NCBI RefSeq assembly: GCF_900114465.1
Contig: NZ_FOTD01000019.1
Span: 1-48,012 of the forward strand
Origin: Trichococcus palustris
GTDB lineage: Bacteria; Bacillota; Bacilli; Lactobacillales; Aerococcaceae
Length of the DNA stretch: 48,012 nucleotides
Direction: 5' to 3'
Below, in pieces: positions 1-48,012 of this stretch. The notes beneath the pieces were generated by a model that did no database searches, was not told the origin of the DNA, and saw nothing but the letters and a program-made list of their open reading frames with translations. The position numbers and the translations under genes were made by a program. Within the stretch, counting starts at the first letter, position 1. Every line of letters starts with the position of its first letter.

Positions 1-13
1 CATTGTTTTTCTC

Positions 14-1114
14 TTACTTGGCTAACGCCAAAAGGTTCATGCTGGCATTGATGTCCCGATCATGGAATGTGCCGCAATCCGGACACGTCCAGTCGCGGAT
101 ATGCGGGGCTTTCTTGCCGTCCCGACGTCCGCAAGCGGAACAAAGTTGGGTGGACGGGTAGAACCTGTCCGCCTTGATGAGCGTTCGGCCTTTCCATTCG
201 GCTTTGTATGTCAATTGCCGGCTGAATTCGAACCAACTGACATCCCCAATCGCTTTCGCAAGTTTGTGGTTCTTCATCATATTCGAACTCCGCAGCGTCT
301 CGATCACGATGACTTGGTTTTCGTCCGTGATTTGGTTGGAGAGTTTGTGCAAGAAGTCCTTGCGTTGGTTCGCAATTTTTTCGTGTTTTCTTGCCACCAC
401 CAAGCGTGCCTTTTCCCGGTTCTTGCTGCCTTTTTTCTTGCGTGACAACGCCCTTTGGGCTTTCTTGACTCTCTTTTCAGACCGGGACAAACATTTCGGG
501 TTCGCATATTTCACGGATTCCCCGGCATCGTTTGTGGTGATGGCGAAGTCAGAAATGCCCAGATCGATGCCGATTTTGTGTTCCGCCGGTATCCATTCGG
601 GCGTTTCCTGTTCCACCAGAATGGAAATGAAGTAGTTGCCTGCCTTGTTCATGGAAATCGTACAGGACTTGATCAGCCCGTCAAAATCCCGGTGCTTTTT
701 GATTGTGACGAAGCCGATTTTCGGCAGTTTGATTTTTCCGTCTTCGATGCGGATGTTTCCGCCCTGATTATTTGTGGTGTAGGACGCCTTTGACTTGTGC
801 TTGGCTTTGAATTTCGGAAAACCGACTGATTTGTCGCGGAAAAAGTTCTGGTAAGCCTTATTCAGGTTTTGGCTGGCATTCGCCAAGGCCAAGTTGTCCA
901 CCTCTTTCAGGAACGGAAAGTCCTCTTTGAAGGACGTATAGGTCCTCGGCTTGATGCTTCTTAGCAGTTCTTTGTCGTCTTTGTATGTTTCGTAGATTTC
1001 TTTCCGGTCGGCCAACATTTGGTTGAAGATGAACCTTGCACAGCCGAAACAATTGACGAAATAGATTTTCTGTTCGCGATTGGGGTACAAACGGAACTGA
1101 TAGGCTTTCAGCAT
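14..1114 (-). CDS. tnpB: IS200/IS605-family TnpB (RNA-guided endonuclease)
   Basis: A complete 366-aa TnpB, within the normal family length. The N-terminal basic domain carries the usual KAYQFRLYPN opening. The RuvC-like core has the three acidic residues: D184 in GIDLG, E272 in IVIETL and D354 in HDRDINAS. A zinc finger is formed by C325/C328 and C344/C347. TnpB proteins are known to be guided by an omega RNA copied from the element's right end; that end would lie at positions below 14 and is cut off here. The open frame extends 41 codons upstream, but the ATG at 1112-1114 is chosen because of the GAGGTGAG ribosome site just before it and the family-typical N-terminus. No tnpA (Y1 transposase) is visible, so this copy is either solo or mobilised in trans. 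It appears intact. Confidence 0.95.
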   Translation of the reverse strand: MLKAYQFRLYPNREQKIYFVNCFGCARFIFNQMLADRKEIYETYKDDKELLRSIKPRTYTSFKEDFPFLKEVDNLALANASQNLNKAYQNFFRDKSVGFPKFKAKHKSKASYTTNNQGGNIRIEDGKIKLPKIGFVTIKKHRDFDGLIKSCTISMNKAGNYFISILVEQETPEWIPAEHKIGIDLGISDFAITTNDAGESVKYANPKCLSRSEKRVKKAQRALSRKKKGSKNREKARLVVARKHEKIANQRKDFLHKLSNQITDENQVIVIETLRSSNMMKNHKLAKAIGDVSWFEFSRQLTYKAEWKGRTLIKADRFYPSTQLCSACGRRDGKKAPHIRDWTCPDCGTFHDRDINASMNLLALAK

Positions 1115-1141
1115 GATACTCACCTCTACCTCTTTGGCTCC

Positions 1142-1171
1142 ATTATACACCTTAGAACAGGCGTTCACCAA
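1142..1171 (-). promoter_or_regulatory. tnpB promoter with LexA/DinR-type SOS box
   Basis: Read on the minus strand: TTGGTG (1166-1171), an 18-nt spacer, then TATAAT (1142-1147), 27 nt before the tnpB ATG. The spacer holds GAACGCCTGTTC on the minus strand (1155-1166), an exact GAAC-N4-GTTC match to the Gram-positive LexA/DinR core. A repressor bound there would block RNA polymerase. The second tnpB at the other end of the window has the same arrangement. Confidence 0.6.
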
Positions 1172-1204
1172 AGATAAAGCAAGGAAAAAGACCGTACCGC
1201 CTAA

Positions 1205-1238
1205 CTCATGACTGAAGTCATAAGAGTGCGGCAGCACT
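1205..1238. repeat. candidate left-end hairpins of the tnpB element
   Basis: Two small adjacent hairpins lie about 91-125 nt upstream of tnpB: CTCATGAC-TGAA-GTCATAAG (1205-1224, one mismatch) and AGTGC-GGCA-GCACT (1225-1238). IS200/IS605 elements carry subterminal imperfect palindromes at their ends, and the second tnpB has a hairpin at the same distance. Assignment as the left end is inferred; the cleavage site cannot be fixed from one copy. Confidence 0.35.
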
Positions 1239-1241
1239 TAT

Positions 1242-1451
1242 TCAAGAGCATCTATCCTGAATTCCCGCCAGCACATAACCATGCAGGCGGCGAAGATTCA
1301 AGCAGCCTTTACTATTACCGAAGACTTTCTCAATGGGATCTTTGTTTCTATGATTACTCCCATTCGGTCATGGCATCCATCTTTCCGTTGGATAACAAAG
1401 CGAAGCAGCCATGATAACGCTTGGTTTTCTTCACAGCATCCCTTTTACAGT
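1242..1451 (-). pseudogene. Remnant of an IS1634/IS4-type transposase C-terminus
   Basis: No intact frame exists, but on the minus strand one frame reads DAVKKTKRYHGCFALLSNG...MDAM (about 1436 down to 1358). After a +1 shift the next frame reads RNKDPIEKVFGNSKGCLNLRRL (about 1339 down to 1275), ending at TGA 1242-1244. The order KRYHG.F.L.SN, then RNKD.VEK.FG..K..LN.RRL, is what I recall of the C-terminal third of IS1634-group DDE transposases, with the catalytic Glu in the IEKVFG block. The fragment lacks its N-terminal two-thirds and is frameshifted, so it is dead. It lies against the end of the tnpB element. Confidence 0.6.
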
Positions 1452-1473
1452 AAGCCGTGCGCCGAAAAATCGA

Positions 1474-1524
1474 AAAAATAGCCGAATACTCGCGAAATGA
1501 ATCGCGGAGCACCCGGCTATTTTT
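1474..1524 (-). terminator. Strong hairpin, terminator on the minus strand
   Basis: AAAAATAGCCG (1474-1484) pairs with CGGCTATTTTT (1514-1524), and an inner CGCGA/TCGCG stem (1491-1495, 1502-1506) extends it. A T run follows on the minus strand. It is the first strong terminator downstream of the sugar-acid operon that ends at 1759, and may also bound the dead IS. Confidence 0.6.
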
Positions 1525-1758
1525 GGTGGTAGAGCAACAACACCATCGTGCTATTACGCTGCTAAACTTAGCATGATTTGCTAAGAATCGTTTTTACAGC
1601 AGCCCTTTTACAATGCAATTGGTTTCATAACAATGATGCAACAACGAGCGGACGTCTGCCCCAAGCAAAGGTTCATTTTTATTTTTCCATCCATGTGCGC
1701 GCTCCAAACCACCCGAAAGCCAAAAGTGAAAAAGCTCACAATTCTGATCCGATACTTT
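1525..1758. other. Intergenic stretch without a recognisable gene
   Basis: No supported gene. Minus-strand frames open here are short and start-less. The sequence TTGTAAAAGGG.TGCTGT occurs near 1589-1615 and, slightly changed, near 1431-1455, suggesting old duplicated IS debris. No promoter or riboswitch was recognised. Confidence 0.4.
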
Positions 1759-2400
1759 CTAGGACCTCATTTTATCCACCAATGTTTTCAGTATTTTATC
1801 AGCTGTTTTGCCATCATCTTTTTTGATGGCTGATTCAGAAATGATAAAGGACCCGCCCACCGCTACTATGTGGTCATTTTGGATATATTCCATAAAGTTT
1901 TCTTCATTGATCCCGCCAGTCGGCAAGAACTTGACATCGTAGAAAGGGCCACTCAATGCATTGATCGCTTTCAGCCCGCCGTAAATATCCGCAGGGAAAA
2001 ATTTCACCACTTTGATGCCATACTCCGTAGCGCGTTGAATATCGCCAGGAGTAGCCGTTCCAGGGAATACGGGGATATCCCGCTCGATACAGTACGCGAT
2101 TACGTCCGGAACGATTGCCGGCGAAACGATGAACTTCGCGCCATTTTCAACAGCACTTTTCGCTTCCGCCAATGTCCTCACCGTTCCTGCGCCAACAATC
2201 AGCTCGCCAGACTGAGCTAATTTCTTGATGGCATCCAAGGCTAAGTTGCTTCGGAACGTCACTTCAATGAACCGTACCTCGTTTCTGACCAGAATCTCTT
2301 CCAATCGATCTAAACAGGAGAGATCCGTTGCAGTATAAAGAGGCAGCAATTTTGTTTCTTCGATTTGTCGATAAATTTCGTGTTCCATGTTTGCTAACAT
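1759..2400 (-). CDS. eda: 2-dehydro-3-deoxy-phosphogluconate (KDPG) aldolase
   Basis: A 213-aa class I aldolase, normal length for Eda/KdgA. It cleaves KDPG to pyruvate and glyceraldehyde 3-phosphate in the cytoplasm and can also act on 4-hydroxy-2-oxoglutarate. Visible active-site blocks: E46 and R50 in EVTFRSN, GAGTV (70-74), PGTATPGD (113-120), the Schiff-base K133 in VVKFFPAD, and PTGGI near 161. The ATG at 2398-2400 follows a GGGAG ribosome site. It is the last gene of the minus-strand operon, 32 nt after uxuA. With no 2-keto-3-deoxygluconate kinase in the operon, its phosphorylated substrate probably depends on the PTS or on a kinase elsewhere (inference). Confidence 0.93.
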   Translation of the reverse strand: MLANMEHEIYRQIEETKLLPLYTATDLSCLDRLEEILVRNEVRFIEVTFRSNLALDAIKKLAQSGELIVGAGTVRTLAEAKSAVENGAKFIVSPAIVPDVIAYCIERDIPVFPGTATPGDIQRATEYGIKVVKFFPADIYGGLKAINALSGPFYDVKFLPTGGINEENFMEYIQNDHIVAVGGSFIISESAIKKDDGKTADKILKTLVDKMRS

Positions 2401-2432
2401 ATTAGACTCCCACTTTCCGGCACAAGGAAAAT

Positions 2433-3500
2433 TTATCCTTTTGCCTTCGTGATTGCTTCATGCAATCCTTGCAGATACGTAATGCCCATTGCGCGGTCGT
2501 ACAACCCATAACCAGGCATTGCAACCTCGCCAAAAACAGTACGCCCGTGGTCGGGACGAATAACGCCGTCAAACCCGACATCCACTAAAGCTTTCATGAT
2601 GGCGTACATATCCAATGAACCATCCGCGCTCAAATGTGCTGATTCCCTGAATTTGCGTTCTCCCAAAAATTCGACATTGCGGAAGTGAACAAAATTGATT
2701 CTATCACCGACTTCATGGATGATTTCAACCATATCATTGTTTGGTTCAGCTCCAAGGGAACCTGTGCAGAGCGTGAGTCCGTTGTATGGAGAATCCACAA
2801 TGCTGAGGATCTTTTTCAGGTCGTGCAAATTCTTCGTGATGCGAGGGAAACCGAATAGTTCAAATGGCGGATCATCCGGGTGAATCGCCATCTTGACATC
2901 CATCTCTTCACATACTGGAATGATTTTTTTCAAGAAATAGCTCAAGTTTTCAAATAAGATTTCTTCCGTAACGCCTTCGTACATTTCTACCAATTTTCCG
3001 AATTTATTCAAGCGCTCTTCTTCCCAACCAGGCAGGCTGAAGCCTTTCGATTGGCTGTGGATCAGTTTGTACATATCAGCCGGTTCCATCTTGTCCACGA
3101 CAGCTTGATCGTATACAAGAGAGAAACTGCCATCTTTGTTTTCATAGAACAAGTCTGTTTTTGCCCAACCAAAAATCGGCTTGAAGCTGTAGCAAATCAT
3201 GCGAACGTCGCATTGGGACAAGTTCTTGATTGTCTGGATGTAGTTCTCAATGTATTGATCGCGTTCAGGCGTTCCCGCTTTGATTGCGTCATGGATCGCC
3301 ACACTTTCGATCCCCAATAATTCAAGCTTTCCTTTTTCAACGGACTCTTTCAATTCTTGGATTTCAGAAACTTCCCACACATCACCAGGCATTTTTGTCA
3401 AAAGTGTGCCCACAACACCGTTAATTCCCGGTATCTGACGGACATATTTCAACGGAATCGTATCGCCCTTTTCTCCGTACCATCTAAATCCCCATTTCAC
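2433..3500 (-). CDS. uxuA: Mannonate dehydratase
   Basis: 355 aa, the usual size for Gram-positive UxuA. It dehydrates D-mannonate to 2-keto-3-deoxygluconate. The opening KWGFRWYG and the metal-site blocks AIHPDDPP, LCTGSLG, VHFRN and RPDHGR match the family, whose metal ligands are His, Cys, His and Asp. The start is a GTG (3498-3500), preceded by AAAAGGGTG; no in-frame ATG preserves the conserved N-terminus. No fructuronate reductase (UxuB) of the standard type is next to it, so one of the three dehydrogenases upstream in the operon may make mannonate. It is 23 nt downstream of the PTS IIA gene. Confidence 0.93.
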   Translation of the reverse strand: MKWGFRWYGEKGDTIPLKYVRQIPGINGVVGTLLTKMPGDVWEVSEIQELKESVEKGKLELLGIESVAIHDAIKAGTPERDQYIENYIQTIKNLSQCDVRMICYSFKPIFGWAKTDLFYENKDGSFSLVYDQAVVDKMEPADMYKLIHSQSKGFSLPGWEEERLNKFGKLVEMYEGVTEEILFENLSYFLKKIIPVCEEMDVKMAIHPDDPPFELFGFPRITKNLHDLKKILSIVDSPYNGLTLCTGSLGAEPNNDMVEIIHEVGDRINFVHFRNVEFLGERKFRESAHLSADGSLDMYAIMKALVDVGFDGVIRPDHGRTVFGEVAMPGYGLYDRAMGITYLQGLHEAITKAKG

Positions 3501-3523
3501 TATACATCACCCTTTTCTTTTTT

Positions 3524-3970
3524 TTAAAAAGTATCGTCGTCCTCTGCATCATCGACCACCATGGATGCGTGCCAAATACTTATACTGGCCGTTCCTTGTT
3601 CCACCACTGCTTCAGCGGCTTGTTCGACTGGCGTTCCTAAGAGTTGATGGTTGATTGCTACCAATAACATCGGCAGATTTACCCCGCCGATGACGTAAAC
3701 AGAATCTTGCAGTTCTTTCTCTAAACCATTTGTCACAAGAACCGATTGATTATATGGACTGGCGCTGATCAGGTCGACAAATACGATGACCCCTTCACCC
3801 TGGTTTACTTCATGAATGGCAGTTTTAATTTTTGTGCCTAATTCCTGCACGTCATCTCCTGGATTCAAATTCACCGTTGCGAGGTTATTGGTTGCACCAA
3901 AAATCACTTCCGCTGAATCTTTCAGTCCGTCGCTTAACGAACCATGTGTTGCAACAACGATTCCTAACAT
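3524..3970 (-). CDS. PTS mannose/fructose/sorbose-family EIIA component
   Basis: 148 aa, a stand-alone IIA domain of the mannose PTS superfamily. It takes phosphate from HPr on H9 ([12 protein letters not shown]) and passes it to IIB. The later block [13 protein letters not shown] is typical of the fold. The C-terminus is acidic (DDAEDDDTF), echoing the acidic tail of the IIC protein in the same operon. The ATG follows GGAGG. IIA is separated from IIB by the odd membrane protein at 4058-4939, which is not the usual order. The substrate cannot be read from the sequence; the neighbours suggest a uronic or aldonic acid. Confidence 0.92.
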
Positions 3971-4057
3971 TGATAATCCTCCTTCGTTATAGAACAGGGT
4001 TTGAAAATAGATTATCCTTATGGTTCAGGCAAATATGCCTGGCCGTTTGATAACCAC

Positions 4058-4939
4058 CTATTTACACAATTCCACAACTTTTTTTATGTTTTCCATATTT
4101 AAATTCTTTCCGTTCAAATCCGACTTATCCAGATAAAAGCGCGTTTTTTGTTCTTTTTCCGAAGTTTTTGCACTGAAGATAAAATTGATCCTTTGGTCTG
4201 ACGACTGATGATCGATACTTAATGCCGATAATTTCGCCTTAGAAACATCATTACCGATTACATGCAGCGGTGCATCTGCGCCTACGCAATCCAAAAAGAA
4301 AATCTTCGCTTTCTTATTGCGAGGCGTACGCAATGCTTCCAAACCACTTTCACCAAAACTCCCTTCATCCACAAAAGCGAAGGCCGTTTTCTCTCCCTTT
4401 GCCTCGCTGATCATCGCCAACATAGCAAGAACAGACGAAGTATTTCGAATCAACGTCTTTCGGTTGGATAATCCCTTCGCGATCTTGCCTAACAAGTAGA
4501 AATAGACACCGTAAGCAAGAGCGATGAACAAGGTACTAACTGAGATCAAGTCAACCGCACCCGTTGCGTGTTGCATGTAAAGGAGCGTCCCGACAATTCC
4601 TACCAGAATCATCAAGATAGAGCTGACTATAATGAATCTGGTTGTTCGTTTTTCTTGTTCTTCTCGATCAAATAAAATATAAGGACCAAAATGTTGGATC
4701 GGCGTGTCATAATACGTGCAAATGATCTGTTCCGCTTTATCGATATCGCCAACGTAAACGTTCCTTGAAGCATATTTTTTTTGACGATTGTACTCGATCA
4801 CTTTTACATCTTCCCGCATCTCAGAAAGATCCGTCACCAATGCCGAGAGAAACCGCTGTTTGCTCTTCTCAGTGCGACGTACACGATAAATGGACTGATA
4901 TCGGAATAACCAATCTTTAAATTTTTCATTTTGCTGCAT
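4058..4939 (-). CDS. Membrane protein with degenerate M28-peptidase-like fold, PTS-operon associated
   Basis: Not a named family that I recognise. The ATG at 4939 (293 aa) is preferred over an upstream GTG because AGGTGG lies 8 nt before it. Two hydrophobic segments (about 101-122 and 130-152) divide it. The flanking soluble parts resemble M28 zinc-peptidase landmarks in order: TYYDT (about 75, family HYD), NTSSVLAMLAM (about 166, family DNASG helix), AFVDEGSFGESG (about 188, family EE loop) and LDCVG (about 216, family LDMVG). The first His and the bridging Asp are missing, so metal binding and peptidase activity look lost. It sits between IIA and IIB, inside the operon. A sensing, scaffolding or substrate-related role is possible; function unknown. 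Confidence 0.6.
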   Translation of the reverse strand: MQQNEKFKDWLFRYQSIYRVRRTEKSKQRFLSALVTDLSEMREDVKVIEYNRQKKYASRNVYVGDIDKAEQIICTYYDTPIQHFGPYILFDREEQEKRTTRFIIVSSILMILVGIVGTLLYMQHATGAVDLISVSTLFIALAYGVYFYLLGKIAKGLSNRKTLIRNTSSVLAMLAMISEAKGEKTAFAFVDEGSFGESGLEALRTPRNKKAKIFFLDCVGADAPLHVIGNDVSKAKLSALSIDHQSSDQRINFIFSAKTSEKEQKTRFYLDKSDLNGKNLNMENIKKVVELCK

Positions 4940-5029
4940 ATTATTTGCCACCTGTCATTTTGGTCACTGCATTTCCCGCTGGAGAAAAGCAGCTATTTTT
5001 CAATAACTGCTTTTCCGGCAGGACTTATT

Positions 5030-5533
5030 TTATAAACCGAATTGCTTTAATACATCCGCTAAGCTGGTACTTGACGCAGATGGTGTTGCTTGGAAATAAA
5101 TGTTTTCGACACCATACTCTTCGTTTAATTCTTTTAATTTCAGTGCATCCGCTTTGTTCAGATAAACTGATTTTGTGACCAAAATATCATCATCGCCTTT
5201 TTTAGCGATTCCACCGATGTTCAGATCCTTGATCGGAACACCATGTTTAACCAGGTTATAAATGCCCGTCACTGTTTTCGTGATCAAGATGCAGCTATAT
5301 TCTTTAAATTTGAACTCATCCCAATAGAATTCGCACTTTTCTTCAGTCATGACAATTGTTTTTTGCCCGGTACGGCTGCCCGCACTCTTGTATAAATCTT
5401 TCATGAATTTATCTTTGGCAACAACATCATCCACTACAAAGATCGAATTGACCCCGTTTCTTTGAGACAATGTCAACATGACTTGACCATGGATCAGCCT
5501 CTCATCTACGCGCGCTAAATTTACAACTCCCAT
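5030..5533 (-). CDS. PTS mannose/fructose/sorbose-family EIIB component
   Basis: 167 aa, normal for this family. The phosphorylated residue is H15 in RVDERLIHGQV. IIB takes phosphate from IIA H9 and transfers it to the sugar held by the IIC/IID membrane pair. The ATG follows GGAAAG. It lies 30 nt before IID in the same operon. The 90-nt gap downstream to the membrane-protein gene contains an imperfect AAAGCAG...CTGCTTTT palindrome that could be a processing or weak terminator site. Confidence 0.93.
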   Translation of the reverse strand: MGVVNLARVDERLIHGQVMLTLSQRNGVNSIFVVDDVVAKDKFMKDLYKSAGSRTGQKTIVMTEEKCEFYWDEFKFKEYSCILITKTVTGIYNLVKHGVPIKDLNIGGIAKKGDDDILVTKSVYLNKADALKLKELNEEYGVENIYFQATPSASSTSLADVLKQFGL

Positions 5534-5563
5534 TTTTTACACTTTCCTTTCTTATTGACCTTT

Positions 5564-6433
5564 TTATAGAATACCTATGCCAGCCAGAACAATCAAAATC
5601 AACGTCAACCCTACTAATGCACGCGTTACCTTCAGACCTTTCTTGACGTAGAAGAAGTATACACCCAGAACAACAGCCAGCGGCAACATACCAGGCATTA
5701 TCTTATCCAGTATTTCCTGAAGAACAAACGGCCGTCCTGAGATTGCAAATTTTAAGCTTGACGAAACTTTAACATAGTTTCCGGCTAAAATCCCCATCAT
5801 AAACATCCCTAGAATAGACAACATTTCGATAACAGTCTGAATCCCAGCACTATGCATCACACCCGTTGCATTTTTACCTGTCTTGAATGCGCTTCGTGCA
5901 AAGAAGACGCCTAACAATACTTGGTAAAGAGCAAAAGCGACGAATGGGAACAAGGCGCCAATCGGGCTACCCATTTGTGCCCAAGGAACAGCGATAGCGA
6001 TAAAAATGTATTGTACAGTCCCTGAGTCGATCGAATCGCCAATCCCTGCCAAAGCCCCCATTAAACCTGCTTTCGTATTGTACATCAGATCGTCAGTCAT
6101 GGTAACTTCTTCGCCATTCACAATCTCTTTGGCGCGTTCTTGTTCCATCGAAGACATCAGCCCTGTGATGACTCCACCACCCCATGACAGTTGCGTATTG
6201 AAGAACAGCAATTGGCGTTTATAGGCGGCTCTTAATTGATCATCATCTTTGTACAGTTTGCGCAGAATCGGCATCATCGCATAAAGGAGCGAAGGCGCTA
6301 AATAACGTTCGAATGAGTGAGGGATTTCATTTGCCAAGTGCCAGCGTAAATAGGTTTTCGTAACATCTTTAACGGTTATTTCTTCTGGTGCTAACATTGT
6401 TTTTTCTTTAGCATCTAGATTAGCGTTTATCAT
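5564..6433 (-). CDS. PTS mannose/fructose/sorbose-family EIID membrane component
   Basis: 289 aa. The N-terminal cytoplasmic part carries the family block LRWHLANEIPHSFERYLAPS and the Trp-Gly-rich SWGGGVITGLMSSMEQERA. The C-terminal half has hydrophobic helices and ends in a short membrane tail. Together with IIC it forms the translocation channel. GGAAGATG precedes the ATG. It is 31 nt after the IIC gene. Length and architecture are intact. Confidence 0.93.
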   Translation of the reverse strand: MINANLDAKEKTMLAPEEITVKDVTKTYLRWHLANEIPHSFERYLAPSLLYAMMPILRKLYKDDDQLRAAYKRQLLFFNTQLSWGGGVITGLMSSMEQERAKEIVNGEEVTMTDDLMYNTKAGLMGALAGIGDSIDSGTVQYIFIAIAVPWAQMGSPIGALFPFVAFALYQVLLGVFFARSAFKTGKNATGVMHSAGIQTVIEMLSILGMFMMGILAGNYVKVSSSLKFAISGRPFVLQEILDKIMPGMLPLAVVLGVYFFYVKKGLKVTRALVGLTLILIVLAGIGIL

Positions 6434-6464
6434 TTTTTCATCTTCCTTTCAATTTGCATGCTTT

Positions 6465-7289
6465 TTAGAAATCGTCATCATCTTCGTCATCATACGCTAC
6501 ACTGCCTGCGGAAGCAGAAGATGTTTTTGCAGCTTGTCCCTTGCTTAACACGAAAATGGCTGCTATTAGAGCGCCAACAATGGCATAGGTTACCATCGTG
6601 ATTGATAAGGAAGCTAATACAACACTCATCAAGTATGCTAACAAGAAGAAAACCATGTAGTCTTTACGGCCGATAACATAAATCGTTGTGGCAATACCGA
6701 TAGCCGCTAGACCGCCACCAACAACTTCAAGAATATGGAACACAACCGTACCTTGAAGAGCGGTGATGACATCAGCAATAACTGGCGCGCCAAAGTACAA
6801 GGCAACGAACACTAACGGTACAAATAACAGGAAAGAAGCAATCGTTGGATAAACGATGATTGATCTTACGATTCCACCGTCATTCAAGTCTTCTACGGCT
6901 TTATCGGTATATTTACCCAAAAACGTATTGATGAAAAATCTGAATTGGTAAAGATAAGCACCCAATAAACCTACTGGTACAGCTACAGCTATTGCTGCTT
7001 CAGGCTGCAAGTTCCCCATCAAAGCAACCGGGACCGCGATCGCTGCTGCGATTGATGGTTCAGAAGGCATCGTTCCCCCTGGAGAGAAAACCCCCATATA
7101 AATCAGCTGAATCGCTGCTGTGATAATCATTGCTTGTGGAACGTTCCCCATTACAATACCTGCGACCAAACCCGTCATCAAAGGGGAAAAACGTAAAGTT
7201 AATGTTGCTCCCCCTAAAAATGCACGTGACATGACTGCCCCTACCCAAAGTGCAATTAACAAACTTTGCATTGCGGTAATATTTTCCAT
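6465..7289 (-). CDS. PTS mannose/fructose/sorbose-family EIIC permease component
   Basis: 274 aa, multi-helix membrane protein with the family motif GGATLTLRFSPLMTGLVAGI near the N-terminus and SPGGTMPSEPSIAAAIAVP around residue 70. The last ten residues are strongly acidic (DDEDDDDF), matching the acidic tail of the IIA protein. GGAGG lies 7-8 nt upstream of the ATG. Only 3 nt separate it from the preceding dehydrogenase stop, so translation is probably coupled. Confidence 0.93.
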   Translation of the reverse strand: MENITAMQSLLIALWVGAVMSRAFLGGATLTLRFSPLMTGLVAGIVMGNVPQAMIITAAIQLIYMGVFSPGGTMPSEPSIAAAIAVPVALMGNLQPEAAIAVAVPVGLLGAYLYQFRFFINTFLGKYTDKAVEDLNDGGIVRSIIVYPTIASFLLFVPLVFVALYFGAPVIADVITALQGTVVFHILEVVGGGLAAIGIATTIYVIGRKDYMVFFLLAYLMSVVLASLSITMVTYAIVGALIAAIFVLSKGQAAKTSSASAGSVAYDDEDDDDF

Positions 7290-7292
7290 TGT

Positions 7293-8396
7293 TTATACCT
7301 CCGTATTTATATATTTTTCTAAATCTATTATTGCTTTTTTCAAGACTGCTTCATTGATCGTAATCGGCAATAAGTGCACTTTTTCTTTTCTGTCGATTAA
7401 TGCTGCTATCTTATTCAGCGCATCTTCCGATAAAGGATACTCGCCCATTTCAGTCAATGATTTTGGCAAATGCAAGGTTTCGTACATCGGGATCAACTCA
7501 TCAATGACTTGCCATTTCCCTTCCAGAGCCAATTGATAAAAAATACCATACGCCACTTTTTCACCATGCAAATAGTTGTGGACCCCCGGCAAATAGGCTG
7601 AAATGGCATCGTGAATGGCATGAGCGGCAGTATTACGGGCATATTTGTCGCCGAATCCCCCAACCAATCCTGCAACTCCGAAGATAACTTCAGATACCTT
7701 GATAAATTCTGTCGACACAATCCCCTTGCGCATATCTTCGATGGCCTTGATACCGTCTTCAGCTATGACATCCTTACAAATCCTTGCCGAATGGCGCGCC
7801 AGCATCAAAAAATTATTATCTTCAAACTGCGGCTGCTCCAATATCATATCGGATTCGTACCACTTCGCTAAGGTATCTGCAATGCCTGCGATAAAGAAAT
7901 TTATCGGAGCATCGATGACCAGTGTGGGATCGGTAATCAAAAAAGCGGTTTGTCTTTTATAGTGTTCCGTTTTCCCTTCGGCTAGTCCGTTGTCTTTGTA
8001 CATGACGGATAACGGTGCCCAAGGCGCACAATTGCTGGCCAGTGTCGGAACGACACCAAAAGGTTTTTTCGTTAAGGAAGCGACGTAGTACACTAAATCA
8101 CACAGTTTCCCTCCGCCTACGCCGATAATAAAGTCGGCTTTGCTGTCAGCGACCAACTTGGCCAATCGCTCTCCTTCGTTATAGCTGCACTCACCGTTGT
8201 ATTGCTCGTATCGGATCGTGAAGTCGTCATCCAAAAATTTCAGATAGGGGCTTGCTTTCTGCCACGAAATCGTGCCATGAACGATCAACACCCGTTTCGC
8301 TCCGTATTCATTCAGTATGTCAGGGATCATTTCCATCGCACCTTGGCCATACTTATAAAATTGCGGCCCAACTTTTACATTTACAGCTGTATCCAA
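7293..8396 (-). CDS. Iron-containing alcohol/glycerol-dehydrogenase-family oxidoreductase
   Basis: 367 aa, length of the GldA-like branch of group III metal-dependent alcohol dehydrogenases. The NAD-binding GVGGGKLCD block is followed by metal-ligand regions GIADTLAKWYE (Asp), TAAHAIHDAIS (His) and YLHGEKVAYG (His). The start is TTG (8394-8396) behind GGAGGTG; no nearby ATG fits. In this operon a likely job is interconversion of a keto-acid and a hydroxy-acid or reduction of an aldehyde intermediate; glycerol dehydrogenase itself is unlikely from context. The exact substrate is not readable. Confidence 0.85.
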   Translation of the reverse strand: MDTAVNVKVGPQFYKYGQGAMEMIPDILNEYGAKRVLIVHGTISWQKASPYLKFLDDDFTIRYEQYNGECSYNEGERLAKLVADSKADFIIGVGGGKLCDLVYYVASLTKKPFGVVPTLASNCAPWAPLSVMYKDNGLAEGKTEHYKRQTAFLITDPTLVIDAPINFFIAGIADTLAKWYESDMILEQPQFEDNNFLMLARHSARICKDVIAEDGIKAIEDMRKGIVSTEFIKVSEVIFGVAGLVGGFGDKYARNTAAHAIHDAISAYLPGVHNYLHGEKVAYGIFYQLALEGKWQVIDELIPMYETLHLPKSLTEMGEYPLSEDALNKIAALIDRKEKVHLLPITINEAVLKKAIIDLEKYINTEV

Positions 8397-8411
8397 CTCT
8401 ACACACCTCCG

Positions 8412-9416
8412 TCATTCTGTAATATAGGGACTGACTGATTGCATTACCCGTTGAGGCATCCTCCCTTCAACTATTGCTTCACAGTCGGAAACACATTTAT
8501 CTCCCATCCCTTCGAGGCACTCCATTGTATAGGCGGATGTGTGGGGGGTCATGATGATATTCGGATACGCCAGGAAAGGATGATCACTGCGTCCCGGTTC
8601 AACTTCCAACACATCGGTTGCATAGCCAGACAATTTACCAGATTGGATTGCTTCGATGATTGCCGTTTCATCCACGAGTGCCCCACGAGCCGAGTTGGAT
8701 AGGTAGACGCCGTCTTTCATTTTGGAAATCGTATCTTTGGAAATGATATGGTAGTTTGTATCGTTCAGACTGGCGCACAGGCAAATGATTTCAGCGCGTT
8801 CCAATAGTTCGTCCAATGTCACTTTTTCACCGCCAAAAATATTGATCTCCAACTCGGTTTTATTCGGATCGACTCCCAACACTTCACATCTGAAACCATA
8901 GTGCAATATTTCAACCACTCGGCTTCCGGTATTGCCGACACCGATTACGCCCACCGTTTTCCCGCATAACCCGTTGCCTATGAATTTGGCCCGGTTTTCC
9001 CAACCATCGTTTTTTACTTCTGCCGCCGACTCGGTTGTACGTCGCATCAAAGCAAGTAGATTGGTAACATTATTTTCGGCAACTGCATCGCGTTCGATTA
9101 ACGGTGGGACAATTGCCACAACCGTACCATGCGCTTTGGCGGCTTCCAAATCTACATTGTTGTACCCGATCCCATGACGCGTAATCAACTTCAGTTCATC
9201 TTTGTGTTCAAAAAATTCACTTGTGAAAAACGGTGTCACACTCGCAATGATTATATTGTAGCCTTCTAGTGCTTCAGCCAACTCTTTCCCTTCGATCGAA
9301 CTATCAAAATCGAAGCGAGCGACTTGTCCAAGTTTTCCCAACCTATCCAGATGCGCATCAAATATTTTCCCGAAACTGCTTGAATTGACGATCGCAATCT
9401 TATTTTCTTGAGTCAT
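8412..9416 (-). CDS. D-2-hydroxyacid dehydrogenase (SerA/phosphoglycerate-dehydrogenase-like)
   Basis: 334 aa, single-chain D-isomer-specific 2-hydroxyacid dehydrogenase without the C-terminal ACT domain of true SerA. The Rossmann motif GVIGVGNTGSR is in the centre; catalytic Arg (SNSARGALVDE), Glu (DVLEVEPG) and His (TPHTSAY) are all present. It probably reduces or oxidises a sugar-derived 2-keto acid with NAD(P). It lies 6 nt after the 6PGDH-like gene and 15 nt before the iron-dependent dehydrogenase, so all three are co-expressed. Glyoxylate/hydroxypyruvate-type activity is an alternative. Confidence 0.85.
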   Translation of the reverse strand: MTQENKIAIVNSSSFGKIFDAHLDRLGKLGQVARFDFDSSIEGKELAEALEGYNIIIASVTPFFTSEFFEHKDELKLITRHGIGYNNVDLEAAKAHGTVVAIVPPLIERDAVAENNVTNLLALMRRTTESAAEVKNDGWENRAKFIGNGLCGKTVGVIGVGNTGSRVVEILHYGFRCEVLGVDPNKTELEINIFGGEKVTLDELLERAEIICLCASLNDTNYHIISKDTISKMKDGVYLSNSARGALVDETAIIEAIQSGKLSGYATDVLEVEPGRSDHPFLAYPNIIMTPHTSAYTMECLEGMGDKCVSDCEAIVEGRMPQRVMQSVSPYITE

Positions 9417-9422
9417 TGTGCT

Positions 9423-10325
9423 TTACTCCTCCACCGGAACAACTTGATGGCCACCGAATTCATTTCTCAATGAAGCGACGACTTTTGCAGAAAAACTGTC
9501 TTCCTCTTGTGTATAGTTGCGCATCATCAACGACAACGTGATGATGGGCGCAGGCACTCCCAATTCCAAAGCTTCTTCGACTGTCCATTTCGCCTCGCCG
9601 GATGCCGCCACAACACCTTTGATGGAACTGAGGTCAGCATCTTTGCGGAAAGCGGATTCACTTAATTCCATCAACCAACCGCGGATAACGGAACCGTTGT
9701 CCCAAACTTTAGCGACGTCTGCCAGATTGAAATCATACTTGCTTTCTTTTACTAATTGGAAACCTTCACCGATAGCTTGCATCATGCCATACTCAATCCC
9801 GTTGTGAACCATCTTCAAGTAATGTCCGCTTCCAGATCCCCCTGCATAAAGGTAGCCGTCCGTTATGGATATTTCCGCGAACACATCTTCCATCCCCTTA
9901 AATGCGCTTTCATTTCCTCCTATCATTAAACACGCGTTATTTCTTGCCCCCGACATACCACCGGAAGTCCCGACATCCAAGTAATGAATTCCTTTTTGTT
10001 GCGCTTTTTCCGCTCTCCTTACAGAATCCTTATAATTGGAATTGCCCGCTTCAATAATGATGTCATCAGCGGATAATTTTTCAACCAATTCGTCAACTAC
10101 TGCCCCGGTGATGTCTCCAGCAGGCAACATCAGCCAACAAATCTTTTTACCCGAAAAGCTGTCCAACAGATCGTCCAATGACCCTTTTACCGCGACATCC
10201 ACCGCAGCTGCATTTGCTCTTGCAGCATCATATGTATCGAAACCGAATACATCATGCGAATGATCCAATAAATTCAAAGCCAAATTCAAACCCATTTTGC
10301 CTAACCCGACAACTCCTATCTCCAT
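9423..10325 (-). CDS. Short-form 6-phosphogluconate dehydrogenase-like protein
   Basis: 300 aa, the short form (YqeC/GntZ type, usually NAD-linked) rather than the 470-aa Gnd. Visible are GVVGLGKMGLNLA (nucleotide binding), GTSGG (substrate phosphate region) and KMVHNGIEYGMMQ with the catalytic Lys and Asn. The family oxidatively decarboxylates 6-phosphogluconate to ribulose 5-phosphate. Being the first gene in a PTS operon, it suggests that at least one imported substrate is delivered as a phosphorylated aldonate. The ATG follows GGAGGCGC. Alternative: another beta-hydroxyacid dehydrogenase acting on a related sugar acid. Confidence 0.85.
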   Translation of the reverse strand: MEIGVVGLGKMGLNLALNLLDHSHDVFGFDTYDAARANAAAVDVAVKGSLDDLLDSFSGKKICWLMLPAGDITGAVVDELVEKLSADDIIIEAGNSNYKDSVRRAEKAQQKGIHYLDVGTSGGMSGARNNACLMIGGNESAFKGMEDVFAEISITDGYLYAGGSGSGHYLKMVHNGIEYGMMQAIGEGFQLVKESKYDFNLADVAKVWDNGSVIRGWLMELSESAFRKDADLSSIKGVVAASGEAKWTVEEALELGVPAPIITLSLMMRNYTQEEDSFSAKVVASLRNEFGGHQVVPVEE

Positions 10326-10354
10326 GATAGCGCCTCCATATGTTTGATACCTTT

Positions 10355-10382
10355 ATTATACGGAATATTCTATTTTTATCAA
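10355..10382 (-). promoter_or_regulatory. Promoter of the sugar-acid operon
   Basis: Minus strand: TTGATA (10377-10382), 16-nt spacer, TATAAT (10355-10360), about 30 nt before the first gene. The spacer contains a GAATATTC palindrome that recurs upstream (see the repeat entry), a natural place for repressor binding. Confidence 0.65.
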
Positions 10383-10538
10383 TAGGAAAATGGAATATTT
10401 TTCTTTTTTTATTTCGAAAATCACTTGAGTTAATTGAATACTAAATTCAAAAATACAAAAAAACCCTTTAAATAAAGGTTCTTTAACGGAGGCCTCTTTA
10501 ATTTTTGTGTCAAAAAAAAGAATATTATTCTATTTTTA
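10363..10538. repeat. Candidate RpiR operators (GAATATT / TTCTATTTTTA repeats)
   Basis: GAATATTCTATTTTTA at 10363-10378 recurs as GAATATTATTCTATTTTTA at 10520-10538, with a further GAATATT at 10393-10399. The first copy is inside the operon promoter and the last is just upstream of the rpiR -35. This placement suits a regulator controlling both divergent transcripts. The region between them (about 10440-10500) holds an imperfect AACCCTTTA/TAAAGGTT palindrome. Confidence 0.45.
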
Positions 10539-10548
10539 AATTCTAGAC

Positions 10549-10577
10549 TTGACTGACCTGTTCTTTTTTTGTTTAAT
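10549..10577 (+). promoter_or_regulatory. rpiR promoter
   Basis: TTGACT (10549-10554), 17-nt spacer, TTTAAT (10572-10577), leaving an 83-nt leader before the ATG at 10661. Confidence 0.5.
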
Positions 10578-10610
10578 AAATGGTATTATTAAACTATTCC
10601 GCTTCGATAA

Positions 10611-10624
10611 TGTAACCGTTTTCC
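10611..10624 (+). promoter_or_regulatory. cre-like CcpA site in the rpiR leader
   Basis: TGTAACCGTTTTCC matches 13 of 14 positions of the cre consensus TGNAANCGNWNNCW. Lying downstream of the -10, it would act as a roadblock and link the regulator to glucose repression (inference). Confidence 0.35.
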
Positions 10625-10660
10625 GGGTGTGGTAATAATTTGCTATAAGGAGGAAGGCCG

Positions 10661-11524
10661 ATGAACCGAAATACAATAGCCATAAAAATAAAATCGATCT
10701 ATCGAGATTTGAATGACCGGCAAAAAAAAATAGCGGATTTCATTATTGAAAATCCAGATGCGGTGATGCATGGAACGATCAGCACCATTTCCGATACGCT
10801 GGGCATAGCCGATTCCACTTTTTTCCGGTTTATCCAAAAATTGGGCTATGCTGGCATCCAAGAATTTAAAATCGCCTTGGCGAAGCCAGGGGAAAGTAAC
10901 AATAACCCTTCCATCTATGAGCATGTCCAATCCAGCGACGATGAATTGACCATCGCCAGGACTGTATTCGATTCGAACATCAAGGCCCTGCAGGATACGA
11001 AGGATCTCTTGAATGCGGACTCCTTCAAGAAAGCTTCAAAAATCTTGAATGCCGCCCATTCGGTTTACTTCTTCGGCATTTCCGGATCAGGCGTGATCGC
11101 CTATGATGCTTACCACAAATTCCTCAGAGCACCGATAAAAAGTGAATTTAATTTCGACTATCACATCCAGCTGATGATGGCGTCAAAACTGACTGAAAAT
11201 GATTGCGCTATCATCATTTCCCATTCCGGACTGACAAAAGAGACCATCCAATTGGCTAAAATCGTCAAGGAGAACGGCGGAAAAATCATCGTCATTACCA
11301 GTTACTCCCTTTCCGAGTTGGCCAAATATGCGGATGTCTGCTTCATCTCTACATCAGAGGAGATACAATATCGGTCCGAAGCCCTTTCTTCCCGGATAAC
11401 ACAGCTGAGCATCTTGGATTCCCTTTATGTCGCCTACATGTTCAACAATGAAGAAAAAGCCAACGAATCTTTGAAGAAAATAAGAAAAGCCATCACAAAC
11501 GTAAAAAGCAAGCCAGACATTTGA
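10661..11524 (+). CDS. RpiR-family transcriptional regulator (HTH + SIS)
   Basis: 287 aa. The N-terminal HTH_6 domain (about 1-75) shows the family pattern LNDRQKKIADFIIENPDAV...STFFRFIQKLGYAGIQEF. A SIS sugar-phosphate-binding domain fills about 110-265, with YFFGISGSGVIAYDA and CAIIISHSGLTKETI as the phosphosugar loops. RpiR proteins sense phosphorylated sugars. Its divergent position to the PTS/sugar-acid operon makes it the likely local regulator, probably responding to a phosphorylated intermediate. An AAGGAGGAA ribosome site precedes the ATG. Confidence 0.92.
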   Translation: MNRNTIAIKIKSIYRDLNDRQKKIADFIIENPDAVMHGTISTISDTLGIADSTFFRFIQKLGYAGIQEFKIALAKPGESNNNPSIYEHVQSSDDELTIARTVFDSNIKALQDTKDLLNADSFKKASKILNAAHSVYFFGISGSGVIAYDAYHKFLRAPIKSEFNFDYHIQLMMASKLTENDCAIIISHSGLTKETIQLAKIVKENGGKIIVITSYSLSELAKYADVCFISTSEEIQYRSEALSSRITQLSILDSLYVAYMFNNEEKANESLKKIRKAITNVKSKPDI

Positions 11525-11544
11525 TGATCGAAACGAGACAAAAG

Positions 11545-11600
11545 AAAAGCGAGCGAAACGCTCCTTCCAAATTGCTGGGAGGAATGTTTCGTTCGCTTTT
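11545..11600. terminator. Bidirectional terminator between rpiR and the pyruvate-kinase-like gene
   Basis: AAAAGCGAGCGAAAC (11545-11559) pairs with GTTTCGTTCGCTTTT (11586-11600) with one G-U, flanked by A and T runs on both sides. It can end the convergent rpiR (plus) and 11634-13172 (minus) transcripts. Confidence 0.75.
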
Positions 11601-11633
11601 TCTGTTTCTTTACGTAAACAGCTTCATTTTTCC

Positions 11634-13172
11634 TTATTTCTTCGCTTTTTTCCAGGCTTTTTCCGCTATCTTGAGCGAACGCAGTTTGGCGGATTTTTTG
11701 GTTTGGTTATTTTGCGTTTGCGTCAAGATGGCGTCCAACAGCGTAATCGCTTCGTTCAGAAACTCACCTTTATTCAGCATCACGCATTCCGCCTGCCCCG
11801 CCATGGTCGCATCCGTCATTTCCGCCCGCGTCGGTATCCCTGTCTTCACCATGTTTTCCAACACCTGTGTGCTCCAGATGACCGGAATATGCGCAGCTTC
11901 GCAGATCCACAGAATCTCCTCCTGTAGTTCCGGCAGACGCAAAAAGCCGGCTTCAGCCGCCAAATCACCGCGCGCAATCATGATGGCCAGCGGATTTTTG
12001 CTTGCCGCAGCCACGATCAGCTCCGGCAAATGATCGACAGCCTTCACTGTTTCGATTTTCAAAACAAGGGGAATCGCCTCCGCTTTTTCTGCGTCCAGCA
12101 GTTCCGCCAGAACAGACTGGATGCTGCGGATATCGCCTAGGCCTTTCACGAAGGAAAAACCCAGCATATCGGCATTGGCCTGCACCGTCTGGATGTCCTG
12201 ACGATCTTTCTGCGTAATCAGCGGTATTTCGATTGCGGTGTCGGGAAAGTTTAAGCCTTTTTCCGCCTTCACTTTTATGCCTTTCGTCTTTGCGGTCTTT
12301 TCGACCTGGACAATCACGCCTTCCGGCTTCCTTTCGACGACCTTGCCGTCCAGAGTCCCATCATCCAGGATGACGGCATCCCCCACTTTCAATTGTTGCA
12401 CCAACTCTTCATTGTTGCAACGCAAAACGAGGGGCAGCTGCTGGTCGGCGGCAAACGCCGCTACGGCCGTCAAAAAGAAGGTATCCGCCACTTTCAGCCT
12501 CGGCTTTTCCATTGTGCTGATTACACTTCGAACCCGCACTTTCGGGCCGGCTATATCGAAATAGACTTTGCAGTTTTTACCCGTCTGTTTCTGGGCTTCC
12601 TGCAGGTTCGCCACCATCCGCTGCCACGTTTCCGCATCATCGTGGGCGCAATTGATGCGGGCGATTCCCATCCCACTTTCCAATAGACGCACAAGGTAAT
12701 CCTTCTCTTCCGCCGCTTGGCTCGACAAGGTCACCATGATGCGGGTAGAGCGGTTCTTGGGCGTGGATCCTAGAATCAGATTGGCTTCATCAGTGAGTTT
12801 TTTCCTGCCGGGGAAATCTTCAATGGCGAACGGATATTTTTCGAGCTGCTTTACCTCCCCGGTCATCAAGGCCACGTTCCTGATGATGTTGTCCATTTGC
12901 GGCAACACTTTCGACTCCGCTCGGCCAAGCGAAGACAGACCCCAGTCGGATAACCGCTCCTGAAGCGGACGGACGTCCCGGCGACGCAACGCCAGATAAT
13001 AAGCCAAATTTTTGGCGCTGACCTTGAAGGAAGTCCGTCTGACGGCCGGCTCCCAATTTGCATATAATGCATTTCCCTCTTCGAATACTTCGCGACGCAG
13101 TTGTTTCATGTCCGAATATAGTGCACGCAATTCTTTCCGTTCTTGCTTTTTCAACACATCCCACACCCTCAC
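11634..13172 (-). CDS. Divergent pyruvate-kinase-like protein with N-terminal extension
   Basis: 512 aa. Residues from about 140 align in order with pyruvate kinase: IMVTLSSQAAEE, GIARINCAHDD (usual RLNFSHG), YFDIAGPKVRVR (usual DTKGPEIR), a B-domain-like beta segment, LKIETVKAVDHLPEL with the catalytic Lys, and MIARGDLAAE (usual RGDLG). A 140-residue basic, helical N-terminal part is not from pyruvate kinase, and the regulatory C-terminal domain is absent, replaced by a Lys-rich tail. It is unlikely to be the housekeeping enzyme. The start is uncertain: GTG at 13172 or GTG codons just downstream; GGAAAG is the nearest ribosome site. It follows the ECF operon by 57 nt in the same direction. 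Confidence 0.7.
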   Translation of the reverse strand: MRVWDVLKKQERKELRALYSDMKQLRREVFEEGNALYANWEPAVRRTSFKVSAKNLAYYLALRRRDVRPLQERLSDWGLSSLGRAESKVLPQMDNIIRNVALMTGEVKQLEKYPFAIEDFPGRKKLTDEANLILGSTPKNRSTRIMVTLSSQAAEEKDYLVRLLESGMGIARINCAHDDAETWQRMVANLQEAQKQTGKNCKVYFDIAGPKVRVRSVISTMEKPRLKVADTFFLTAVAAFAADQQLPLVLRCNNEELVQQLKVGDAVILDDGTLDGKVVERKPEGVIVQVEKTAKTKGIKVKAEKGLNFPDTAIEIPLITQKDRQDIQTVQANADMLGFSFVKGLGDIRSIQSVLAELLDAEKAEAIPLVLKIETVKAVDHLPELIVAAASKNPLAIMIARGDLAAEAGFLRLPELQEEILWICEAAHIPVIWSTQVLENMVKTGIPTRAEMTDATMAGQAECVMLNKGEFLNEAITLLDAILTQTQNNQTKKSAKLRSLKIAEKAWKKAKK

Positions 13173-13229
13173 TTTCCATAAATCTCCCCATGAACCGCCA
13201 AAAGGCAGTACCGAAGGAAGACTGTGCTC

Positions 13230-14033
13230 TCATTGTGGCTTCTCAAAAGCCGCGATGATTTCCCCTTCGGTCAAGCAGTCCCCCGGAATCCCCAAGGCAT
13301 GTCCGATTTTCATCGCCTGCGGCTGATCAAGATAGGCTTGATCCAAGATTTCTTTTTGGCTGAACACGGTTCTGGCAGCCCCGTCCAGCAAGACTTTCCC
13401 TTGATTGAAGACGATGACGCGTTCAAAGACTGCGGCGGCGAAATCCATGTCATGTAAAATGCATAGCACCAATTTCCCTTCCGCCGCCAGCTCCTCGATT
13501 ATTTTTTCGATGATGGCCTTTCCCGCAACATCCTGTCCCATCGTCGGCTCATCAAAAATGATGATGGGTGTATCCATGGCGATGATCGAAGCCATCGCAA
13601 TCATCTTCCGTTGGGCAAGGTTCAAGTCGTACGGATTTATCTTCTCCACAGCGCTTAAGCCGACTTTTGTCAGGGCCGCCTGCGCATGTTCTTTCGCCTC
13701 GGTTGGCGTCTGGCCGATATTCAGTGGACCGACCATCACCTCGTCCAGCACGGTGCTTTTGAAAATTTGGTCATCCGGGTTTTGGAAAACCAATCCGATC
13801 GTTTTCGCAATCTGCGCTACGGTCTTCTCGGATAATCCTTCGCCGTTGACCATAATCCGACCATCGTCCGGACGCAGCAAGCCTTTCAGCAGTTTCACGA
13901 AAGTGGTCTTCCCCGATCCGTTTTGGCCGATGATCGCAGTCTTTTGATTTTGCAGATGCAAATCGACCCCTTTGATGACGGGCGCATCTTTTGCGTAGGC
14001 AAACTGCAGCTTTTCGATATGGATCTCATTCAT
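13230..14033 (-). CDS. ECF transporter ATPase subunit (second EcfA)
   Basis: 267 aa from the ATG at 14033, which overlaps the preceding EcfA by 8 nt. Walker A is GQNGSGKTT, the Q-loop is VFQNPDDQIF, and Walker B is IIIFDEPTMGQD with the H-loop LHDMD. The ABC signature, normally LSGGQ, reads LNLAQRK, so this subunit is degenerate at one composite site. Heterodimeric ECF ATPases often have one weaker site. It powers the membrane T and S components encoded by the next two genes upstream. Confidence 0.92.
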   Translation of the reverse strand: MNEIHIEKLQFAYAKDAPVIKGVDLHLQNQKTAIIGQNGSGKTTFVKLLKGLLRPDDGRIMVNGEGLSEKTVAQIAKTIGLVFQNPDDQIFKSTVLDEVMVGPLNIGQTPTEAKEHAQAALTKVGLSAVEKINPYDLNLAQRKMIAMASIIAMDTPIIIFDEPTMGQDVAGKAIIEKIIEELAAEGKLVLCILHDMDFAAAVFERVIVFNQGKVLLDGAARTVFSQKEILDQAYLDQPQAMKIGHALGIPGDCLTEGEIIAAFEKPQ

Positions 14034-14877
14034 GGCGATCACCGCCTTCCTGCATCAACGCTTGGAGTTCCGTCAACAGCACCGGATACGTTCCGTTCGC
14101 TTTGCGCTTATGCAGATGCTTCGCAATCACCGTCACAGCCGGTGGATGGATGCCGTGTTCGGCCAAATCATCTCTTGAAAAGATGGCTGCCGGCGTATCG
14201 TAGGCAATCACTTTACCGTCATCCATCAGCAGCACCCGGTCCGCATATTTGGCGATTTTATCCATTTTCTGCTCGGCCATGATGATGGTGATGCCTTCTT
14301 TGGTGAGATTCTCGACCACCCGGAACACTTCTTCGGACCCTTGCGGATCCAATTGGGAAGTCGGTTCATCGAAGACCAATATTTTCGGTTTCATCGCCAC
14401 CACACCGGCGATTGCCACCCGCTGCATCTGGCCGCCTGATAAGTCGAAAGGGTTCTTGTCCTTCACTTTGCGGATATCCAGCAGATCGAGGCTCTCCTCT
14501 ATGCGCCGGATCATTTCCCCGCGCGGCAACCCCATGTTTTCCAGCCCGAAGGCGATTTCTTCGTAAACCGTGAACCGCGACCCGGTGATCTGCGAAAAGG
14601 GATTTTCAAAGACCAATCCGGCCGCTGCAGTGACTTCGCTCACATCCGTATTCCGGACATTCAATCCGGCCACCGTCACCGTACCGCCGTACCCGCCTTT
14701 GAAAAAATGTGGAATCAGTCCGGTCAGGGCATAGCAAAGCGTCGATTTCCCGGCTGTATTGCGGCCGATCAGCCCGATGAACTCGCCTTCTTCCACGCTG
14801 AAGCTGATATCGTCCAGCACCAACTTGCTCGTGTCGGGATAGCGGTATTTTAAATGGCTCACTTCAATGATGCTCAT
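14026..14877 (-). CDS. ECF transporter ATPase subunit (first EcfA)
   Basis: 283 aa from the ATG at 14877 (MSIIEVSHLKYRYP). Walker A GRNTAGKST, Q-loop VFENPFSQI, canonical signature DLSGGQMQR, Walker B ILVFDEPTSQLD. The C-terminal extension after about residue 230 is typical of EcfA. The start overlaps the end of ecfT by 4 nt, so the genes are coupled. With the partner at 13230 it forms the heterodimeric motor, with the canonical signature on this chain only. Confidence 0.93.
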   Translation of the reverse strand: MSIIEVSHLKYRYPDTSKLVLDDISFSVEEGEFIGLIGRNTAGKSTLCYALTGLIPHFFKGGYGGTVTVAGLNVRNTDVSEVTAAAGLVFENPFSQITGSRFTVYEEIAFGLENMGLPRGEMIRRIEESLDLLDIRKVKDKNPFDLSGGQMQRVAIAGVVAMKPKILVFDEPTSQLDPQGSEEVFRVVENLTKEGITIIMAEQKMDKIAKYADRVLLMDDGKVIAYDTPAAIFSRDDLAEHGIHPPAVTVIAKHLHKRKANGTYPVLLTELQALMQEGGDRHE

Positions 14878-15641
14878 GCGATCACCCTCCAAACGATCAG
14901 CCCGATCAGAATGACGATGAGCACACCGTTCATCACCAGGCTATACGGATACTTTTTTGCTTCATTCAGATAGGTCTTGGGTGTACTGCGGTCAAAACCG
15001 CGCACATCCAACGCAATTGATCGTTCGCGGGTGTCATTCAGCGCATTCAGGATAACCGGCCCCAGCAAAGGGAAGAAAGCCTTCACCCGGACAGCCAGAT
15101 TCCCTTCCGTCTCCATCCCCCGCGAACGTTGGGCGTCCTGGATTTTATTGTAGGTGGCGCGCAACTGCGGAATGATCTGCAGAACCGATAAGATGACGTA
15201 GCCTATTTTTGGGGACATGCCTTTCTGCTGCAGGCGCTCCACCAACTCCGTGGGTGAAGTCGTCAGCAACAGCACCCCGAACGCACAGACCATATTGATG
15301 ACGCGCATGGCCAAACGGACAGCGACAGTCAAGCCCTCTTTGTAAAATTTGATCGGACCGAGTTCATACAACAACGTCTCATTGATCGGATTAAAGAATC
15401 CCTGCACGATGACGATGGAGAGGATCAACAGGAAACTAAGAGCAATCACGGGCAAGATATTGCGGAAAACCTTCCCCAATAAAAGCAACCCCATACTCAC
15501 GAGCACCACCAACAATACCTCCAACAGACTGTCCAACAGATAGGCCGCGGCAATGCTGACGGCGACATACACTATTTTGGTCAAAGGATCCAGTCTATGA
15601 ATGAGGGAATCGCGCGGGACGTATAATGTCAATGCATCCAT
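14874..15641 (-). CDS. ecfT: ECF transporter transmembrane coupling protein EcfT
   Basis: 255 aa with an N-terminal SLIHRLDPLTKIVY block followed by hydrophobic helices. The coupling-helix region contains DAQRSRGME, the A-R-S/G type motif that contacts the ATPases. EcfT links the substrate-binding S protein to the two ATPases in the membrane. It starts 12 nt after the S-component gene. All four parts are contiguous, making this a dedicated (group I) ECF transporter. Confidence 0.92.
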   Translation of the reverse strand: MDALTLYVPRDSLIHRLDPLTKIVYVAVSIAAAYLLDSLLEVLLVVLVSMGLLLLGKVFRNILPVIALSFLLILSIVIVQGFFNPINETLLYELGPIKFYKEGLTVAVRLAMRVINMVCAFGVLLLTTSPTELVERLQQKGMSPKIGYVILSVLQIIPQLRATYNKIQDAQRSRGMETEGNLAVRVKAFFPLLGPVILNALNDTRERSIALDVRGFDRSTPKTYLNEAKKYPYSLVMNGVLIVILIGLIVWRVIA

Positions 15642-15653
15642 CTGGCTTCCTCC

Positions 15654-16262
15654 CTATATATCTTCTATCGTGTCATCCTTCAAGAAGGTGTTTGTCATTT
15701 TCTTCGGCAATCCTTTGAAAATGAAGTAACTGATAAGAACCGTCACAATTTTATCCGGCACATCCACCACGATTTCATCCAAGAAGGACGCCAGCCATTG
15801 CGGTTGCCCGTTATTGATGGCGATCGCATAGAGAATATCGCCCCAGACATTACCGGTTTGGCCGCCAAAGAATAGGATATTCAACGGTGTCGAGACAATC
15901 GCTGCGACTAACCCGATGATCAGACCGACAAGCAGAACCGATTTTATGTCCTTCAGCCAGCCTTTCGCCGCAAAGTACCCGGCCATCAGACCGATGACCG
16001 CACTTGTGATGGCATAGACCGTTGCGATGGAATCGACGGTTACGCCGTAGATGATGTTATTGATGACACCCGAGGCCGCCCCGATGACCGGACCTGCCAA
16101 CATACCCGACAAGACCGTCCCGATCGAGTCCAGCCAAAGCGGCAAACGCAACAAACCGGCGATATATTTGCCCAAATAGTTGATTCCGATCGCAATCGGA
16201 ATCAATACGATGGATGCCGTCGACAACTTAAAACGCAATCTGTTCTTCGTTTCCGGACTCAT
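15654..16262 (-). CDS. ECF transporter substrate-binding (S) component, probable nucleoside specificity
   Basis: 202 aa with about six hydrophobic helices and the GTVLSGMLAGPVIGAASGV block seen in S components. It does not match the thiamine, biotin, riboflavin or folate S proteins that I recognise. One nt separates it from the uridine phosphorylase gene, suggesting that it captures a nucleoside such as uridine, cytidine or deoxyuridine. That assignment is by context only. Confidence 0.8.
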   Translation of the reverse strand: MSPETKNRLRFKLSTASIVLIPIAIGINYLGKYIAGLLRLPLWLDSIGTVLSGMLAGPVIGAASGVINNIIYGVTVDSIATVYAITSAVIGLMAGYFAAKGWLKDIKSVLLVGLIIGLVAAIVSTPLNILFFGGQTGNVWGDILYAIAINNGQPQWLASFLDEIVVDVPDKIVTVLISYFIFKGLPKKMTNTFLKDDTIEDI

Positions 16263-16263
16263 T

Positions 16264-17019
16264 TTAGGTTTCCTCCTTTTGCAAAGCCAACATACGAAAC
16301 GTCTCTAAAGCTAATGCGATTTGGTTCTGTTCGCCTTGCCGTGTCAATTCTTCCCCGTCGACGAACCGGCGTACCCCTTCCTCCGGAGCACCTTCAGGAG
16401 CAACGACGACATTCAATATAGAAGCAACCTGCATTCCCTTCAATCCGCCCAAGACAAATAAAGCCGCCGTTTCCATATCCGATCCGACTATGCCCTTGCC
16501 GCGCCAATAGGTGGTGAGCGCCTCTTCGCGGGCTGTATAGAAACTGTCGTGGCTACGCACGATGCCAAAGCGGTGCGGCATCTCCTTATGATCCGTAATC
16601 GCTTTCATAACCATCAACAACGACAAGTCCGCAACGGCTGGATAAACCGGTTCGACGTAGGCCTTGCTCGTTCCTTCATCCCGGACTGCCGCAGTGGCGA
16701 TAACCAAGTCACCCAGCTTCATTCCCGGCTGCAGCGCTCCGCAACTGCCGATGCGGATGATCCCTTTGATGCCGATTGCCGCTAATTCCTCGATTGCAAT
16801 CGCGGTAGATGGTCCGCCGATCCCCGAAGAGATGACCAATACTTTCGTTCCTTGATAATTGCCCATTACGCTTTTGTATTCGCGGTTAAACACCAGATCG
16901 ACCGGTTGCTCCAAAAATGCTTTGGCCCGTTCGACCCGCGCGGGATCTCCCGGCAACAAGGCATACGCCACGCCCAAATCAGCCGGCAACTGGATATGCG
17001 CTTGCAACGTTTTGTCCAT
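16264..17019 (-). CDS. Uridine phosphorylase family nucleoside phosphorylase
   Basis: 251 aa, normal size for hexameric nucleoside phosphorylases of the Udp/DeoD type. Visible are the phosphate loop LPGDPARVERAK, RIGSCGALQPGMKLGDLVIA, and GSDMETAALFVLGG, where the Met-Glu pair binds ribose. The Udp-type spacing and the RQGEQNQ stretch near the C-terminus favour uridine over purine substrates. It would release uracil and ribose 1-phosphate from nucleosides brought in by the ECF transporter. It is the first gene of the operon, with GGAAGG before the ATG. Confidence 0.88.
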   Translation of the reverse strand: MDKTLQAHIQLPADLGVAYALLPGDPARVERAKAFLEQPVDLVFNREYKSVMGNYQGTKVLVISSGIGGPSTAIAIEELAAIGIKGIIRIGSCGALQPGMKLGDLVIATAAVRDEGTSKAYVEPVYPAVADLSLLMVMKAITDHKEMPHRFGIVRSHDSFYTAREEALTTYWRGKGIVGSDMETAALFVLGGLKGMQVASILNVVVAPEGAPEEGVRRFVDGEELTRQGEQNQIALALETFRMLALQKEET

Positions 17020-17217
17020 TTTCCACCTTCCCTTCTGTACTCCCAGAAAAAAACGTCCTCATGAAAACAACCGGAAAAATCAAAATAATGATACCCTTAG
17101 CTAGCTAAAGTATAGCACAGAGCGAAACGAGAGGCATCGTTTAGCCCTAACGAAAAACAGCACGCATGGAAAAATCGAACATCCCACTGTTCAGAAAATA
17201 CCAGCTGCTAACGATGC

Positions 17218-17267
17218 AAAAAAATGCCCAATAAAACAGGCAATACAGCCTCTCTTATCGGACATTT
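17218..17267 (-). terminator. Terminator downstream of lrgAB
   Basis: On the minus strand AAATGTCCGATAA pairs imperfectly with TTTATTGGGCATTT, with an inner AGGC/GCCT stem, followed by seven T residues (plus-strand A run 17218-17224). It lies 20-70 nt after the lrgB stop. Confidence 0.6.
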
Positions 17268-17287
17268 TATCTAAACTAATTCTCTTA

Positions 17288-17986
17288 TCATTGGACCAGT
17301 TGGGCTGCCAGCGGAACCAAACCGACCATCATGATGCCGGAAACAACCATGGCCAAACTGCTCATGGCCCCTTGAAGTTCACTGGATTTCAATGCTTCTG
17401 ACGTACCGATGGCGTGCGATGCGGCCCCCATTGCAAGGCCCTTGGCGATCGGTTCTTCAATTTTCAATAGCTTGAACAGCGGGCCGGATATGACCGTCCC
17501 AAAAATACCGGCAAAAATGACGCCCGCCACGATGATGCCGCCTACCCCGCCGATCAATGCGGTCGTATCCAAGGCGATCGCCATCGTTATGGAACGCGCC
17601 AGCGTGGAGATCGTCGTGACACTATCCATCTTCAAGAACAGACCGAGGCTGACGATCGTCGCCAATCCGCTCGTCATACCGGCGAAACAACTGATGAGGA
17701 TCGCCCAACTGTTCTCCTTCAGTATTTTGAACTGTCGATAAACCGGAACGGCCATGCAGATGGTGGCAGGGGTCAATAAATCCGACAACAATTTGGCGCT
17801 GGTCTGAAAAGTGGGCACATCCACATCGAAGAACAATAAGAACAGAATGACCAGAATCGTTCCGATCAGCAACGGATTCATAAAGGCATAGGGCCATCTT
17901 TTATAGGCCGCCAAACCGATGACAAACGCTCCCAGACTGATGAAGATGCCTAAATATTTTGTCGTTTCGAGCAACTCATTGACCAT
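17288..17986 (-). CDS. lrgB: LrgB-family membrane protein
   Basis: 232 aa from the ATG at 17986, chosen because it overlaps the end of lrgA by 11 nt and drops a basic 7-residue lead. Multi-helix membrane protein with the family blocks SITMAIALDTTALIGGVGGI and GAASHAIGTSEAL. LrgAB/CidAB proteins have been linked to murein hydrolase control and, in B. subtilis and S. mutans, to pyruvate or by-product export/import. With no LytS/LytR pair nearby, its regulation is not visible. Confidence 0.9.
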   Translation of the reverse strand: MVNELLETTKYLGIFISLGAFVIGLAAYKRWPYAFMNPLLIGTILVILFLLFFDVDVPTFQTSAKLLSDLLTPATICMAVPVYRQFKILKENSWAILISCFAGMTSGLATIVSLGLFLKMDSVTTISTLARSITMAIALDTTALIGGVGGIIVAGVIFAGIFGTVISGPLFKLLKIEEPIAKGLAMGAASHAIGTSEALKSSELQGAMSSLAMVVSGIMMVGLVPLAAQLVQ

Positions 17987-18350
17987 TCGCTTCACCTCTT
18001 TTCCCATTCTTCCTTCTGATCAACCACTGTGCCAACAGGCCTGTCGTCGCCAGGATAACGAGTGTGGATCCGATGTTCACAACGATCCAGCTGGCCAAAT
18101 CCGCTGAAATTTGCCCATAGGCAGTGATAAAGCCGGCTCCACTGACCACAAACAGGGCTGGCATGATGCCCAATAATAGATCTGCGGCATTTTCCACTTG
18201 GTCCAGCTTCAAGACTCCGGTCAGCAAAGAAAGAAACAAGATCGCCATCCCGTAGATGCTGGCAGGGATGCTGAGCGGGATAAAAATAGCGAGTAGTTCG
18301 CTGATCGCCGAAATGGCGATGATAATGAAAAATTGCTTTAAATACTTCAT
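17976..18350 (-). CDS. lrgA: LrgA-family holin-like protein
   Basis: 124 aa with four predicted helices, including SIPASIYGMAILFLSLLTGVLKL, the LrgA/CidA hallmark. The last residues are basic (RRKNGKRGE), typical of the cytoplasmic tail. AAGGAGAG precedes the ATG. A TATGAT -10-like box near 18395 and a CCCCCT-N6-AGGGGG palindrome (18410-18427) form a likely promoter/operator about 45-75 nt upstream. Confidence 0.9.
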   Translation of the reverse strand: MKYLKQFFIIIAISAISELLAIFIPLSIPASIYGMAILFLSLLTGVLKLDQVENAADLLLGIMPALFVVSGAGFITAYGQISADLASWIVVNIGSTLVILATTGLLAQWLIRRKNGKRGEANGQ

Positions 18351-18447
18351 GTGCTCTCCTTAAATAATATTGATTTTTTTAAAATAACAGCTCTATCATA
18401 CCAATAATTCCCCCTAAAGTAAGGGGGTTTCCTGCATTTATGTACAT

Positions 18448-18502
18448 AAAAAACGCCGCCGCTGAAGGACACTGCCTAAACAGTGCCGCTTCAGCGGCGG
18501 CG
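18448..18502 (-). terminator. Very strong terminator ending a short transcript upstream of lrgA
   Basis: CGCCGCCGCTGAAG (18454-18467) pairs perfectly with CTTCAGCGGCGGCG (18489-18502). An inner CACTG/CAGTG stem (18470-18474, 18481-18485) continues it. On the minus strand it is followed by TTTTTT. It ends just upstream of the lrgA promoter region, closing a transcript that begins downstream of the thioredoxin-like gene. Confidence 0.85.
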
Positions 18503-18594
18503 TCGATCTCTTCGTCCCCCCATCCGTCTCGACGGATGAGGGATAGTGACTCGTTATTATCCGCAAACAGGTCAGCCGGCACAAAAGTGACGAA

Positions 18595-18669
18595 TTAGTT
18601 CTTGCTCTTCAAATAAAGATAACGAGTGGAAAGCAGCAACGAAATGATGGTGGAGGTGAATCCCCCCAC
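18595..18669 (-). CDS. Candidate 24-aa hydrophobic/basic peptide (toxin-like)
   Basis: A GTG-started frame (18667-18669) with AAAGG about 9 nt upstream encodes 24 residues. They start VGGFTSTIISLLL and end STRYLYLKSKN: a short membrane-spanning stretch with a basic tail, the profile of type I toxin peptides. The codons around STRY contain ACTCGTTAT, which is the exact complement of ATAACGAGT in the 3' part of the same transcript (plus positions 18549-18557 and 18621-18629 region), so the coding RNA may fold back on its own tail. A strong terminator follows. No homologue can be confirmed here; this may instead be a small regulatory RNA. Confidence 0.35.
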   Translation of the reverse strand: MGGFTSTIISLLLSTRYLYLKSKN

Positions 18670-18706
18670 CCCCTTAAACCTTTACTTACAGTTTACACCA
18701 CCAACC

Positions 18707-18738
18707 AAAAAATAGGCTAAAAAAATAAGAAGAGCCTA
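18707..18738 (-). terminator. Terminator of the thioredoxin-like gene
   Basis: Minus strand TAGGCT...AGCCTA stem (18733-18738 with 18713-18718) followed by six T residues (plus A run 18707-18712). Confidence 0.55.
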
Positions 18739-18768
18739 GGCAAAGTGCCCAGATCCCTCCATATGCAT

Positions 18769-19098
18769 TCAGTAATTATCGACGATCCGTTTAAATTGAC
18801 GATGCAGATCGTCCATCACGACAAAACGAGCTTCGCGGATCATTTCTTTGCCTTCGACAAACAGGAGGAGTGCAGGCGCCGTGAGGACGCTGAATTCTCC
18901 GGCCACTGCAGGAATGCTGTCCGCATTCACCTGAATCGGTTTGATGCCGGGAAATTCTTCCAATATATCCTGCACTTGCGGCTGCACGGCGTGGCAGACA
19001 CCGCAGTTATCCCTGGAAATGTACACAAACGTGAAGCGATTATCCTTTATATATTGTCTTACTTCTTCGATGGAAGAAGCTTGGCGGAACGTGTTCAT
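18769..19098 (-). CDS. Thioredoxin-family protein
   Basis: 109 aa, one thioredoxin fold. The redox site is C32-G-V-C35, and TAPALLLF near residue 73 supplies the cis-proline. It lacks the WCGPC of the main thioredoxin and resembles the YtpP/YdfQ-type accessory thioredoxins of Firmicutes. There is no signal peptide, so it is cytoplasmic. It is a single-gene unit with its own terminator. Its client is unknown. Confidence 0.85.
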   Translation of the reverse strand: MNTFRQASSIEEVRQYIKDNRFTFVYISRDNCGVCHAVQPQVQDILEEFPGIKPIQVNADSIPAVAGEFSVLTAPALLLFVEGKEMIREARFVVMDDLHRQFKRIVDNY

Positions 19099-19395
19099 TG
19101 CTATCCTTCTCTCCCGGTTCTAAATTTCCACCCCAGTATAACACGGTTCAAGGCAGGAAGTCGTGTTTGCAGATTGACAATACAGGCAGACTTTTTCTCA
19201 TTGAAGAAACACGCCACCGGACCATGAAAAGCTGCGGGATCCCATTTTGACGCACCCCACAGCCGATTTTTCCTTTTATGCCGTTACATCCCTGAACTTG
19301 GCCCACGTAGTCGGCCATACATAAATCCACCCTGCCTTCTAAGTTGAACTCACGCTTTGAAAACGCTATACTGAGAGCAAAAGGAGGTTTTATTT
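19099..19395. promoter_or_regulatory. Intergenic region with promoter for the pRiA4b-like gene
   Basis: TTGAAC (19344-19349), 17-nt spacer, TATACT (19367-19372), then AGGAGG before the ATG at 19396. The spacer/-10 overlap TGAAAACGCTATAC, a weak cre match (12/14). The rest of the gap (19110-19340) shows no gene or clear hairpin. Confidence 0.55.
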
Positions 19396-19923
19396 ATGAT
19401 TTACGAACTCAGGGTGACGTTATTGGATGTAGGGATACCCGTGTGGCGCGACCTTCAAATGGACAGCGATGCCACTTTCTCGGATCTCCATTTTTCGCTT
19501 CAGAGCGCCTTCAATTGGCTGGATATCGAACCGCACCACTTCATTGTTGCCCAATCGAAAGCCGAAATCGACGAAGATGGCTACCTGAAGGACCACTTCC
19601 AAAAAGAGGGCGATGCCGTCGTCTATACTTACAACTTCGACACCGACTGGAAACACGAAATCGTGCTGCGGAAAATACTGGATCCCAATCCGGAAACCGT
19701 CTACCCCATCTGCGTTGGGGCAGAAAACCTGGCGCCCGATGAAGATCATACCCGGGCAGAAATTTTGGACGGGACCATCCACTTAGCCTACAAAGATTCC
19801 AAAGAAATCATCGCATCCATCAACGAGGAGTTGAGCTATCTGCACAGCGAAGCCTTCGGTTCCGATGAGGATAGCGAAGACGATTGGGAAGAGGAATGGG
19901 AGGACGATGGCGGGCATCCATAA
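19396..19923 (+). CDS. Plasmid pRiA4b ORF-3-like family protein
   Basis: 175 aa. The opening YELRVTLLDVGIPVWRDLQM, the middle FSDLHFSLQSAFNWLD and the YTYNFDTDWKHEIVLRKIL block are characteristic of the pRiA4b ORF-3 family, also annotated as an IS1096-passenger-like protein. The C-terminus is an acidic tail (DDWEEEWEDD). The molecular function of the family is not established. It is monocistronic with its own promoter and a perfect terminator. Confidence 0.85.
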   Translation: MIYELRVTLLDVGIPVWRDLQMDSDATFSDLHFSLQSAFNWLDIEPHHFIVAQSKAEIDEDGYLKDHFQKEGDAVVYTYNFDTDWKHEIVLRKILDPNPETVYPICVGAENLAPDEDHTRAEILDGTIHLAYKDSKEIIASINEELSYLHSEAFGSDEDSEDDWEEEWEDDGGHP

Positions 19924-19958
19924 TCCGCCATGCCGATCGCTCAAATAGATACACAAAC

Positions 19959-20003
19959 GAGGGTGAGCCATAAATCATGAAAATTGATTTATGGCTCACC
20001 CTC
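19959..20003. terminator. Perfect 19-bp hairpin terminator (repeat-family member)
   Basis: GAGGGTGAGCCATAAATCA (19959-19977) and its exact complement (19985-20003) around a 7-nt loop, followed by TTTCT. A closely related hairpin lies at 45519-45559, including the CAT.A.AA.TG loop region, so this looks like a dispersed terminator repeat. Confidence 0.8.
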
Positions 20004-20106
20004 TTTCTATAAAACGTCACCGTTTTTTAATCGGGCCCCAAAATTCTGAACCCCTGTCTACACCGCGCATCCAATTCAATAAAGCTGGCGGAGAATACCT
20101 TATTAT

Positions 20107-21372
20107 TTATTCGTTGCTATCCCCAGCAATTCGGTTCAAACCGAATTCCCCCACGCCTTCTGCTGTTCTTCTTTCCGATCGTTTCTCTTCTATGATGTAG
20201 GTGCCGACAAAGGCCAGCAGGAAGATGATTGCCACGATGACGGCGCTCATACCCGCAAAAATGCCGAACACATCCGATAACGCTCCTGTGACCATCGGCA
20301 TGATAATGGAGCCTACACCACCGATGACCAACAGAGTGCCCAGAGCCATTGGATAAGTCTGCAAGGTTTTCCCGACAGCAGCGATGATTGTCGGATAGAC
20401 GCCCGCCATCGAAAAGCCTATCCCAAAAATAGCAAACGTGATCAACCTGACGTTGGTTGTGGACAACAGCAGCAAATAGAAAACCGCAGTCCCGGAACAG
20501 GTAAGCAACAACAGGGTGCCCTTCTTCAACCAATCGCCATAGAAGGCACAAAGCAGCCTGCCTGCTAGCATCGCCACCCAGAGGAGCGAAGCGAGGACTT
20601 GGGCATATTCCGTCGTCATCAAGTTGGAATCAACAAAATATTTGACCATCCAGCCATTGATGCACGCCTCTGCGCCCAGATAAAAGAAAAGAATACCCGC
20701 ACCGATCCAAAAACTTTTCAGTTTCAGGAAAGCATAGGAAGTCGCGTTCGGATTTTTCACCGTTCTATCGGCAATCTTCATCCTCGAAAAAAGGAGCATG
20801 GACAGAAAGGCCAAAACAATGATCACTCCCGATGCCACCTTCCAGCCTGCCTCCCCGAATAACCGAGATGAAAAAATAACCAAAAACGGTGCGCACAATG
20901 CCCCTACGGCAAAGATGCTGTGCAGAAAACTCAAGGCGGCCGGACTGCTGTCCGATACCTCATTGACTACGCTATTGTTGAAATTGGAAATGCTTCCCCG
21001 GCTGATGCCGATGAACAGGAAGGCCAAAATCAGCAAAACAGGGTTCCCGGTGATCATCATGATGGAAAAGCCCAAAATGACGAACGTGCACAGAAAGATG
21101 ATTGCTTTTTTTCTGCCCAGATAGACAGGAAGAATCCCTGCCAGGAAGCCTGCGCCTAGGTTCCCTAGTGAATGGGCGGAGAGCAACGTGCCGCTTACGG
21201 TATTGCTCAATCCATACGCATCGCTTATCAGCGGCAGGAATGAGCCCAAAATCATCGCATACAACCCATTCACAGCAAATACGAAGAAACAACAAAGCAA
21301 GATGTACCTCTCTTGTTTGTCCAATTTAGAATAAAATGTCTGCTTTCCCAATCCCTGCACACGCTCCTCCAT
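20107..21372 (-). CDS. MFS transporter (FHS/sugar-like)
   Basis: 421 aa with 12 predicted helices. The loop LPVYLGRKKAI between helices 2 and 3 is the MFS signature, and the N-terminal layout GLYAMILGSFLPLISDAYGL resembles fucose/sugar-type permeases. The ATG at 21372 has no good ribosome site; an alternative start lies downstream of the GGAGGAG that falls inside the first codons. It is a single-gene unit, and no neighbour indicates the substrate. Confidence 0.82.
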   Translation of the reverse strand: MEERVQGLGKQTFYSKLDKQERYILLCCFFVFAVNGLYAMILGSFLPLISDAYGLSNTVSGTLLSAHSLGNLGAGFLAGILPVYLGRKKAIIFLCTFVILGFSIMMITGNPVLLILAFLFIGISRGSISNFNNSVVNEVSDSSPAALSFLHSIFAVGALCAPFLVIFSSRLFGEAGWKVASGVIIVLAFLSMLLFSRMKIADRTVKNPNATSYAFLKLKSFWIGAGILFFYLGAEACINGWMVKYFVDSNLMTTEYAQVLASLLWVAMLAGRLLCAFYGDWLKKGTLLLLTCSGTAVFYLLLLSTTNVRLITFAIFGIGFSMAGVYPTIIAAVGKTLQTYPMALGTLLVIGGVGSIIMPMVTGALSDVFGIFAGMSAVIVAIIFLLAFVGTYIIEEKRSERRTAEGVGEFGLNRIAGDSNE

Positions 21373-21508
21373 CACATTTTTTTACTGCTCGCACTTAAAA
21401 TACTTTCTCATACGTTCTTGCCACTATCATACCGTAAATGTTCCTTGGAATGGATTATTTCTTTCCAAATGATCAGCAGAAACCTACCCGAAAAAAACGA
21501 GCACTGTA

Positions 21509-21550
21509 AAGAACAGCGTTTTGACAGATGGTTGTCGGGACGCTGTTCTT
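21509..21550 (-). terminator. Hairpin after the histidine kinase gene
   Basis: AAGAACAGCG (21509-21518) pairs with CGCTGTTCTT (21541-21550), with an inner GACA/TGTC stem. On the minus strand a T-rich stretch follows. It separates the two-component operon from the MFS gene. Confidence 0.5.
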
Positions 21551-21612
21551 CACTTAATTATGGTTGATGCGCACTGCGAAATAAGGCACGCTGGCCTCCT
21601 TCACAAAATCGG

Positions 21613-22953
21613 TCAGCTCTTCGTCATCGGGAAGCGGATAAAGAATGTCGTTCCCTTTCCTATAATGCTTTCCACTTTGATTTCCCCGTTATGCGCATGC
21701 ATGATATCCTGGCAGATGGCCAAACCTAAACCCGTCCCCCCGCTTTCGCGCGAGCGATCGGTATCGATGCGGTAGAAACGATCGAAGATGAGCGGCAGAT
21801 GCTCCTTGGCAATGCCATCCCCGTAATCGGTGATCGCCATGACGACTTTTTCATTTTCTTGGTAGGTGCGGATCGTGATCGGCGTCTTCTGGTCGGAATG
21901 GAAAATGGCATTCTGGACGATGTTCAAAATGACCTGTTCTATTTTCTTGCGGTTCATCAAAACATTCGGCACTATGCCTAGCGTCAGCTTCAATTCCCGG
22001 CCTTCCTGGATCATCCTCAGCAAGGGCAAAAGGTCCTGCAGAACCTCATTCAGGTTCAGGTCGGTTTTCCCCATCTGCACCTTCCGATCCAACTTTGATA
22101 ATTCCAACAGTTCGTTCACAATATACGTCAACCGTTTCGTCTGATTGAGCATGCTCTCCAGCGAATAACGGATCTTCTCGGGGTTATCCAGTTTCCCCCG
22201 CAACAGAATTTCCGAATAACCCTGGATTGTCGTCAGCGGTGTCTTTAATTCGTGGGAAGCATCGGAAACGAATTGCTGCAGCTTACGCTGATTCTCTTCA
22301 AGGGCTTGAAAAGAATCATGCAGCCTCACTTTCAGCTCGTTAGTCGAATCGACCAGTTTGGCTATATCCGCTTGAGCATCGGCGATAACAATCGGCTCAT
22401 CCAAATTGGCGACAGAAACTTCAGAAACCGATGCAATGACAAGATCCAAGGGAGCCAACGTTTTCCTCAACATGCGTCGATAGAACCGCCAGGCCAACAA
22501 CAGAATCACTATGCTGGCAATCACGTAAATGATCAGCTGCGTAAGCATCAACTCCAGCGACTCGTGGATGGAATAGCTGACTTCAATCGTCCCGATTGCT
22601 TTCCCTTTGTAGTAAATAGGTTCGGTGTACGTTGCGATCTGTTTATCCTTTAAAAACAAGCGATTGATGTGGATCATTTGCTTTTCTCCGGAACTCGCAT
22701 AAAAAATGACGTTCGCATCCGAAAGGATATTCTCAGCCAGCTCTGTCGCTTTTTTAGTCAACAGCGGTCCTTCACCGAGTAGATCGGTGGTCTGCTGCAG
22801 GTCCCGCAGATAGCTGGCCACTTCCATTTTCCTTTGATTTTCCGTATAGAGATAAATCAAGGTTGTCTGCAAAAAACCGATGATCACCAGAAACAGCAGC
22901 AACAACTGCATGCTGCGCTGGAACAGTTGTCTGTTCAGGTTTTTCATTTTCAT
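21613..22953 (-). CDS. Membrane sensor histidine kinase
   Basis: 446 aa. Helix 1 spans about 15-36, an extracellular region runs about 37-135, and helix 2 spans about 138-157. A HAMP-like linker follows to about 215. HisKA carries H234 in SDASHELKTPL; the ATPase domain has NIVQNAIFHS (N box), DYGDGIA (G1) and GGTGLGLAI (G2). The ATG overlaps the response regulator stop by 4 nt. The pair lies divergently from the flavocytochrome and cytochrome-b5-like lipoprotein genes, which are its likely targets; the signal could be envelope redox state or a metal (inference). Confidence 0.93.
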   Translation of the reverse strand: MKMKNLNRQLFQRSMQLLLLFLVIIGFLQTTLIYLYTENQRKMEVASYLRDLQQTTDLLGEGPLLTKKATELAENILSDANVIFYASSGEKQMIHINRLFLKDKQIATYTEPIYYKGKAIGTIEVSYSIHESLELMLTQLIIYVIASIVILLLAWRFYRRMLRKTLAPLDLVIASVSEVSVANLDEPIVIADAQADIAKLVDSTNELKVRLHDSFQALEENQRKLQQFVSDASHELKTPLTTIQGYSEILLRGKLDNPEKIRYSLESMLNQTKRLTYIVNELLELSKLDRKVQMGKTDLNLNEVLQDLLPLLRMIQEGRELKLTLGIVPNVLMNRKKIEQVILNIVQNAIFHSDQKTPITIRTYQENEKVVMAITDYGDGIAKEHLPLIFDRFYRIDTDRSRESGGTGLGLAICQDIMHAHNGEIKVESIIGKGTTFFIRFPMTKS

Positions 22954-23633
22954 CCTTCCACATCCAATTTGTAGCCGAATCCGCGTTCGGTTTTGATGTA
23001 ACGGTGCTCCGTATCCTGCAGTTTTTCCCTTAAGTTGCGGATGTACACTTCCACCACATTCGAACTACTGAAATAATCATAGCCCCAGACCTGATTCATG
23101 ATGGTTTCTTTTGAGACGACGATGTTGACATTATCGAACAACAGACACATCAATTTATACTCAGTCGGGGTCAAATCAAGCTTTTCATTCTCGAACATAA
23201 TTTCATGGCGGGCATCGTCGACGGAAAAGGGCCCTTTGCGGACGACTGTGTTCTTCTGCGGGAACCGGCTGTTCAAGCGGATCTCCATCCGCGTCAGTAG
23301 CTCCAGAAAACTGAAGGGCTTGGCCAGATAATCATCCGCCCCGATCTTCAAGCCTTTTACGGTATCTTCCGCTTGGTCCTTCGCGGTCAGCATGATGACG
23401 ACGACTTCATATTTCTGCTTCAGCATGCGACAACATTCATAGCCGTCCATGCCCGGCATCATCACATCCAAAATGACGATGTCAAAGGGATTTTGATGCA
23501 TTTTCGTCAATGCCGTCAAGCCGTCTTTTGCGGTTTCGACGCTGTATCCTTCATCTTCCAACCCCATCGTTAAAAAATCGCGGATGCTCTGTTCGTCATC
23601 CACCACCAAAACACGTGTTTGTTTCCCGTTCAT
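22950..23633 (-). CDS. OmpR/PhoB-family response regulator
   Basis: 227 aa from the ATG at 23633, chosen because AGAGGTG precedes it; a GTG three codons upstream is the alternative. The receiver domain has the acidic pocket DDE (12-14), the phosphorylated D56 in IVILDVMMPGMDG, T83 and the Lys of YLAKPFSF. The C-terminal winged helix (about 130-225) includes the typical LTPTEYKLMCLLFDN and VVEVYIRNLREKL. Proteins of this type bind tandem direct repeats spaced about one helical turn; exactly such repeats occur at 23697-23729. Confidence 0.93.
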   Translation of the reverse strand: MNGKQTRVLVVDDEQSIRDFLTMGLEDEGYSVETAKDGLTALTKMHQNPFDIVILDVMMPGMDGYECCRMLKQKYEVVVIMLTAKDQAEDTVKGLKIGADDYLAKPFSFLELLTRMEIRLNSRFPQKNTVVRKGPFSVDDARHEIMFENEKLDLTPTEYKLMCLLFDNVNIVVSKETIMNQVWGYDYFSSSNVVEVYIRNLREKLQDTEHRYIKTERGFGYKLDVEG

Positions 23634-23696
23634 TGCGTTCACCTCTTTGTCTTATTGTAGCACGCTTCCACTGGCTAATAGAACGGAAAATGTCAT

Positions 23697-23751
23697 CTTC
23701 AGCTAATCTTCAGCTTAACTTCATGCAACCCTAAACTTTCTTCTCTATACT
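23697..23751 (+). promoter_or_regulatory. Triple 11-bp direct repeat and promoter of the flavocytochrome operon
   Basis: Three head-to-tail 11-mers lie without gaps: CTTCAGCTAAT (23697-23707), CTTCAGCTTAA (23708-23718), CTTCATGCAAC (23719-23729). The -10 is TATACT (23746-23751). The third repeat covers the position of a poor -35, the class II layout of an OmpR-type activator. Confidence 0.65.
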
Positions 23752-23782
23752 GAATATAAATAAGAAACCGGAGGAAATGCCT

Positions 23783-25114
23783 ATGAAAAGAAAAGCAATC
23801 CAATTTATGATTCTCGCTATTTATTTTTTGAGCCCCTTACCCATTGCCTTCATCTCGCTAAAAGGGCTAAACTTCAGCATCGCAGCACCCGCTTTTATCG
23901 GAACCGTCAGCTACACTTGGTTGTTGTCTGAACTGATAACGGCCGCAAGACCTAAGTTCATCGAAAAATACTTCAGTCTGGATAAGTTCCATCGTTTCCA
24001 CGGCATCATGGCCATCGTCGCTTTGGCGCTTGGCATGCTGCATAAAGAATGGGCCAGCTTTGCTTGGGGAGAGTTCGAATTTTCGACTGTATTCGGGGAT
24101 TTTGCCATCATGCTGTTCCTGCTGTTGACTGTCCTGTCTGTGATCTTCATGACCGGCTGGCTAAGGAGAATCAAAATAATAAAAATAGTGAAGGATACAT
24201 TAGGAGGGTTCGCCTTCACCAAATACGGAACCATGAAAGTTCTCCATAATTTCAATATTGTCGCCATCATCGCACTATCTGTGCATGTCATCACCATCGC
24301 CTACTTTGTCCGGGCCGATATGACATTGACCATGATGTACGCCCTTTATTTCATCGTTTCTTTGGGCTTCTATGTGTACCATAAGCTGATCCGGCCTATT
24401 CTATTGAAGAAAAATATTTATACCATAACCGATGTGGTGAATGAAACTGACCAGATCGTCAGTTTGACGCTGGCAGCCGAAAACGGACGGATCTTTGATT
24501 ACAAAGCCGGCCAATTCATCTATCTAAGGGTCAAGGATGAAAATTATACTTTTGAAGAACACCCTTTTTCTTTGACTTCCGCACCGGAAAATCCACATGC
24601 CCTTTCCGTATCCATCAAAGATTCCGGCGACTACACGCACATCATCCAACGCATCACACCAGGGACGAAAGTGACCGTCGAAGGTCCTTATGGCGGCTTA
24701 TGGCAACCGCTGGAAGACATCCAAAACACGGATAAAAGCTTAGTGCTGTTCGCCGGCGGTGTCGGTGTTACACCTATGCTGGGTATCTTGGAAAGCCTGC
24801 GTCAAAAAAATGCCAAAAATAAAGCGGTGCTCATCTGGAGTTTGCGCAACGAGAATGAACTTGCCTATGCAGCGGAACTGGCTTCTTTCCAGAAAGATAT
24901 GCCCAATTTCACATTCGTTCCTTTTTATTCAACCACGCACGGTTACTTGGATGCGGAAAAAACGGAAGCCATTTTCAAATCCGTTGCAGTTCCCTATGCC
25001 ACCAGCGAATTTGTCCTTTGCGGTCCCAAAGGATTCATGCACACCATTGAATCGACGCTTGTTTCCAAAGATGTGTCAAAACAAAAAATCCATTTTGAAT
25101 CATTTGGATTGTAA
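23783..25114 (+). CDS. Ferric-reductase-like membrane flavocytochrome
   Basis: 443 aa from the ATG at 23783, placed 8 nt after GGAGG; an ATG two codons upstream is only 2 nt from it. The N-terminal half has six hydrophobic helices with His in FHRFHGIMA, MLHKEW, VLHNFN and SVHVITI, as in ferric-reductase-like haem-binding domains. The C-terminal half is a ferredoxin-reductase-type module with EEHPFSLTS (FAD), FAGGVGVTPMLG (NAD(P) Gly-rich) and LCGPKGF. It would move electrons from cytoplasmic NAD(P)H through FAD and haem across the membrane. The lipoprotein gene 35 nt downstream is a plausible outside acceptor. Confidence 0.88.
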   Translation: MKRKAIQFMILAIYFLSPLPIAFISLKGLNFSIAAPAFIGTVSYTWLLSELITAARPKFIEKYFSLDKFHRFHGIMAIVALALGMLHKEWASFAWGEFEFSTVFGDFAIMLFLLLTVLSVIFMTGWLRRIKIIKIVKDTLGGFAFTKYGTMKVLHNFNIVAIIALSVHVITIAYFVRADMTLTMMYALYFIVSLGFYVYHKLIRPILLKKNIYTITDVVNETDQIVSLTLAAENGRIFDYKAGQFIYLRVKDENYTFEEHPFSLTSAPENPHALSVSIKDSGDYTHIIQRITPGTKVTVEGPYGGLWQPLEDIQNTDKSLVLFAGGVGVTPMLGILESLRQKNAKNKAVLIWSLRNENELAYAAELASFQKDMPNFTFVPFYSTTHGYLDAEKTEAIFKSVAVPYATSEFVLCGPKGFMHTIESTLVSKDVSKQKIHFESFGL

Positions 25115-25149
25115 AAAGTGACGGAAGTCCAAAAAAAGGAGAAACTAAA

Positions 25150-25572
25150 ATGAAAAACAACAACAAAGCAAAAATGATTACCCTCTTACTTGGTGCAGGC
25201 TTACTATTCGGGGCATGCGGAACGACGCAGGCAACCACTACCGACAAGGCATCCACCAGCGCCGCTGCCAGTTCAGCTGTTCCAGCCTCGAAAGCTGCGT
25301 CGTCATCCAGCACCGCTTCATCTTCCAGTGCCCAGTCGAATGCAAAAACCTTTACCCTTGATGAATTAGCGAAATATGACGGAAAGAACGGAAATGATGC
25401 CTATGTCGCCGTTGCCGGCATCGTCTATGATGTCACCCATGCGCAGAAATGGCAGAACGGGAACCATTACGGGGTACAGGCGGGTACCGACTTGACCACC
25501 GCCATCAACAAGTCCCCGCACGGCAGCTCCGTTTTAGAAGGTCTACCGATTGTCGGGACATTGGTTAACTGA
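25150..25572 (+). CDS. Lipoprotein with cytochrome-b5-like haem-binding domain
   Basis: 140 aa. A lipoprotein signal peptide ends at LFGAC (C23). It is followed by a Ser/Ala/Thr-rich flexible linker (about 24-66), then a cytochrome b5-like domain starting FTLDELAKYDGKNG and containing VAVAGIVYDVTH. Candidate haem ligands are the His of NGNHYG and of SPHGSS. It should be anchored on the outer face of the membrane. The gene follows the flavocytochrome in the same operon (AAGGAG ribosome site), so it probably relays electrons from it to external acceptors (inference). Confidence 0.87.
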   Translation: MKNNNKAKMITLLLGAGLLFGACGTTQATTTDKASTSAAASSAVPASKAASSSSTASSSSAQSNAKTFTLDELAKYDGKNGNDAYVAVAGIVYDVTHAQKWQNGNHYGVQAGTDLTTAINKSPHGSSVLEGLPIVGTLVN

Positions 25573-25605
25573 TCCAGTAATCACTCATGAAACTGCATGG
25601 CAATA

Positions 25606-25655
25606 AAAATAGACACCGTTCAATTCTCATTCCAGAATTGAACGGTGTCTATTTT
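25606..25655. terminator. Perfect 22-bp bidirectional terminator
   Basis: The stem 25606-25627 is exactly complementary to 25634-25655 (core GACACCGTTCAATTCT) with A and T runs on either side. It serves the convergent lipoprotein (plus) and MFS (minus) transcripts. Confidence 0.9.
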
Positions 25656-25672
25656 CTCGTTAGTGCTATTTT

Positions 25673-26911
25673 TTACTGAATCGTTTCCGTGATTGCTTTC
25701 GCGGCAGTTGTTTTTTTCTTGTAAACAAGATCCAATATCAACCCGCAAGTTGCAACAGCGATTGCTACGTAGAAAGCTTTTGTGAAGTCGCCGTTGTTGG
25801 CGGCGGAGATGCCTGCCGTTACTTTCGGCGCAACGAAAGCCGATGTCGAATAGCCGATGAAGACGATGCCGTAGTTGACCCCTTGGTATCTCGGACCGAA
25901 ATTATCCATGACCAATGACGGGAACACACCCATGACGCCGCCGAAACATAAGCCCAGACCAACGATTCCCAGTGTAAAACCGATCATCGATTTGACGAAG
26001 ATCAGGACTAAGAAAGTAAGGATGATGACGCTGTACATGATGCTGATGGTCGTTGATTGGCCTAGTTTGTCCGAAACAGCACCCCAGACGACACGGCCCA
26101 AAGTATTGCTGAGAGAATACACGCTGACGTAAACGGCTGCTGCTGCAGCGGTCAGACCAAACATGGATTGCCCAATCGGAGAAGCATTTGAAGCGATCAT
26201 CAAGCCTGAGAAAGCACCCATTGCGAACATCAAGATGATCAGATAGAATTTTCCGTCCTGCAGCATCTCTTTCCAATTCTTGTTCACGACCGGTTTTTTA
26301 GCCGCTGCAGCAGCCGCTGCTGCATTCATATTTTTTGGCATATAATCTTTCGGCGCAACCTTGATGAAGAGGCTGCAAGTGAAGCTGATGATGGCATAGG
26401 CGATCCCCATCCGCACGAATGTGGTGCTGACGCCTTGACTCTGGATCAATTGGTTAGCGATCGGCGCTGCGATGATGGCCGCTCCGCCCATGCCTGCCGT
26501 GATCAATCCGGAAGCCAAACCTTTTTTATCCGGGAAGAAACGGATCGTGTTGCTTAGGCAGCCTGAGTAAGCGAAGCCTTGACCGAAGCCGGCCATCAAA
26601 CCATAGTACACGTACAATTGAGTCAAGCTTGTTGCCGTACCTGTCAAAGCAAAACCGACGCCGAACAATACTGCACCGGCCATCGTGCTCCATTTTGACC
26701 AACCTTTATCGGTCAAGAATCCGCCCAAGATCATCGGAATCGGACCCAAAGCCGCATTGATGGCAAATGCCCCCATAACCTCGGGCATCGTCCAACCCCT
26801 TGCGGCAGACAGCGGTCCCGCAAGAACGCTGAATGCATACACTGCACCCGTACACATTAATATCCCCATAGAGCTGACCAAAACAGCCCAACGATTTGTC
26901 TCCTTTTTCAT
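25673..26911 (-). CDS. OFA-type MFS transporter (oxalate/formate antiporter family)
   Basis: 412 aa from the ATG at 26911, 8 nt after GGAGGAG. Twelve helices; the opening NRWAVLVSSMGILMCTGAVYAFSVLAGPL and the GFGQGFAYSGCLSNTIRFFPDKKGLASG block are typical of the OFA family of carboxylate transporters. An Ala-rich cytoplasmic loop (AAAAAAAAKK) joins the two halves. It lies 14 nt after a CoA-transferase gene, so it likely imports or exchanges the carboxylic acid activated by that enzyme. The precise acid is unknown. Confidence 0.85.
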   Translation of the reverse strand: MKKETNRWAVLVSSMGILMCTGAVYAFSVLAGPLSAARGWTMPEVMGAFAINAALGPIPMILGGFLTDKGWSKWSTMAGAVLFGVGFALTGTATSLTQLYVYYGLMAGFGQGFAYSGCLSNTIRFFPDKKGLASGLITAGMGGAAIIAAPIANQLIQSQGVSTTFVRMGIAYAIISFTCSLFIKVAPKDYMPKNMNAAAAAAAAKKPVVNKNWKEMLQDGKFYLIILMFAMGAFSGLMIASNASPIGQSMFGLTAAAAAVYVSVYSLSNTLGRVVWGAVSDKLGQSTTISIMYSVIILTFLVLIFVKSMIGFTLGIVGLGLCFGGVMGVFPSLVMDNFGPRYQGVNYGIVFIGYSTSAFVAPKVTAGISAANNGDFTKAFYVAIAVATCGLILDLVYKKKTTAAKAITETIQ

Positions 26912-26925
26912 CAACAACACTCCTC

Positions 26926-28494
26926 CTATTTTCCGTTAGCCATAACGATATCTTTTAATTTACCCCATTTTTCTTCGAACATGCCTGTATTCATAACCTT
27001 TAGATCTTCTGCAATCAATGGTTTGAAGCCCATTTGACCCAAGACATCCTTTTCCAGATCGACACCTGGCGCAATCTCAATCAAGCGCAGTTTTCCATTT
27101 TCCAGGTCGAATACCGCACGTTCTGTTACGTACAACACTTCTTGCTTCACTTCAGATGCATATTCGCCGCTGAAGGTAACCTGTTCCACTTCCGATACGA
27201 ATTTCTTCGCTTTTCCTTCTTGGATGATCGTCAATTTGCCGTCCTTCACTTCTTGCTGCAATCCGCCGGCAGTAAAGGTACCTGCAAACACCAATTTTTT
27301 AGCGGCTTGGGAAATATTGATGAATCCGCCGCAACCAGCCACACGGTTGCCGAATTTGGAGACATTCACATTGCCGCATGAATCGGTCTGTGCCAATCCC
27401 AAAACGGAAAGATCCAAGCCGCCGCCGTCGTAGAAGTCGAACTGTGCATGGTGATCCATGATGGCTTCGCTGTTATAGGCATGGCCGAAATCCTTCAAAC
27501 CTGCCGGCACGCCGCCGATCGAACCTGCTTCGGTCGTCAGGATCAATTGATCGCTGATACCTTCTTCAGCACCGACTGTAGCGACATTGACAGGAATCCC
27601 TACCCCTAGGTTCAAGACTGTAGACGGAACCAATTCCATCGCTGCACGGCGCGCGATGACCTTGCGGGCATCCAACGGAAGTGCATCAACAGCATTCAAA
27701 GGCACTTTCGTGGCGCCGGAAAAGGCTGGGTTGTATTCCGTATTTTCGGTTTGGAATTGATTTCCTGGTTGAGCAACGACGATGTAGTCGATCAGGATGC
27801 CTGGAACCTTCACGTCTTTCGGATTCAAGGTTCCGGCCGCAGCCAATGTTTCAACCTGAGCAATCACGATGCCGCCGGAATTTTTCACGGCCTGTGCCAC
27901 AGGTAGGACTTCCATATGCAAGCCTTCTTTTTCGAGCGTCAAATTGCCTTTTTCATCTGCGACTGTTCCGCGGATGAGACCAACGTTAACCGGGAAAGTT
28001 GGGTAGAATAACCATTCTTCTCCTTCGATTTCAATCAGCTTCACGATGTCTTCTGTTGTGCAGGGAGACAGCTTGCCGCCTTCAAGACGAGGATCGACAA
28101 ACGTCCGCATGCCTACTTTTGTGAACAAGCCAGGTCGTTTCGCAGCGATTTCGCGATACAATTGGGTAATGACCCCTTGCGGCAGGTTGTACGCTTCGCA
28201 TTTATTTTCCACGATCAGGTCACTGATTTGTGGCGAGGCGCTCACGATGCCGCCGATCCAGCGTTTGATCAATCCTTCATGCGCTAAATGGCTCATGCCT
28301 TTTGTGCGGCGATCGCCTACAGCGCTCGCATGGATGACCGTCAAGTTTTTCGGATGCCCCTCTGCTTTAAAGCGATCTTCGATGGAAATCGCCATTTCCT
28401 CATTTACGCAAGCCATCCCAAACCCGGTCAAAGCCACCGTGCTGTTATCTTTTATCAATTTAGCCGCTTCCGCTGCTGTAATTACTTTTGTCAT
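26926..28494 (-). CDS. Acetyl/propionate CoA-transferase (family I, fused alpha-beta)
   Basis: 522 aa from the ATG at 28494, behind GAGGAGGAAG; the upstream ATG only adds the ribosome site itself. Fused alpha and beta halves as in propionate CoA-transferase/YdiF. The N-terminal half has VTAAEAAKLIKD-like and GFGMACVNEE blocks; the catalytic Glu is in TTEAGSIGGVPAG in the second half, after LGVGIPVNVATV. It transfers CoA between acetyl-CoA or another donor and a carboxylic acid. The transporter downstream and the flavoprotein upstream suggest a carboxylate-utilisation route. Confidence 0.92.
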   Translation of the reverse strand: MTKVITAAEAAKLIKDNSTVALTGFGMACVNEEMAISIEDRFKAEGHPKNLTVIHASAVGDRRTKGMSHLAHEGLIKRWIGGIVSASPQISDLIVENKCEAYNLPQGVITQLYREIAAKRPGLFTKVGMRTFVDPRLEGGKLSPCTTEDIVKLIEIEGEEWLFYPTFPVNVGLIRGTVADEKGNLTLEKEGLHMEVLPVAQAVKNSGGIVIAQVETLAAAGTLNPKDVKVPGILIDYIVVAQPGNQFQTENTEYNPAFSGATKVPLNAVDALPLDARKVIARRAAMELVPSTVLNLGVGIPVNVATVGAEEGISDQLILTTEAGSIGGVPAGLKDFGHAYNSEAIMDHHAQFDFYDGGGLDLSVLGLAQTDSCGNVNVSKFGNRVAGCGGFINISQAAKKLVFAGTFTAGGLQQEVKDGKLTIIQEGKAKKFVSEVEQVTFSGEYASEVKQEVLYVTERAVFDLENGKLRLIEIAPGVDLEKDVLGQMGFKPLIAEDLKVMNTGMFEEKWGKLKDIVMANGK

Positions 28495-28581
28495 AACTTC
28501 TTCCTCCTCATTGCTCGTCATTTCACATAACTATTTTAATGAAAAAGCTCAGCTTTGCTTCCGAGCTTTCTGCATTCCTTC

Positions 28582-29517
28582 TTAATAAGTGATCTTCAGT
28601 GATCCAAGAATTTCTTCCGCATCCTTGAACAAGCTTTCGATGATTTCTCTTGCTGGACGGATGTCATTTACCATACCAGTGATTTGGCCGGCCATTACCG
28701 AACCGTTTTCGACATCACCTTCATAGACCGCTTTGCTCAAAGAGCCAAGTGACAATTCTTCCAATTCATCACGTGAAGCATTGTTGTTTTCCAGTTCCTG
28801 GAACTTCGCAAGCATCTTGTTCTTGATGGAACGTACGGGTGCTCCATTTCTGCGTCCCGTTACGACGGTTGCCGTGTCATCCGCATCCAAGACTGCTTGT
28901 TTGAAGGTGGCCGGTACCGGGCATTCTTCCGCCGATAGGAATAACGTTCCTACTTGGATACCTTGCGCGCCCATGCTGTACATCGCTACGACTCCGCGGC
29001 CGTCACCGACTCCGCCGGCTCCCAAAACAGGGATGTTTACAGCACTGACAACTTGCGGCACTAAGCACATCGTCGTTGTCTCGCCAACGTGTCCGCCAGC
29101 TTCAGTCCCTTCAGCAACGATCGCATCGGCACCTAACGCTTCCATCTTCTGCGCATGTTTCACGGATGCTACAACCGGAATGACTTTTACGCCGGCTTCT
29201 TTAAATTTCGGCATGAACGGCTTCGGTGTGCCTGCACCGGTTGTGACAACTTTCACGCCTTCTTCGATGACGACATCCACTAATTCAGGACAATTCTTCA
29301 TCATCAACATCAAATTAACTGCAAATGGTTTCTTCGTTAAAGATTTGCATTTTTGGATTTCTGCCCGCAATTGATCTGCCGTCATTCCGCCTGAAGCGAT
29401 GATGCCCAATCCGCCTGCATTTGAAACGGCTGAAGCGATATCCGCTGTCGCGATCCGTGCCATTGCGCCTTGAAAAATAGGGTATTCGATTCCTAGCATT
29501 TCGCATATTGTTGTCAT
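28582..29517 (-). CDS. FabK/nitronate monooxygenase-family flavoprotein
   Basis: 311 aa FMN-binding TIM-barrel. EYPIFQGAMARIA at the N-terminus, GTEAGGHVGE with the catalytic-type His, and LGAGGVGDGRGV plus GIQVGTLFL (FMN phosphate site) are family hallmarks. Length and motifs fit enoyl-ACP reductase II (FabK) as well as 2-nitropropane dioxygenase. Because it is clustered with a CoA-transferase and carboxylate transporter rather than with fab genes, an enoyl-CoA reductase-like role is plausible. AAGAAGGAAAA precedes the ATG. Confidence 0.82.
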   Translation of the reverse strand: MTTICEMLGIEYPIFQGAMARIATADIASAVSNAGGLGIIASGGMTADQLRAEIQKCKSLTKKPFAVNLMLMMKNCPELVDVVIEEGVKVVTTGAGTPKPFMPKFKEAGVKVIPVVASVKHAQKMEALGADAIVAEGTEAGGHVGETTTMCLVPQVVSAVNIPVLGAGGVGDGRGVVAMYSMGAQGIQVGTLFLSAEECPVPATFKQAVLDADDTATVVTGRRNGAPVRSIKNKMLAKFQELENNNASRDELEELSLGSLSKAVYEGDVENGSVMAGQITGMVNDIRPAREIIESLFKDAEEILGSLKITY

Positions 29518-29627
29518 CTTTTTTTCCTTCTTCCATCTATTGTAAATGATTATTTAAAGTATTTTTTTGAAGTGTAAGTTCCGCTCAGCTTCCGAAGAGT
29601 TTGCTCATAACTTCTTTTGATATTTGT

Positions 29628-29656
29628 ATTATATGTTTGATGCGAATATTTGTGAA
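29628..29656 (-). promoter_or_regulatory. Promoter of the CoA-transferase operon
   Basis: Minus strand TTCACA (29651-29656), 17-nt spacer, TATAAT (29628-29633). The upstream LysR-type site at 29679-29696 is centred roughly 65 bp before the expected start of transcription, the usual activation position. Confidence 0.6.
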
Positions 29657-29678
29657 ATACTAATCTTTCCGTATCGGC

Positions 29679-29847
29679 TATAACCGTTTTGTTATAAGTT
29701 CATGGTAAAAAATTCACGGAAAACTTAGAGAACCTGTTCAAAATGGGGCTTAACAATTCAGATCGGTTCTGCTATACTATTTTTGATAATTATTCAGCAT
29801 AGCTTTTTTGTTCTAGGTAACAATCGACCGGATAACCTTTTTGTTAT
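29679..29847. promoter_or_regulatory. Two matching LysR-type operators
   Basis: TATAAC-CGTTTT-GTTATA (29679-29696) and ATAAC-CTTTTT-GTTAT (29832-29847) share the ATAAC-N6-GTTAT inverted repeat, which fits the LysR T-N11-A pattern. The second overlaps a TATAAT (29845-29850) that could be the regulator's own -10, giving autoregulation. A further inverted repeat, ATTGTGAAA/TTTCACAAT, lies at 29849-29874. Confidence 0.6.
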
Positions 29848-30019
29848 AATTGTGAAAAAATTATCTTTCACAATCAAACGTCCTTTATAATAAGGCTAGT
29901 ATTCCCGCAACAGCAGCGCAATGCCTTTACACGAATCTGATCAAACAAAGACTGAACGCCTCTCTTGTTACATTTAAAGACTCCAATGGGGGGCATTCAT
30001 CCAAGAAAGGAAGAAATAC

Positions 30020-30949
30020 ATGCTACAGCAATCCACTATCATCGCTTACTTGGATGCTATCGTCACGGAAGGTACCTTTACCCAAGCAGCGAAATCCTTA
30101 TATATTTCACAACCTTATCTCAGCAAAGCCATCAGCACGCTCGAAGACGAGATCCAGACAAAATTGGTCGAGCGCAACCGAACCCCCATGGAGTTGACCT
30201 ATGCGGGCGAACGGTTCCTTTCCCATATGAAAAAGATGCAGAGTCAGTACGAAGACATGCTGAACGAATTGACGATGATCACAAACCTGAAATACGGGCG
30301 GCTCCGGATCGGCGTACATCCTATCATGGGATCCTTTTTACTGCCTATGGTCCTGCCGAAATTCCATCAAAAATATCCAGGCATCGTCCTAAAGATCATT
30401 GAACAAAATCCCCAAGCGACGGAAGAGGATTTGCTGGACAATAAGGTGGATCTATATCTGGGGATGATGCCCATCCATAACGAACAGCTTTCCTACACGG
30501 TTTTGGCAGAGGATCGCTGGTGCGTCATCGTGCCCAGCACCAGCTCGCTTTATCAGCCCGGATTAACGAAAATCGAAAAATTCCCTTACCCCTTGAATAT
30601 GCTGAAGAATGAAAAATATGTGCTCACGCCTTCCCAGTCCGGCATCCGCAGACAAGCGAACGAATTCCTGAAAAGTTTGGATATTAAGCCGGATATTGTC
30701 ATGGAAAGCCAAAACATTACCACTGCAGCCGCACTTTCAAAAAAGGGTATGGGCCTGACTTTCCTGCCGAAAAGCATCCTGCATGACAACGAATCAATGG
30801 ATTCCTATAATATTTTTTATATTCCGACAAACGTTGTCCGCACGCGTTATTTCATTGCCTACAGCAAAGACAAGACCCTGTCCTCTGTCGACATCGCCAT
30901 GATTGATATGGCGAAAGAGCTGATGAAAGAATACAACGATAGTCTCTAA
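30020..30949 (+). CDS. LysR-family transcriptional regulator
   Basis: 309 aa. The N-terminal winged helix (1-60) shows FTQAAKSLYISQPYLSKAISTLEDEIQTKLVERN, and the rest is the two-lobed effector-binding domain, with LRIGVHPIMGSFLLP opening lobe I. Divergent from the FabK-like/CoA-transferase/OFA operon, and two identical-core operators lie between. It is the probable regulator, with a carboxylate or CoA ester as effector (inference). GGAAGAA precedes the ATG. Confidence 0.93.
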   Translation: MLQQSTIIAYLDAIVTEGTFTQAAKSLYISQPYLSKAISTLEDEIQTKLVERNRTPMELTYAGERFLSHMKKMQSQYEDMLNELTMITNLKYGRLRIGVHPIMGSFLLPMVLPKFHQKYPGIVLKIIEQNPQATEEDLLDNKVDLYLGMMPIHNEQLSYTVLAEDRWCVIVPSTSSLYQPGLTKIEKFPYPLNMLKNEKYVLTPSQSGIRRQANEFLKSLDIKPDIVMESQNITTAAALSKKGMGLTFLPKSILHDNESMDSYNIFYIPTNVVRTRYFIAYSKDKTLSSVDIAMIDMAKELMKEYNDSL

Positions 30950-31005
30950 AATAGCTATGAGCATAAAAAATCCAAAATCCTTTTGACTTAACCATGAGGA
31001 TGCCA

Positions 31006-31048
31006 AAAAACTCCCGATCAGCCAATCATAGGCTAACCAGGAGTTTTT
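31006..31048. terminator. Bidirectional terminator after the LysR gene
   Basis: AAAAACTCC (31006-31014) with GGAGTTTTT (31040-31048), and an inner GCC...GGC hairpin. It separates the convergent LysR and methyltransferase genes. Confidence 0.7.
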
Positions 31049-31108
31049 CATTTCAAAAAGGAACGATTATACATCGCTATTTTTAGCCCGACATCTTCGA
31101 ACAATATC

Positions 31109-31663
31109 TTATCCGTTCTTTTTGGCAACTATGCAGTAGAGATCCGGTCCCAAATCAAAAATCTCCGTCACGTTAAACCGTATCATCCCCAAAAGTTCAG
31201 CTAAGTTTTCGCTGGCTATTTTACGATCCAAGGATGGTCCTTTTTCCGTTTCGCGCTTATGGAATTCAATGATAGCAACCGTCCCGTTGGGCTTCAACAT
31301 GTCCCTTACTTTTTGAAGATATTTCGGTTGATCATCGATGTGGTGCAGGACAGTGCTCATCAGTGCGATGTCCAAACTCCCCCTTGCTATACCGGTATCA
31401 TCTTCTGTAACTTTCAGCAACTCAATATTGGTCATTTTTTCTTTCGCCGCTTTTCCAGCGATGATATCCAGCATCTCTTGATCCACATCCAAAGCGTAGA
31501 TGGTGTTTGTCGTCATTTTGGCCGCCGGAACAGTAAAGACACCCGTACCTGCACCGATATCGCAAAGCACATCTCCTTCTTTTAAGCCGATTCTTCTCAA
31601 TGTCTGCTCGGGTTGCAAAACAGCTAAGCGTTGCTCGCTGTCTAGATGTGATTTATCTTTCAT
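31109..31663 (-). CDS. Class I SAM-dependent methyltransferase
   Basis: 184 aa from the ATG at 31663, which follows AAAGGGAG; the longer frame has no ribosome site. A UbiE/Methyltransf_11-like fold: motif I DIGAGTGVFTVPAA, acidic YALDVDQEMLD at strand 2, LDIALMSTVLHHID at strand 4. The substrate is not evident. The C-terminal part is short, so it probably acts on a small molecule. It ends at the shared terminator with the LysR gene and starts 31 nt after the acetyltransferase stop, possibly co-transcribed with it. Confidence 0.85.
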   Translation of the reverse strand: MKDKSHLDSEQRLAVLQPEQTLRRIGLKEGDVLCDIGAGTGVFTVPAAKMTTNTIYALDVDQEMLDIIAGKAAKEKMTNIELLKVTEDDTGIARGSLDIALMSTVLHHIDDQPKYLQKVRDMLKPNGTVAIIEFHKRETEKGPSLDRKIASENLAELLGMIRFNVTEIFDLGPDLYCIVAKKNG

Positions 31664-31694
31664 AATCAGACTCCCTTTTTTCTTATTCGGATGG

Positions 31695-32315
31695 TTAATC
31701 GTTTTTCTTGTCCCAAATATAGGCGTCATGCTTCATCTGCCAATACTCTTTGTCTTCCACAGTGATGGTCCGTAACACGCGGCAAGGATTCCCGACTGCA
31801 ATCACACCGCTCGGAATATCTTTCGTGACGACCGATCCAGATCCGATGACAACATTGTCACCGATGGAAATGCCAGGATTGATAACGGTATTGCCTCCGA
31901 TCCAGACGTCATTGCCGATGGTTACCGGCTTGCCGTATTCCAGCAGCGTGTTGCGCACTTCCGCGTCGAGCGGATGGCCAGCCGTGTAGATGCTTACCCG
32001 CGGACCAAAAAATACATTATTCCCGATCTTCACTTCGCAGACATCGATGATGATGCAGTCATAGTTCGCATAAAAATCATCCCCGATAGTGATATGGCAG
32101 CCATAGTCGCAACGAAAAGGCGGCTCGACATGGATGTTCTCACCGCTTGACGCAAAAAGTTCCTTCAACAGTTGGCTGCGGTATCCCATCTGTTCTTCGG
32201 TGGTGGTGTTGAACAATCTGGTCAACACTCGCGCCTTTTTATTGTCTTTGGCCAATTCCCCATCGCTGGCTAGATATAATTCCCCGGACAACATTCTTTC
32301 TTTTTCTGACATCAT
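31695..32315 (-). CDS. Maltose/galactoside O-acetyltransferase-type protein
   Basis: 206 aa, left-handed beta-helix acetyltransferase of the Maa/LacA group. The N-terminal MLSGELYLASDGEL block and hexapeptide repeats (IGDDFYANYDCII, IGNNVFFGPRV, IGNDVWIGGNTVI, IGDNVVIGSGSVV) are clear, and the catalytic His is in YTAGHPLD. It would acetylate sugars using acetyl-CoA in the cytoplasm, a detoxification-type role. GGGGGG lies before the ATG, and a second ATG immediately follows the first. Confidence 0.92.
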   Translation of the reverse strand: MMSEKERMLSGELYLASDGELAKDNKKARVLTRLFNTTTEEQMGYRSQLLKELFASSGENIHVEPPFRCDYGCHITIGDDFYANYDCIIIDVCEVKIGNNVFFGPRVSIYTAGHPLDAEVRNTLLEYGKPVTIGNDVWIGGNTVINPGISIGDNVVIGSGSVVTKDIPSGVIAVGNPCRVLRTITVEDKEYWQMKHDAYIWDKKND

Positions 32316-32434
32316 GCGAAGCCCCCCTTTTTACTCCCATTATAGCAAAACACTTTTTTTTTGGCGCTTACGGAGGGCCCTGCAAGAAAAAATTATTGCC
32401 CTGTGAAAATCCTGACTGTCAGTAGCTACCATTT

Positions 32435-32448
32435 GTAAAGCGCTACCA
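32435..32448 (+). promoter_or_regulatory. Weak cre-like site upstream of the FMN reductase gene
   Basis: GTAAAGCGCTACCA matches 12 of 14 cre positions, about 80 nt upstream of the gene at 32527. It could equally be a chance palindrome. Confidence 0.2.
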
Positions 32449-32526
32449 AAAAAAGCTAAACTAAAAATATGGATTATCGAAGAAGATGTCCATAAAAATC
32501 CAGCGAACGATATAGGGGGAAAAATT

Positions 32527-33093
32527 ATGTTAAAGATTGGTATCATTACGGGCAGCACGCGTCCAAACCGGAACAGTTTGCAAGTGGCCGAAGGGTTAAA
32601 AAGACTTGCGGACCCCAGAGGAGACGCTGAGTATGAAGTAATCGACATCGCCACATATAATTTACCTATGTATGCGGAGCCCATTTCCGCAGCCTACAGC
32701 CAAAATTATGTAACACCCGAAGCCATTCCCTGGTCCAAAAAGATAGCGGAAATGGATGGCTATGTCTTCATTACACCTGAATACAACCACGGGGTCACAT
32801 CGGCTTTGAAAAACGCAATCGATTATCTCTATCCGGAATGGAACAATAAAGCTGCCGGAATCGTCAGCTATGGCTCGACCGGTGGTGTCCGTGCCGCTGA
32901 AGCATTGCGCGTAATCTTGGCGGAATTGCAGATTGCAGATGTGCGCACGCACCCTGCCATGTCCTTATTCACCGACTTCGAAAACATGAGCGTCTTCACG
33001 CCGGCTGACATCCACCGCGATACGGCCCATGCCATGTTGGATCAAGTGATCGCCTGGTCCACTGTATTGAAACCGCTCCGCGAAAAAAAATAG
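32527..33093 (+). CDS. NADPH-dependent FMN reductase / azoreductase-like flavoprotein
   Basis: 188 aa flavodoxin-like reductase. The phosphate loop GSTRPNRNS near residue 10 and the FITPEYNHGVTSALKNAIDYL block are diagnostic of the NADPH-dependent FMN reductase family, followed by SYGSTGGVRAAE. It reduces FMN or quinone/azo compounds with NADPH in the cytosol. GGGGGAAAAATT precedes the ATG. It is monocistronic with a perfect terminator. Confidence 0.9.
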   Translation: MLKIGIITGSTRPNRNSLQVAEGLKRLADPRGDAEYEVIDIATYNLPMYAEPISAAYSQNYVTPEAIPWSKKIAEMDGYVFITPEYNHGVTSALKNAIDYLYPEWNNKAAGIVSYGSTGGVRAAEALRVILAELQIADVRTHPAMSLFTDFENMSVFTPADIHRDTAHAMLDQVIAWSTVLKPLREKK

Positions 33094-33135
33094 CAGTAAG
33101 AACCGGAAGGCCTTTACACAATCTATAGGCTTTCC

Positions 33136-33180
33136 TTGAAACAAGAAATACTCCCTGCCCGGGAGTATTTTTTGTTTCAA
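33136..33180. terminator. Extended hairpin terminator
   Basis: AAATACTCCC (33146-33155) pairs with GGGAGTATTT (33161-33170), and the flanks TTGAAACA/TGTTTCAA pair as well. It ends the FMN reductase transcript. Confidence 0.8.
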
Positions 33181-33265
33181 ATTGGCTTTGGAGCGTTTTG
33201 AACAAGTGGTATGATTGTTTGCAGCACAAATTTTAACAATCCCCCCGTAAAGGAGAGCAAAAAAC

Positions 33266-33769
33266 ATGAATATAACGATACGTTTCAGCCGGTCAGAGGA
33301 TTATCCGGAAATGATGGCCATCGAAAATCGCATCTGGAATGACAAGAACACGCCGCAAGTCACCATCCACAAGACCGTGGCAGATTTTCTGTCGGCTAAT
33401 CCTATCGGTTCCACTTTGGTTGCTATTGAACCGGAAAAAGGGAGCGTTTTGGGGCTGTTGCATTTCGATAACCCGACAGCATTGACCGCCCATCAAAAAA
33501 CATGGCTATTGGATATCGGCGTGTTGCCGGAAGCGCAAGGACTGGGTGTGGGTTCTCGCCTGCTGCAGGCGCTCAAAGCATCGGCGCAGGAACAAGGCAT
33601 CCATAAACTGTCACTGCGAGTTCTTGCGACCAATCCGTCCGCTGTCCGTTTTTATCAAAAAAACGGCTTTGCAATCGAAGGCAGGCTGAGGGATGAATTC
33701 TTGATTTCGGGCCATTTTGTCGATGATTTGCTGATGGGATGCCTTTTGGGTTCGAAAAATACAGGATAA
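33266..33769 (+). CDS. GNAT-family N-acetyltransferase
   Basis: 167 aa. The acetyl-CoA-binding motif A is PEAQGLGVGSRLLQ, and motif B NPSAVRFYQKNGFAIEGRL is the signature of the RimI/YhdJ-like group that acts on small molecules or protein ends. The substrate is unknown. GGAGAG before the ATG. A single gene between two terminator/promoter regions. Confidence 0.88.
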   Translation: MNITIRFSRSEDYPEMMAIENRIWNDKNTPQVTIHKTVADFLSANPIGSTLVAIEPEKGSVLGLLHFDNPTALTAHQKTWLLDIGVLPEAQGLGVGSRLLQALKASAQEQGIHKLSLRVLATNPSAVRFYQKNGFAIEGRLRDEFLISGHFVDDLLMGCLLGSKNTG

Positions 33770-33798
33770 AAAAGAACCACCTCTACTAAGTATCGCAT

Positions 33799-33842
33799 TG
33801 CAAGCGTTTTCTTTTTGAACTTTCTATCCGCAGTGCTACACT
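33799..33842 (+). promoter_or_regulatory. cre site and promoter of the FAD-Rieske oxidoreductase
   Basis: TGCAAGCGTTTTCT (33799-33812) is a full match to the CcpA cre consensus TGNAANCGNWNNCW. It lies just upstream of TTGAAC (33815-33820), a 16-nt spacer and TACACT (33837-33842). A cre upstream of -35 is typical of CcpA activation, as at ackA. Confidence 0.55.
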
Positions 33843-33964
33843 CATCGTAGGCGGGGATCTTTCTGAAATGGGACCCATTGGAAACAGGAACGGCTCCCGA
33901 CTCAACAGCTGATTGATTTCCCCTGCGGAAATCATTCGCCAAAATGACTTATAGGAGGGACAAC

Positions 33965-35515
33965 ATGTCACAAGAAGAAACCGGAAGTCGCATTCCGAAG
34001 TTCGCGCATTCCTATTGGAGAGAATTTGAAGAAATCCCCAGCTTCACGGGTTTGCAGGAAAGCCTAACGACGGATATCGCTATCGTCGGCGGTGGCATCG
34101 CCGGCATTGTCAGCGCCTATCTGCTGGCAAAGGCGGGCAAAAAAATCATCTTGCTGGACGCCGGAAAACTGATCGACGGCGCCACCGGCTACACCACTGC
34201 AAAAATAACGGCCCAGCACAATCTGCTCTACAGCGAATTCATCGAAACGATCGGCGCAGAGCAGGCAAAACTCTATTATGAAGCGAATAGCGGCGGACTG
34301 AAGTTCATTCAAGAGACGGCTTCCGAATTGGGGATCGCTTGTGATTTGACCGTCCAGAATGCTTTCGTCTATTCGGAAACCGAGCTGGGCAAGCAGAAAA
34401 TAGAAAAAGAAGCAGAAGCATACAAGACACTCGGCATCGACGGCGGTTTGGCGACAAGCGAAGTGGATTTGCCGTTCGACGTTACGGCGGCCATCGTCAT
34501 GCGCAATCAGGCCCAATTCCATCCCGTAAAATTCCTTGCGGGGCTGTTGCGGGAAATCGAGCGGCTTGGCGGCATCGTTTATGAACAGACGCGCGCCATG
34601 AAGATCGAAAAGGAAGACAGGCCGGTCATCCAAACGGAAAACGGGATGCGTATTTCCTGCAATAAAGTGATCGTCGCAAGCCATTATCCCATCAACAGCT
34701 CCGATGGCCTCTACTTTTCAAAGCTTTCCGTCAATCGCTCCTACGTGATTGCCGTCAGGACGGAGGCGAAAATCCCGACAGGCGTGTACCTCAGCGCGGA
34801 TTCACCGACGCGTTCCATGCGTGCCATCCCCACCGATGAGGGTGAAACATTGTTGATGATCGGCGGCGATGGGCATCCGGCCGGCCGGAGCAAAACCAAC
34901 ATACTGGAGCATTATCAAAACTTGGCGCACTTCGGCGAAGAACACTTCGGCATCAAGGAAATCCCCTATCGCTGGTCCACCCAGGATTTGGCCACGCTGG
35001 ATAAAGTGCCTTACGTGGGAACCATGACCGCATCCTATGACCATATCCTGGTTGCGACCGGATTCAACAAATGGGGGATGTCAAACGGAGCCGCAGCCGG
35101 CATGATGCTGGCGGATCGCATCCTCGGCAAGCCCAACCCTTATGCAGAAGTATTTGACCCAACCCGCACAAAAATGGAAAAAGCGGATGTGGAGGATTTC
35201 ATCAAGGATAACGCAGCAGTCGCGAAGGCATTCATTGTCGGAAAATTAAAAAGGACAGTCGAAACGGCCGATGAGCTGGAAGCAGATGAAGGCGGGATCG
35301 TTAAGATCGACGGCGAAAAAACGGGTGCCTACCGCGATGAGAACGGCCAACTCCATCTGGTCAGCACAACCTGTTCGCACTTGGGTTGTACGGTAAAGTG
35401 GAATGATGCGGAACGATCCTGGGACTGCCCTTGCCATGGCTCCCGCTTTTCCTATAACGGAGACGTGCTGGACGGCCCTGCCGTGCATCCATTAAAGAAA
35501 TTGGATGCGGAGTGA
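33965..35515 (+). CDS. FAD-dependent oxidoreductase with C-terminal Rieske [2Fe-2S] domain
   Basis: 516 aa from the ATG at 33965 (ATAGGAGG upstream). A DAO-type FAD domain opens with IAIVGGGIAGIVSAYLLAKAG, and GATGYTTAKITAQHN follows. The last 90 residues form a Rieske domain with CSHLGC and CPCHGS giving the two Cys-His pairs. The same fusion exists in B. subtilis YhfW; the substrate is not established. It would pass electrons between FAD and the Fe-S centre. The gene ends abruptly after HPLKKLDAE. Confidence 0.88.
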   Translation: MSQEETGSRIPKFAHSYWREFEEIPSFTGLQESLTTDIAIVGGGIAGIVSAYLLAKAGKKIILLDAGKLIDGATGYTTAKITAQHNLLYSEFIETIGAEQAKLYYEANSGGLKFIQETASELGIACDLTVQNAFVYSETELGKQKIEKEAEAYKTLGIDGGLATSEVDLPFDVTAAIVMRNQAQFHPVKFLAGLLREIERLGGIVYEQTRAMKIEKEDRPVIQTENGMRISCNKVIVASHYPINSSDGLYFSKLSVNRSYVIAVRTEAKIPTGVYLSADSPTRSMRAIPTDEGETLLMIGGDGHPAGRSKTNILEHYQNLAHFGEEHFGIKEIPYRWSTQDLATLDKVPYVGTMTASYDHILVATGFNKWGMSNGAAAGMMLADRILGKPNPYAEVFDPTRTKMEKADVEDFIKDNAAVAKAFIVGKLKRTVETADELEADEGGIVKIDGEKTGAYRDENGQLHLVSTTCSHLGCTVKWNDAERSWDCPCHGSRFSYNGDVLDGPAVHPLKKLDAE

Positions 35516-35520
35516 GCTAA

Positions 35521-35628
35521 GCCGGCGAGGAAGACGAGGACAGCAAGCAAAAGGCGTTGGCCTTGATCGAAACCGAAGAAAATGAGACATATCAAAGGAA
35601 ATATCGGGGCGTTTGGAAAAAGGCCTAG
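35521..35628 (+). other. Start-less open stretch after the Rieske gene, possible coding remnant
   Basis: One frame reads 35 charged codons (AGEEDEDSKQKALAL...YQRKYRGVWKKA) with coding-like composition but no start codon, beginning 6 nt after the oxidoreductase stop in a shifted frame. It may be the tail of a frameshifted longer protein or of a lost gene. Confidence 0.25.
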
Positions 35629-35655
35629 CTACAGCCGCATACTGCCTCAACAATA

Positions 35656-35697
35656 AAAAAACCTGAAGCAATCACCGTTGATTGCTTCAGGTTTTTT
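35656..35697. terminator. Perfect 19-bp bidirectional terminator
   Basis: AAAAAACCTGAAGCAATCA (35656-35674) and its exact complement (35679-35697) with a 4-nt loop. It separates the Rieske gene (plus) from the membrane protein gene (minus). Confidence 0.9.
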
Positions 35698-35732
35698 CGA
35701 TTTATTGTCCGATGTAAAGACCGGACTGTGTT

Positions 35733-36110
35733 TCATCGGATTTTTTTCTTTCTGAGGATGAACTTGGCGGACAGGAAGCCGGCGCCAAGCGCCCCAACCA
35801 GCAACATAGCGGAAGGCAAAACCTGGTTCATCCCTTCGCCGTAGAAGTACCCGCGAAACAGCCAGAAAATAGCAGATCCGATCAGAACAGAAAACCCAAC
35901 CCCCAGCACATAGTACCAAAAAGGATACGGGCAATGGCTGTCGTAGGGCACACGTTCATCGCCATTGTTCATGCTGCCCGCGATGGGTGTGACGGAGGAG
36001 CCATCCAAAATATCCTGGCTCGCATCCTGACCGACGTTCACCCGCGCGTACAGGGAACCGGAAATATTGTTTTCCTGTTCGTGCTTCCTTTGTCTGTCTC
36101 GATCGCTCAT
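35733..36110 (-). CDS. Uncharacterised small membrane protein
   Basis: 125 aa, not recognised. A polar N-terminal half (about 1-62), including NISGSLYARVNVGQDASQD, is followed by two hydrophobic segments (about 67-86 and 98-117) and a basic end (LRKKKIR). GGGGGAC precedes the ATG. Codon use matches the neighbours, so it is likely a real gene. It ends at the shared terminator and begins 77 nt downstream of the ABC permease stop, possibly in the same transcript. Confidence 0.65.
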   Translation of the reverse strand: MSDRDRQRKHEQENNISGSLYARVNVGQDASQDILDGSSVTPIAGSMNNGDERVPYDSHCPYPFWYYVLGVGFSVLIGSAIFWLFRGYFYGEGMNQVLPSAMLLVGALGAGFLSAKFILRKKKIR

Positions 36111-36186
36111 TGCACGTCCCCCTTTCCTTCAAATGCGATTTCAGAAAAAAATCGCTTATTCCCTTTTATCATGACCCTTCTCTTGT

Positions 36187-36951
36187 CTAAAGGGCCTTCT
36201 TATCCAATACCCGCATCGACAGCAATAAAGGGAGGAGGATGCCGACGCCGCTCAGCAAGAAGGAGCGCGCCAGGTCCGCAAACGCCGTCGTTCCCTGGAG
36301 CATTTCCATATTCCGGCTTGCCAATTGCAGCGGATTCCATTCCGCCGCATCGGGAAAGAGGCCCACAAGGAACAGCAGAAGGATGAAGCCCCCCACGAAC
36401 AAAAGCGGCCCGTAGGCATTTTTGAAGATCACGGAACCAAGCAACAGCACGGAAATCAGCACGATGCCGAAAAAGTACAGGCTGGAGACGGCCAAGCCCA
36501 GATTCAGCATTTTGCCGTCCGGAAAGTAATAGCCCGTATAGGCCCACGTTATCAGGAAACAGAGCCAATAGCTCAACGACCATAGCACGACTGCGACGGT
36601 GAATTTCGACAGGATGATCGTTTTACGCGGCAATCCCTTGGTGACCATATTGACGAGCGTCCCCTTCTCATATTCCTTCGACATCATGCCGCTGAAAAGG
36701 ATCACCACGATGATGAGGCCCGTTTGCGTCCCGTTTTTGAAGAATTGCATCCAGGAATCCAGATTGGTCGGCTCCTGGATTTCTATCGTTATCCCTTCCG
36801 GCATAAAATTCCCGATGATATCCGGCATGAATTTTGCCGTCAGGGGACTCATGATCCCCAGAATGGCGAACAGGATGATCAAGACGAAAAGCTTATAGTT
36901 CCGTGTGTATTCCAAGATTTCTTTCTTTGTGAAGGCTAAATAGGCTCTCAT
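36187..36951 (-). CDS. ABC-2 type permease (YxlG-like)
   Basis: 254 aa with six predicted helices and a large loop after helix 1 (LTAKFMPDIIGNFMPEGITIE). The block FSGMMSKEYEKGTLVNMVTKGLPR is typical of ABC-2 permeases of the NatB/YxlG group. The ATG overlaps the ATPase stop by 4 nt, so it is coupled. It should form an exporter with the next gene. The substrate is unknown; B. subtilis yxlG belongs to the sigma-Y operon. Confidence 0.85.
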   Translation of the reverse strand: MRAYLAFTKKEILEYTRNYKLFVLIILFAILGIMSPLTAKFMPDIIGNFMPEGITIEIQEPTNLDSWMQFFKNGTQTGLIIVVILFSGMMSKEYEKGTLVNMVTKGLPRKTIILSKFTVAVVLWSLSYWLCFLITWAYTGYYFPDGKMLNLGLAVSSLYFFGIVLISVLLLGSVIFKNAYGPLLFVGGFILLLFLVGLFPDAAEWNPLQLASRNMEMLQGTTAFADLARSFLLSGVGILLPLLLSMRVLDKKAL

Positions 36952-37868
36952 TTCACCGCCTCCCTGAAAATATCTTCCATTTTCGGTTCTGAGATCTCCA
37001 GCTTGACCGGCACAATCGCCAGGGAAACCAAGGTACTGAGAATCAAGGCCATCGTTCCTTTCGGGTCGGCTGTCTGCACCCTTATCGTTTTCCCTTGGAC
37101 CGAGCTGCTTCCCGCCAAATTCCTTAACGGAGCTGCGGCAAGGAAAGTCTCCACGTCTTCAGCTTTTGCCAACACCACGATGCAGGCGTGCTGCTGATGC
37201 GTTCGCCTTATTTCTTCTACATCGCCGGTCAAGACGATTCCCCCCTGATCCAGGATGCCGATTTTGTCGCAGATCGCCTCCACATCGGATAGGACATGGG
37301 TCGAAAAAATGACCGTCGTTTTTTCCTTCACCTTCAAGAGGATATTCAAAATCTCTCTTCTGCCGATCGGATCCAACGCGGAAGTCGGTTCGTCGCAAAT
37401 CAGCAGCTGCGGCTCATTCAACAGTGCCTGCGCGATGCCCAGCCGTTGCTTCATGCCGCGGGAATAAGTCCCGATCCGTTTATTCGTTTCGGCGAGGCCT
37501 ACCAAAGCCAGCAGCTCATCGCTCTTCTTTTTTATGAGGCTATTCGGGACATGGGTGATTTCTCCGCATAGCTTCAAATATTCCCTGGCGGTCATGAAGG
37601 GATAGAATTCCGGGACATCTGGCAAGTACCCGATGAAGCGATTCGTTTTCGAGTCGCCATATGTTACCGGTTCTCCGCAGACTTCTACGGTTCCGGCATC
37701 CGCCTTCAGCAACCCCAGAACGATTTTCATCGTCGTCGTCTTGCCCGCCCCATTTTTACCGATGAAACCGAAAATGGAACCTTGGGGGACACTCAAGGAA
37801 AGATGCTCCAGGACGTGTTGGTCACCAAATGTTTTGCTCAAACCGGAAATGGTCAGAATATCCATCAT
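36948..37868 (-). CDS. ABC transporter ATPase (YxlF-like)
   Basis: 306 aa. Walker A GKNGAGKTT, signature YSRGMKQRLGIAQ, Walker B LLICDEPTSALD and H-loop STHVLSD are all intact. The C-terminal 80 residues are the extra domain seen in DrrA/NatA-like exporters. The start overlaps the PLDc_N-type gene by 4 nt. It powers the permease at 36187. Confidence 0.92.
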   Translation of the reverse strand: MMDILTISGLSKTFGDQHVLEHLSLSVPQGSIFGFIGKNGAGKTTTMKIVLGLLKADAGTVEVCGEPVTYGDSKTNRFIGYLPDVPEFYPFMTAREYLKLCGEITHVPNSLIKKKSDELLALVGLAETNKRIGTYSRGMKQRLGIAQALLNEPQLLICDEPTSALDPIGRREILNILLKVKEKTTVIFSTHVLSDVEAICDKIGILDQGGIVLTGDVEEIRRTHQQHACIVVLAKAEDVETFLAAAPLRNLAGSSSVQGKTIRVQTADPKGTMALILSTLVSLAIVPVKLEISEPKMEDIFREAVK

Positions 37869-38068
37869 TCCTCACCCTTCCCGAGCAGAAAATACAAAAC
37901 AGGCCCCACGATGTTCAAGAATATAATGATGAATATCCAAAGTCCTTTGCTCCCCACCCTCACGTTCGGATGCCTGAACAAATGGTTCAAGGCGGTGATC
38001 AACAATACCACCTGCAATGTGACCAAAGGCAACAGAATGGGTAAATATTCCCTTAATTCCTCCGACAT
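37865..38068 (-). CDS. Small membrane protein with PLDc_N-type domain (YxlE-like)
   Basis: 67 aa from the ATG at 38068. Two hydrophobic segments with the pattern LFRHPNVRVGSKGLWIFIIIFLNIVGPVLYFLLG, typical of the PLD nuclease N-terminal domain. The same domain is found in B. subtilis YxlE, next to the same ABC pair. It follows a 25-codon frame by 5 nt and overlaps the ATPase by 4 nt. It may set the activity of the exporter. Confidence 0.8.
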   Translation of the reverse strand: MSEELREYLPILLPLVTLQVVLLITALNHLFRHPNVRVGSKGLWIFIIIFLNIVGPVLYFLLGKGEE

Positions 38069-38073
38069 ATCAA

Positions 38074-38151
38074 TCAGCCAACTTTCTTTATCAATTTTCT
38101 GTACTCCGGTTCGTCCATCCAGACTGCAAAAGCCGGATTTTCCAATGCCAT
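38074..38151 (-). CDS. Candidate 25-aa leader peptide of the yxlEFG-like operon
   Basis: ATG at 38149-38151 with GGGGAG 11 nt upstream; it encodes 25 residues beginning MALENPAFAVWMDEPEY and ending KKVG. Its TGA is 5 nt before the YxlE-like ATG, which itself has a weak ribosome site, so translational coupling is plausible. An upstream ATG in another frame (38197) also reads through here and is the alternative. Confidence 0.4.
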   Translation of the reverse strand: MALENPAFAVWMDEPEYRKLIKKVG

Positions 38152-38260
38152 CTGCAGCAGGACTCCCCGAAGTCGATCCCTTTGTTATCTGATACATCCA
38201 TTGCGGATAGCTTCACGTGTCTATTGGGCTATAGTTCGATAAATAGGCTCGACCACCCTG

Positions 38261-38276
38261 CTTGTTATATAACAAG
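38261..38276. promoter_or_regulatory. Perfect 16-bp palindrome upstream of the yxlEFG-like operon
   Basis: CTTGTTATATAACAAG, a perfect inverted repeat, is a candidate operator overlapping AT-rich promoter-like sequence (minus-strand TTGTTATAC just upstream). No local regulator gene is present. Confidence 0.4.
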
Positions 38277-38360
38277 TATAACAATTTTCATAGGATGAAT
38301 CAATACCAAGGCTGGGATTTTCTGAAATGTCTCTGGTGGAATGAACACTTAAAACCAAAC

Positions 38361-38399
38361 ATGCACCTTACGCTGGTAGGAAACCAGCATAAGGTGCAT
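38361..38399. terminator. Hairpin downstream of the Lon-like gene
   Basis: ATGCACCTTACGCTGG (38361-38376) pairs with CCAGCATAAGGTGCAT (38384-38399), one mismatch. It lies 25 nt after the Lon-like stop; a T run is weak. Confidence 0.5.
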
Positions 38400-38423
38400 G
38401 AAAAATGTTGCAATCCCAAAGAT

Positions 38424-40868
38424 TCAATCTTCGTCGTTTTCACCGTTGCCCGGTTCGGCTGCTTTCCCTTCGGCGGCCATCTCCGCGATGCTCTTGTTGT
38501 ATTTTTCGAGTTTTTGTTGGACCTTTCGGAAGACGCTGCCTTCGGTAAATGTACCGTCTGCGTTCAGCGTTCCGGCAGGCATGCCGCTGAGCAACTCTAT
38601 CCCTTCCTCGACGGTGCGGACGCTGTAGATATGGAATTTATTTTCCTGTACAGCCGCAACGATCTCTTCCTTCAGCATCAAATCATCCACGTTTTGTGCA
38701 GGGATGATGACACCCTGTTCCCCCGTCAGGCCTTTCGCTTGGCAAAGGTCGAAGAACCCTTCGATTTTCTCCGTCGCGCCTCCGATGGGTTGTATTTCGC
38801 CCAGTTGATTGATGGATCCGGTCACAGACAAATTCTGCTTCAACGGCACATCAGCCAAACTGGAGAGCAGCGCATATAGTTCCGTACTCGAAGCGCTGTC
38901 GCCATCGATGCCGCCATAATTTTGTTCAAAGGTGATCTGCGCACTCAGTGGCAACGGTTTTGCCTGCGCAAATTTCCCACCCAGATACCCGCCCAATGTG
39001 AGAACACCTTTCGAATGGCTGCTGCCGCTCATTTTGGTCTCCCGTTCGATATTGGTCACGCCATTGGATCCGATATAAGTCCGGGCCGTGATCCGCGTAG
39101 GGTATCCAAAGGCATATTCCTCCATTTGGACGACCGCCAAACCATTGACTTGCCCCACGACGGCATCCTGCGTATCGATCATGATTTTATCCTTGAGGAT
39201 CATTTCCTGAAATTTCTCTTCAATCCGGTTCGCGCGGTATTTGCGTTCGGCCAATGTTTTGATGACATGCTCCCCGGAAACGAGCGCCGCCCCTTCACTT
39301 TTTGCGATGACCATGGCTTCATAGACGATTTCGGTTATTTCATTGAACTGCGTCGACAGCTTGTGTTGATTCCCGGCCAACCGCGATCCGTATTCGACCA
39401 CCTTGCCCAAGCCGCTGCGATCAAACTGCAGGATGCCTGCCTCTTGGCAAACGGAGCTGATGAAAGAAGCATATTTGCGCACGTTCTCCTCATTCCTGTC
39501 CATTTCGATGTCGAAATCCACCTTCACTTTGAACAGTTTCCGGAAATCCTCGTCGGTCGTCAGTATTTGGTAGAATATCGGACTGCCGATCAAAATGATT
39601 TTCACGTCCAACGGGATGGGTTCCGGCTTGAGCGTCAACGTCGGCACATAGCGGTATTGTTCCCCGATGTTCTCGATCAGCGCCTGTTGGTGTTTCAGCA
39701 CTTTCTTTAATGTTTCCCACGCGAAAGGGCTGAAAAGGATATCTTTTGCCTGCAGCACCAGATAGCCGCCGTTCGCTTGGTGGATGGCGCCAGGCTTCAC
39801 CATCGTGAAGTTTGTTGTCGTAAACATGAATTGGCTCTTGTATTCAATTTTTCCGAATATGTCATAATAGTTAGCGACCGGATCGATGATGGCGGGCGCC
39901 CCTTTGCCGGCTTCGTTGTTGACGAAAAGGTTCACCTTGTATTTGATGAAGGGATCGCCGTCATCCTCCAATTCCTGCATAGGATTCTTTGGTTGCTGAG
40001 CCTCGACTATTTTGAATATCAGGTGGTTTTCAGCGATGTCTGCCACCGTTTTTTCGAGATAGTCCAAAATCTTGGGGGAATCCGCATACTTCCCTTTCAG
40101 TTTCATGATCAGCGGTTCCGTGGTGAAGCGGGCGATTTGTTGTTCCAGATCACGCATCTGCTTGCTCGCTTCTTTTTCCAGATTACGCGTCCCGCGGATT
40201 GTTTCGGCCAAACTTTTTTCGAGGCCGTGCATCTTCTCATCGATGTCTGCCCGCGCCGCATCCGAAAGTTTCTCGTAGTCCTCCGGCATCATCTGTTTCC
40301 CATTCCGCAAGGGGACAAAGACGACCCTGCCCGGTGATTGCAGTACCCCGAAACCCGCTTCGAAGGCTTCCTTTTCGATTTTGTGGAAAAAACCATCTAC
40401 TTTTTCCTGAACGGAATTAAGAATGTCCTCTTTTTGTTGCTCATAATCAGGCCCTTCAAAGGCTTTCGGAATGATGATGCGCAGATCATCAATCAGTTCG
40501 TCCATATCGTCCCGGAAAACACGGCCTTGTCCCGCCGGCAAAGATACCGCTATCGGTTTATCCCGATCGCTGAAATTATAGATGTAACACCAATCATCCG
40601 GTTTTTCACCCTTCTCTGCCAACTGCGAAACCATGGTCTGCACATAGGTACTCTTCCCAGTTCCGGGAGGCCCTACAACAAATATATTGTAGCCAGGCAC
40701 CTTCATCCCCAACCCAAATTCCATCGAGCGAACAGCCCGGTTTTGCCCGATGATGCCGTGCAGCGGCGGCACATCCAAAGACGTCTCGCAAAATTCCAAC
40801 TCTTTGTCCTGCAGATAACTATTCCTCAATTTTTCGATCGGTAATCTGTATTTATCTTCGATGCCCAT
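38424..40868 (-). CDS. Lon-like ATP-dependent protease (AAA_32 / LonB type)
   Basis: 814 aa. An N-terminal AAA module has Walker A GPPGTGKST near residue 66, followed by a long coiled insert (about 130-280, Glu/Lys-rich) typical of the AAA_32 family. The second half has SQFNEITEIVYEA and a Lon protease domain with the catalytic Ser in GIDGDSASSTELYAL and Lys in IGGATEKIEGFF. It lacks the LAN substrate-binding domain of LonA. It is a soluble protein without membrane helices. It would unfold and degrade proteins in the cytoplasm. The C-terminal tail is acidic (GENDED). Confidence 0.92.
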   Translation of the reverse strand: MGIEDKYRLPIEKLRNSYLQDKELEFCETSLDVPPLHGIIGQNRAVRSMEFGLGMKVPGYNIFVVGPPGTGKSTYVQTMVSQLAEKGEKPDDWCYIYNFSDRDKPIAVSLPAGQGRVFRDDMDELIDDLRIIIPKAFEGPDYEQQKEDILNSVQEKVDGFFHKIEKEAFEAGFGVLQSPGRVVFVPLRNGKQMMPEDYEKLSDAARADIDEKMHGLEKSLAETIRGTRNLEKEASKQMRDLEQQIARFTTEPLIMKLKGKYADSPKILDYLEKTVADIAENHLIFKIVEAQQPKNPMQELEDDGDPFIKYKVNLFVNNEAGKGAPAIIDPVANYYDIFGKIEYKSQFMFTTTNFTMVKPGAIHQANGGYLVLQAKDILFSPFAWETLKKVLKHQQALIENIGEQYRYVPTLTLKPEPIPLDVKIILIGSPIFYQILTTDEDFRKLFKVKVDFDIEMDRNEENVRKYASFISSVCQEAGILQFDRSGLGKVVEYGSRLAGNQHKLSTQFNEITEIVYEAMVIAKSEGAALVSGEHVIKTLAERKYRANRIEEKFQEMILKDKIMIDTQDAVVGQVNGLAVVQMEEYAFGYPTRITARTYIGSNGVTNIERETKMSGSSHSKGVLTLGGYLGGKFAQAKPLPLSAQITFEQNYGGIDGDSASSTELYALLSSLADVPLKQNLSVTGSINQLGEIQPIGGATEKIEGFFDLCQAKGLTGEQGVIIPAQNVDDLMLKEEIVAAVQENKFHIYSVRTVEEGIELLSGMPAGTLNADGTFTEGSVFRKVQQKLEKYNKSIAEMAAEGKAAEPGNGENDED

Positions 40869-40910
40869 CGTTGCTCGCCCCTTATCTTTTCAGCTGAAAA
40901 CCCACCGTCA

Positions 40911-40945
40911 TTAAAGCGCTTTCTTTCATACACCACCATTATACA
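40911..40945 (-). promoter_or_regulatory. Promoter of the Lon-like gene with cre-like site
   Basis: Minus strand TATAAT at 40940-40945, no good -35. TTAAAGCGCTTTCT (40911-40924) matches 13 of 14 cre positions and lies between the -10 and the gene, the repression position. Confidence 0.4.
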
Positions 40946-41185
40946 ACAAAGACGCACACTCCACCTCCATTTTGGTCGAATCGGCGCGCTTCTTTAAAAT
41001 GTTCCCTCATCGCTGTCCAAAATAAAGCGAAGCAAAGGATTTTCGGCCAGCTTCACTACCTTTTTTCCATCAATCCGCTTAAGCAAATCCCCTTTTCCAT
41101 ATCATTCACATTCTTCTTTATCAAACGATACGGATGTGCGTTCTTTTCGTCAACTAAAAGGAACAATTATCGTTTTGTTTATGAC
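40946..41185. other. Intergenic stretch between the Lon-like gene and the ars operon
   Basis: No gene of credible length. It is AT-rich and contains only scattered short palindromes; no riboswitch or RNA gene was recognised. Confidence 0.4.
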
Positions 41186-41241
41186 TTGACAATAGATAGA
41201 CAAACATCTATATTATACAATAGATAGGATTCCGTCTATAT
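41186..41241 (+). promoter_or_regulatory. ars operon promoter with twin ArsR-type operators
   Basis: TTGACA (41186-41191), 17-nt spacer, TATATT (41209-41214). Two sites of identical layout, ATAGATAG-N7-TCTATAT, lie at 41192-41213 (spacer/-10) and 41220-41241 (start region), 28 bp apart. Binding of an ArsR dimer to both would shut the promoter until arsenite or antimonite releases it. Confidence 0.7.
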
Positions 41242-41324
41242 AAACAGGAATGGCTCTCTGCATTCAATAACCGGCGTACGTTCCATCGCAATCAGAAATG
41301 TAGGCTGTCGTCAGGAGAAAAAAA

Positions 41325-43067
41325 ATGGAAAAATATATACCCGAAAACATGAATATAACCAAGTATCTTTTTTTCACAGGGAAAGGCGGCGTCGGCAAAA
41401 CGTCGACCGCCTGCGCCACCGCGGTTTCTTTGGCTGACAGCGGAAAAAAGGTCATGCTGGTGAGCACGGATCCCGCCAGCAACCTGCAGGATGTGTTCGC
41501 GATGCCCTTGACGAATAAAGGTACGCCAATCCCTGAAGTGCCAGGGTTGACGGTAGCGAATTTTGACCCGATTTCGGCCGCCAAGGAATACATGGAAAGC
41601 GTGGTCGGTCCCTATCGCGGCCTGTTGCCGGATTCCGCCATCGCCAACATGGAGGAGCAATTGATGGGCTCCTGCACGGTGGAAATCGCGTCCTTCAATG
41701 AATTCGCAGGCTTCCTGACCAATCCGGAAGCGGAAGCAAGCTACGATTCTATCATCTTCGACACCGCCCCGACCGGGCACACGTTAAGGATGCTGCAGCT
41801 GCCGTCCGCCTGGAATTCCTTCCTCGACGAGAATACGACGGGCGTTTCCTGCATGGGGCAGCTGGCCGGGCTGGGCGACAAGAAGGAAATGTACAAGCAA
41901 GCGGTAGAAACATTGGCCGACGCCGCTAAGACGACCTTGCTGCTGGTGACACGTCCGCAAAACGGCCCCTTGGCGGAGGCAAGCCGCGCCTCGGAAGAAT
42001 TGAAGGAGCTGGGCATCCTGAATCAAAAATTGATCATCAACGGACTCTTGGAGCATCCAACCGATGTCATCTCGCAGAAAATCTATGAGGAACAACAGCA
42101 GACGCTCCGCAACATGCCCGAAAATCTGAAGCAGTTCCCTGAATATCTGGTTCCTCTGCGTTCCTACAACGTAACCGGGGTGGCCAATTTGCGGATCCTC
42201 TTCAAAGAGCAGCAAGAAGAATTGACCGTGACACGTTCTGAACCAGTCCGTTACCCTAAACTGAATGACATCATCGCCGATTTGGATAGGACGGGCAAGA
42301 AAGTGATCTTCACCATGGGCAAAGGCGGCGTCGGCAAAACGACCATCGCTGCCGCCATCGCGACCGGCTTGGCCGCAAGAGGGAAGAAAGTCCATCTTGC
42401 GACAACCGATCCGGCTGCACATCTAGGTTTCATCATCCAGGAAACGACCCTCATCAAAATGAGCCACATCGACGAAAAGAAGGAACTGGCTGACTACCAG
42501 AAAGAGGTCCTGGATAAAGCCCGCGAGACGATGTCCGAGGAAGATCTGGCTTACATCGAAGAAGATCTGCGTTCCCCTTGCACGCAAGAGATTGCGGTGT
42601 TCCGAAGATTCGCCGAAATCGTGGATACAGCTGACTGCGATGTTGTCGTCATCGACACGGCACCGACGGGACATACGTTGTTGCTGCTGGATTCTTCGCA
42701 AAGCTATGCAAAGGAAGTGGCGCGTACTTCCGGAGAAGTTCCGGATGCAGTCCGGCATTTGCTTCCCGTATTGCAGGACCCCGCCCAGACGGAGGTTGTC
42801 ATGGTTACCTTGCCGGAAAACACGCCGATCTATGAATCCATCCGCCTGCAGGAGGATCTGGACCGGGCCAGCATCGCCCACACCTGGTGGGTGATCAACA
42901 ACAGCATGCTGACGACCGGAACGACAAACGACGTTCTGCTGGCACGCGCCCAGAGCGAGGTCCAATGGATCGAAAAGGTCGCCTCGTTATCCGACAACCA
43001 CTTCGCCGTCGTGGAATGGTCACCCGTCGAACTGAAAGGCAAAGCGATCGAAACACTGTTGCAGTAA
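41325..43067 (+). CDS. arsA: Arsenical pump-driving ATPase ArsA
   Basis: 580 aa, two homologous halves as in bacterial ArsA. The two deviant Walker A loops are FTGKGGVGKTSTA (about 18-30) and TMGKGGVGKTTIA (about 329-341), each followed by a TDPA switch and an FDTAPTGHTLR or IDTAPTGHTLL signature. ArsA energises an ArsB-type arsenite efflux pump and receives metalloid from ArsD. No arsB or acr3 is in the window, so its membrane partner is elsewhere or is the permease at 46145. It is unusually the first gene of its operon. Confidence 0.95.
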   Translation: MEKYIPENMNITKYLFFTGKGGVGKTSTACATAVSLADSGKKVMLVSTDPASNLQDVFAMPLTNKGTPIPEVPGLTVANFDPISAAKEYMESVVGPYRGLLPDSAIANMEEQLMGSCTVEIASFNEFAGFLTNPEAEASYDSIIFDTAPTGHTLRMLQLPSAWNSFLDENTTGVSCMGQLAGLGDKKEMYKQAVETLADAAKTTLLLVTRPQNGPLAEASRASEELKELGILNQKLIINGLLEHPTDVISQKIYEEQQQTLRNMPENLKQFPEYLVPLRSYNVTGVANLRILFKEQQEELTVTRSEPVRYPKLNDIIADLDRTGKKVIFTMGKGGVGKTTIAAAIATGLAARGKKVHLATTDPAAHLGFIIQETTLIKMSHIDEKKELADYQKEVLDKARETMSEEDLAYIEEDLRSPCTQEIAVFRRFAEIVDTADCDVVVIDTAPTGHTLLLLDSSQSYAKEVARTSGEVPDAVRHLLPVLQDPAQTEVVMVTLPENTPIYESIRLQEDLDRASIAHTWWVINNSMLTTGTTNDVLLARAQSEVQWIEKVASLSDNHFAVVEWSPVELKGKAIETLLQ

Positions 43068-43087
43068 TGGGAAAAGGAGATACAATC

Positions 43088-43432
43088 ATGAACTATGAAG
43101 CTTATGCGCAAATAATGAAGGCCTTGTCCGATCCGAAGCGCATCAAAATTTTGGATATGCTTTCCTGCGGCGATATGTGCGCATGCGATATCCTGGAGCA
43201 TTTCGACTTCACCCAGCCTACCCTTTCCCACCACATCAAAGTATTGGTGAACGCGGGTTTGGTGACGACGAAGAAAGAGGGCACCTGGCACTACTATTCC
43301 ATCAATGACACAGCTGCGAATCAACTGATAAAGGACACCATTACCTTATTATCCGCAAAGGATGACTGCATCTGTGTGACCAAAGAACAGAAGGAAGGAG
43401 CAAATTGCAATGAAAAAACTGGAGCTTTATGA
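43088..43432 (+). CDS. arsR: ArsR-family metalloregulator
   Basis: 114 aa from the ATG at 43088 (AAAGGAGA). Winged-helix ArsR fold with SDPKRIKILDML and the recognition stretch QPTLSHHIKVLVNAGLV. Metal-binding cysteines C27, C31 and C33 (SCGDMCACD) fit an As(III)/Sb(III) site on the DNA-binding helix. The C-terminus adds a Cys-rich tail (DDCICV, NCNEK). It begins 20 nt after arsA and overlaps arsD, and presumably binds the twin operators upstream of arsA. Confidence 0.93.
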   Translation: MNYEAYAQIMKALSDPKRIKILDMLSCGDMCACDILEHFDFTQPTLSHHIKVLVNAGLVTTKKEGTWHYYSINDTAANQLIKDTITLLSAKDDCICVTKEQKEGANCNEKTGAL

Positions 43433-43748
43433 ACCGGCGATGTGCTGCAGTACGGGTGTTTGCGGACCTTCCGTAGATGAAAACCTGATCCGCATCACCG
43501 CCATCCGGCAAGAGCTGAAAACGAACCCTGACATCATGATGGTCCGTTATAACCTCGCCCAAAATCCGAATGCATTCGTGAGAAACACTGCCGTTAATGC
43601 CTTGCTGCAGGAAAAAGGGGCCGCTTGCCTGCCCATTACGGTATGGGACGATGCCATCGTGAAATCCGGAAGCTATCCGACCAATGAAGAAATAACCCGC
43701 TATACGGGTGTGGCTCTCAGCGGAATGGCAACAAAGCCTGAAAAATGA
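43410..43748 (+). CDS. arsD: Arsenite metallochaperone ArsD
   Basis: 112 aa, slightly shorter than E. coli ArsD. The C12-C13-(4)-C18 trio (PAMCCSTGVCG), which binds As(III) and hands it to ArsA, is intact, while the C-terminal vicinal Cys pairs are absent, as in many ArsD proteins. GGAAGGAG precedes the ATG. The start overlaps the arsR end by 23 nt. Confidence 0.93.
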   Translation: MKKLELYEPAMCCSTGVCGPSVDENLIRITAIRQELKTNPDIMMVRYNLAQNPNAFVRNTAVNALLQEKGAACLPITVWDDAIVKSGSYPTNEEITRYTGVALSGMATKPEK

Positions 43749-43837
43749 GCTCGGGCTACTGTGCCGGCTAATCAAAACATTACATAATTTCAACAATGGC
43801 AAAGTATAATTAAAATAAATGCTATGGAGGACATAAA

Positions 43838-45505
43838 ATGAAAATTATCGTCATCGGGTCGGTCGCAGCGGGAACATCCGTCGCCGCCAAAGCAAGAAGA
43901 AACGACGAAGAAGCTGAAATAGTCGTCTACGATCAAGGAAAGGACATTTCCTATTCCGTCTGCGGCATCCCCTATCAAATCGGCGGCGAAGTGGAAAGCA
44001 TCGACCAACTGACGCCCCGCAATGCCGCTTGGTTCAAAAAAAGATACGAGGTTTCCATTTTCACGGAACATAAGGTGACAAGCATCGACAACGAAAAGAA
44101 ACAGCTGGAAGTATTGGATTTGGTTATCGGTGATACCAAAACGGATCACTATGATATCTTGGTTTTTGCGACCGGAGCCACTCCCTTCACACCGCCCCCA
44201 TTCGACCAAAAGGAATACGACAATGTTTTCCAGGTGCGCAACATCCAGGATGCCCGTGACATCAACGCGTTTTCCGCCGAGAAACAACCTAAGAGAGTGC
44301 TGATCATCGGGGCCGGCTTCATCGGACTGGAAATGACGGAGCAGCTGGTCCACAAAGGGCTGGAAGTGACCATCATCCAAATGGAGGATCAAGTGATGCC
44401 GCCGATGGATGCGGATATGACCTTCCGGGTCGAGGAACAGTTGCGCGCCAAAGGGGTTAACCTGATCCTGAGCGATACCGTGAAGACGATCGAAGGCGAT
44501 TCTTCCGTAGCGCGCGTGACCACCACCGGTGGGATCACAATCGAAACGGATATGGTCATTCTGGCGGCGGGTGTGCGTCCCAATACGGAGTTGGCGAAAG
44601 AAATCGGCGTAGCAATCGGCGATTCCCGGGCCATAGCCGTCAACAGCAAGATGCAAACCAACTTGCCGGATGTGTATGCAGTCGGCGATGTCGCTGAAAG
44701 CTTCTCCGTCATCACAGGCAAGCCGATTTATCGTCCGTTGGGTTCGACCGCCAATAAAATGGGCCGTATCGCCGGCGATGTCATCACTGGCGGCGATCTG
44801 GAGCACCGCGGCGTTCTCGGCACCGGCATTTTCCGGATTTTCGATCTGAATGTCGGGCAAACCGGCTTGACCGAAAAGGAAGCCCGCAAGGAAGGATTCG
44901 ATGTGGAAATCCTTTACAACATCAAACCGGATCATGCGGAGTACCTAGGCGGCAAGGAGCTAACCATCAAAGCGCTGGCCGATAAAAAAACCGGCCGGAT
45001 TTTGGGTGCCCAGATCATCGGATCCGGCGGCGTCGATAAACGCATCGATGTGATTGCAACAGCCATCACCTTCAAGGCCAAAGCGGAGGATCTGTTCCAC
45101 CTTGATCTGGCTTATGCGCCTCCGTTTGCGACGACCAAAGACCCTGTCCTCTACACCGGGATGGCGTTGGACAATGCCCTGCACGGCAACCCTCTGTTGA
45201 CGCCGGCCGCTCTGATCGAGCGACAAAACAACGGCGAAAAGCTGCAGATCATCGATACGCGCTCCAAAAAGGATTTTGACAAATCAAACGTCAAAGGGGC
45301 CGTCCATATCCCGCTCGGCGAATTGAGGACCCGTCAGGCTGAACTGGATAAGAGCATCCCTACTATCACCTATTGCAACAAAGGCGTCACCGGGAATGCG
45401 GCCCAGAATGTCCTGTTGAACCACGGCTTCAAGGAAGTATACAATCTGTCCGGCGGAAACAAAAACTACCAAAGCTACCTGAAGATGCTAGCATCCAAAA
45501 AATAA
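43838..45505 (+). CDS. CoA-disulfide reductase with C-terminal rhodanese domain
   Basis: 555 aa. The N-terminal FAD/NAD(P)H pyridine-nucleotide disulfide oxidoreductase has C42 in SYSVCGIPY, the single redox Cys of CoA-disulfide reductases (no CxxC). A second nucleotide loop, IIGAGFIGLEMTE, lies near 150. Residues about 455-555 are a rhodanese domain with CNKGVTGN holding the persulfide-forming Cys. It could reduce CoA disulfides, polysulfide or persulfide. It is the last gene of the ars operon and would restore thiol balance during arsenic stress (inference). GGAGG precedes the ATG; a TATAAT at 43805 may add an internal promoter. Confidence 0.92.
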   Translation: MKIIVIGSVAAGTSVAAKARRNDEEAEIVVYDQGKDISYSVCGIPYQIGGEVESIDQLTPRNAAWFKKRYEVSIFTEHKVTSIDNEKKQLEVLDLVIGDTKTDHYDILVFATGATPFTPPPFDQKEYDNVFQVRNIQDARDINAFSAEKQPKRVLIIGAGFIGLEMTEQLVHKGLEVTIIQMEDQVMPPMDADMTFRVEEQLRAKGVNLILSDTVKTIEGDSSVARVTTTGGITIETDMVILAAGVRPNTELAKEIGVAIGDSRAIAVNSKMQTNLPDVYAVGDVAESFSVITGKPIYRPLGSTANKMGRIAGDVITGGDLEHRGVLGTGIFRIFDLNVGQTGLTEKEARKEGFDVEILYNIKPDHAEYLGGKELTIKALADKKTGRILGAQIIGSGGVDKRIDVIATAITFKAKAEDLFHLDLAYAPPFATTKDPVLYTGMALDNALHGNPLLTPAALIERQNNGEKLQIIDTRSKKDFDKSNVKGAVHIPLGELRTRQAELDKSIPTITYCNKGVTGNAAQNVLLNHGFKEVYNLSGGNKNYQSYLKMLASKK

Positions 45506-45518
45506 AAATGTGCGTGAG

Positions 45519-45559
45519 AGGGTGGGCATAAACCATGAGAAATGGTTTATGCCCACCCT
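45519..45559. terminator. Perfect 18-bp hairpin terminator (repeat-family member)
   Basis: AGGGTGGGCATAAACCAT (45519-45536) and its exact complement (45542-45559) with a 5-nt loop, then TTCTC. It is very similar to 19959-20003. Confidence 0.8.
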
Positions 45560-45569
45560 TTCTCTATTT

Positions 45570-45599
45570 ATTCATCCTTCCTTACTGCGAAGGATGAAT
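45570..45599. repeat. Second hairpin after the CoA-disulfide reductase gene
   Basis: ATTCATCCTTC (45570-45580) and GAAGGATGAAT (45589-45599), an 11-bp perfect stem. It has no T run, so it may be a processing or spacer hairpin. Confidence 0.4.
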
Positions 45600-45706
45600 C
45601 GTCCTACAATGGCTCTGGATACTTTTGCGAATCAGGAAACAGCATCCGGAGTTTTTTGCATTACCGCCAATGGAAAATAATAATAATAAAAAAAACGAAA
45701 AAGACA

Positions 45707-45765
45707 TTGATATCCATCTATATCGGAGTATACTATTGATATAGACAGTTATCGATATCGATAAC
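45707..45765 (+). promoter_or_regulatory. Promoter and operators of the second arsR operon
   Basis: TTGATA (45707-45712), 16-nt spacer, TATACT (45729-45734). TCTATATC (45717-45724) and GATATAGA (45738-45745) form a perfect 8-bp inverted repeat across the -10. An 18-bp perfect palindrome, GTTATCGATATCGATAAC, lies just downstream at 45748-45765. The TCTATAT half-site is shared with the first ars promoter. Confidence 0.6.
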
Positions 45766-45836
45766 CATGAATGAATCCTGCTTTACGCAGGTAAACACGG
45801 CGCATCATGACGACAATGCCCCGAGGAGGTTTTTGT

Positions 45837-46124
45837 ATGGAACAAAATTACAAAGCATATGCGAAATCTTTAAAAGTTTTATCGGATGAAACAAGGTTAA
45901 AAATCATGGATTTGTTGGGGGAAGGGGAATTGTGCGCCTGCGAGTTGTTGGAAGAATTTTCGATTACGCAGCCCACCCTTTCCTATCATATGAAAATGCT
46001 GTGCGACAGCGGCTTGGTTGTCAGCAGAAAAGACGGCAGCATGGTGAAATATACCCTCAATCATGACTCCTTGGATGACTTGAAGGCGTTTTTCAAGCAC
46101 ATGGCCAGCGGAATGCTTGTTTAA
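45837..46124 (+). CDS. ArsR-family metalloregulator (second copy)
   Basis: 95 aa from the ATG at 45837 behind GAGGAGG. The winged helix has SDETRLKIMDLL and TQPTLSYHMKMLCDSGLV. The As(III)-type C33-x-C35 pair is in ELCACEL, and C-terminal extra cysteines are missing, unlike the paralogue at 43088. It sits directly before the permease and thioredoxin-like genes and likely controls them from the palindromic operators upstream. Confidence 0.93.
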   Translation: MEQNYKAYAKSLKVLSDETRLKIMDLLGEGELCACELLEEFSITQPTLSYHMKMLCDSGLVVSRKDGSMVKYTLNHDSLDDLKAFFKHMASGMLV

Positions 46125-46144
46125 AAAAGTAGGAGATGGAAACA

Positions 46145-47149
46145 ATGAACTTATTCAATTTTCTGAATGATCAGCTATTCAAAATGCTATGGTTGAACGA
46201 TTTGATGGGCAGAATGGTTCAAAATGTTTTTGGGTTGGACATCACCAGCCGCGTCGGTGCAAGCCTGCAATTTTTCCTTTTCGACACCGTAAAAATCTTC
46301 ATTCTCTTATCGGTATTGATTTTTCTTATTTCTTACATCCAAAGTTATTTCCCGCCGGAACGGACGAAAAAGATTTTGAGTCGTTTCAACGGCGTGACGG
46401 CCAGCATACTGGCTGCCTTGCTCGGTACGGTGACGCCTTTTTGCTCCTGTTCTTCGATTCCGTTGTTCATCGGATTCACCGGTTCCGGGTTGCCGCTTGC
46501 GGTCACTTTTTCCTTCCTGATCTCTTCCCCATTGGTCGATTTGGCATCCGTCATTTTGCTGGCTAGCATCTTTAATTGGCGCATTGCCTTTGCCTATGTT
46601 GTGGTCGGATTGATTCTGGCGGTAGTCGGCGGAACCATCATCGGAAAAGCACATCTGGAAGATCAAGTGGCATCTTTTGTTTACGGTACCCGCAGCGTTG
46701 ACCTCCCTGAAGCCGAATTGACCGCAAAGGACAGAATGGCTTTTGGTGTGGAACAAGTAAAAGATATCGTCAAGAAAGTATGGCCCTATATTTTGATCGG
46801 TGTCGGAATCGGCGCGGCCATCCATAATTGGATACCGGAATCGGTCATCACTGCCGTCCTAGGTCAAGATAAATGGTACTCCGTATTGGTTGCAGCCTTT
46901 GTCGGTGTGCCAATGTACGCAGACATCTTCGGAACCTTACCGATTGCGGAAGCTTTGGTCGCAAAAGGCGTCGGCTTAGGGACAGTTCTAGCCTTCATGA
47001 TGAGCGTAACAGCCTTGTCTTTACCGTCACTTATCATGCTGCAGAAGGTCGTAAAGCCTAAATTGCTGGCACTCTTCTTCACGGTCGTCGTCGTCGGGAT
47101 CATCTTGATCGGCTACCTATTTAATTTTTTCACACCGTTCTTTATGTAA
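46145..47149 (+). CDS. ArsP/DUF318-type permease
   Basis: 334 aa from the ATG at 46145; an ATG three codons upstream is directly adjacent to the ribosome site and is less likely. About eight to ten helices; the diagnostic TPFCSCSSIPLFIGFTGSGLP block with its CxC pair is near residue 100, and a second related block, VGVPMYADIFGTLPIAEAL, is in the second half. Members of this family export trivalent organoarsenicals or act with small thioredoxins. It follows arsR by 20 nt and precedes a thioredoxin-like gene by 33 nt. Confidence 0.85.
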   Translation: MNLFNFLNDQLFKMLWLNDLMGRMVQNVFGLDITSRVGASLQFFLFDTVKIFILLSVLIFLISYIQSYFPPERTKKILSRFNGVTASILAALLGTVTPFCSCSSIPLFIGFTGSGLPLAVTFSFLISSPLVDLASVILLASIFNWRIAFAYVVVGLILAVVGGTIIGKAHLEDQVASFVYGTRSVDLPEAELTAKDRMAFGVEQVKDIVKKVWPYILIGVGIGAAIHNWIPESVITAVLGQDKWYSVLVAAFVGVPMYADIFGTLPIAEALVAKGVGLGTVLAFMMSVTALSLPSLIMLQKVVKPKLLALFFTVVVVGIILIGYLFNFFTPFFM

Positions 47150-47182
47150 AAAATATAAAAATCATTCAGGAGGAATTTTATT

Positions 47183-47425
47183 ATGGAAATCAAAATTTTG
47201 GGTTCAGGCTGCAAAAACTGCGTGAACTTGGCGAAAAACGCAGAAGAAGCCTTGAAGATCTTGGGCATGGAAGCTACCATCACGAAGGTGACCGATATGC
47301 AGGCAATCGCAGCTTACGGCATCATGAGAACACCCGGCCTTGTCATCGATGAAAAAGTCGTCTCTTACGGAAAAGTCGCAAAACCAGAAGAAATCGTTGC
47401 ATTGATAAAAAATAATGTAGGCTAA
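47183..47425 (+). CDS. Small thioredoxin-like redox protein (redox-active disulfide protein 2 type)
   Basis: 80 aa. A CxxC motif, C10-K-N-C13 in LGSGCKNCVNLA, and the cis-Pro stretch MRTPGLVIDEKVV fit the small archaeal-type thioredoxin family often found beside DUF318 permeases. It may reduce the permease cysteines or an arsenical substrate. GGAGG precedes the ATG. It is the last gene of the second ars operon. Confidence 0.9.
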   Translation: MEIKILGSGCKNCVNLAKNAEEALKILGMEATITKVTDMQAIAAYGIMRTPGLVIDEKVVSYGKVAKPEEIVALIKNNVG

Positions 47426-47427
47426 GC

Positions 47428-47482
47428 AAAAAAGGGCCGTGGCAGAATCAGAATTGCTCTGATTCATGCCACGGCCCTTTTT
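47428..47482 (+). terminator. Strong terminator of the second ars operon
   Basis: GGGCCGTGGCA (47434-47444) pairs with TGCCACGGCCC (47467-47477), with an inner GAATCAGA/TCTGATTC stem, followed by TTTTT. Confidence 0.9.
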
Positions 47483-47531
47483 GTAAAGAACTATCGAACA
47501 TTTGCTTATTTAACAGCTTTTTATCTTCAAT

Positions 47532-47617
47532 CCGACAGAAGACTCCCACCTCAAGGAAATGATAGGGCCATAGCCCAATGAGTAGGCGGGAGATGAATGT
47601 CGGTAGGCGTCAGCCTA
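47532..47617. ncRNA. Folded RNA-like element at the edge of the second tnpB
   Basis: CCGACA (47532-47537) pairs with TGTCGG (47598-47603). After symmetric 5-nt internal loops, CTCCCACC (47543-47550) pairs with GGCGGGAG (47585-47592, one mismatch). An inner GGGC-CATA-GCCC hairpin (47565-47576) caps it. Directly after lies TAGGC-GTCA-GCCTA (47604-47617). The outer part looks like the right-end/omega-RNA scaffold of tnpB elements, but here it is upstream of tnpB; the last hairpin is at the left-end distance. Orientation and function are inferred. Confidence 0.45.
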
Positions 47618-47659
47618 TTTGTTTGTCGAAAAATCTTTGCCCTTCCTACAACTTCGCCT

Positions 47660-47688
47660 TTGATAACGAACATAAGTTCGTGTATAAT
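47660..47688 (+). promoter_or_regulatory. Second tnpB promoter with LexA/DinR-type SOS box
   Basis: TTGATA (47660-47665), a 17-nt spacer, TATAAT (47683-47688), 25 nt before the ATG. The spacer is almost entirely ACGAAC-ATAA-GTTCGT; the core GAACATAAGTTC (47668-47679) is an exact GAAC-N4-GTTC LexA/DinR match. Confidence 0.7.
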
Positions 47689-47713
47689 GTATGATATAAG
47701 GAGGTGAGTAGCC

Positions 47714-48012
47714 ATGATCATCCACAAAGCGTACAAGTTTCGACTCTATCCCTCGAAGGATCAACAAATTTTGATTGGGAAGACCATTGGCTGCTCCCGT
47801 TTCGTGTTCAATCACTTTCTGTCCGAATGGAACCAAACCTATGAGGATACAGGAACTGGACTGAGCTATGGCACATGCTCGGCCAATCTGACAGCGCTGA
47901 AGAAGGAAGCGGATACCCTCTGGCTGCAGGAAGTGGATAGCATCGCATTGCAGTCCTCTTTGCGGAATCTCAGCGATTCCTTCGACCGCTTTTTCAAAAA
48001 GCAGAACAGCGC
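47714..48012 (+). CDS. tnpB: TnpB-family protein, truncated by the window end
   Basis: The first 99 codons of a TnpB. The opening HKAYKFRLYPSKDQQI, then SRFVFNHFLSEWN and LQSSLRNLSDSFDRFFKKQN match the N-terminal region of the complete copy at 14-1114, at clearly different sequence, so the two are separate elements rather than a recent duplicate. AAGGAGGTGAG precedes the ATG. The RuvC residues lie beyond the window. Confidence 0.92.
   Translation, partial: MIIHKAYKFRLYPSKDQQILIGKTIGCSRFVFNHFLSEWNQTYEDTGTGLSYGTCSANLTALKKEADTLWLQEVDSIALQSSLRNLSDSFDRFFKKQNS

Follow-up and report, generated by a model that had tools for sequence, protein, structure and literature searches.

The tnpB-only elements at both ends of the analysed window carry, at their promoters, a palindrome that is very probably a LexA operator, through which tnpB would be repressed until DNA damage causes LexA self-cleavage and the gene is transcribed. 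Such elements are most likely LexA-repressed and SOS-induced, a reading that the sequence comparisons described below support and that reaches wider than an earlier note on this DNA had claimed. The window is the whole of contig C8, 48,012 bases in length, from a Trichococcus palustris genome of 2.93 Mb in 52 contigs.

At the right end of the window, positions 47660-47688 read TTGATA-ACGAACATAAGTTCGTG-TATAAT, with a -35 hexamer at 47660-47665 and a -10 hexamer at 47683-47688 of the forward strand, 11/12 consensus bases and a hexamer spacing of exactly 17 nt in the promoter scan. Since shuffles of this region are expected to yield about 1.1 promoter-like matches, the TTGATA and TATAAT hexamers by themselves are weak proof of a promoter. 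Inside the spacer lies a 16-nt palindrome, ACGAACATAAGTTCGT (47666-47681), exactly as the earlier note had described it, and its 14-nt core CGAACATAAGTTCG (47667-47680, forward strand), a predicted LexA (SOS) box, matches the strict pattern CGAACN4GTTCG at 10/10 positions. This is the only strict core in the window, against a shuffle mean of 0.08 and at least one core in 7 of 100 shuffles. The LexA consensus reported for Bacillota (Firmicutes) is CGAACRnRYGTTYC, with the core GAACn4GTTC (PMC2248561); the centre of the window's core, ATAA, agrees with its R, n and R and disagrees with its Y, and the final base is G where the consensus has C. As a candidate LexA operator, the site combines the GAACN4GTTC palindrome with promoter overlap. 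The ATG of the B-family tnpB follows 33 nt 3′ of the core, with an AAGGAGG ribosome site in between.

The gene behind this promoter (47714-48012, forward strand) is the 5′ part of a B-family tnpB that runs off the contig end and carries PF12323 (HTH_OrfB_IS605). Its protein starts like that of the full-length contig C26 copy, in which three TnpB Pfam domains were found and which matches ISDra2 TnpB (8bf8) with an E value of 1.7e-99; the assignment to TnpB, by OrfB_IS605, Cas12f1-like TNB and HTH domains and by ISDra2 TnpB homology, is made on full-length copies, the window's B copy being cut at the contig end. Best matches in the protein search were 92-93% identical and came from Trichococcus species. 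Alignment of the six own-genome copies placed the approximate left end of the element at 47520-47525 (forward strand), where the common sequence starts at about TTTAT-C and different host flanks begin. A stem-loop close to this end (47602-47619, forward strand) is kept in all six aligned copies. An Rfam search of the window matched no RNA family.

The left end of the window holds a complete A-family tnpB on the reverse strand (14-1114; PF01385, PF07282 and PF12323; start at residue 42 (M) of P0001), whose translation contains GIDLG, IET and DRDIN, which we take to be the RuvC site motifs. Its -10 hexamer, TATAAT, lies at 1142-1147, and a predicted LexA-type box, GAACGCCTGTTC, at 1155-1166 (both reverse strand), 7 nt 5′ of the hexamer; the box matches at 8/10 positions, its outer bases being mismatched, and no -35 of this gene passed the promoter scan. 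The two tnpB copies of the window had been called unrelated and credited with an operator at the same promoter position. They are divergent, but their TnpB proteins are homologous (41% identical), and the positions agree roughly rather than exactly, with the B box inside the spacer and the A box ahead of TATAAT. No tnpA was found on the searched upstream sides of 15 A and 20 B loci, and elements with tnpB and no tnpA beside it are presumably of the IS1341 type. Both window ends (1-16 and 48012) lie in or adjoin tnpB copies, and several other contig ends of the assembly likewise fall in tnpB copies.

Genome-wide, CGAACN4GTTCG occurs at 12 sites, versus 5 for a reversed control pattern, and each of the 12 is positioned upstream of a tnpB gene: six of the B family, five of the A family (P0001-like) and one of a family on contig C7. 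Eleven of these sites are at the promoter, and the C7 site is 31 nt 5′ of the likely -10. The looser GAACN4GTTC gave 45 sites versus 45 in the control, so that the genome-wide excess is confined to strict boxes. Viewed by family, GAACN4GTTC is present in 6/6 B copies and in 7/8 A copies, the eighth (C12) being one base off; identity over matched parts is 79-97% among the B copies and 83-92% among the A copies. Two other tnpB families carry AGAACTGGCGTTCG three bases 5′ of TATAAT (C23 family) and CGCACATATGTTCG immediately 5′ of TATAAT (C18 family), and the offset of the box from the -10 varies between tnpB families (0, 2, 3 and 6-7 nt).

Boxes were not found in the upstream regions of family C (four contig-end copies with one sequence), C38, C15:88745, C12:231411, C11:8813 and a broken D copy. 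Absence of the box from other tnpB copies, which the earlier note had named as speaking against its proposal, is thus partly real, in families C, C38 and D and in own-genome paralogues of the box-bearing C23, C18 and C7 families; the design is therefore lineage-specific and not universal. The box as a general trait of all tnpB genes was accordingly ruled out, by the box-free families C, C38 and D and by the 25 Exiguobacterium loci of the B-like search, none of which has a box of at least 8/10. The family C copies (contigs C11, C49 and both ends of C20; 67-68% identical to B) have identical box-free promoters and form a natural negative control.

Within the genus, two protein searches of 13 Trichococcus genomes yielded 20 B, 15 A and four A-like (F) loci, plus four family C copies that were not counted as B. 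GAACN4GTTC is kept in 15/15 A, 19/20 B and 2/4 F promoters, giving 34/35 for A and B together. Among the B loci, the single copy that departs from it comes from genome G011, which is only half complete (51%), and one of the two box-free F loci sits behind a tnpA gene. Twelve further loci from other tnpB families of the genus have no exact box. Over 60-nt stretches anchored on the box, mean identity is 71% in A and 64% in B. In conservation profiles anchored on the best box, and hence biased towards the half-sites, all eight half-site columns are invariant in A and six of eight in B, the G011 copy being responsible for the two variable ones. Mean entropy over the four centre positions is 0.88 bits in A and 1.19 bits in B, and these positions take 7 and 11 different 4-nt forms, respectively, one centre column also being invariant in A; flanking columns have mean entropies of 0.76 (A) and 0.95 (B), with 8/46 and 5/46 invariant. 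The distance from box to start codon is near-constant, at 32-39 nt, in the A and B families and in both box-bearing F copies, indicating that the same site was picked in all of them. Near-fixed arms around a variable centre are the pattern expected where a dimeric DNA-binding protein, such as a dimeric repressor, selects its site.

The host encodes one canonical LexA, which matches solved LexA proteins over nearly the whole length, and the same kind of box is found at its lexA and recA genes. The lexA promoter carries CGAACATTTGTTTG in the own genome and CGAACATCYGTTTG in nine relatives, and recA carries CGAACATCCGTTCA; at least one box of at least 8/10 is present at the lexA promoter in 21/21 genomes checked, 10 of them Trichococcus. 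Boxes occur at three further genes, with AGAACGTCCGTTCC at one, which we take to be uvrA, and AGAACGCACGTTCT at two whose products resemble YolD-type partners of a repair polymerase. Besides the canonical LexA, a weak LexA-domain match at C14:72879 (E 0.002) falls below the cut-off. The proposal of a selected regulatory design is borne out by half-sites that are near-fixed while the centre drifts in 34/35 promoters, and by lexA and recA having an operator of this kind.

Beyond the genus set, a pooled test covered 224 regions 5′ of tnpB genes, chosen by protein homology and not by box. Rows L182 (Trichococcus), L197 and L199 (no N-terminus) were dropped, L128-L134 were excluded as likely duplicates of the genus set, and 11 operon loci of the 224 regions were left out for want of a usable tnpA promoter. 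The class-wide A-like set comprised 29 automatic loci outside the own genome (G000) and 60 fetched regions, among the matches listed. Outside Trichococcus, exact GAACN4GTTC is present in 15/126 tnpB-proximal regions, representing 5/52 single-linkage lineages, counts that are diluted because the rule sorting tnpB-only loci from tnpA-tnpB operons is heuristic and some "tnpB-only" regions read as a tnpA end (e.g., L321). Among all 256 palindrome arms, GAAC ranked first outside Trichococcus (5 lineages; next best 3, mean 0.23 lineages) and also first within the genus (36/43 tnpB-proximal regions). With 5-nt arms and matches of at least 9/10, CGAAC came second among 1024 arms outside Trichococcus, with 11 clusters to the 12 of TTTTT, and first inside. 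Counting the 11/84 clusters as 11 independent origins outside the genus was rejected, because most of them form one g45 family after stronger clustering; 5/52 lineages is the fair figure. A chance match of the box was ruled out by the 12/12 genome statistic, the conservation and these rank tests. The comparison of tnpB upstream regions in the genome and in related genera, suggested earlier as a check, thus found the box recurring, and the idea of a design shared by several tnpB lineages gained from further lineages that carry the box in a different placement.

In relatives from other families (G126, G169, G333 and G101) and in Neobacillus L144 the box is just 3′ of the -10 and covers the likely start site, as it does with one mismatch in G146 and G082; this different arrangement points to separate origins. 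One Paenibacillus/Cohnella group has CGAACRTATGTGCT at the -10 in 5/8 tnpB loci and near variants in the other three, and the CGAACRTATGTGCT variant is also found at the lexA promoter of G030. In the loci concerned (L186, L188, L190-L194 and L207), the CGAACRTATGTGCT-type motif overlaps the tnpB -10. Boxes of the form GAACN4GTTTG occur in Bacillus sp. V3B (4 loci), Ectobacillus and one Domibacillus locus. L301, L146 and L190 are tnpB-only loci with boxes, and L234 is also tnpB-only. Ten of the 15 exact boxes outside Trichococcus belong to one family of genus g45, which from its left-end sequence we take for Exiguobacterium or kin. In this family (L352-L357, L372, L373, L376, L378 and L381) a longer dyad (TGACAGAT ... 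ATTCCGTCA) encloses the box, about 85-100 nt 5′ of the start, which makes the role of the box less certain, and no clear -10 adjoins the box in these tnpB copies. Similar boxes are present at lexA of the four g45-type genomes checked.

At the tnpA promoters of tnpA-tnpB operons, exact GAACN4GTTC was found in 0/44 regions, which is what chance would give for a single arm (mean 0.11 lineages). The box was rejected as a feature of these operons, with one exception. An own-genome family of 437-aa tnpB genes, outside the 44-region set, follows a tnpA gene (contigs C12, C15, C24 and C50; L072, L073, L074 and L076) and has CGAACRTAYTTTCG (9/10) directly 5′ of a TATAAT-like hexamer at the tnpA start in 4/4 copies, so that absence of the box from operons is not absolute.

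Readings other than a LexA operator were weighed against these data. The palindrome could belong to the transposon itself as a structural or protein-binding element, such as a TnpA hairpin or a TnpB autorepression site, unrelated to LexA; the conserved left-end stem-loops of these transposons and the nesting of the g45 box in a longer dyad are in keeping with this. However, the box is distinct from the left-end stem-loop and occupies the space between the promoter hexamers, it shares its arms with the LexA sites of recA and lexA, and its exact form is missing from the 44 operon tnpA promoters, where TnpA should need it. Its recurrence at several offsets from the -10, and in other genera over the likely start site, likewise argues against a fixed transposon part, an explanation that we regard as improbable.

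Nor does common descent readily account for the pattern. An ancestral tnpB promoter might have acquired the box once, and the box might persist without function by hitchhiking in young copies, as the homology of the A and B proteins and the close relatedness of the own-genome copies would allow; yet the 60-nt promoters differ on average by 29% (A) and 36% (B), while the half-sites are unvaried in A and varied in one B copy. This explanation was already disfavoured, and its probability is very small. Equally slight is the probability that another repressor with a similar palindrome binds the site. Prophage-type and HdiR-like regulators are candidates for such a protein, and the weak match at C14:72879 might represent one, but the genome has a canonical LexA, whose own promoter bears CGAACATTTGTTTG, or CGAACATCYGTTTG in the nine relatives.

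With LexA as the regulator, binding between the -35 and -10 would block RNA polymerase, and after DNA damage RecA filaments would trigger LexA self-cleavage and thereby tnpB transcription. A guide RNA would be made alongside the tnpB transcript; TnpB is reported to process its guide RNA out of its own mRNA (PMC10278001). Irradiation raised ISDra2 excision about 8- to 13-fold and did not raise tnpA expression (PMC2806898), because the transposase needs single-stranded DNA, and damage-raised excision implies that emptied donor sites should be commonest while SOS is on. According to the homing model, the proposed role of TnpB is to cleave emptied sites, which lets recombination copy the element back in (PMC8612924). 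A LexA-controlled nuclease would appear when single-stranded DNA, and hence element excision, is high and recombination functions are induced, and its cuts at emptied donor sites could be mended with the sister copy as template, so that the element is restored. Such control could benefit the element by placing cutter, recombination proteins and emptied sites in one time window, with the nuclease otherwise off, and the box may in this way link transposition or homing to DNA breaks, as the earlier note had suggested. TnpB cuts might themselves act as SOS signals and close a feedback loop. We suggest, tentatively and with somewhat more doubt than confidence, that the RNA-guided homing of tnpB-only elements is under SOS control in Trichococcus and, repeatedly, in other Bacilli, the cuts feeding SOS and amplifying tnpB as a damage-triggered, self-amplifying gene drive. 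If so, TnpB made after damage would cut emptied donor sites at a time of elevated excision and induced RecA-dependent repair, and each donor-site or off-site cut could boost tnpB expression.

TnpB nucleases are likely ancestors of Cas12, and to our knowledge little is known of when and why they are expressed in natural hosts. A conserved SOS operator suggests an answer for one group of elements, namely that TnpB is made when DNA is broken. If true, this would tie the TnpB homing model to a physiological signal, help to account for the tolerance of a potentially toxic nuclease present in many copies, and bring RNA-guided nucleases into the set of mobile-element functions under LexA. Integron integrases are tyrosine recombinases, not RNA-guided nucleases. 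Their control by LexA is a parallel case in which SOS governs the recombinase of a mobile element (PMC3108266). Closer to the present arrangement, LexA boxes overlap the promoters of the rcr transposase genes of ISCR1, ISCR2 and ISCR8, for which LexA binding and SOS induction were shown by gel shift and reporter in 2026; the same article counts only a few articles on SOS regulation of IS elements, and the word TnpB is absent from its main text (PMC13393415). Those elements encode an HUH (Rcr) transposase in Proteobacteria with CTGT-N8-ACAG, whereas the present ones are tnpB-only elements of Bacillota that encode an RNA-guided nuclease and carry GAAC-N4-GTTC. ISDra2 of Deinococcus has a homologous TnpB and is stimulated by DNA damage (PMC2806898; PMC8612924); unlike the control proposed here, that stimulus acts on the single-stranded DNA substrate and not on tnpA expression, and the portions of these sources drawn on describe no LexA box. 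In the LexA regulon of Clostridium difficile, GAAC....GTTT at -217 is given, in one strain column only, for a gene whose annotation reads simply 'Transposase', a single, far-upstream site without family-wide conservation, unlike the tnpB boxes (PMC4234289). Full-text searches of open-licence papers for TnpB together with LexA or SOS found none that reports LexA control of tnpB in its title or the opening of its abstract. LexA control of mobile-element genes is known, and its application to RNA-guided nucleases would be the new element here.

Two further sites in the own genome were seen outside the tnpB context. At G000:C6:3362 (L109), AGAACGTGCGTTCT lies about 100 nt 5′ of a gene with at least 242 codons, a possible extra SOS gene. 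At G000:C30:26834 (L116), GGAACGTTTGTTCG lies 105 nt 5′ of a gene resembling those for replicative DnaB-type helicases.
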